From contig JADCJL010000157.1 in NCBI GenBank assembly GCA_020247055.1, forward strand, positions 1-33,062: a stretch of DNA of 33,062 nucleotides, in the 5' to 3' direction. Of the stretch, positions 1 to 33,062 are shown piece after piece (the stretch's first letter is position 1; each line of letters opens with the position of its first letter). Both the position numbers and the translations under genes were made by a program. The notes under the pieces were generated by a model. The model saw only the letters and a list, made by a program, of their open reading frames with translations. It ran no database searches and had not been told where the DNA came from. The stretch is from Acidobacteriaceae bacterium. Lineage in GTDB: Bacteria > Acidobacteriota > Terriglobia > Bryobacterales > Bryobacteraceae.

Positions 1-3
1 CTC

Positions 4-2886
4 GTGGACGACTCTTTTCGCACCGCGGTGCCGCCCAGTCCGGTCTACTGCCACCCGGACTTTCTTGAGAAGCTGGCGGCCTACGGCTCCCAGCCCATCA
101 GCAAGCGGGCATCCCTGCTTCTGCAGCGTCTGCTGATCGACCCCGAGCGGCTGCACTTCAAGGGCACGCAGGGGCAGAACAAGGGCTGGCGCCGCTCCCG
201 GCTGGGCGGCACGGGCGGATCGCACTTCTACGCCTGGTGGGCCCCGAACGGCGCCCTGCCGGTGAAGGGTTTCGAGGCGCCCAGCGGAGCCCTGTTCCTG
301 CGCGACATACGGCACCACGACGACCACTCGCCGCTCCCGGCCAATCAGTTTCCGGCCGACTATCTGCCCATCTCGGTGGCCGAGGTCCGGCAGGACGATT
401 ACGGCCCGGCGCCTTGGACGACGCAGCAAGCCAAGTTTGCCCGCGCCCGCGACTCGGTGCGCATTCTCAAGGGCCATCCAGGCTCGGGCAAGACGCGCGC
501 CCTGCTGCATGCCGCTGACCAGACGCGGACAAGTAACATCCTGTATCTGACCTACAGCGCCGACCTGGCCACGCTCGCCCGTTCCTACTTTGACCGCTAC
601 TGCTCCAACGCCCGCCGCTATCACGTCGCCACGTTCCCGGCGTTTCTGCGCGAGTTCCTGGGGATGTCAGCGCCGCCCGTTCCACTCTCCCAACAGCGTT
701 CGCGCTTCCGGGTGGAGACGACGTCTTTTTCGAACGCGCTCGGCCCGTGGGCGCGGGAGCACTCGGCACTGTTTGACGAGTTCCACGCGCACATTATCGG
801 CGGGGCGCTGCCGGTGCGCCTGGGCCGCTTTGCCGCCGCCCGGCAGCAGCGGCAGAACGATGCCGACTATGTCGAACGGCGCGCCGCCATCATTGGACGC
901 CGTGCCGCCGAAGCCGCCATCGCCGCGGCGGTGCGTCTTGAAAAAGCCGGCGGCCCGCTGGCGCCGCGCCTGTTCGCCGACCTCGATCTGGCCTGGCAGG
1001 CCATCGAACAGCTGCCGAAAAAGGACGTCCCCTGGGACTGCATCGCGATCGACGAATGCCAGGATCTGACGCCGATCGAGTGCCTGTTCATCGCGCGGCT
1101 GGCCAAGCGGCTGCAGCAGCTGCGGGGCCGCCCGGTGCCGGTGCTGATCGCCGGGGACGAGGCGCAAACCGTGCGCCCAACCGACTTTGAGTGGGCGTGG
1201 CTGAACGACATCTTCCATGCGGAGGTGGCAACCCCGAGCGTCCATCATCTGACGTCGAATCTCCGCAGTCCGCGGCAGATCGCCAACCTCATCAACGGCG
1301 TCTGGGATCTCTATGCGCACCTTGAGAAACGGGACCGACCGTCGGGCCAGGGCTGGGCGTCGATTGACGATGACGCCAACGATCAGATCCTCTACTGCAC
1401 GGCCTCACCGGGAGAGGACCTGAAGGCGCTGCTCGCCAATCTGGCGTCGCGCGAGGGGCTGGCCCTGGTGACCTTCAAGGAAGGCCAGACCCTGGCGCCC
1501 TCGGCGCTGACGACCGCGGAGATCAAGGGGCTCGACTTCCATTCGGTCTGCATCCTCAACCCGGGCGAACAGCTGCAGCGGATCGAGGAGGGCCGTTATC
1601 TTTCGGCCGTGGAGATTGACGGATTGACGCGCCGCCTGGCCATCGACCAGCTGCGGGTCGCGGTGAGCCGACCCACGGAACGTCTGATCTGGCTCGACGT
1701 GGGCGCGACGATCGACCAGTTGCACGGCTGTCTGCGTTTCCTGCAGCGGACGGCGCCGACGATTGCGGCACTGACTCCGGCCGCGCTGCTCAAGTCGCTC
1801 GAGGAGGAGAACCTCGATCTCGAAGAGCGCATTCAGCGGTGCCAGGAGGACGCGCGGCAGTATCTGGCGGTGCGGCCGGATCTGGCCTGGTCCCGCGCGC
1901 ACCAGGCGGTCTCGCTACTGGGCCGGCATGGCGACGTGCATGCGATCACGGACCCATTGACGCGGAAATCCGCCTATCTCTGTCTGGCCGAGGTCTGCTT
2001 TGCGCTCGCCATGCGGAAGGCGAAGCTGTCGGCGGAGCTTGGCGCTCCGGACCTGTTCGGCGAGGCCGCCCGGTCGGCGGGATTTTCGGCCAGCACGACG
2101 CTGACGTCGGTCCTCTATCACATCGCGATGCTCTTCAAGAGCACCGGGGTGGACGAGGCCAATGCGGCACTGGTGCTCGTCGAAGAGCTGCCGGCGGCGC
2201 TGCCGCAGCTGCCGCCGTGGGTGATGCTCGAATTGGGCCAGGAGCCGCTGCGCTGGATTGCGCTGCTCGAACGGGTAGACCAGACGGGGGTGAACACGGC
2301 CACCTGCGTCAAGGTGCTGCCGCCGTTCTACGAGGCGCTGCAGCTGCCCGACGCCGCGCAGCGGGCGAACCAGTTGCGCACGATGGTGGTGAACCGTCTC
2401 CTCAAAGCCCGGCGGCATACGGAGGCGCTGGCCGTGCTCGCGCTGCTGCCGGAGCGCGAGCCGCGCCTCGAGGCGCAGTGCCATCAGGCGCTCGAAAACT
2501 TTGCCGCCGCCGCGGCGGCGCACCAGGCGGCGGGCGATGTGCAGGCGGCTGTGGAGTGCTACCGGCGGGTCCCGGACATCGGCAACGCCCTCGCGGCGAT
2601 GAAGCAGATGAGCAAGCCGCACGCCGCGGCGCCGGCGCTCGAATGGGTCGCGGCGATGCAGGCGCTGGCGACGACGCGTCCGGAGAACTTCAACCGGGTG
2701 ATCAAGCCCGAGGAGAAAGCGCTTCTCCAGAACGTGCTCGAATCCGCGCTGGGGGTGCAGCGCAAGAAACCCGGGGCCAAGAAGGTAGCCGCGAAGAAGA
2801 CGGCGGCCAAGAAGGCAGCAGCCCCAAAGACAGCCGCCAAGAAGCAGGGTGCCCCCGCCAAACGCACCCGCAACGCTTACTTTTAA
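4..2886 (+). CDS. Large SF1 (UvrD/Rep-like) helicase with RelE/ParE-like N-terminus, TPR-like C-terminus and Lys/Ala-rich tail
   Basis: Seen: a 960-residue frame with the SF1 helicase motifs in order: Walker A GHPGSGKT (about 157-164), motif II IDECQD (349-354), motif III GDEAQT (384-389), NLRSPRQ near 419, motif V around EIKGLDF (505) and motif VI QLRVAVSRPTERL (550). It is therefore probably an ATP-driven nucleic acid helicase. Residues about 15-110 (dP-x-K pattern, GWRRSR, then FLRDIRHHDDHS) resemble the RelE/ParE toxin fold; this is inference from pattern only. Residues about 620-900 are helical and TPR-like. The last 40 residues are repeats of the AAKKTAAKK kind, as in histone H1-like proteins, and could bind DNA. 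No nuclease motif was recognised. The GTG at base 4 follows an open CTC codon, so the start may lie outside the window. Function (repair or defence) is undetermined. Confidence 0.85.
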   Translation: MDDSFRTAVPPSPVYCHPDFLEKLAAYGSQPISKRASLLLQRLLIDPERLHFKGTQGQNKGWRRSRLGGTGGSHFYAWWAPNGALPVKGFEAPSGALFLRDIRHHDDHSPLPANQFPADYLPISVAEVRQDDYGPAPWTTQQAKFARARDSVRILKGHPGSGKTRALLHAADQTRTSNILYLTYSADLATLARSYFDRYCSNARRYHVATFPAFLREFLGMSAPPVPLSQQRSRFRVETTSFSNALGPWAREHSALFDEFHAHIIGGALPVRLGRFAAARQQRQNDADYVERRAAIIGRRAAEAAIAAAVRLEKAGGPLAPRLFADLDLAWQAIEQLPKKDVPWDCIAIDECQDLTPIECLFIARLAKRLQQLRGRPVPVLIAGDEAQTVRPTDFEWAWLNDIFHAEVATPSVHHLTSNLRSPRQIANLINGVWDLYAHLEKRDRPSGQGWASIDDDANDQILYCTASPGEDLKALLANLASREGLALVTFKEGQTLAPSALTTAEIKGLDFHSVCILNPGEQLQRIEEGRYLSAVEIDGLTRRLAIDQLRVAVSRPTERLIWLDVGATIDQLHGCLRFLQRTAPTIAALTPAALLKSLEEENLDLEERIQRCQEDARQYLAVRPDLAWSRAHQAVSLLGRHGDVHAITDPLTRKSAYLCLAEVCFALAMRKAKLSAELGAPDLFGEAARSAGFSASTTLTSVLYHIAMLFKSTGVDEANAALVLVEELPAALPQLPPWVMLELGQEPLRWIALLERVDQTGVNTATCVKVLPPFYEALQLPDAAQRANQLRTMVVNRLLKARRHTEALAVLALLPEREPRLEAQCHQALENFAAAAAAHQAAGDVQAAVECYRRVPDIGNALAAMKQMSKPHAAAPALEWVAAMQALATTRPENFNRVIKPEEKALLQNVLESALGVQRKKPGAKKVAAKKTAAKKAAAPKTAAKKQGAPAKRTRNAYF

Positions 2887-3090
2887 GGAACGCGCACGAC
2901 GGACGCGCTTCGGCCCGGCAGGTGGGGCGAGTTCCTCGCCCGGTTCCTCGCCCCTTGGTGCCGGGCCGGCGCGGCCTGTGCGCTTTTTTGGAACCGCGCA
3001 CAACGGACTCACTTCGGCCCGCCAGGTGGGGCGAGTTCCTCGCCCGGTTCCTCGCCCGTTGGTGCCGGGCCGGCGCGGCCTAGGCGCTTC
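2887..3090 (-). repeat. Tandem palindromic repeat dimer, locus A
   Basis: Two 92-bp units (2892-2983 and 2996-3087), about 90% identical, are separated by a 12-nt linker (2984-2995, TTTTTTGGAACC). Each has outer arms GCGCAC/GTGCGC (decayed at the right end of unit 2). Inside is a 10-bp stem, CGGCCCGGCA (2911-2920) with TGCCGGGCCG (2959-2968); unit 2 carries one mismatch. The core is a hairpin GGGCGAG-TTC-CTCGCCC (2925-2941), with an alternative 8-bp pairing to CTCGCCCC (2947-2954). The same element lies in opposite written orientation at 9534-9707. Both loci sit between convergent genes. Relative to the copies at 9.5 kb, these units carry a 12-bp extra GGTTCCTCGCCC-type segment. Confidence 0.9.
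2892..2989 (+). terminator. Probable terminator of the helicase gene, formed by repeat unit A1 plus T6
   Basis: Five bases after the helicase stop, unit A1 can fold into a long GC-rich stem: outer GCGCAC/GTGCGC, a perfect 10-bp stem and an inner 7-bp hairpin. Six T residues (2984-2989) follow directly. This matches an intrinsic terminator on the + strand. Termination activity is inferred, not shown. Confidence 0.6.
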
Positions 3091-4286
3091 TGCGTGGCCG
3101 CCCCCGGCAGCGCCCGCGCGCTGCCGCGCAGCGCATAGCAGCCGGCGCCCGCGGCCACCACCAGGGCCGTCACCATGAAGGCAGCCGGCCAGCCTTTCTC
3201 CTTGACGAGGTAGCCGATGACCACGGGAGCCAGGATGCCCGAGAGATTGGCAAAGGTGTTCTGCGCCCCGGCCACGGCGCCGGCGTAGCGCGGCGTCAGG
3301 TCCAGCGATCCGCTCGAAAAGACCGGGGTGATGGCGCCGAGTAGCGTCATGCCGGCGCAGAGCAGCACGACGGCAACCAGGGCCGAGGGCGCCGCGGCGG
3401 CACCGAGCAGACAGAGCGCGGAGAGCGCGTAGGGGATCAGCAGCAACTTCGAAGTGCGGGAACGGTGGGCGCCGGCGCGGTCGAGCAGTTGGGCGAAGCC
3501 ATTGGCGCCGGCCCAGGCGCACAGAAACGGGATGGAGGAGCCGGCGGCCATTTCGGGCAGCGACAGCTGGCGCGCGGACGACAAATAGGTCGGCAGCCAG
3601 GTGACCATGAAGTAGAAGAACCAGTTGGCCGAAAAGTGCAGGGCGAATAGCGCCCAGAGCGCCGGGGCCCGCGCCAGCGTCTTCCACGGCACCGGTTCGC
3701 GCACCGCGGCGGAGAGTTCCGGCCCGTCTTCCAAGCGCAGCCAAAAGGGCAGCCACGGGAAGCCAAACAGGCCGAAGACCCAGAAGATCGCCTGCCAGCC
3801 GAACCCGTGCAGCAGCCAGGTGGCAGCGGGCACGGCCAGGACGGGTCCGGCGTAGCCGGCGCTCCAGCACAACGCCGTAGCGCGGGAGTATTCGCGGGGT
3901 GGAAACCAGCGCACGAGCGTGCCGTTGATGCAGGAGGCCGTGCCGCTCTCGCCCACCCCGAGCAGTACCCGCATGGCCGTCAGGCCGGCGAGCGAGCGCG
4001 GCAGCGGTGTGAGCAGCGTGCAGAGCGTCCACCAGCTCATGCAGGCGGCAAAGACCGGCCGGGTGCCGTAGCGCTGCGTCAGTAGGCCCACGGGCGCCAT
4101 CAGCAGGGTGTAGCCGAGGAAGAAGCCGGAGAGGACCCAGCCGGCCTGCGCCGTGTCCCACTGGTTCTCGCTCATCATGACCGGCATGGCGACCGAGAGA
4201 CTGACGCGGTCTGAGTGTGCGATGAGGTTGGCGAGGAAGCACAGCAGTGCGGCGTCCACGCGGCGGGGCCAGGGCAGGCGGCGCAT
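3009..4286 (-). CDS. MFS transporter, ACS (anion:cation symporter)-like
   Basis: A 425-residue, about 12-helix membrane protein. Its N-terminus (AHSDRVSLSVAMPVM) and the loop motif GLLTQRYGTRPVF fit the ACS branch of the major facilitator superfamily, which carries organic and sugar acids (family knowledge). It is the third gene of a minus-strand operon behind an enolase-superfamily dehydratase and an MlrC-like protein (9-bp gap), so it probably imports their substrate. Oddity: about the last 26 residues (GRAGPAPTGEEPGEELAPP and neighbours) are encoded by palindromic repeat unit A2, and the stop at 3009-3011 lies inside that repeat. The true family C-terminus probably ends near the codon pair ACG-CAG (about 3093), where the cytochrome gene at the related locus has a TAG stop. 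The substrate is unknown. Confidence 0.88.
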   Translation of the reverse strand: MRRLPWPRRVDAALLCFLANLIAHSDRVSLSVAMPVMMSENQWDTAQAGWVLSGFFLGYTLLMAPVGLLTQRYGTRPVFAACMSWWTLCTLLTPLPRSLAGLTAMRVLLGVGESGTASCINGTLVRWFPPREYSRATALCWSAGYAGPVLAVPAATWLLHGFGWQAIFWVFGLFGFPWLPFWLRLEDGPELSAAVREPVPWKTLARAPALWALFALHFSANWFFYFMVTWLPTYLSSARQLSLPEMAAGSSIPFLCAWAGANGFAQLLDRAGAHRSRTSKLLLIPYALSALCLLGAAAAPSALVAVVLLCAGMTLLGAITPVFSSGSLDLTPRYAGAVAGAQNTFANLSGILAPVVIGYLVKEKGWPAAFMVTALVVAAGAGCYALRGSARALPGAATQKRLGRAGPAPTGEEPGEELAPPGGPK

Positions 4287-4295
4287 TGGGTTCCT

Positions 4296-5798
4296 TTACC
4301 GGCCCCGGAGAAGGACGGGTTCGAGCCCGGGGATCTCCTCGTCGGCCGGAAAGTAGGGGCGCTCCAGGCGGGAGAACCGGACGTGACGGAGCGAGGCCGG
4401 GGTGGCGCCGGGGGTATCGAGAACATAGGCGGCCACAAAGCGGCCGGCGTAGCCGACGCGGTAGTTCATCGGGTTTTTGACGACGACGAAGCGCGCGGCG
4501 GCGGGGTCCATGCCGATGGCGCGAAACTGCTCGTCGGCCCAGTCATACGTGGCGAAGCTGGTGACGAGGATATCGACGTTGCCGGCGCGCAACCAGGCGG
4601 TGGGACCCATCTCGCCGGCCTGGCCCTCCCAGATGCCGCCGGAGTAGACGAAGCGGCCGTCGGTGAGCGCCTCGATGCGGGCGGTGAGCGGGAGCGGCTG
4701 GCCCCAGCGGGGGTCGATCTGATGGCCGAGGAGGAGCGAGACCGTATCGCCGGGCTGGTGGGTGTGGCACAAGGCGGCCGCCGCGGGGTCGACCACGGGC
4801 GCGAGGGAACGCACCGGCAGCTGGGCGGCGACGAGGGCGGCGAGGGCGTGGATGCTGTCGCCGCAGGCGCCGCCGCCGGCACAGTCTGCGGTTTCGAGCA
4901 GCAGAATGGTGCCTGGGGGCTGGCGGGCAGCATCGGCAATCGCCTCGGCCGGCGTCCAGATGCGGGGCTCGAGGGCGAAGCGGAGCCGCCAGTACATTTG
5001 GGCGATGCCGGTGGCGAGCGAGACGGCGAGCGCGGGGTCGCCGTCGGTGACGACGAGGCCGCCACCGCCCATGCCGGGGAGATCGAGATGGGGCTGGACG
5101 AGGAAGGCGCTGGTTGAGAGCACGCCGGGCTGCTGCTCGAGCGACTTGGTGTAGCGCATGACTTCGGCAAAGGGGCCATCGTCGGTGCTGCCCATGAAGC
5201 CGCCGACGATGACGGGCACTTTGGCCATGGCCATGGCCGGACGGATGAGACCTTCCACACAGTCGGCAAGAAGGCGGGCGCCGCGCTCGCCGGTGGTGAA
5301 GGTGTCGCGGTGCGGATAGGTTTCCCACGCGAGCAGGGCGTTGGCATTAGCGACCATGCCGGCAGTCACGTGGGCGTGGCAATCGAGCGTGGCGACCAGC
5401 GGCACGTCCGGGCCGACGAGGGCGCGAACCGCGGTGATCAGATCTTCATCGAGGCTGCCCAGGCCATCGACGGCGGCGGCGCCGTGCAGCGGCATCAACA
5501 CGCCGTCAACGGGGAGCGCGGCGCGGAGCCGGGCGAGGAGATCGTCCCGGAGCACACGGTAGCAATCGGCGGTGAGTGGGCCGCCGGGGCAGGCGCTGGC
5601 GAATAGGAGAGGGACGATCTCGACGTTGCGGCCGCGCAGATGCGCGAGTGCACCGCCGAGGACGCCGCCGGTGGCGGCCAGCAGCTCTTCGCCGCGGCGG
5701 AGTTCGGTGCGGGTGAACGAGTCGAGCGGAGTCAGCGTGCCGCACAGGTGATTGGATTCGGTAAAGATGGCGCCGATGGCGATGCGGTGGGGGGGCAT
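4296..5798 (-). CDS. MlrC-like M81-family metallopeptidase
   Basis: A 500-residue protein of the MlrC (microcystinase C, peptidase family M81) type, which hydrolyses peptide or amide bonds in small modified substrates using a zinc ion. The N-terminal domain opens with IAIGAIFTESNHLC and carries LDCHAHV (D139, H141, H143) and AWETYPHRD (H163), at the positions of the usual LDLHAN and TYPH metal-site motifs. The C-terminal MlrC domain contains the glycine-rich LPGMGGGG and later YSGGIWEGQAG. Start: ATG at 5798, only 4 bases after the stop of the upstream dehydratase gene. Length is normal for the family. Many environmental MlrC homologues lie beside transporters and catabolic enzymes rather than microcystin genes, so a general amidase or lactonase-like role on the operon's substrate is likelier than toxin degradation. 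That last point is inference. Confidence 0.87.
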   Translation of the reverse strand: MPPHRIAIGAIFTESNHLCGTLTPLDSFTRTELRRGEELLAATGGVLGGALAHLRGRNVEIVPLLFASACPGGPLTADCYRVLRDDLLARLRAALPVDGVLMPLHGAAAVDGLGSLDEDLITAVRALVGPDVPLVATLDCHAHVTAGMVANANALLAWETYPHRDTFTTGERGARLLADCVEGLIRPAMAMAKVPVIVGGFMGSTDDGPFAEVMRYTKSLEQQPGVLSTSAFLVQPHLDLPGMGGGGLVVTDGDPALAVSLATGIAQMYWRLRFALEPRIWTPAEAIADAARQPPGTILLLETADCAGGGACGDSIHALAALVAAQLPVRSLAPVVDPAAAALCHTHQPGDTVSLLLGHQIDPRWGQPLPLTARIEALTDGRFVYSGGIWEGQAGEMGPTAWLRAGNVDILVTSFATYDWADEQFRAIGMDPAAARFVVVKNPMNYRVGYAGRFVAAYVLDTPGATPASLRHVRFSRLERPYFPADEEIPGLEPVLLRGR

Positions 5799-5802
5799 GG
5801 GT

Positions 5803-6993
5803 TCAGGCCTCGTAGGGGGGCGCGGGGGCGTAGAATTGGGGGCCGAAGACCATGTCGGAGTAGTTGCCTTCGGGAATCGAGGCGCCCGGGGGCAGACTAT
5901 ATCGTTCTACCGTGTCTTCGTCGAGGGTGATGCCGAGGCCGGGCAGTTGCGGCAAGGCGAGTTCGCCGTCGTGCAGCTGCCACGGGGTGCTGAGCAGGTT
6001 TTCGATGAGCGAGTTACCGGTCTGATCCATTTCGACGGTGAGGCCGTGGTCGAGCGAGGCGAGCACGTGCATGTTGGCGGTGAGGGCGACGGCGTCGCTC
6101 CAGGTGTGGGGCGCCACGCGGAGGCCCTGCGCCGCGGCGTGCCGGGCTATCCGCAGACTCTCGGTGATGCCGCCGCAGCGGCAGGCGTCGGGCTGGACTA
6201 TGTCGACAACGCGGCCATCGATCAGTTCGGCGAAGCCCTGCCGGCCGAACTCGTTTTCGCCGGCGGCGAGGGGGATGCCAGCGAGGTGAGGGCGGAGTTC
6301 GTCGAAGAGTTGCGGCGTTTCGGGCAGAAACGGTTCTTCGAGCCAGAAGATGTTCGCTTCGCGGAAGGCGGGCGCCAGGCGTTGGGCCTGGGCGAGCGGG
6401 TAGCGGGCGTTGCCTTCGATCATCAGGCGGGGTGCGGCGCCGATGGTCTCGCGCACCTGGCGGAGGGCGGCCAGATCGTAATCGTAGTGGCGGCCGAGAC
6501 GCATCTTCATGGCGCGGAAGCCGCGGTCGAGGTGGCGGCCGGCTTCCTCACAGAGTGCAGCGGCGTCCCGTTTCCAGAGCAGGGCGCTGGCATAGACCGG
6601 GACGGTGTGGCGGCGGGCGCCGAGGAGATGATAGAGGGGCAGGCCGGCGGCCTTGCCGCGCAGGTCCCAAAGCGCCATGTCGATGCCGCCGAGCGCGGAG
6701 ACCGCGGCGCCCTTCCGGCCATACCAGCGCGTGACCGAGTAACTGCGCTCCCAAAGCGCTTCCACGTCCGCGGCGTCCTCGCCGATGAGCAACGGGCGGA
6801 GCTGGTTTTCAATGATGGTGCGGACGAGGTCGGGATGCGAGTAGACCGAGCCGAGGCCGACGTGATCGGTGTCGGTTAAGACGCGAACGAGCGTGGAGAC
6901 GCGGGCCGTGCAGTAGCCGCCGGCGTAGTGAAAGCCTTCGCCGGGCGCATAGGCAAAGCGCAGCGTGGTGGTTTGGATATCGCGGATGCGCAC
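5803..6993 (-). CDS. Enolase-superfamily dehydratase/racemase (mandelate racemase subgroup)
   Basis: A 396-residue member of the mandelate racemase/muconate lactonizing group, which abstracts the proton alpha to a carboxylate. Visible catalytic elements: a KxR pair in MKMRLG (K163, R165), metal-ligand candidates in MIEGNARY (E193), WLEEPF (E219/E220) and AGENEF (E246), Asp in VQPDACRCGG and the base His in APHTWSD (H296). The His-Asp dyad is typical of acid-sugar dehydratases such as galactonate dehydratase. The KxR, where racemases have KxK, also favours dehydration over racemisation. First gene of the operon with MlrC-like and MFS genes. The substrate, probably a sugar acid or hydroxy acid, cannot be read from sequence. 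The promoter must lie in 6994-7067, shared divergently with a pseudogene. Confidence 0.87.
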   Translation of the reverse strand: MRIRDIQTTTLRFAYAPGEGFHYAGGYCTARVSTLVRVLTDTDHVGLGSVYSHPDLVRTIIENQLRPLLIGEDAADVEALWERSYSVTRWYGRKGAAVSALGGIDMALWDLRGKAAGLPLYHLLGARRHTVPVYASALLWKRDAAALCEEAGRHLDRGFRAMKMRLGRHYDYDLAALRQVRETIGAAPRLMIEGNARYPLAQAQRLAPAFREANIFWLEEPFLPETPQLFDELRPHLAGIPLAAGENEFGRQGFAELIDGRVVDIVQPDACRCGGITESLRIARHAAAQGLRVAPHTWSDAVALTANMHVLASLDHGLTVEMDQTGNSLIENLLSTPWQLHDGELALPQLPGLGITLDEDTVERYSLPPGASIPEGNYSDMVFGPQFYAPAPPYEA

Positions 6994-7067
6994 GAAGAGA
7001 TCTTATTCTATCTGTCCGGACTGAGTTGGAGGCCGGGGCGGGATTGGCTTCGTTTTGTTATTCTCGA

Positions 7068-8119
7068 ATGCTTATGACGGCGCTGTTTGGACGCGGCTTG
7101 CTTTGGGCCGCGCCGCTTGCCCGCGGGCAAGCGATCGGCGAGGCGATCCGGATTGAAGGACACGTGGCGGTGCCGTTGCGGGACGGGGTGCAGCGCGATG
7201 GCATGCACGAGGCGGTGATGGGTTTCGCGCAGGATGGCTACGACACCATCGAGTGAGCGGCGCGGCAGACGTGGGCCAAGGGCAAGGTGGGGATGCACGG
7301 CGGGGCGTTCAAGCTGGCGTTCGCCTTTGGATGGGGCTCGGTGCGGATGCCAATCCGCATCATGAATCCGCAGCGTTGCCAGCTACTGGCGCGCCATCCG
7401 CGACGAGGAGCGGCTCGGGGCCGTGCGCGTCCCCTCCTACAGCCTGGGCGGCTGGTACGATCTGCGGCTGGGTGGGGCGATTAACAGCGATACGGGGGTG
7501 CGGGCGAAGGGCGCGACCGCGGCGGCGGGAGGCGATGCGGACGCTGTGTGATCGGGAGCTGCGCTGGAACAACCACTATCGGAAAGGAGAGGACAACGGA
7601 ATTGACCAGGAACCGCCTGTCGAGCTGTTCGTCATGGGGGTCAACCGCTGGTTCTCGTTTACCGACTGGCCGGTGCCCGGCGCGCGGGGATGGGCAGCGG
7701 CGTTCGGCGGCGCCCGCGGAGGCGGGGCAGGATGGTTATCATTACGACCCGCGCAATCCGGCGCCGACTTTGGGCGGCAACGGGCCGGTATACGGACTTC
7801 GTGGCCAAGCTCGTGGACGTGCATCCGGACGGCACGGCGATCAACGTGGCCGAAGGGATTCTGCGGGCGCGGTTCCACCGGGGTCTCGACAAAATGGAGC
7901 TGCTCGAGGCGAACCGGCGCTACGAGTTTACGATCGATAGGCGCGGCACGGCAAACGTGTTTCTGCCCGGTCACCGCACTCGCATCGTTCAATCTGGAGA
8001 CGGGCGAAGATCTCGGCGCGTGCGACCAGTTGCGGACGGCGCGGCAGACGGTCTTCGACGGCGGCGAGGCGCGGTGGCACCTCCTGCTGCCGCTGGTAAG
8101 TCTGGATAATAGTCGGTGA
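7068..8119 (+). pseudogene. Decayed CocE/NonD-family (S15-like) alpha/beta hydrolase
   Basis: Fragments of one family appear in order but in all three + frames. In one frame a short signal-like start (ATG 7068) is followed by HVAVPLRDGVQ and DGYDTIE, then TGA (7254-7256) where the family has Trp, then AARQTWAKGKVGMHGGAFK. In the next frame SYWRAIRDEERL and VPSYSLGGWYD (7381-7480). In the third DRELRWNNHYRKGEDNG and VELFVMGVNRWF (7550-7670). Then YHYDPRNPAPTLGG, then TDFVAKLVDVHPDGTA to LPGHRTRI (7796-7990), and finally FNLETGEDLG to LLLPLVS. The nucleophile Ser of the GGSYGG motif is Ala here. About 350 codons remain of roughly 600, so internal deletions removed much of the core and the region expected to hold the catalytic His. 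Intact relatives cleave esters or Xaa-Pro peptides. Confidence 0.85.
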
Positions 8120-9531
8120 TGTGGATTGCTCTGTTAGCCGCTGCGACCTGTCTTCCCTGCCATGAGGAGTTCGTGCGGTCTTACGCCAGGACCGGGATGG
8201 GACGGTCGATCACCCGGCCGACAGCCGAGCTGCAACTACGGCAGGAGGGGGCGCACGGGTCGGCGCGGTGGGTGGCGGCGTGGACAGGCAAGCAGATCGC
8301 GCACGCCGTCAACGATGAAGTGCGGACGATGGATTGGGCGGTGGGGTCGGGGCGGGCGGGCAAGAGCTTTCTGTTCCGGTTGGGCGATGCGCTGTTTCAG
8401 TCGCCGCTTTCCTGGTACGCCAACCGGCGGGCGTGGGACCTGTCGCCGGGCTTTCAGCGGGACCGCCGGCTGAGTTTTCTGCGGCCGGTGACGGCGGATT
8501 GCCTGAGCTGCCACGCGGGCGAATCGACGCCCATCGCCGGGACGCAGAACCGCTACGGAGAGAACCCGCTGCCGGCGCCTGGCATCACCTGCGAACGCTG
8601 CCACGGCGATGGCCGGGCGCACGCGCAGAATCCGCTGCGGGCCAACATTGTGAACCCGCGGCGCTTGGCGGCAGTAGAACGCGATAGCGTCTGCGAGCAG
8701 TGCCATCTGGGGGGCACGGCCCGGGTGCTGAATCCGGGCAAGCGTTGGAGTGACTTCCGGCCGGGCATGGCGCTCGAAACAGTTTTCTCCGTTTACGTGC
8801 CGCGGCTTCCCGCCGATCCGAACCGGATCAAGGTCGTGTCTCATTCCGAGCAGTTGGCGCTTTCGCGCTGCAAAATCGCCTCCGGCGACCGGCTCTGGTG
8901 CGCCACCTGCCACGATCCGCACCAGGAGCCCGAGAATGCCTTCGCCGCGCAGCAGGCCCACTGTCAGAGCTGCCACCAGAACACCAAGCCGCACGGAGAG
9001 GCTTGCACGACCTGCCACATGCCCCGCACGGAATCCTCCGACGGCGGCCACACCGCTTTTACCGACCATCGCATCCGGCGGCCGGGCGCGCCGAAGGTGC
9101 TACTGGAGCGCCCCGACGAGCTGCGGCCATGGCGTCCTCTGCCCGATGCCGCGCAGCGGGCGCGGGGCCTGGGGTTGGCCTATGCGGGCGCGGGACGCCT
9201 GGAGAAGGCCTACGAACTCCTGCGCTCGCTGCAGAGTCCCGATGCCGCGGTGCAGGATGCGCTTGGGCTGATCTATTTGCGGGCCAACCGGCCGGTGGCG
9301 TCCGTAGCAGCCTTCGTCGCGGCCGTACAGGCGGACCCTCAGAACTCCGTTCGGAGGTTGAACCTTGCGGCGGCGTACCTCGGCGCCGGCGAGCCAGCCA
9401 AGGCGCGGGCCGAGGCGTTGGAGGCCATCGCTCTTGAACCGCTGCTCGAAGATGCCTACGCGCTGCTGGCCGAGATCGAGCCCCGGCGCGCCGAGTTCTG
9501 GCGAGCCGAGTTCAACAAGCGATTGCGTTAG
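8119..9531 (+). CDS. Heptaheme c-type cytochrome with C-terminal TPRs
   Basis: Seven CxxCH haem-binding motifs are visible at residues about 11, 128, 158, 192, 261, 282 and 296 (CLPCH, CLSCH, CERCH, CEQCH, CATCH, CQSCH, CTTCH). After residue about 345 come two to three TPR-like helical pairs. The first 10 residues (MWIALLAAAT) are a minimal hydrophobic leader right before the first haem, so export with periplasmic haem attachment is expected. The leader is unusually short, so the true N-terminus could have been lost. The ATG at 8119 overlaps the TGA of the pseudogene's last frame (TGATG), which suggests an old translational coupling; GTG at 8116 is an alternative start. Multihaem-TPR proteins of this type are frequent in Acidobacteriota. 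Electron donor and acceptor are unknown. Confidence 0.88.
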   Translation: MWIALLAAATCLPCHEEFVRSYARTGMGRSITRPTAELQLRQEGAHGSARWVAAWTGKQIAHAVNDEVRTMDWAVGSGRAGKSFLFRLGDALFQSPLSWYANRRAWDLSPGFQRDRRLSFLRPVTADCLSCHAGESTPIAGTQNRYGENPLPAPGITCERCHGDGRAHAQNPLRANIVNPRRLAAVERDSVCEQCHLGGTARVLNPGKRWSDFRPGMALETVFSVYVPRLPADPNRIKVVSHSEQLALSRCKIASGDRLWCATCHDPHQEPENAFAAQQAHCQSCHQNTKPHGEACTTCHMPRTESSDGGHTAFTDHRIRRPGAPKVLLERPDELRPWRPLPDAAQRARGLGLAYAGAGRLEKAYELLRSLQSPDAAVQDALGLIYLRANRPVASVAAFVAAVQADPQNSVRRLNLAAAYLGAGEPAKARAEALEAIALEPLLEDAYALLAEIEPRRAEFWRAEFNKRLR

Positions 9532-9712
9532 AAGCGCACAGGCCGCAGAGGCACGGCACCAACTGGCGAGGAACTCGCCCGTCCTGCCGGGCCGAAGCGA
9601 CGCCGTTGTGCGCGTGTTCCATAAGAGCGCACAGGCCGCACAGGCACGGCACCAACGGGCGAGAAAATCGCCCATCCTGCCGGGCCGATGCGAGCCCGTT
9701 GTGCGCGACCCC
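9532..9712 (+). repeat. Tandem palindromic repeat dimer, locus B
   Basis: Two 81-bp units (9534-9614 and 9627-9707) with a 12-nt linker (9615-9626). They are the reverse-complement form of the units at 2892-3087. The linker read on the minus strand is TCTTATGGAACA, against TTTTTTGGAACC at locus A. Ends are GCGCACA/TGTGCGC. Unit 2 also has CAACGGGC (9653-9660) paired with GCCCGTTG (9694-9701). The core hairpin is kept although its sequence changed: GGCGAG-GAA-CTCGCC in unit 1 and GGGCGA-GAAAA-TCGCCC in unit 2. The array fills exactly the space between the stop codons of the cytochrome gene and the convergent receptor gene. A bidirectional terminator or mRNA 3'-end role is inferred. Confidence 0.88.
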
Positions 9713-12700
9713 TCAGAAGCGCAGAGAAACGCTGAATTGCACCACCCGCCGACCGGACTGCGTGCCGGTGATGCGGCCGAAGTTCACGCTGTCGATGAGC
9801 TGATCACCGAAGAAGAAGCTCGGAGTATTGGTCGAGTTCAGCGCTTCCATGCGGAGAGTGAGCATCAACCGTTCCGTGATCTTAGTCTGCTTCTCGCCCG
9901 AGAAGTCCAGGTTGATGAAGCGGGGGCCGTAGAGCAGCCGCCGCTGCAGCGAACCTAGCGTGCCCTGGTTGGGATGGAAGAACACCTGCCCGTTGAACGG
10001 CGCCCGGCCATCGGCCGCCGAGCCGCGCCCGTCGGGGCCAACGACATCGGACTTCAGGAAAAAGACGCCATTGCCGACTTTCCGGATGCCGGTCAAGTCA
10101 ACCAGTTGGTCGTAGTTCAACGTCGTGTTCACCGTGTTGACGCCGGAGCGGGCCGCCCGGTTCAGGGTGCCGCGGCTGGAGTAGATGCCGAACGGGGAGC
10201 CGGAGGTGAGCGTGAAGATCCCGCTGACGTTCCAGCCGCCGAACATCTGGTTCAGCACGCCATTGCGCAGATCCCAGCGGCGGCCGCGACCGAAGGGCAG
10301 TTCGTAGACGCCGTTGGCTTTGAGCGCGTGGCGCTGGTCAAAGGGCGAAGGCGCTTTCTCGATGCTGGGATTCGTCAGGTCGAGAAACGGTTCAAACCGC
10401 GCCTGGGCGTCGCCAAGCGTGTCGCTGAGGCTCTTCGAGAACACGTAATTGACCTGGAACTCGAAGCCCTTCGCGTAACGGCGGCGGTAGTCCAACTGGA
10501 GCGAATGATAGGTAGCATTCGAGTAGTTGGTCATCATGTTGGTGCCGAGCGCGTTGGGATTGCGGTAGAAGTTCACGGATCCGTTGAGCCGGTTGACCTG
10601 GTAGGTGTTGGCCAGCTCGCCCACCTGGCCGGAGTCGATCAGGCCGCGAATGGTCGTATTGGACAACAAGCCACCATTGGGCAAAGCATCAAAAAACGGG
10701 GTCCGCTGGCTGCCGGGCAGGTTCGGATTAAAGGCGGGGTTGAAGGTCCCGGTGGCATTCCGGGAGAGGTTACCGTTCGACCGGGCGCGGTTGAAGTCCT
10801 CGAGCAGACCATTGTTGATGATGACCTGATTGAAGTCGAAGGCGCGGAACTGCTTGGTCGCCTTGTTGCCGATGTAGGAGACCTGAAGGACCCCGTTGGC
10901 GATTTCGCGTTGAATGCTCAGGTTCCACTGCTGCACGTAGGGCGTGACGAGTTCCGGATTTGGCATGCCGAAGGCGGTCTGCGAATTGACGGCGTAGTTC
11001 TGAGCAAAGGTGCGGGGCGCGGTAAAGGCCGGGGTGGCGAGAGCGGGCAGAGTGGAGCTGATCGCCTGCGTCAGGTTGATCCGATTGGCGCTGGTAGAAA
11101 GTCCTTCACTGGTGGAGACGTTGTTATCGATCGACCGGATGAACTCATCGTTGGGGAAGTTGACGCTGTAGCCGGCGCGGACCACCGTCTTCTTTCCAAA
11201 CGGGCGCCACGCGATACCGACGTTGGGGCCGAAGTTATTGAGGTCGCGCTTATAGTAAGGCCGCCCGGCTGCTTTACCGGCGAAGTCTACCGCACCGGTG
11301 GGATCGAGCAGCGTCTGTTCGGCGTTGTTGTTCTTGAGGACCGGCACAAAGGTGAGGCTGTTCAACTCGGTCACAGGCGTGTAGTATTCCCAGCGGGTCC
11401 CGATGTGAATCGTCAGCCGGTCGTTGACGCGCCAGTTGTCGTTGAAGTAGAAGGCATGGTTATCGAGGCGCCAGTTCCGAATGTTGGGAGCACCGGGCAC
11501 AAAGCCGCTCGAGCGGTCCGTCACGTTGAACGTTTGCGACACGGAGGCGAGGATACCCGCGTGCAACATCAAAACGCTGGTGCCGATCCCAAGGTCAGTC
11601 ACCCGGAGATTAGGGACGAGCGCATTGACGTCGAGTGGATTCGCCGCGCTCAGACCGATTCCGTAGGTCGGCAGGTTCCCGGCTTCGTTGAAGGATTTCA
11701 CGTTGATGCGCTGGCCCTGGTAGCCGAATTGGAACGTGTGCCGATTTTTGACCCACGTGGCGTTATCCTGCCAGTTAAAGGTATCGGTATAACGGCCCTG
11801 GGCCCGGAAGGTGTTCACGGGATTGGAAACCAGGGGCAGCGCGAAGATCTGATTGCCGAAATTTTCACTCGAGGCAAACACGGCGGGAGCAATGTTCATG
11901 CCGCCACGAGCTTCGTTGGTGAAGGTCGGCGAGGCGGTCCAGCGCCAGGTGGTGGAGAGCAGGGGCGTCGAGTTGTCGTTCTGCACTTTGGGAACGGTGG
12001 AGTAGTCGTTGGCGAGGTCCGGCCGATCAACGATATCCCGGTTCCAGATGTAGCTGGCGCTGAATCCGTGCTGGGAGTTGAGCACGTAGTCGAGTTTGAA
12101 GGTCGCGTTGTCGCGCGTCCGGTTGTTGCGCACGTTGAACTGGTAGCCGCCGATGTTCAGGTGCCGACCGGCCGCGGCATTGAAATCACCCACGTCGCGA
12201 CGGTTGATGTTGCTGGCGGCCGGAACGCGATCGATCAGAGCCTTGGTCGTGGGATTGGCGGGCAGACCGGAAGCGCGGAGCATATCCACCTGCCGGATGT
12301 TGTTCGCCGTATCGAGATAGGTAAAGATACCCTGTCGGGCGGATTCCGTCAGGATCACCCGTGTTCCCGGGGTCTGCTGCCGCAGCCGCAACGCTTCGTA
12401 GTTGGTATAGAAAAAGAGCTTGTCCTTCTTGATCGGGCCGCCGAGGCTGCCGCCGAGCTGATTCTGATTGAGGAAGGGGCGCGGGGTGCCGTTGGCGTTC
12501 GAGAACCACGGGTTGGCCGCAAACTCATTGTTGCGGTTAAACCAGAAGAGGTTGCCTTTGTACTTGTTGGTGCCGGAGGGCGTGGTGAAAGTGACCTGCG
12601 CGGCGCCGTTGCCGAGGGCCGGATTCGCGTTGGAAGTGCTGAGCGTCACCTCGGCCACCTGATCGAGCAGGAGCAGATTGGGCAGGAAGTCCAGGCCGTT

Positions 12701-13282
12701 CGACCGGATAAAATTATCCTGGATGTTGATGCCGTCGAGCGTTACGTTGGCGTAGGAGACGCGCAATCCGTTGATGGTCGTATTGGCGCGGCCGTTGGAG
12801 CCAAAGCCGGCTTGCGTGGCGAGGAGCGCGAGCGGACTGCGGTTGGCGGTGGGCAGGCGAGAGAGCTGGTTGGAGGTGATTACCGAAGTGATCTCGGCGT
12901 TCGCCGTCTGCAGGACGACCGATTCGGCCTGCACTTCCACCACCGCCGAGACGGTGGCGAGCTCCAGTTTGACCGGCTGCACCGGGGTTTCCAGACCCGC
13001 CCCGACGCGGATGCCGCGGATGACGGCCTTGCTGAAGCCGGAGGCCTCCACCGACAGGTCGTATTCGCCGGCGCGCAGACCCGCGAGCGCATAGGTACCG
13101 GCAGCGGTTGTCTTGGTCGAATACTGCGCCTTGCTCGAGCCCGGCAAGCTCAGCGCGATCGTGGCATCAGCCACCGATGTTCCGGACGGATCATTGACGG
13201 TGCCCGAAACACGGCCAAGATTTTGCGCAAAGGAAGCTGCGGCTGCGCACGCGAACAGAACGATTAATTTGTAAAACAACAT
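9713..13282 (-). CDS. TonB-dependent receptor, Oar-like, with carboxypeptidase-regulatory-like domain
   Basis: A 1189-residue outer-membrane protein. The signal peptide is about residues 1-19 (LIVLFACAAAASFA). A beta-sandwich carboxypeptidase-regulatory-like domain follows at about 22-105 (GRVSGTVNDPSGTSVADATI, then LRAGEYDLSVEASGF). The plug region lies at about 115-240 (ITSNQLSRLPTANRSPLALL, VTLDGINIQDN), then a long beta-barrel ending in VQFSVSLRF with the terminal Phe typical of barrel proteins. Acidobacteriota encode very many of these receptors, thought to import large substrates such as oligosaccharides. No classic TonB box was recognised. ATG at 13282 is preceded by GGGGG with close spacing. 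The gene lies 28 bp downstream of the phosphoketolase gene on the same strand and ends against the palindromic repeat dimer. Confidence 0.93.
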   Translation of the reverse strand: MLFYKLIVLFACAAAASFAQNLGRVSGTVNDPSGTSVADATIALSLPGSSKAQYSTKTTAAGTYALAGLRAGEYDLSVEASGFSKAVIRGIRVGAGLETPVQPVKLELATVSAVVEVQAESVVLQTANAEITSVITSNQLSRLPTANRSPLALLATQAGFGSNGRANTTINGLRVSYANVTLDGINIQDNFIRSNGLDFLPNLLLLDQVAEVTLSTSNANPALGNGAAQVTFTTPSGTNKYKGNLFWFNRNNEFAANPWFSNANGTPRPFLNQNQLGGSLGGPIKKDKLFFYTNYEALRLRQQTPGTRVILTESARQGIFTYLDTANNIRQVDMLRASGLPANPTTKALIDRVPAASNINRRDVGDFNAAAGRHLNIGGYQFNVRNNRTRDNATFKLDYVLNSQHGFSASYIWNRDIVDRPDLANDYSTVPKVQNDNSTPLLSTTWRWTASPTFTNEARGGMNIAPAVFASSENFGNQIFALPLVSNPVNTFRAQGRYTDTFNWQDNATWVKNRHTFQFGYQGQRINVKSFNEAGNLPTYGIGLSAANPLDVNALVPNLRVTDLGIGTSVLMLHAGILASVSQTFNVTDRSSGFVPGAPNIRNWRLDNHAFYFNDNWRVNDRLTIHIGTRWEYYTPVTELNSLTFVPVLKNNNAEQTLLDPTGAVDFAGKAAGRPYYKRDLNNFGPNVGIAWRPFGKKTVVRAGYSVNFPNDEFIRSIDNNVSTSEGLSTSANRINLTQAISSTLPALATPAFTAPRTFAQNYAVNSQTAFGMPNPELVTPYVQQWNLSIQREIANGVLQVSYIGNKATKQFRAFDFNQVIINNGLLEDFNRARSNGNLSRNATGTFNPAFNPNLPGSQRTPFFDALPNGGLLSNTTIRGLIDSGQVGELANTYQVNRLNGSVNFYRNPNALGTNMMTNYSNATYHSLQLDYRRRYAKGFEFQVNYVFSKSLSDTLGDAQARFEPFLDLTNPSIEKAPSPFDQRHALKANGVYELPFGRGRRWDLRNGVLNQMFGGWNVSGIFTLTSGSPFGIYSSRGTLNRAARSGVNTVNTTLNYDQLVDLTGIRKVGNGVFFLKSDVVGPDGRGSAADGRAPFNGQVFFHPNQGTLGSLQRRLLYGPRFINLDFSGEKQTKITERLMLTLRMEALNSTNTPSFFFGDQLIDSVNFGRITGTQSGRRVVQFSVSLRF

Positions 13283-13310
13283 GTTCCCCCAACTGAAGAT
13301 TGATTAAAGT

Positions 13311-15638
13311 TTACATAAGTATCGGCGTCCAGCGCCACTCCCTCACCTCGGGCATATCCTCACCGTGCGTGGCCACATAGGCCCGGTGCTGCCGGAGCTT
13401 GTCTTCGAGGCGGAGCATGGCCGGGTGACCCTCCCGTCCGGTTCGCTTGAGCGCGTCGCGGGCCAACTGGAACCGGTCCAGGTTGTTGAGGACGGTCATG
13501 TCGAAGGGGGTCGTGGTGGTCCCCTCCTCCTTGTAGCCGCGGACGTGCAAATGATGGTGGTTGTTGCGGCGGTAGGCGAGGCGATGGATCAGCCAGGGGT
13601 AGCCGTGGAAGGCAAAGATCACGGGTGTTTCGGGCGGAAAGATGCTGTCGTAGCTCGTGTCGTCCCAGCCGTGTGCGTGTTCATTCCTCGGCTGAAGGGT
13701 CATGAGGTTGACGACGTTGATGACGCGGATTTGCAGGTCCGGAACCATGGCGCGCAGATAGGTTACGGCGGCGAGCGTTTCGAGCGTCGGCACATCGCCA
13801 CAACAGGCCATGATGACATCCGGCTCGCCCGGGTGCGACGCCCACGGCCAGATCCCCATGCCCGCCCGGCAGTGCTCCTCAGCTTCGGCCATGGAGAGCC
13901 ACTGCGGCGCCGGCTGCTTGCCTGCCACGATCACATTGACATAGTGTTTCGACCGCAGGCAGTGCTCGGCTACCGTCAGCAGCGTGTTGGCATCGGGCGG
14001 CAGATAGACGCGGATCACCTCCGCCTTCTTGTTCACCACGTGATCGAGGAAGCCCGGATCCTGATGCGAGAAACCGTTGTGGTCCTGCCGCCAGACGTGC
14101 GAGGTGAGCAGGTAGTTGAGCGAGGCGATCGGCGGGCGCCATTTCATCTCGCGGGTGGTCTTGAGCCACTTGGCGTGCTGGTTGAACATCGAGTCGACAA
14201 TGTGAATGAACGCCTCATAGCAGGAAAAGAAGCCGTGGCGACCGGTAAGCAGATAGCCCTCAAGCCAGCCTTGGCATAAGTGCTCGCTGAGCACCTCCAT
14301 CACCCGGCCCTGCGTGCCCAGACGCTCGTCAACGGGCCGCACCTCCGCCGCCCATGCCTTTTCGGTGACCTCCAGGACGGCCCCCAGCCGGTTCGACTGC
14401 GTCTCATCCGGCCCGAAGATGCGGAAGTTCCGCTGGGCCGCGTTCGCCGTCATCACATCCCGCAGGAACGCACCCAGCACGCGCGTCGATTCGGCATCGC
14501 GTCCCCCCGGGGTGGCGACGGGTACGGCGTAGGTCCGGAAGTCGGGCAACATCAGATCCTGACGCAACACCCCGCCGTTCGCGTGCGGGTTGGCGCCCAT
14601 GCGGCGGACGCCCCGCGGCGCGAGATCGAGAATGGCCTGCACGGGCCGGCCTGACGCGTCAAACAACTCCTCGGGGCGATAGCTCTTCATCCAGGTTTCG
14701 AGCAGACGAACATGATCCGGCTTGGCCGCCATCTCGGAAAAAGGAACCTGATGGGAGCGCCAGGTATCCTCGACAGGCTTACCATCGACCATTTTCGGCC
14801 CCGTCCACCCCTTGGGGCTGCGCAGGATGATCATCGGCCAGCGAGGGCGGTCCGGTTCGTTCGAGGCTTTGATCCGGGCGATCTCCTCGAGGCAGTGGTC
14901 CATGGCCGCCGCCATTTTGGCGTGCATCTCCATCGGTTCGGAGCCTTCGACGAGAACCGGCGCGTAGCCGTAGCCGCGAAACAGTTCCAGCAGTTCGGCC
15001 CGGGGGATGCGATCGAGCAACGTGGGGTTGGCGATCTTGTAGCCATTCAGATGCAGCACCGGCAGGACGACGCCATCGCGCGTCCGGTCGAGAAACTTGT
15101 TGGAGTGCCAACTGGCCGCGCAGGCGCCCGTCTCCGCCTCGCCGTCGCCGACGACACACATCACAATCAGGTCCGGATTATCGAACGCCGCACCATAGGC
15201 GTGCAGCAGCGCGTAGCCAAGTTCCCCGCCCTCGTGAATGGACCCCGGCGTCTCGGGCGCGACGTGGCTGGGAATCCCGTAGGGCCAGGAGAACTGGCGG
15301 AAGAGCAGACGCAAGCCTTCCGTATCCCAATCAATATGCGGATAGATCTCGCGGTAGGAGCCTTCGAGATAGGTCGACGCCACCAGTCCCGGCCCCCCGT
15401 GCCCGGGGCCGATGATGTACATCATGTTCAGATCGCGCTCGACAATCACCCGGTTGCAATGGGCGTAAATGAAGTTCAATCCCGGGGTGGTGCCCCAGTG
15501 TCCCAGCAGGCGGGGTTTGACATGGTCAATGGTCAAAGGCTCCCGCAGCAGCGGATTGTCCTTTAAATAGATCTGACCCACCGAAAGATAGTTAGCCGCC
15601 CGCCACCAGGCGTCCAATGCCGAGAAGTCCTGACTCAT
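13311..15638 (-). CDS. xfp: Phosphoketolase (xylulose-5-phosphate/fructose-6-phosphate)
   Basis: A 775-residue thiamine-diphosphate enzyme that splits xylulose 5-phosphate and often fructose 6-phosphate, with phosphate, into acetyl phosphate plus glyceraldehyde 3-phosphate or erythrose 4-phosphate. Signatures: [15 protein letters not shown] at the N-terminus, GPGHGGPG (77-84), [11 protein letters not shown] (about 135-144) and the cofactor/Mg motif GDGEAETG (164-171) ending near N180. The residues after that motif are [11 protein letters not shown], where many homologues have PLATSWHSNKF. Length is normal. Start chosen at ATG 15638 ([12 protein letters not shown]) because it fits the family N-terminus; an in-frame ATG at 15656 adds six residues and lies 12 bp after the upstream stop. 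Product acetyl phosphate would feed acetate or acetyl-CoA metabolism. No acetate kinase or phosphotransacetylase gene is in the window. Confidence 0.95.
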
Positions 15639-15668
15639 CTCCCTAGCGTATGTCATCCGGCGCGCGGC

Positions 15669-16238
15669 TCAGGCGCCGGCGGCGGTACGCTGCCGCAAGG
15701 GCCGGGCCGGAATGCCGGCGACCACCTCACCATCCCCGACATCGCGCGTCGCCACCGAACCCGCCCCCACCACGGCCCGGTCGCCCACGCGGATCGGCCC
15801 CAACACCACCGCGTTCACCCCCAGCAATACCCGGTCCCCCAGCCAGATCCCGCCCGGCGTCAGATCGCCGCCCTTTGTCCCCAGGCAGTTGCCGCCCGTC
15901 AGCGTCAGATAATCGCCGGCCACGGTCCGCTTGGAAACCACGGCGCCCAACGAGGGATGCAGGATCATCAAGCCCTTGCCGATCGCCGCTTCGTAGTGGA
16001 TCTCACAGGGCGAGCCCCACGGGCTGGCGATCCAGAACAGCGGCGCCATCACCGCGCGCAGCGCCTGCCAACCCGAGCCGAGCAGCAGGTACAAACTTCG
16101 CTGCACCCGATAGACCGCCACGGCGCGGAAGGCCGCCGAGAAAGGAACCGTCGCGTAGCGCCAAACCCGGCCGTTCACCAGGCGCTCCAGATCACACCAC
16201 AGATACCGCCACTCCCGCGCCGCCGCCTGCCCTCGCAT
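15669..16238 (-). CDS. Hexapeptide-repeat acyltransferase, serine O-acetyltransferase-like
   Basis: A 189-residue protein with left-handed beta-helix repeats (about 85-180), for example IHYEAAIGKGLMILHPSLG, IWLGDRVLLGVNAVVLGPI and the closing AVVGAGSVATRDVGDGEVV plus AGIPARPLR. The layout resembles CysE and related colanic-acid-type acetyltransferases, which transfer an acetyl group from acetyl-CoA to serine or a sugar hydroxyl. The N-terminal helical part is much shorter than in typical CysE, so serine as substrate is uncertain. ATG 16238 was preferred over the upstream ATG 16268 because a good Shine-Dalgarno (GGAGG, 7 nt away) precedes it. It sits between an SDR gene and phosphoketolase, with no cysteine biosynthesis partner nearby. 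Confidence 0.8.
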   Translation of the reverse strand: MRGQAAAREWRYLWCDLERLVNGRVWRYATVPFSAAFRAVAVYRVQRSLYLLLGSGWQALRAVMAPLFWIASPWGSPCEIHYEAAIGKGLMILHPSLGAVVSKRTVAGDYLTLTGGNCLGTKGGDLTPGGIWLGDRVLLGVNAVVLGPIRVGDRAVVGAGSVATRDVGDGEVVAGIPARPLRQRTAAGA

Positions 16239-16251
16239 CCGCCTTCCTCCC
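16239..16251 (-). promoter_or_regulatory. Shine-Dalgarno that sets the acyltransferase start
   Basis: Read on the minus strand this is GGGAGGAAGGCGG followed by ATG. GGAGG with a 7-nt spacer is the clearest ribosome-binding site in the minus-strand cluster and favours ATG 16238 over ATG 16268. Confidence 0.6.
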
Positions 16252-16333
16252 TGTGCGCTGCCGGTCAACGCCGCGCCGATTGCTCGCGCCGTGCCGCCAC
16301 TTCACAAGAAAAGTCAGTGCAACTGAGGGGCCG

Positions 16334-17077
16334 TTAGGCCATATAGCCGGCATCCGCCGCGAGGTCGGTCCCGGTGAGCGCCCCCGCATCGCGGCTACAG
16401 AGAAAAACCACGGTTTGCGCCACGTCGGCAGCAAAGGTGCTGCGGTCCGGCGCTGAAGCCGCCGCGTCCGTGCCCCCCAGCGTCGCCCAGGCGGCCTCCT
16501 CGGACCCCAACCGCTCCCTGGCCACCTGCAAAAACGGTGTGCTTCGCCAGGTCGGGGTCGCTACCCCGGCCGGTGAAACCGAGTTCACCCGAATCCCCCG
16601 GGCCTTTCCTTCGAGCGCGGCCACCCGCGTCAGCATCCGCAACGCCGCCTTGCTGGCGCAATAGGCGCCGGTGCCCGCCACCGCCCGTTTGCCGGAGGCC
16701 GAGCCGATCAGCACAATCGAACCGCCCTTGGACATCTTGCGCAGCGCCATGCGGACTCCCAGAAAGGCGCCATCCAGATTCACCGACTGCACCCGGCGCC
16801 ACTCATCGAGGGAGGTATCGCTCAACTGGCCCGCGTGCGAAACCCCGGCGCTCAGCACCAGCAGATCGAGCCGCGGTAACTCCGCCGCAATCCGGTCCCA
16901 ACTCTCCTCGGAGGTAATGTCCAGATACAATTCCGCACCCGGCGCCGCGTCGGCGCCGAAAACGGAGTAACCCATCGATCGCAGAGAACCCACTACCGCC
17001 TGGCCAATGCCGGAAGCGGCTCCGGTAACAACTGCGACCGGTCTATCTGATGTACGCCGCTTTTGCATATCGCCCAT
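16334..17077 (-). CDS. Classical short-chain dehydrogenase/reductase
   Basis: A 247-residue NAD(P)-dependent oxidoreductase of the classical SDR type. Cofactor motif TGAASGIG (18-25), LSAGVS (75-80) in the NNAG position, and the full catalytic tetrad N100, S126, Y139, K143 with standard spacing (YCASK). C-terminal segment TDLAADAGYMA matches the usual end. An Asp after the second strand (GADAAP) suggests NAD rather than NADP; this is inference. It lies 39 bp downstream of a cyclase-family hydrolase and could act in the same small-molecule pathway. An in-frame ATG at 17068 is an alternative start; neither start has a strong ribosome-binding site. The substrate is unknown. Confidence 0.9.
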   Translation of the reverse strand: MGDMQKRRTSDRPVAVVTGAASGIGQAVVGSLRSMGYSVFGADAAPGAELYLDITSEESWDRIAAELPRLDLLVLSAGVSHAGQLSDTSLDEWRRVQSVNLDGAFLGVRMALRKMSKGGSIVLIGSASGKRAVAGTGAYCASKAALRMLTRVAALEGKARGIRVNSVSPAGVATPTWRSTPFLQVARERLGSEEAAWATLGGTDAAASAPDRSTFAADVAQTVVFLCSRDAGALTGTDLAADAGYMA

Positions 17078-17116
17078 ACTATACGCTATTTTCGCCCGTA
17101 ATTAAAGAGCCGGAAC

Positions 17117-17899
17117 TTAGCACAGCGCCAGGGGCCGCAGCGGCGCTCCGGTAGCGCCTTCCAGTTTGAGCGGCGCCCCGATAAAAAGAAACTCGCTTAC
17201 CCCGGCCGCGGCTAACTCCTCGAGGTACAAGGCCTCAATCAGATGAATCCCACACTCATAGAGCAGATGCACATGCACCGGCATGTCCGGCGCCGGAACC
17301 CGCTCAAACGCTACCGTATCCGAACCCACCGCCGCCGGCTTCCGGGCACTTAACCACTTCGCCCCGGCCAACCCCGGCCCCGGCCCCCGCGGCGCCCCGC
17401 CCATCGCGTTGATGTACTGTCCCGCGTCCCGCCAGTACTGCGCCCACCCGGTCCGCAACAGCACGACGTCCCCTTCCTGAATGGCCGCGCCCCTGCTTTC
17501 GAGCATCTCCGGCGTGATTTCGACGTCCTCCCCCAGCGGACCATCCTGCGCAAAGTCGAGCAGCACCCCGCGCCGGACCAGCGGCGCAATCCCGTCGGCC
17601 GCATGGACGCTGAGGCCCCCGGCGTAACTCTGCCGGCCGCTCGCTTCGACGCCACCGTGCAGCAGCCCACCGCAGGAAAAATGGCCGAACCCATCCATAT
17701 GCGTCCCAACGTGCGAACCCATCGCAATCGCGTCCGCGGCCGAGCTATGGCCCGCCGGCGTCAGCACATCGCCGTGTTTTTTCGTCAGGCCAAACAGATA
17801 CGGCGGATGCGACGGATGGTGCGGCATGCCGACAAAATACGGTTGCGCCAGGTCAAACACCCGCGCGCCCCGCCCGGCCTCCCACCAACTCGCGGCCAC
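17117..17899 (-). CDS. Cyclase-family (kynurenine formamidase-like) metal hydrolase
   Basis: A 260-residue member of the Pfam Cyclase family, which includes kynurenine formamidase and isatin hydrolase, metal-dependent enzymes acting on cyclic amides or formamides. The metal motif HVGTHMDGFGH (H63, H67, D69, H73) is present with Phe where many members have Pro. Further family features are EGDVVLLRTGW and the C-terminal LIEALYLEELAAAGVSEFLFIGAPLKLEGATGAPLRPLAL. Start chosen at GTG 17899, which shares one base with the TAG stop of the antiporter (TAGTG), a typical translational-coupling arrangement. An ATG at 17989 would add 30 residues overlapping the antiporter gene and unlike the family N-terminus. 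Its exact substrate cannot be told. Confidence 0.85.
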   Translation of the reverse strand: MAASWWEAGRGARVFDLAQPYFVGMPHHPSHPPYLFGLTKKHGDVLTPAGHSSAADAIAMGSHVGTHMDGFGHFSCGGLLHGGVEASGRQSYAGGLSVHAADGIAPLVRRGVLLDFAQDGPLGEDVEITPEMLESRGAAIQEGDVVLLRTGWAQYWRDAGQYINAMGGAPRGPGPGLAGAKWLSARKPAAVGSDTVAFERVPAPDMPVHVHLLYECGIHLIEALYLEELAAAGVSEFLFIGAPLKLEGATGAPLRPLALC

Positions 17900-18996
17900 T
17901 AGTGCTTCGCCCCCGGCAGTTCGGGCAGAAAGTAGAACACCGCGCCCATGATCAGATACACCGCCAGCAGTTGCACCCCCTCCATCCAATTACTCTCACC
18001 ATCGTTGGCAATCTGCGCGGTAATCAGCACACTCGCGGTCACCGCCAGCACCTCGGCCGGGGTAAACACCAGGTTCATCGGATGCGGCCCCACCCAGTAA
18101 CTGGCCATCACCAGCACCGGCGCGACAAACAGCGCCACCTGAATACTCGAACCGACGGCGATGCCCACCGCCAGATCCATCCGATTCTTCATCGCCACCA
18201 GAATTGCCGTCGAATGCTCGGCCGCGTTACCGATCACCGCCACCACAATCACACCGACAAACACGCTGGTCATCCCGAACGAGTGCGCCGCTGCCTCGAC
18301 CGACCCCACCAGAATCTCCGAAATCCACGCAATCATCGCCGTCGACAGCGACAGCACGGCGATCGACCGCCCCTTCGACCACGCCACCTCCTCGCCGCCG
18401 TGCGCCTGCCCGCCCTCGCCGCCAAACAGCGCCTTGTGCGTAATCAGCGCAAAGATCAGACTCAGCACGTAGACGAGCAACAGGACAATCGATATCTCCA
18501 GACTCAGCGCCCCTTCGGCCACCGGCGTCGGCGGCGCCGCCAGATGGTGAAACGCCGCCGGCATCACCAGCGAAATCGCCGCCAGCATCAACATGGTCGC
18601 CTGATTATTGGCCGCCGTCCGGTTGAACTGCTGCGTCTTGAACCGCGCGCCGCCCGCTACCATCGACAGGCCCAGCACCAGCAGCACGTTGCCGATGATC
18701 GATCCCGTCAACGACGCCTTCACCACATCGTGCAAACCCTTTTCGAGCGCCACCATGGCGATGATCAGTTCGGCCGCATTGCCGAAGGTGGCGTTCAACA
18801 GGGCGCCCACGCCCTCGCCCGTATGGGTCGCCAGGTTCTCGGTCGCCTTCCCCATCCAACCCGCCAGCGGCAGAATCGACAGGCAGGCCGTCACGAAGAT
18901 CAGCGTCGAACTCTCGGGCGAAGCAAATCGCAGATAGATCGCCACCGGGACAAACACCAGCAACCAGTTTAAAGAAGGCTTAAGTAAGGAACTCAT
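17899..18996 (-). CDS. cax: Calcium/proton antiporter (CaCA superfamily, Cax/ChaA-like)
   Basis: About 365 residues, 10-11 membrane helices. The two alpha-repeat signatures of the cation/Ca2+ exchanger superfamily are clear: [20 protein letters not shown] in the first half and [20 protein letters not shown] in the second, each with the ion-binding Glu in NAAE. A short acidic/His-rich loop ([12 protein letters not shown]) separates the halves, as in Cax proteins. It would export Ca2+ in exchange for protons across the inner membrane. ATG 18996 begins five bases after the PEP carboxykinase stop; a TTG at 19023 within that gene is an alternative. No good ribosome-binding site is seen, so coupling to upstream translation is likely. 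Its stop overlaps the next gene's GTG. Confidence 0.92.
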
Positions 18997-19001
18997 CCGC
19001 G

Positions 19002-20825
19002 TTAGTCCAACCGAAGACGGCAAATCAGCAACTCCCGCTCGTAGATCATCTCCGGCGGCAGGTGGTCATGTAAGTGGATAAAGAGCTCTTCGTGGCCGAT
19101 AACTTCCGAAATCCACTCGGCGCCCCGGAATCTTTGCAACTCCTCGAAGGTTTCCCTCGGAAACGGCAGCCCCGACCAGTCGATATCTTCATAGCGCGGC
19201 ATCCAGCCAATGGGCGTCTCGCGCGCCAGCGCCCGCACGCGACTGCGGTCGACGATCCACTTCAAAATGCGCATATTCTCGCCAAACCCCGGCCACAAAA
19301 AGCGGCCATCGCCATCCTTCCGGAACCAGTTGACGTGGAATACGCGCGGCGTCTCCGTCAGCGTCCGCTGCATCTTTAGCCAGTGCCGGAAGTAATCCCC
19401 CATGTGGTAGCCGCAGAAGGGCAGCATCGCCATCGGATCGCGCCGCACCTTGCCTTGTTCGCCGAACGCCGCCGCCGTGGTTTCAGAACCCATCGTCGCG
19501 CCGATGTACACCCCCGAACTCCAGTTGAACGCCTGATAGACCAGCGGAATGGTCGACGCGCGCCTGCCGCCGAACACGATGGCGCTCAGCGGCACCCCGT
19601 TGGGGTCCTCCCACGCCGGGTCGATCGTCGGGCATTGCGCGGCCGGGGCCGTAAACCGGGCGTTCGGATGCGCCGCCTTCCGCCCCGAAGCCGGGGTCCA
19701 CTCGTTTCCCTGCCAGTCGAGGCAGCGTTCGGGCGGCGTCTCGGTCATCCCCTCCCACCACACCCCGCCGCCGGGTGTCAGCGCCACGTTCGTGAAGATC
19801 GTATTCTTCCGCAGCGTTGCCATCGCGTTCGGGTTGGTGTGCGTGCCAGTCCCCGGCGCTACGCCAAAAAACCCAGCCTCCGGGTTTATGGCCCGCAGCG
19901 TGCCTTTTTCGTCCGGCTTAATCCAGGCGATGTCGTCGCCGACCGTCCACACCTTCCAGCCTGGAAATGCCGCTGGCGGAATCAGCATCGCCAGGTTGGT
20001 CTTGCCGCAGGCGCTCGGGAACGCGGCGGCGAGATACGTCTTTTCCCCCTGCGGATTCTCGACACCGAGAATGAGCATATGCTCGGCCATCCAGCCCTCG
20101 TCCCGGGCCATGTTCGAAGCAATCCGCAGCGCAAAACACTTTTTCCCGAGCAGGGCGTTGCCGCCGTAACCCGATCCGTATGACCAGATTTCGCGGCTCT
20201 CCGGGAAGTGCACAATGTACTTTTCCTGGTTGCAGGGCCACGGAACGTCCGTCTCGCCGGGCGCCAACGGCGCGCCCACGCTGTGGACGCACGGCACGAC
20301 GCGCTTGAAGTTCTTGTCAATCAGCTTGAAGACCGGCAGGCCGATGCGCGCCATAATCCGCGTATTGACGACCACATACGGCGAATCGGTCAGCTGCACC
20401 CCGATCTGCGACATCGGCGAACCGATCGGCCCCATGCTGAACGGCAGCACATACATCGTCCGGCCCTGCATGCAGCCATGGAAAAGCCCCTTCAACTTCC
20501 GGCGCATTTTGAAAGGGTCTTCCCAGTTGTTCATCGGCCCGGCGCTGTCCTTCGACAAAGAACAGATAAACGTCCGGTCCTCGACGCGCGCCACGTCACT
20601 GGCGTGCGAACGGGCATAATAGCAGCCTGGCCACTGCTCCTGGTTCAGCTCGATGAGCGTACCGGAATCGACCATCTGCCGGCACAACTCGGCCCGCTCC
20701 TGCTCGGAGCCATCCACCCAGTGAATCGCCGCCGGTCTCGTCAGGTGGGCTATCTTCTCCACCCATTTCAGTAGGTGCTGGTTCTCGCTGAGCGGGCGAG
20801 ACGGATCGCGGGGATTTTTTGGCAT
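19002..20825 (-). CDS. pckG: Phosphoenolpyruvate carboxykinase (GTP)
   Basis: A 607-residue enzyme converting oxaloacetate plus GTP to phosphoenolpyruvate, CO2 and GDP, the entry to gluconeogenesis. GTP-type signatures: the P-loop FPSACGKTN (269-277), metal and nucleotide motif GDDIAW (296-301), [16 protein letters not shown] (about 214-229) and GPMNNWEDP (96-104). The reading frame stays open upstream of ATG 20825, but that stretch does not resemble the family and overlaps the preceding Hsp70-like gene; [11 protein letters not shown] with [11 protein letters not shown] matches the expected N-terminus and length. It lies 40 bp downstream of the Hsp70-like gene and 5 bp upstream of the antiporter. 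Confidence 0.96.
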
Positions 20826-20865
20826 GGTCAAAAAGAGTTGGGGATCTACAACCGCAACTCCCCGA

Positions 20866-22425
20866 TTATCTCGCAGCCGCCCGCCTCCCGGCAGCGGGGC
20901 GTCCCCCCTTACCCGGAACGATCGGCGGACTCCCGGCGCCCCACCGGCCCAGCCGGTACCGGCGCAGATAGCCCGCGCTCCGGTTGGCAATCTCCACTTC
21001 CAACTCGCCTCCCGCTCCGCAGCGATAAGTTTCCACGATCTGCTGGCCGAGATGCGCATGGCCGACCGGAATCGCCGCAAGGTCGGCGACCTCCCGCAGC
21101 GCCGGTGCCAGCGGAAAAAGGATCTCATCCCAAACCGTAATCGCCCCATCGGGCTGACCCCACTCATTGAGAAGCGAACACTCGAGATAGCGAAAATGGC
21201 CAATGTTATGCACCGCCGTGTAAGTCCGCTGCCGCTCAAGCGGCGGCCCTCCCACCCGCGGCAACTCCGTGCCCTTGGCAAACAGCGGGTCAAAACGCAT
21301 GAGCCGTCCGCTATCGCCCTCCCGCCACACGCCGAAGTAGCGGCTGAAGCGGTCGCGCAGTTGGTACCCCGAACTCTGATCGGCCTGAATGGCCAGACCG
21401 ATGGCCGTCGCCGCCCGCGTGTAAGGGCTGCGCTTCACCTTGCGCCCGTAGGTCTCGCGCAGCAGCCGGGCCACCAGCGGCAGCTCACTGCCCCCGCCGG
21501 TAACATAAATCGCTTCGAGACTCTGCGTCCGCGAGGTCAGATCGGCCACCGCATGCACCGTCTCCTCCACCAGCCCCTGACAGCGATCGTAGAAGTCGCT
21601 TACCGGTACCGTCACCGAAGCCAGTCCCGGCCGGACCACATCCAGGTCCACCACTAGTTTTTTCGAGTTCGGCGCCAAGCCTTCCTTCCGCATCCGGCAC
21701 TCCTCGACCAGCCGGAACATCTCCCCCTGCGACAACTCCTCCTGGTCCGGCATCACCAACTCCGCCAGCACCCCGTCAAAGTCATCGCCGCCCAGCATCG
21801 GGATCCCCTCGCTGGCCACCACCGCATGAGACCGGTCGTCCATCTCCACGAGCGAAGCGTCAAAAGTGCCGCCCCCCAGGTCGTAAATCAGAACATGTTC
21901 CTTGACCTTGGCCGTCGCCCGGTGGCTGTGCCCGTACTCTATCGACGCCGCCGAAGGCTCGTTCAACAGACCGAGCACCGAAAATCCGGCTGCGGCAAAT
22001 GCATCCACCGTCAGGAACCGCTGGTTCGAGTTGGCGCCCGCCGGCACCCCCAGCATCACCTCCAGCAGCTCCCCCCGCTTTCCCGGCAGATTCGACGCCT
22101 CCGTCAAGGCCGTCCGCAGCGCTCCGGCCAACTCGGCCAACAACGTCGCCAGGGGCATTTCGAGCCCCCCGATCGTCACCGGCGTCTGCGGGCCGGCATC
22201 GGCTAAAATCCGCTTCAACGACCGGACCACCGTCGCCCGCGGATCCTCCTGCAGGCTCCAGGCCTGCCATCCGTAAACCCGCCGCCCGGCGATCACCGCC
22301 GCCAGCGGAGGAAACCAGTCATAAGCCCCTCCGTCCGGGCCCTCAAACGTCACCACCGGATAGTTGCCGCGATCGCATGCTGCCACCACCACACGAGTGG
22401 TGCCAAAATCAATGCCCAGCCTCAT
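20866..22425 (-). CDS. Hsp70-family (DnaK-like) protein with short atypical C-terminus
   Basis: About 519 residues. The ATPase half has the Hsp70/actin phosphate motifs: RLGIDFGTT at the N-terminus, [29 protein letters not shown] and [15 protein letters not shown]. The expected substrate-binding half is reduced to about 150 residues with no lid helices or EEVD-like end, so this is a DnaK relative of unknown client rather than the housekeeping chaperone. No DnaJ or GrpE gene is close. Start: ATG 22425 fits the family start (MRLGID); ATG 22443 six codons upstream has a better ribosome-binding site (GGGAGG) and is a real alternative. The gene is divergent from the LysR regulator gene, with under 85 bp between starts, so shared control is possible. 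Confidence 0.85.
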
Positions 22426-22473
22426 GCGCTCAGGATACCCCATTCCCCCTCCCGGCCTCTGCTGCAAATGCGG

Positions 22474-22489
22474 TACAATCTCGGCGAGA
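22474..22489 (+). promoter_or_regulatory. Candidate LysR promoter and operator
   Basis: TACAAT (22474-22479) could be a -10 box for the LysR gene, though no clear -35 was found. It runs into a perfect 11-bp palindrome TCTCGGCGAGA (22479-22489), 19 bases before the LysR ATG. Self-repression through this site is a guess based on position. Confidence 0.3.
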
Positions 22490-22508
22490 CCATACCGTTC
22501 TTCCGCCG

Positions 22509-23417
22509 ATGGATCTAGACCAGCTTCATACGTTCCTTGAGATTGTCCGCCTCAAAAGCTTCTCGAAAGCGGCGTTGACCTGTTTTCGGACCCAGCCGGC
22601 CATCAGCGCTCAGGTGCGCCAACTCGAACAGGAGCTCAACACCACGCTCTTTGAACGCCTCGGCACGCGCATCTCCCTCACCACCGCGGGCAAGATCTTC
22701 GCCGAATACGCCGAACAGATTCTCGACCTCCGCCGCCAGGCGCAGGACTCCATCAACGAACTCGAAAAGGTGCCGCGCGGGGAACTCGTCATCGCCGCCA
22801 ACGAAGCCACGTGCCTCTACGTGCTGCCCGACGTCTTCAGCCAGTTTAAGAAGCTATTCCCCAACGTCCAGTTGCATGTCGACCGCTCCTATGGCTCGCG
22901 CGTCGTCGAAGCCGTTCTCGACAACCTCGCCGACTTCGGGATCTGCCAGTTTCCGATTCAGGAGAAAAAGCTCCAGGTCGTGTTGATTCACACCGATGAG
23001 ATCAAGTTGATCTGCTCGCCCTCCCACCCGTTGGCCGCCGCCACCCTGATCACCCCGGAAGATCTCCTCGGCCATCCGCTGCTGCTCCCCAAAGCCGGCA
23101 CCACCCGCAGCCGCCTGAACGTTTGGATGGAGAATGTCGAGGATAGTACTCAGATCTCGATGGAGCTCGACTCGACGGAAATGATGAAGCGATTCGTCAT
23201 GGCCGGCCTCGGCGTCGCTTTCCTGTCTACCTCCAGTTGTGCCGAGGAGGTAGCGGAGGGAAAACTCGTCGCCATCGGTCTCTCCCCCGAGCCCATGCTG
23301 CGCCGCCTCGGGCTCATTTATCGGAAAGATAAGGCACTCTCTAAGGCGTCGCTCGGCCTGATTCAGGTTATCCTGAATCAGGCCGCCATCACGGTCGGCA
23401 GCGCCAGTAACGGTTAG
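22509..23417 (+). CDS. LysR-type transcriptional regulator
   Basis: A 302-residue regulator. Residues 1-60 form the winged helix-turn-helix (DQLHTFLEIVRLKSFSKAAL, TQPAISAQVRQLEQELNTTL, FERLGTRISLTTAGK), and about 90-295 the periplasmic-binding-like effector domain (RGELVIAANEATCLYVLPDV, LICSPSHPLAA, MMKRFVMAGLGVAFLS). The N-terminus is closest in style to CysB/CbbR-type regulators, but the effector cannot be named. The ATG at 22509 is fixed by the standard MDLDQLHTFL start. It is divergent from the Hsp70-like/PEP carboxykinase run, a typical target arrangement for LysR proteins. Its 3' end contains a 14-bp perfect inverted repeat. Confidence 0.93.
   Translation: MDLDQLHTFLEIVRLKSFSKAALTCFRTQPAISAQVRQLEQELNTTLFERLGTRISLTTAGKIFAEYAEQILDLRRQAQDSINELEKVPRGELVIAANEATCLYVLPDVFSQFKKLFPNVQLHVDRSYGSRVVEAVLDNLADFGICQFPIQEKKLQVVLIHTDEIKLICSPSHPLAAATLITPEDLLGHPLLLPKAGTTRSRLNVWMENVEDSTQISMELDSTEMMKRFVMAGLGVAFLSTSSCAEEVAEGKLVAIGLSPEPMLRRLGLIYRKDKALSKASLGLIQVILNQAAITVGSASNG
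23354..23385. repeat. Perfect 14-bp inverted repeat inside the LysR coding sequence
   Basis: CGGCCTGATTCAGG (23354-23367), loop TTAT (23368-23371), then CCTGAATCAGGCCG (23372-23385). All 14 pairs are Watson-Crick. It ends 32 bases before the LysR stop and encodes roughly GLIQVILNQA. No T-tract follows, so it is not a simple intrinsic terminator. Confidence 0.85.
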
Positions 23418-23433
23418 TTTTCACGCTTTCTCC

Positions 23434-23811
23434 ATGGGCCGTAACACCTTCAAGACCTCGACGATTCTCGTCTCCGACCGTCACGGTCTGCGCGTCTATC
23501 CCTCCCGCGCCGCAATGCCCCCGCACCTGCGCACCCGCCTCGATCAATCCCTCAACGGCGGTATGGCGGCGACCGTGCTGATCGCCGACCCTCGCGGGCG
23601 TGATGAGATCCTGAAAACGCTGCGCGGCGAAGTCTCCGCGCTCAATGATGGAGTCCCTGGGCTTGCCCGCCGCCGTTCCCGGGAAACCGAAACCACCCTG
23701 GCCGCCGGACCCGTCTGGCTCCGGTCGCGTGTTGTCCGGTTGCTGATTGCTTTCGGGGTTCCATTCCTGTTTGGCCTGGGGTTCTGGGCTCTACTCGCTT
23801 TTCATCGGTAG
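23434..23811 (+). CDS. Small protein with a C-terminal membrane anchor, function unknown
   Basis: A 125-residue protein that I do not recognise. The N-terminal about 95 residues are soluble, with beta-like stretches (TSTILVSDRHGLRVYPS, ATVLIADPRG) and a basic linker (GLARRRSRETE). Residues about 98-122 form one hydrophobic helix (VVRLLIAFGVPFLFGLGFWA), so it is a tail-anchored or single-pass membrane protein. It starts 16 bp after the LysR stop and may be cotranscribed. No signal peptide, Cys motif or catalytic pattern is visible. It precedes a degenerate GGDEF-like and a PilZ gene, which makes a role near cyclic-di-GMP control conceivable but unproven. Confidence 0.7.
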   Translation: MGRNTFKTSTILVSDRHGLRVYPSRAAMPPHLRTRLDQSLNGGMAATVLIADPRGRDEILKTLRGEVSALNDGVPGLARRRSRETETTLAAGPVWLRSRVVRLLIAFGVPFLFGLGFWALLAFHR

Positions 23812-23884
23812 TACTCCCTGGCGTACTAAATTAAAAAAATTGCCGATCGGGTCGATACCTTGTGTTGTTGCTGGAGACGCCAGC
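23809..23884 (+). promoter_or_regulatory. Spacer with AT-rich island and two small inverted repeats
   Basis: TAGTAC (23809-23814) and GTACTA (23823-23828) form an inverted repeat, followed by an AT-only run (23824-23841, mostly A) in an otherwise GC-rich window. Further on GCTGG-AGACG-CCAGC (23870-23884) could form a small stem that overlaps GGAGA, the only ribosome-binding-like sequence ahead of ATG 23890. The island is the best place for a promoter of the GGDEF-like/PilZ pair. Confidence 0.3.
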
Positions 23885-23889
23885 CCATA

Positions 23890-24912
23890 ATGATCACCCT
23901 CACCCCCCCCTCTCCAACCGCCCCCTCCCTCAGCGCCTCGCGCGCCGACGCGCTGATTGCGGCTTACCGTTCCCTGACGGAATATCTGATCGAGGAAGTC
24001 TTCGGCCATCCGATCGCTAAACCTGATAACCCGACTGGCGCAGAACGACAAGCGAACGCGGCGTCTCCCGCGCACGGCAGCGCGACGCAAATCGATCTGC
24101 TCAAGCTCAAGATTCACACCCGCCTCATGGCCATCACGCGCCATTCCACTCCCGAAGAGATTCTTTCGGCCTCCAGCACAATTCAGGAATCATTCGCCGA
24201 ACTCTCGGCCGTCTGGGGCCTGCTCGACGCTTCCGTCCACCAGAACATCGAGTCCGTGAACCACTCGCGGCAGGCCGCCCCGCCAACCGCCGCCCCGGCC
24301 GCGACACCTGCGGCCGCCGCAGCGCCGCCCCCCAGCCCGGAGCCGCCCATCAAACCAGCGCCGACACCCGATCCAGCGCCAGCACCCAAACCAGCGCCGG
24401 CACCCGATCCAGCGCCAGCACCCGATCCAGTGCCGGCACCCAAACCAGCGCCGCCGCCCAATCCTGACGATTCCCTTAAGCTCCAGCCGCGCGCCCTCTT
24501 CCCGTTCGCCCTCAACGAAGCCCGCACTTGCCCGGGATCCTATCTCGCCGTTCTCCCCATCGAGCGTTTCGCCATCTACCAATCCCGCTTCGGCGCCAAG
24601 GTCTGTGAGGAAATCTTTCACTTTTTCGTCCTTTACCTCACGCGCCGTCTGCGCCCCACCGACCAAATCTTCCACTGGGCTCCCGGCGTAGTCCTCGCCA
24701 TCATCCAGCGTCCGATCACCCTCGACTCGGTCCGCGCCGAGTTTGTCCGCTTCGGCCTCAACAAGATCGAACAGAGCGTCCCGCTAGGGGAAGGACGCTT
24801 CTTTAACCTCGTCATGGCCTCCAACTTTGCCGTTCTCGGCGTCGAGAAGACCGCCACCAACGACCAAATCGTCCAGAAGATTGAAAACCTTCTCAAAATC
24901 AGCGCCGCCTAG
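23890..24912 (+). CDS. Degenerate GGDEF-like protein with proline-rich linker
   Basis: A 340-residue protein in three parts. Residues about 15-125 are helical (ALIAAYRSLTEYLIEEVFG, TPEEILSASSTIQESFAELS). Residues about 127-192 form a Pro/Ala linker built partly from six PAPxPx units. Residues about 200-340 resemble a GGDEF (diguanylate cyclase) fold: LAVLPIERFAIYQSRFGAKV looks like the D-x-D-x-F-K region, and LRPTDQIFHWAPGVVLAIIQ occupies the place of R-x-GGDEF-x-x-L. The signature is APGVV (264-268), and the metal-binding acids are missing, so it cannot be an ordinary cyclase. An effector-binding or scaffold role is inferred. Start: ATG 23890 was preferred over TTG 23860, whose added residues are Cys/Trp-rich and unlike coding sequence. 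A PilZ gene follows 37 bp downstream. Confidence 0.65.
   Translation: MITLTPPSPTAPSLSASRADALIAAYRSLTEYLIEEVFGHPIAKPDNPTGAERQANAASPAHGSATQIDLLKLKIHTRLMAITRHSTPEEILSASSTIQESFAELSAVWGLLDASVHQNIESVNHSRQAAPPTAAPAATPAAAAAPPPSPEPPIKPAPTPDPAPAPKPAPAPDPAPAPDPVPAPKPAPPPNPDDSLKLQPRALFPFALNEARTCPGSYLAVLPIERFAIYQSRFGAKVCEEIFHFFVLYLTRRLRPTDQIFHWAPGVVLAIIQRPITLDSVRAEFVRFGLNKIEQSVPLGEGRFFNLVMASNFAVLGVEKTATNDQIVQKIENLLKISAA
24355..24462 (+). repeat. Six 18-bp tandem repeats in the linker of the GGDEF-like gene
   Basis: Six copies of CCAGCGCC(G/A)GCACCC(G/A)A(T/A)-type units. Each encodes six residues: PAPTPD, PAPAPK, PAPAPD, PAPAPD, PVPAPK, PAPPPN. Asp and Lys vary at the sixth position. The array should form a stiff extended linker and could change length by slippage. 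Confidence 0.85.
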
Positions 24913-24949
24913 GCCGAAATACTTTCATAGCCCGGGAAGGACAGTCGAA

Positions 24950-25336
24950 ATGATCCATGTGGAAAGGCGGAAACAGACTCGCATCAAGTTCGAAAGCAAT
25001 CTGACCATTGAGGTGCTGGGCGATCATCCCCCCACCCACCTGGGTTCGAACAAGATTCCCGGCCTCATGGTTGACGTCTCCACCGATGGCCTGCGCTTTC
25101 TCAGCCCCATCGACGTACCCGCCGGTTCCGCCATCCGCATCGACCGCGACAACGAAATGATCCTCGGCGAAGTCTGTTACAACGAACCACACTCCGATGG
25201 GCAGTTTCACCTCGGCATCCTCTTCCGGCAGGTACTGGCCAGCCTCCGCGACCTCGAACCGCTCCTGGCCGCCCTGCAAGGCTACGAGGAAGACGCCAAG
25301 TCCGATACTCGCGATGCCCGGTCAACCCGCCGGTAG
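24950..25336 (+). CDS. PilZ-domain protein, probable cyclic-di-GMP receptor
   Basis: A 128-residue single-domain PilZ protein. Both ligand motifs are present: RxxxR as RKQTR (R7, R11) and (D/N)xSxxG as DVSTDG (D42, S44, G47), so cyclic-di-GMP binding is likely. The rest follows the family beta-barrel (GSAIRIDRDNEMILGEVCYN, FHLGILFRQVLASL). ATG 24950 is preceded by GAAGGA at workable spacing. It lies 37 bp after the degenerate GGDEF-like gene and 21 bp before an RmlD-like reductase gene, so co-transcription is plausible. Such adaptors often act on motility, secretion or polysaccharide export; the target here is unknown. Confidence 0.88.
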   Translation: MIHVERRKQTRIKFESNLTIEVLGDHPPTHLGSNKIPGLMVDVSTDGLRFLSPIDVPAGSAIRIDRDNEMILGEVCYNEPHSDGQFHLGILFRQVLASLRDLEPLLAALQGYEEDAKSDTRDARSTRR

Positions 25337-25357
25337 ACCCGTGCTATTCTGCTCTTC

Positions 25358-26218
25358 GTGTCCAATCGTGTCGTCGTCTTCGGCGCCGCCGGCCAACTCG
25401 GCGTCGAACTGGTTCGCGTTTTCTCCTCGCGCGGCTTTGCGGTAACCGCCTTCAATCGCGCCTCGGTCGATATCTCCGATCTCCCGGTCCTCGAAACCAA
25501 GCTCGCCGAGATCGATCCCGCCATCGTCCTCAACGCCGCCGCCTACAACATGGTCGACGTCGCCGAACGGGAACCGCAGATCGCCTACCAGGCCAACGCC
25601 CTCGGCGTGCGCAACCTCGCCATCGCGTGCCGCCAGGTCGACGCCACCCTCGTCCACTTCTCCACCGATTACGTCTTTGACGGCACCCTCGGCCGGCCCT
25701 ACGTCGAATCCGACCTCCCCTGCCCCCTCGGCGCCTACGCTGTCTCCAAACTGGCCGGGGAATACTTCGCCCGCGCCTACCACGACCGCTCCCTCGTCCT
25801 TCGTACCTCCGGCGTCTTCGGCCCCGGCGGCCGCCACACCGTCCGCGGCAACTTCGTCGAAACCATGCTCCGCCTCGCCCTGTCCGGCAAACCCATCCAG
25901 GTCGTCCAGGAGTATGTCGCCTCTCCCACCTACTCGCCCGCCCTCGCCGAAACTACCGCTAATCTCGTCCAGGCCGGCCAAACGGGCCTGTTCCACGCCG
26001 GCGGCGGCGCCGCTGTCAGTTGGTTCGACTTCGCCGCCAAAATCTTCACCGCCGCCGGTCTCGCACCCACTCTCACCGTCGCCCGGCCGGAAACCTACCG
26101 CACCGAAGCCCGCCGCCCCCGCTTCTCCGCTCTGGCCAACGCCCGCCTCGCCTCGCTCGGTCTGCCGCCCATGCCCTCGCTTGAAGACGCCCTGGCCGAG
26201 TATATGCAGCGACGCTAA
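25358..26218 (+). CDS. rfbD: dTDP-4-dehydrorhamnose reductase-like SDR
   Basis: A 286-residue extended SDR of the RmlD/RfbD type, which reduces dTDP-4-dehydro-L-rhamnose to dTDP-L-rhamnose for surface polysaccharide. Cofactor motif GAAGQLG (9-15), HFSTDYVFDG (100-109) and the catalytic YxxxK as YAVSK (Y127, K131) are all present. RPRFSALAN and GLPPMPSLEDALAEYM match the family C-terminus. The start is GTG at 25358. The other rml genes (rfbA, rfbB, rfbC) are absent from the window, so the precise sugar nucleotide is not certain. The PilZ gene upstream could connect polysaccharide formation with cyclic-di-GMP, which is inference. Confidence 0.88.
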   Translation: MSNRVVVFGAAGQLGVELVRVFSSRGFAVTAFNRASVDISDLPVLETKLAEIDPAIVLNAAAYNMVDVAEREPQIAYQANALGVRNLAIACRQVDATLVHFSTDYVFDGTLGRPYVESDLPCPLGAYAVSKLAGEYFARAYHDRSLVLRTSGVFGPGGRHTVRGNFVETMLRLALSGKPIQVVQEYVASPTYSPALAETTANLVQAGQTGLFHAGGGAAVSWFDFAAKIFTAAGLAPTLTVARPETYRTEARRPRFSALANARLASLGLPPMPSLEDALAEYMQRR

Positions 26219-27201
26219 CGCTTCGAAGCGAAGTATCCCCGCCGCGCCTGCACCTTCAGGTTCTTGTCCGCCGCCCGGATCTCCAGCTTGCGGAACGCCC
26301 CGTCCCGCGCCTCGTTCGACGACGAGTAACCAATCACATACTGGCTCCGCATCTCTTCCTGAATCTGGCGGAAAATATCGCTCAGCGTCTGGCTCCGCCC
26401 CACGCTGAAAAATCGCCCCCCGGTCTCCTCCGCCATCCGCTTCAAATCCCCTTCCCCGCCCCCGCCAAAGCCACGGAAGTCGGCAAAGTAAATGCTATAG
26501 ATCATGACGTCTGCCCGGTGCGCCGCCTCAATCGCCTGCTGCCGGCTGTAACGCGAACCCATGTCCACCCCGTCGGTGATCAAAACGATCGCCTTTCGGC
26601 CCACCTCCTGCTTCAACTTCTCCTCGGCGGCCAGCACCACCGCATCGTACAGGATCGTCCCCCGCGGCCTTCCCGTCGGCACCGGCCCGGGATGCAACCC
26701 GCCCACCCCCGCGTTCAACCGCAGTTGCCCCAAACCCTCCCGCAGCAGCCGCGGCGAACCTGTCAAATCCTGCAGCAGCTCCGCTTCGGCGCCAAAGCTG
26801 ATCAGAAACGCCATATCCTTCTTCCGCAGCACCTGCTCAAAAAACTGCCCGGCCGCCGACCGCTCTTCGGGAATCAGCCGCTCCTGGCTCCCGCTCACGT
26901 CGACCAGCAGACCAATCGTCAGCGGCAGATCCGTCTCCCGCGCAAACACCTTGATCTCCTGCTGCTTGCCGTCCTCGAAAACCGTGAAATCCTCCCGCTT
27001 GCCGGTCCCGATCAACGCATTCCTCCGGTCCCGCACCGAAAAGAGCACGTTGACCAGTTCCACGTCCACCTGGATCACCGGCAGCGCCTCCTCCTGCGCC
27101 GCGGCCTGAACAGCCGGTGGTTTGGTCTGCTGCGCCGCCATCCACGCCGGCAGCGCCAGCTTTGCGAGTAAAATTCTCCGTGTCACCACCTGTCGTGTCA
27201 T
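26215..27201 (-). CDS. Exported VWFA-domain protein
   Basis: A 328-residue protein. The N-terminal TRRILLAKLALPAWMAAQQ is a signal-like segment with a twin Arg. Residues about 43-90 are a beta-rich lead-in (VDVELVNVLFSVRDRRNALI, FTVFEDGKQQEIKVF) common in the acidobacterial VWFA family. The von Willebrand A domain starts near 93 with the metal site DVSGS (D101, S103, S105) and later VLITDGVDMGSRYS. The C-terminus RSQYVIGYSSSN and FRKLEIRA is also typical of this family. It probably mediates metal-dependent protein contacts outside the cytoplasm. The 3' end overlaps that of the RmlD gene by 4 bp (convergent). ATG 27201 is only seven bases from the divergent glycosylase ATG. Confidence 0.88.
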   Translation of the reverse strand: MTRQVVTRRILLAKLALPAWMAAQQTKPPAVQAAAQEEALPVIQVDVELVNVLFSVRDRRNALIGTGKREDFTVFEDGKQQEIKVFARETDLPLTIGLLVDVSGSQERLIPEERSAAGQFFEQVLRKKDMAFLISFGAEAELLQDLTGSPRLLREGLGQLRLNAGVGGLHPGPVPTGRPRGTILYDAVVLAAEEKLKQEVGRKAIVLITDGVDMGSRYSRQQAIEAAHRADVMIYSIYFADFRGFGGGGEGDLKRMAEETGGRFFSVGRSQTLSDIFRQIQEEMRSQYVIGYSSSNEARDGAFRKLEIRAADKNLKVQARRGYFASKR

Positions 27202-27208
27202 CAACTGT

Positions 27209-27838
27209 ATGGATTCTCCCCGCCCGAACTCCGTTGCCATCAAAAAAGCCCTCCTCCATCTTGAGGCCGCCGACCCGGCGCTCGCCGCCCTCATCGCCAA
27301 CATCGGCCCCTACCGCATAAGCTATCACGTCCCCGACTTCACCACCCTCGCCCGCTCCATCATCTCCCAACAGCTCTCCGGCAAGGCCGCCAATACCATC
27401 TTCCAACGCCTCCTCACCGCGGCCGCCGCCCCCAACGGACGCCTCGCCCCCGCCCGCCTCACCGCCCTCGGCCCCGAAGGTCTCCGCCCCCTCGGGCTCT
27501 CCCGCCAGAAAGCCGCCTCCCTCCTCCACCTCGCCAGCCACCCCATCCCCTATCCCCAACTCCCGCGCCTCTCCGACGACGAAGTCATCGCCATCCTCAC
27601 CGCCGTCAAGGGCATCGGCGTCTGGACCGCCCACATGTTCCTCCTGTTCGCCCTCCGCCGTCCCGACGTCCTCCCCACCGGCGACCTCGGTATCCGCAAC
27701 GCCATCCATCGCGCCTACCGGCTGCCCGCCCCGCCCACCCCGGCCGAAATCCTCTCTCTCGCCCAACCCTGGCGCCCCTACGCCTCCATCGCCAGCTGGT
27801 ACCTCTGGCGATCACTCGACGGACCGGGAAAACTCTGA
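27209..27838 (+). CDS. AlkA-type DNA-3-methyladenine glycosylase (HhH-GPD)
   Basis: A 209-residue base-excision repair glycosylase. ARSIISQQLSGKAANTIFQR (about 48-67) is the family hallmark. The helix-hairpin-helix is at VKGIGVWTAHMF (133-144), and the catalytic Asp follows in VLPTGDLGIR (D159). No iron-sulfur Cys cluster is present, in line with AlkA rather than EndoIII/MutY. It would remove alkylated bases such as 3-methyladenine by nucleophile-free hydrolysis. It is shorter than E. coli AlkA because the N-terminal domain is absent, as in many bacterial Mag-type enzymes. ATG 27209 was chosen for similarity; the promoter must lie inside the divergent VWFA gene. Confidence 0.92.
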   Translation: MDSPRPNSVAIKKALLHLEAADPALAALIANIGPYRISYHVPDFTTLARSIISQQLSGKAANTIFQRLLTAAAAPNGRLAPARLTALGPEGLRPLGLSRQKAASLLHLASHPIPYPQLPRLSDDEVIAILTAVKGIGVWTAHMFLLFALRRPDVLPTGDLGIRNAIHRAYRLPAPPTPAEILSLAQPWRPYASIASWYLWRSLDGPGKL

Positions 27839-27850
27839 TACTGTCTCTTC

Positions 27851-28720
27851 ATGCTTACCTACACCGTACAAGCAGGGAATACCCTCTCCGGCATTGCACG
27901 TAAGTTCGGCATCCCCCTCTCGGCTCTGATCGCCGCCAATCAGATCACCGACCCCAACCAGCTCAAGGTTGGCGACAAACTCCTCATCCCCAGCGTCGAC
28001 ACCGACCTGTCCACGCTCCCCCCTCCTCCGGTGCCCCCGGCGCCCATCGCCCCCAGCGGCAACATCAGCATCGACCGCAAAAAATTCGCCCTCGCCCCCG
28101 GCCAGTACTTCGCCGAAACCTTCCCCAAAGATCTCATCGTCCTCCACTTCACGGCCGGCTCGTCCGCCCGTAGCGCCTACGACTCCTGGCGCAACACCCC
28201 GCTCCAGGTCGCCACCGCCTACCTCGTCGACACCGACGGCAAAATCTACGAGTGCTTCCCCCCCAACTATTGGGCCTACCACCTCGGCATCACCGGCGCC
28301 GCCTCGGCCAACTGGAAGCACGACAAACGCTCCATCGGCATCGAAATCGCTAACGTCGGCCCCCTCCAACCCGACAAGAGCAACCCCCAACAGTTGAACT
28401 GGTGGCCCAACGACTTCCAGACCAAGCACTGCACCCTCGCCGAAACCGGGAAGTACGTCGCCGCCCCCTATCGCGGCTACAACCACTACGCCAGCTTCCC
28501 CGCCCCCCAGTCCGACGCCGTCATCGCCCTCGTCGCCCATCTCTGCGCCGCCTTCTCCATCCCCCGGGTTCTCCCCCCGGACAACCGGCAAACCGCCTTC
28601 GACATCGATTACTTCAAATCCTTCCGCGGCATCGCCACCCATCAGAACTTCCGCAAGGACAAAACAGACGTGGGCCCCGCCTTCCCCCTCGCGCAGGTGG
28701 CGCCCGCGGCTACCGCCTAA
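27851..28720 (+). CDS. LysM plus N-acetylmuramoyl-L-alanine amidase (Amidase_2)
   Basis: A 289-residue peptidoglycan hydrolase. LysM is at residues 3-47 (YTVQAGNTLSGIARKFGIPL to KVGDKLLIP). A Pro-rich linker follows at 55-68. The zinc amidase domain runs from about 90 to 277: VLHFTAG (H99), RSIGIEIANVG (E165) and THQNFRKDKTDVGPAF (H264, K271, D273), a near-complete Amidase_2 set cleaving the MurNAc-L-Ala bond. No signal peptide precedes LysM, so the protein lacks an evident Sec route; this recalls phage endolysins, but no phage gene is near. ATG 27851 follows the glycosylase stop by 12 bp, suggesting cotranscription. Confidence 0.92.
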   Translation: MLTYTVQAGNTLSGIARKFGIPLSALIAANQITDPNQLKVGDKLLIPSVDTDLSTLPPPPVPPAPIAPSGNISIDRKKFALAPGQYFAETFPKDLIVLHFTAGSSARSAYDSWRNTPLQVATAYLVDTDGKIYECFPPNYWAYHLGITGAASANWKHDKRSIGIEIANVGPLQPDKSNPQQLNWWPNDFQTKHCTLAETGKYVAAPYRGYNHYASFPAPQSDAVIALVAHLCAAFSIPRVLPPDNRQTAFDIDYFKSFRGIATHQNFRKDKTDVGPAFPLAQVAPAATA

Positions 28721-28728
28721 CGACGAAC

Positions 28729-29289
28729 ATGCTCCCCTCCGTCCTCACTGACACCTGGCCCTGGTACGTGGCCGGCCCGCTCATCGGCCTCTTCGTTCCC
28801 CTGCTCCAAATCCTCGGCGGCAAACAGCTCGGCCTGTCCGGCAACCTCCGCCACCTGTGCGCCGCCCTCCTGCCGCGGCGCCCGGCCTTTCTCCAATACG
28901 ACTGGAAATCCACCGGCGTCTGGAATCTCCTGTTCGCCTTCGGTACGGCCATCGGCGGTTGGATCGGCATCCACCTGCTCGGTACCCGGGAGATCGCTCT
29001 CTCTCCAACCGCGCAAACCGCCCTCCACCAACTCGGCCTCACCGACCTCTCCGGCCTCGTGCCCCGCGAACTCTTCAGTTGGCCCGCCCTGCTCACCCTT
29101 CGCGGGTTCGTTTCGGTCGTCGTGGGCGGCTTTCTCGTCGGCTTCGGCACCGCCTACGCCGGCGGCTGCACCTCCAGCCATGCCATCTCCGGACTGTCGA
29201 ACTTTCAGCTCCGCTCCCTGCTGGCCGTCCTCGGCTTCTTCGCCGGCGGCCTCTTTGCCACCCACCTGCTCCTGCCGCTGCTCTTCTAG
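28729..29289 (+). CDS. YeeE/YedE-family transporter, first half-size subunit
   Basis: A 186-residue membrane protein with about four to five helices. GFGTAYAGGCTSSHAISGLS (about 138-156) holds the conserved Cys (C147) and His of the YeeE/YedE family, whose characterised member takes up thiosulfate. It is about half the size of a full YeeE. The next gene supplies the other half, so the two probably form one transporter for a sulfur compound. ATG 28729 is 8 bp after the amidase stop. No rhodanese or sulfurtransferase gene is adjacent, so the exact substrate is inferred from family only. Confidence 0.85.
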   Translation: MLPSVLTDTWPWYVAGPLIGLFVPLLQILGGKQLGLSGNLRHLCAALLPRRPAFLQYDWKSTGVWNLLFAFGTAIGGWIGIHLLGTREIALSPTAQTALHQLGLTDLSGLVPRELFSWPALLTLRGFVSVVVGGFLVGFGTAYAGGCTSSHAISGLSNFQLRSLLAVLGFFAGGLFATHLLLPLLF

Positions 29290-29296
29290 CCCCCCC

Positions 29297-29749
29297 ATGA
29301 ACAACCGCCCCGCCCCCGCTCCCGCCCCGGCAATCGACATCCTGCTCGGTGTCCTGTTCGGCGTCATCCTCACCAAAGCCGAAGTCATCTCCTGGTTCCG
29401 CATCCAGGAGATGTTCCGCTTCGAGGCTTTCCACATGTTCGGCATCATCGGCTCAGCCATCGCCGTCGCCGCAGTCTCCCGCCGCCTGCTCCCCCCGCCC
29501 CCCGCCCCTACCCTCTGCGGCGAACCCACACCAACTGCCGACGCCAGCGCCGACGACCAAACCGGTCGCGGCACCCGCTTCTGGCTTGGCGGCGCAATCT
29601 TCGGCCTCGGCTGGGCTCTCACCGGCGCCTGCCCCGGCCCGCTCTTTATCCTCATCGGTGGCGGCATCTCCGTAATGGTCGTCGCCCTCGCCAGCGCCCT
29701 CGCCGGCACCTGGGCCTACGGCTATCTCCGCTCTCGCCTGCCCCACTAA
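29297..29749 (+). CDS. YeeE/YedE-family transporter, second half-size subunit (DUF6691-like)
   Basis: A 150-residue membrane protein with about four helices. A Pro/Ala-rich start (NNRPAPAPAPA) precedes helix one. The conserved Cys motif is GACPGPLF (C112) in the second half, mirroring C147 of its upstream neighbour. Both Cys residues would line the transport path in a pseudo-symmetric pair. ATG 29297 begins seven bases after the previous stop, so the two are translated together. Residues 66-92 are a soluble loop. This split arrangement is common in bacteria. Confidence 0.85.
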   Translation: MNNRPAPAPAPAIDILLGVLFGVILTKAEVISWFRIQEMFRFEAFHMFGIIGSAIAVAAVSRRLLPPPPAPTLCGEPTPTADASADDQTGRGTRFWLGGAIFGLGWALTGACPGPLFILIGGGISVMVVALASALAGTWAYGYLRSRLPH

Positions 29750-29779
29750 GCACCAATCAGCGATACTGATAAGACAACC

Positions 29780-31228
29780 TTGTCTGCCGACCCCCTCGAC
29801 TCCACCCTGCTCTCCAGCCTCCGCTCCACCCTCGAACTCCTCGAGCGCCTCGATACCGATCGCGACCTGCTCGAACGACTCCCCGCCCCCGAGCGCGAAC
29901 GCCTCCACCGCGTTGTCGCCCAGCTCTTCAACCCCGACCCCGCCGCCCGCCGCGCCCGCCTCAAAGCCGCCGAACGCCAGCGCAGCGCCGCCGACCTCGA
30001 ACGCGCCGCCACCCTCCTCGACCAAACCGGCATCCGCTCCCTCCGCCGCAAACCCGTCTTCACCACCCCCAACTACTTCCCGCCCCCCACCGCCGAACAG
30101 GAGCCCCCACAGGCCCCCGAACCCCTCCACTGCTACATCTGCAAGCAGAAGTACACCCAGGTCCACCACTTCTACGACCAGATGTGCCCCCCCTGCGCCG
30201 AACTCAACTTCGGCAAACGCACCGAACTCGCCGACCTGTCCGGCCGCGTCGCCCTCCTCACCGGCGGCCGCGTCAAAATCGGCTACCAGACCGGCCTCAA
30301 GCTCCTCCGCTGCGGCGCCCACCTCATCGTCACCACCCGCTTCCCCCGCGATTCCGCCCAACGCTACGCCCAGGAACCCGACTTCGCCCAGTGGGCCCAT
30401 CGCCTCGAAATCCACGGCCTCGACCTCCGCCACACCCCCAGCGTCGAAGCCTTCTGCCAGTTGCTCCTCACCTCCCACCCCCGCCTCGACTTCATTATCA
30501 ACAACGCCTGCCAGACCGTCCGCCGCCCCCCGGAGTTCTACGCCCACATGATGGAAGGCGAACGCGCCGCCCTCCGCGGCCTGCCCGGCGAACTCGAAAA
30601 GCTACTCCCCGCCGCCCCGACCATCGCCCCCTCCGCCGAACTCTCCCAACTCCCCCTCCTCCCCGAAGAACTTCTGAGCCAGAAACACCTCTTCCCCGCC
30701 GGTCGTCTCGATCAGGACCTCCAGCAGGTCGACCTCCGTGGCCGCAACTCCTGGCGCCTCCTGCTCGCCGAAGTCTCCACCGTCGAGCTGCTCGAAGTCC
30801 AACTCGTCAACGCCATCGCCCCCTTCGTCCTCAACGCCCGCCTCAAACCCCTCCTGCTCCGCACCCCGGAACGCGACAAGCACATCGTCAACGTCTCCGC
30901 CGTCGAAGGCCAGTTCTACCGCCGCTGGAAAACCACCCGCCACCCCCACACCAACATGGCCAAAGCCGCGCTGAACATGATGACCCGCACCTCCGCCGCC
31001 GACTATCAGCAGGACGGCATCCACATGAACAGCGTGGACACCGGCTGGGTCACCGACGAAGACCCCGTCGAAATCGCCGCCCGGAAAACCATCGAACAGC
31101 GCTTCCATCCCCCCCTCGACATCGTCGACGGCGCCGCCCGCATCCTCGACCCCATCATCTCGGGCTTTATAACCGGCGTCCACCCCTGGGGCCAGTTCTA
31201 CAAGGATTACCAGCCCGCCGACTGGTAG
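29780..31228 (+). CDS. Atypical SDR with N-terminal zinc-ribbon-like module
   Basis: A 482-residue protein. Residues 1-110 are helical and rich in Arg/Glu. Residues 118-139 have CYIC...HH...CPPC (C118, C121, H129/H130, C136, C139), a likely zinc site. An SDR-like Rossmann domain follows (LSGRVALLTGGRVKIGYQTG, INNACQTVRRPPEFY). Departures from the classical SDR: the Gly motif is TGGRVKIG, an insertion of about 100 residues lies between the NNA motif and the catalytic Ser (S373), and Tyr is replaced by Thr (T391) four before Lys (K395). I recall related proteins in Acidobacteriota and other bacteria but no known reaction. The start is TTG 29780. The 3' end overlaps the convergent gene by 22 bp. 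Confidence 0.8.
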   Translation: MSADPLDSTLLSSLRSTLELLERLDTDRDLLERLPAPERERLHRVVAQLFNPDPAARRARLKAAERQRSAADLERAATLLDQTGIRSLRRKPVFTTPNYFPPPTAEQEPPQAPEPLHCYICKQKYTQVHHFYDQMCPPCAELNFGKRTELADLSGRVALLTGGRVKIGYQTGLKLLRCGAHLIVTTRFPRDSAQRYAQEPDFAQWAHRLEIHGLDLRHTPSVEAFCQLLLTSHPRLDFIINNACQTVRRPPEFYAHMMEGERAALRGLPGELEKLLPAAPTIAPSAELSQLPLLPEELLSQKHLFPAGRLDQDLQQVDLRGRNSWRLLLAEVSTVELLEVQLVNAIAPFVLNARLKPLLLRTPERDKHIVNVSAVEGQFYRRWKTTRHPHTNMAKAALNMMTRTSAADYQQDGIHMNSVDTGWVTDEDPVEIAARKTIEQRFHPPLDIVDGAARILDPIISGFITGVHPWGQFYKDYQPADW

Positions 31229-33062
31229 CCGCTGAACGTCCCTCCGTCATAAATCCCGCTCCAGCTCAGCACCGGACCCGTCGCGTTCGCCGGCAGCCGC
31301 AACAAGATCCGTCGTACCTCTCCCCGCCGGAAGTGGCCCAGCGTCTGGTTCACATTCACCACCGTCGCCCCCACCGCCAACGTCTGCAGCACCGTATTCT
31401 GCGCCCACCCGGCGCCCAGATTCACCAACACAAGATCCACCAGCCGCTCGTTGGTCACCGCATCCCGCCGGAAGCCCGACAGCTGCCCCACCAGCGCCGC
31501 CGCCGTAAACGGTAGTTCCACCCCCGGAGGAGGCAGCACCTGTCCGAATGAAGCCTGCACCGACGCCGGGCCCGTCAAGGTCAGCGTCTGCGGATTCACC
31601 GTCCCCGTCAGCGCCCCGCTGAACCCCTGAAACGAGAAACCCAGGTTCGGTACCGCCGTCACCTGCACCGCCCCCGCCGGATAGTAGCCGCTCGCCGGAC
31701 TGATGCTCCCCCCCGTCCCCGCCGTCGTCGTCAACAGAAAACTCGTACTGTAGACCGCCACGTAGGTCGCTGGCGCGCTGCCCACCGTAATCGTCTGCGC
31801 CTGCGCCCCGCCGTGCGTCCAATTGGAGAACTGATAGCGGATCCCGTTGGCCGGCGTCGGATTCATCGCCGCCATCGGGTACGTCCCCGCCGGCAGGCTC
31901 AACGACGTCCCCCCCGTAATCGCCAACCCGTTCACCTCGAGCGGCAGCCCCGGCGGCGAGGTCTGAAACGTAATCGTCTGCGGCGGTGCCGTCACTGCAA
32001 ACGACCGGCTCACCGGCGCCGCCGCCGTGTAGTTCCCGTTGCCCGCCTGCGTCGCCTCAATCGTACACTGCCCTGGGCTTCCCAACAGCACCTGGTTCGC
32101 CGCCACGGTGCACTGCGCCGGCGTCAGTGAAGCGAACGAAACCGGCAGCCCCGAACTCGCCGTCGCCGTCAGGGTCCACGGCGCGGCCAGCGGCGCAAAC
32201 GTGATCGTCTGCCCGAGCTTCCCGATCGTCACACTCTGCATCGTCATCGTCGGCGCAAAGTTACTGTCGCCGGTCTGCCGCGCCTCCACGGTGCATAACC
32301 CCGCACCCATCAGTTGCAGCAGTTGACCCGACACCACGCAGACTCCGGGCGTAGCCGAAGCAAACGTCACCGGCAGCCCCGAACTCGCCGCCGCGGTCAG
32401 CACCAGCGGCCCCGCGTTCCACAGCACCGGCTGCAGCGGCGCGAACGAAATCTGTTGCCCTGCCTGCAGGATGACAAAACTTATCTCCGCCGTCACCGCC
32501 TGGTAGCTGGCGGTGCCCGCCTGCCGCGCCCGGATCCCGCACGTCCCCGTCGTCGAGAAAAACACGGTCGACCCCGTTAGTCGGCATACCGTCGGCGTCG
32601 TCACCTCGTACGTCACCACCAGCCCCGAACTCGCCGTCGCGCTCACGAGCGTCGACCCCAGATTGAACGCCGTCGCCGGAATCGGAGTAAATTGCAGGGT
32701 CTGCACCGCCGGCTGAATCTGCACCGTCTGCCCCACCGCCGCCGCCGCCAGATAGTTTCCATCCCCCGCCTGCCGCGCCTCCACGTTGCAAGTTCCGCCC
32801 GCCAGCGCCTGCAGCATCCCCTCCGTCACCGCGCACACCGCCGGCGTCAGACTTAGATAACTCACCGCCAGCCCCGAACTCGCCACCGCCGTCAACGCCA
32901 CCCCCGTCCCCCCAAACTGCATCGCCGGCAGCGCCCCAAAGCTGATCGTCTGGGACGCCTGTGCCACCGTGAACGACCGCACCACCGGCGCCGCCTGCGC
33001 AAAACTCGCATTCCCGCCCTGATTGGCCTGCACCACACAGGTCCCCCCCCCCACAATCGTCA
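31207..33062 (-). CDS. Large secreted repeat protein (Ig-like and InlB-like repeats), N-terminus outside the window
   Basis: The last 600 or more residues of a longer protein; the frame is open to the right edge. At least four repeats of about 70-80 residues follow each other, each starting QTI(T/S)FAPL-like, with TASSGLPVSFASLTP, and two Cys about 17 residues apart (for example AQCTV and GQCTIEA), ending GNGNYTAAA. Then come a segment with PAGTYPMAA and FSNWTHGG and a divergent InlB B-repeat-like domain (GTGGSISPASGYYPAGAVQV). The unique C-terminus is LVNLGAGWAQNTVLQTL to GYQSAGW. Low charge and Thr/Ser/Gly richness fit an extracellular protein. The two Cys per repeat could form disulfides. 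No cell-wall or outer-membrane anchor is visible in the part seen. Confidence 0.85.
   Translation of the reverse strand, partial: TIVGGGTCVVQANQGGNASFAQAAPVVRSFTVAQASQTISFGALPAMQFGGTGVALTAVASSGLAVSYLSLTPAVCAVTEGMLQALAGGTCNVEARQAGDGNYLAAAAVGQTVQIQPAVQTLQFTPIPATAFNLGSTLVSATASSGLVVTYEVTTPTVCRLTGSTVFFSTTGTCGIRARQAGTASYQAVTAEISFVILQAGQQISFAPLQPVLWNAGPLVLTAAASSGLPVTFASATPGVCVVSGQLLQLMGAGLCTVEARQTGDSNFAPTMTMQSVTIGKLGQTITFAPLAAPWTLTATASSGLPVSFASLTPAQCTVAANQVLLGSPGQCTIEATQAGNGNYTAAAPVSRSFAVTAPPQTITFQTSPPGLPLEVNGLAITGGTSLSLPAGTYPMAAMNPTPANGIRYQFSNWTHGGAQAQTITVGSAPATYVAVYSTSFLLTTTAGTGGSISPASGYYPAGAVQVTAVPNLGFSFQGFSGALTGTVNPQTLTLTGPASVQASFGQVLPPPGVELPFTAAALVGQLSGFRRDAVTNERLVDLVLVNLGAGWAQNTVLQTLAVGATVVNVNQTLGHFRRGEVRRILLRLPANATGPVLSWSGIYDGGTFSGYQSAGW

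Follow-up and report, generated by a model that had tools for sequence, protein, structure and literature searches.

Two tandem pairs of palindromic units were present in the window, the 33,062-nt stretch of Bryobacteraceae DNA analyzed here, at 2891-3089 on the forward strand (locus 1) and at 9707-9532 on the reverse strand (locus 2). The linkers between the paired units were TTTTTTGGAAC and TCTTATGGAACA. The features at the two loci were as follows.

4 to 2886, + strand: gene directly upstream of locus 1; ends Tyr-Phe-stop; Pfam gave weak helicase/AAA matches only
2881 to 2890, + strand: locus 1 left junction, TTTT plus AAGGAA; contains the TAA stop (2884-2886) of the upstream gene
2891 to 2985, + strand: locus 1 unit 1, a long hairpin unit that contains an additional inner repeat of 12 nt
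2986 to 2994, + strand: locus 1 linker, TTTTGGAAC; T-run 3' of the hairpin
2995 to 3089, + strand: locus 1 unit 2, outer stem altered: CTAGGCGC
3088 to 3091, + strand: locus 1 right junction, TTCT
9713 to 13282, - strand: gene directly upstream of locus 2, encoding an outer-membrane beta-barrel protein; ends Phe-stop
9713 to 9718, - strand: locus 2 left junction, TTCTGA (TCAGAA on the + strand); contains the TGA stop of gene 9713-13282
9625 to 9707, - strand: locus 2 first unit (canonical strand -)
9615 to 9624, - strand: locus 2 linker, TTATGGAACA
9532 to 9614, - strand: locus 2 second unit
9530 to 9533, - strand: locus 2 right junction, TTCT (AGAA on the + strand); overlaps the TAG stop (9529-9531) of the convergent gene 8116-9531

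An earlier note on this DNA had placed both copies between genes; this was correct for locus 2, but at locus 1 the convergent MFS ORF (3009-4286) extended approximately 80 nt into unit 2. The tandem palindromic units that it claimed at both loci were confirmed, and chance was set aside by 64 BLAST matches and 114 long-unit hits in a profile search of the source genome (the Bryobacteraceae assembly carrying the window), where at least 66 arrays were found. The long unit was an 83-bp hairpin with a period of about 93 bp; a short form, consisting of the outer hairpin only, had 72 matches in the same genome. Arrays ranged from 1 to 4 or more units, and neighbouring units in the unit table of this genome always lay on the same strand, inverse-orientation pairs being absent. 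Unit boundaries were sharp, and the consensus of the flanks was yTTYTGAGGAAY (left) and TTCTGA (right). An exact TTYTRA was found at 27 of the 55 resolved left ends, compared with 0.56% of random 16-mers, and 28 of the 55 were without it. Most arrays (59/66) fell outside called ORFs and seven fell within them; 25 of the 66 had a contig end no more than 150 nt away. Eighty-eight full-length units were listed and 84 aligned (omitted were L068:5185-5263, L071:7473-7555, L084:3896-3971 and L105, truncated by the end of its contig). No Rfam 15 covariance model matched the window at gathering thresholds or positions 2850-3130 at E values up to 1, and phage and plasmid records gave no match.

Each element carried the tag (R)AGGAAC on its 5' side, formed an imperfect hairpin whose outer arms were GCGCACA/TGTGCGC, and had GCGC-TTCT as its 3' end; an invariant AC remained unpaired in the 5' strand of the outer stem. 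Three of the four window units folded better than shuffled sequences (z = -5.3, -5.7 and -2.5). Locus 1 unit 2, with its altered outer 3' arm, folded no better than shuffles (z = -0.1). RNAalifold gave a poor 17-pair consensus on the source-genome alignment, and base pairs were therefore named from single-sequence folds. Covariation within this genome was modest (8/28 pairs, 13/2308 cells). Between genera the ends were nearly invariant and the middle stem varied with compensation. Thus, the compensatory change proposed earlier was upheld for the middle stem across genera but not for the inner arms quoted in its support, GGCGAG/CTCGCC and GGGCGA/TCGCCC, which the alignment resolved as one stem, GGGCGAG/CTCGCCC, in two registers. 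Pairing between the loop (GTTYCTC) and the linker (GAGGAAC) had a length of 5.44, compared with 4.08 for scrambled linkers; loops and linkers re-paired between loci gave 5.28 (maximum 5.56), and because the pairing was not locus-specific it is offered as a lead only.

Integron attC sites have a GTT core at their junctions, conserved ends, a structure-conserved middle and unpaired bases. The last three features and the head-to-tail arrays would also fit attC-like recombination sites without gene cassettes; however, no gene lay between units within arrays of the source genome and the junctions were TTYT instead of a GTT core, so that this reading appears highly improbable.

Array size and presence varied among congeners at the same genes. 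In the congener G016 the orthologue of locus 1 carried a single unit without the 12-nt inner insertion common to both window units, and the orthologue of locus 2 was empty in G016 and held at least three units, spanning two contig ends, in G015. The dimer had been thought to be the inherited unit; single-unit, multi-unit and empty orthologues ruled this out, since arrays hold 1 to 4 or more units and the G016 orthologues one or none. Arrays evidently also grow by local duplication, because units were more alike within an array (91.2%) than between arrays (86.3%) and the locus 1 units share their insertion.

Sixteen loci were compared with congeners and junctions were read at nine of them; L069 was dropped as too diverged, leaving eight plus window locus 2, and the other seven, classed as occupied, one-sided or unclear, stood outside the junction reading. 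Divergence prevented a reading of L099 in G016 and of L119 in G006. Nine loci occupied in the source genome had an empty orthologous site in one or more congeners, and L100 was empty in all six congeners searched. The insertion point was TTCT at six of the nine empty sites; those of L070 (GTTT) and L102 (TACT) deviated from TTYT, and the left site of L099 was TTCC. Taken together, the empty sites suggest that TTYT, in most cases TTCT, is where insertion takes place.

Sequences resembling TTCTRA flanked many copies on both sides, as would be seen if the palindrome, with its complementary outer arms, were what remains of the inverted repeats of a DDE transposon since lost, a MITE duplicating about 6 bp of its target (TTCTRA). 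However, the two sides often differed after TTYT. At all five informative loci (window locus 2, L061, L100, L099 and L070), the left TTYT-like site was followed by two bases other than those of the target, and the pair after the right site equalled the target's at four (the exception was L100). No autonomous copy with a gene between its ends was found at 13 further left-end places in the source genome, which comprised 10 short forms, one long form, one intermediate and one without a right end. Longer flanking duplications, for which a TTYT rule does not account, were seen at L066 (16 bp) and L102 (about 15 bp). Longer direct repeats were not general in the flanks, those of at least 8 nt occurring in 7 of 37 arrays (shuffled mean 2.4, maximum 7). 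We consider a MITE origin unlikely.

By the approximate neighbour counts of a home-made gene caller, 15 arrays directly followed a gene; 13 of these 15 genes ended in Phe, compared with 27 of 280 called genes overall (array-adjacent ones included), and nine of the 15 encoded outer-membrane beta-barrels. TTC-T(GA) reads as a codon for Phe followed by a stop. Placement between convergent genes, noted earlier for the two window loci, was enriched (11 of the 31 arrays for which both neighbours were called, compared with 33 of 219 array-free gene pairs) but was not the rule. The hairpin started 4-6 nt past the stop in 14 of the 66 arrays, and TTTT lay within 8 nt of the hairpin at 31 of 52 internal unit ends. 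These positions, together with the compensation that keeps the stem across genera, would suit an element with a function at 3' ends, whether as terminator, as mRNA stabiliser or as ribosome-stalling hairpin, that selection has spread and maintained at gene ends. Against it, TTTT was present at only 8 of 43 terminal unit ends, the upstream neighbour was on the opposite strand in 21 of the 45 arrays with one called, some arrays lay inside called ORFs, presence at the same genes differed between congeners, and the stop-codon position would follow from target choice. Such a selected role appears quite unlikely as the explanation of the family. T-runs followed the hairpin in one orientation only, and the bidirectional terminator suggested earlier was not indicated; one-way termination or protection of mRNA 3' ends by the units is possible.

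No Y1 transposase (RAYT) was matched in the source genome. Y1 was found in 13 of the 19 genomes searched, including the unit-rich G015, G016, G006 and G013, and also in G003 and G014, in which no units were found, and G018, which had one partial BLAST match. Y1 and the units were not correlated, because Y1 occurs in unit-rich and unit-free genomes alike and is absent from the source genome. No units were found at E values up to 1 around 20 of the 52 listed Y1 matches of relatives. RAYT/Y1 was not supported as the mobilising enzyme, given its absence from the source genome and the lack of linkage to units at these 20 loci of relatives. IS91-type Y2 was found in 3 of 13 genomes (G003, G014 and G018).

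Dispersal in many copies, the nine presence/absence loci, the conserved ends and a middle stem kept in pairing were demonstrated at the level of sequence. We lean, with slightly more confidence than doubt, toward the units being non-autonomous, REP-like mobile hairpins that insert on the 3' side of TTYT and may do so in single-stranded form. In such movement, a putative HUH-type or similar enzyme would cleave the folded single strand of the element on the 3' side of TTCT at each end and join it on the 3' side of a TTYT target. Because its own 3' end is TTCT, the element itself could act as the next target, which with local tandem duplication would yield head-to-tail arrays. Insertion at TTC-T would keep both the protein and its stop codon, since TTC-T is the last codon plus the first stop base of Phe-ending genes and the element supplies its own GA or AA. 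Genes for outer-membrane beta-barrels would be frequent hosts because the target coincides with their terminal Phe and stop, and any effect on host mRNA would be secondary. Points against this reading are the Y1 results, the longer duplications at L066 and L102, the deviating sites of L070, L102 and L099, the left ends that lack an exact TTYTRA, the signs of local duplication within arrays, and the upstream neighbours on the opposite strand. The elements have spread in the genomes of one bacterial family, often at gene ends, with the genes apparently unbroken. More doubtful, although conceivable, is the full proposal of a new family of single-strand hairpin elements in which a putative unrecognised enzyme uses a TTC-T target that is the C-terminal Phe plus stop of outer-membrane proteins, the stop is rebuilt, and the element's own 3' end serves as the next target, giving tandem arrays without gene breakage.

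If true, the range of REP-type mobile hairpins would come to include Bryobacteraceae, in which the tag, the target and the logic of the arrays are different. Repeats at stop codons would have a plain sequence reason, a target choice matching C-terminal Phe, rather than regulation. The family may be a source of variable markers, because presence and copy number differ between congeners; its arrays break assemblies, as the proportion near contig ends suggests. Fixed outer ends with a middle stem held by pairing may offer a clean case for what a mobilising enzyme reads.

ERIC, RUP and Correia-type MITEs are dispersed palindromic non-coding repeats of 100-150 bp. The units are likewise dispersed, palindromic and putatively non-coding, but differ in their head-to-tail arrays, TTYT target and lack of a clear fixed-length target duplication. 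MIRU of mycobacteria occur as tandem copies, and here too tandem copies at gene edges varied in number between relatives. MIRU are described as short mobile repeats that enter gene edges and affect the gene little; they lie at start codons and contain an ORF that is coupled to the gene (PMC12548453). Unlike these start-codon MIRU, the units form a strong palindrome after Phe-stop codons. IS200/IS605 elements insert 3' of a tetranucleotide without target duplication. Hairpin ends, a short fixed cleavage sequence and a single-strand mechanism are attributed to them (PMC8266576). By contrast, the units have one central hairpin, and their own genome is without a Y1 enzyme. REP/BIME are small non-coding hairpins in many copies, with a 5' tag, a conserved bulge and tandem clusters, and REP ends often give flanking ORFs their stop codons (PMC3733652, PMC8266576). 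The units differ in their tag, which is (R)AGGAAC and not GTAG or CGTC, in the 83-bp length of the long form, in arrays that run head-to-tail at fixed periods instead of BIME inverted pairs, and from REPtrons in that no RAYT occurs in their own genome or beside units at the loci read. They share with REP/BIME the short imperfect palindrome and the many, mostly intergenic copies, and the REP likeness drawn in the earlier note holds in kind: many copies, hairpins and a position at gene ends.

The window holds two loci of hairpin repeats, each with two long units, and one tandem repeat of another kind:

2891-3089, + strand: locus 1, two units
9707-9532, - strand: locus 2, two units
24320-24463: 18-bp tandem repeat, six overlapping copies listed

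The repeat pairs reported in the earlier note were a sound observation and belong to a large family. A profile seeded with the four window units, then refined by iteration on the window and 60 fetched stretches, gave 114 matches, some partial, in 66 arrays in the same assembly (6.56 Mb, 358 contigs, 97.7% complete; the window is contig C65); both counts are lower bounds because the stretches were picked through BLAST and pattern matches. The long unit is 83 bp and the linker about 10 nt, giving a period of about 93 bp. Arrays had 1 to 4 or more units, and their lengths are underestimated because a contig end lay within 150 nt of 25 of the 66. A short form, consisting of the outer hairpin only, had a tandem spacing of 42-45 bp and gave 72 matches in a pattern search with up to three mismatches, versus 0 for the reversed pattern; some short copies were solitary or grouped with short copies only. 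In the aligned flanks, conservation ended past yTTYTGAGGAAY on the left (5' tag) side (54 arrays) and past TTCTGA on the right (46 arrays). An exact TTYTRA was found at 27 of 55 resolved left ends, compared with 0.56% of random 16-mers from the same DNA. In stretch L270, a different palindrome lay directly 3' of the unit at 1035-1117 (-) and shared its flanks, being preceded by TTTAGGAACT and followed by CTTCTGA, which suggests that further hairpin families may share these ends. In L174 (G015:C133, 1-180), the contig end reads as a folded-back unit, which may be a head-to-head pair or an artefact of assembly.

Orthologous sites in congeners were located with window DNA and the joined flanks of 16 arrays, then fetched and read; a pattern scan named 'Bryobacteraceae bacterium CoA2 C42' and 'Acidobacteria bacterium LacPavin_0818_WC50_MAG_64_13' as close congeners. 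Window locus 2 was empty in congener G016 and occupied in G015. Locus 1 had two units in the window versus one in G016, and both window units had a 12-nt insertion that was absent in G016, showing that this dimer arose locally; with the range of array sizes, this contradicts the proposal that the dimer is the inherited unit. None of the six congeners searched had the L100 array. L113 had two units in its own genome and, from gap lengths, about three in G015 and G016, and was empty in G009, G001 and G017. L119 had one unit, with about three in G015 and none in G016 and G017; at L066, G016 carried the element and four other congeners had an empty site. Readable empty sites at nine loci had the junction TTCT in six, the others being GTTT (L070), TACT (L102) and TTTT (L066).

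On the left, the target TTYT was followed by two bases, usually GA or AA, and these by GGAAC; on the right, GCGC-TTCT led into the continuation of the target. Target and left junction differed at five loci (window locus 2, L061, L100, L099 and L070), and the left side was not discriminating at L113 and L119. The two bases past the left site differed from those of the target at all five informative loci, and the two past the right site were those of the target at four (exception L100). By analogy with the single-strand insertion of IS200/IS605 and REP, these junctions fit an element that would insert 3' of a TTYT-type tetranucleotide and has that tetranucleotide at its 3' end as well; head-to-tail arrays would follow, because that end matches the target. 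Such single-strand logic is described for IS200/IS605 and REP in PMC8266576. Counting against a pure tetranucleotide version, the L066 copy at 4002-4084 had 16 bp of the target directly repeated on its two sides (compared with L191 of G016 and L188 of G015), L102 had a flanking duplication of approximately 15 bp, and the left site of L099 was TTCC. Flanking repeats of 8 nt or more were present in 7 of 37 arrays (shuffled mean 2.4, maximum 7). Unit identity was 91.2% inside arrays versus 86.3% between them, indicating that local duplication adds units.

No Y1 transposases were found in the own genome. Among 19 genomes searched they occurred in 13, some of them unit-rich and two, G003 and G014, with no unit match; no unit was seen in the DNA read on either side of 20 of the 52 Y1 matches listed. 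Y2 transposases occurred in 3 of 13 genomes (G003, G014 and G018), and BLAST gave one partial unit match in G018. The mover may have been lost, be missing from the assembly or belong to another family. G018 had nine equally scoring Y1_Tnp fragments of 105 bases, several beginning at contig base 10; its assembly seems to be broken by a high-copy IS200-like element.

Hairpin pairing was kept in 94.1% of cells in the own genome, with two-sided changes at 8 of 28 pairs and in 13 of 2308 cells (shuffle averages, 3.2 pairs and 6.6 cells). The earlier argument from compensation in the inner arms did not hold. Three of the four window units folded much better than shuffles, the exception being unit 2 of locus 1. 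Divergent members, read in 20 stretches from 6 genomes of 5 other genera, conserved CGCGCACAACGGACTCGC and GCGGCCTGTGCGC nearly letter for letter; the middle varied yet paired, with two-sided changes at 10 of 13 middle-stem pairs. Their whole structure had 59 two-sided cells versus 23.9 in shuffles; none of 500 shuffles reached 59 and a slid-partner control gave at most 43, the independent events being fewer than 59 because shuffles ignore relatedness and many cells are common to related sequences. The inner arm was kept less well (72% of cells), and single divergent sequences folded unevenly (z -1.4 to -5.0, five tested). The loop GTTYCTC (unit positions 40-47) was conserved where the inner stem was not, e.g., in L258-L277. 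The linker GAGGAAC is its complement, and the two showed no covariation from locus to locus.

For 15 of the 66 arrays, the first unit lay no more than 12 nt from the end of a same-strand gene, and for 14 of these the distance was 4-6 nt. C-terminal Phe, which is favoured by outer-membrane barrels, ended 13 of the 15 proteins directly upstream, versus 27 of 280 called genes overall (the 13 included). All 15 were scanned and nine were outer-membrane beta-barrels (eight OMP_b-brl_4, one Omp85). TTCT is part of both TTC-TGA and TTC-TAA, and with the GA or AA that the element supplies, reading frame and stop codon are preserved on insertion. The MFS transporter ORF at 3009-4286 is stop-free up to the repeat and extends about 80 nt into unit 2 of locus 1 (3009-3089, -), so that the repeat supplies the coding sequence for its C terminus. 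Both neighbours were called for 31 arrays and only one for 28; the other 7 of 66 lay inside called ORFs. The placement between convergent genes was borne out as an enrichment (11 of 31 arrays versus 33 of 219 array-free pairs), not as a rule: 13 of the 31 were co-directional and 7 divergent. For the 45 arrays outside ORFs with a called upstream neighbour, that gene was co-oriented with the array in 24 and on the opposite strand in 21, showing no overall orientation rule.

A BLAST search with locus 2 matched 15 of the 19 genus genomes, counting the own one, and none of 22 from outside the genus. Within the order, a covariance model matched 49 of 257 genomes, every listed match in the same family; within the class it matched 27 of 399, 26 of them in that family. 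The remaining genome, of another family, had one match (G276:C71:3323-3405), either horizontal transfer or contamination. Tandem copies at 93-bp spacing were also found in other genera, e.g., in G055, G181 and G140. Phage and plasmid records gave no match to the unit, and no Rfam family matched. No such repeats from Acidobacteria or Bryobacteraceae were found in PubMed Central, which leaves most subscription journals outside and does not establish absence from print.

In canonical orientation, TTTT followed within 8 nt of the unit at 31 of 52 internal ends and only 8 of 43 terminal ends, making one-way termination inside arrays possible; the suggested bidirectional terminator was not indicated. 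By analogy with ideas from REP work, the units might protect mRNA ends or act on terminating ribosomes. We file the family as a non-autonomous mobile hairpin repeat. The REP-like reading was right in kind, but the tag and inverted pairing of REP were looked for and not found in the units, nor was its enzyme found in the own genome.
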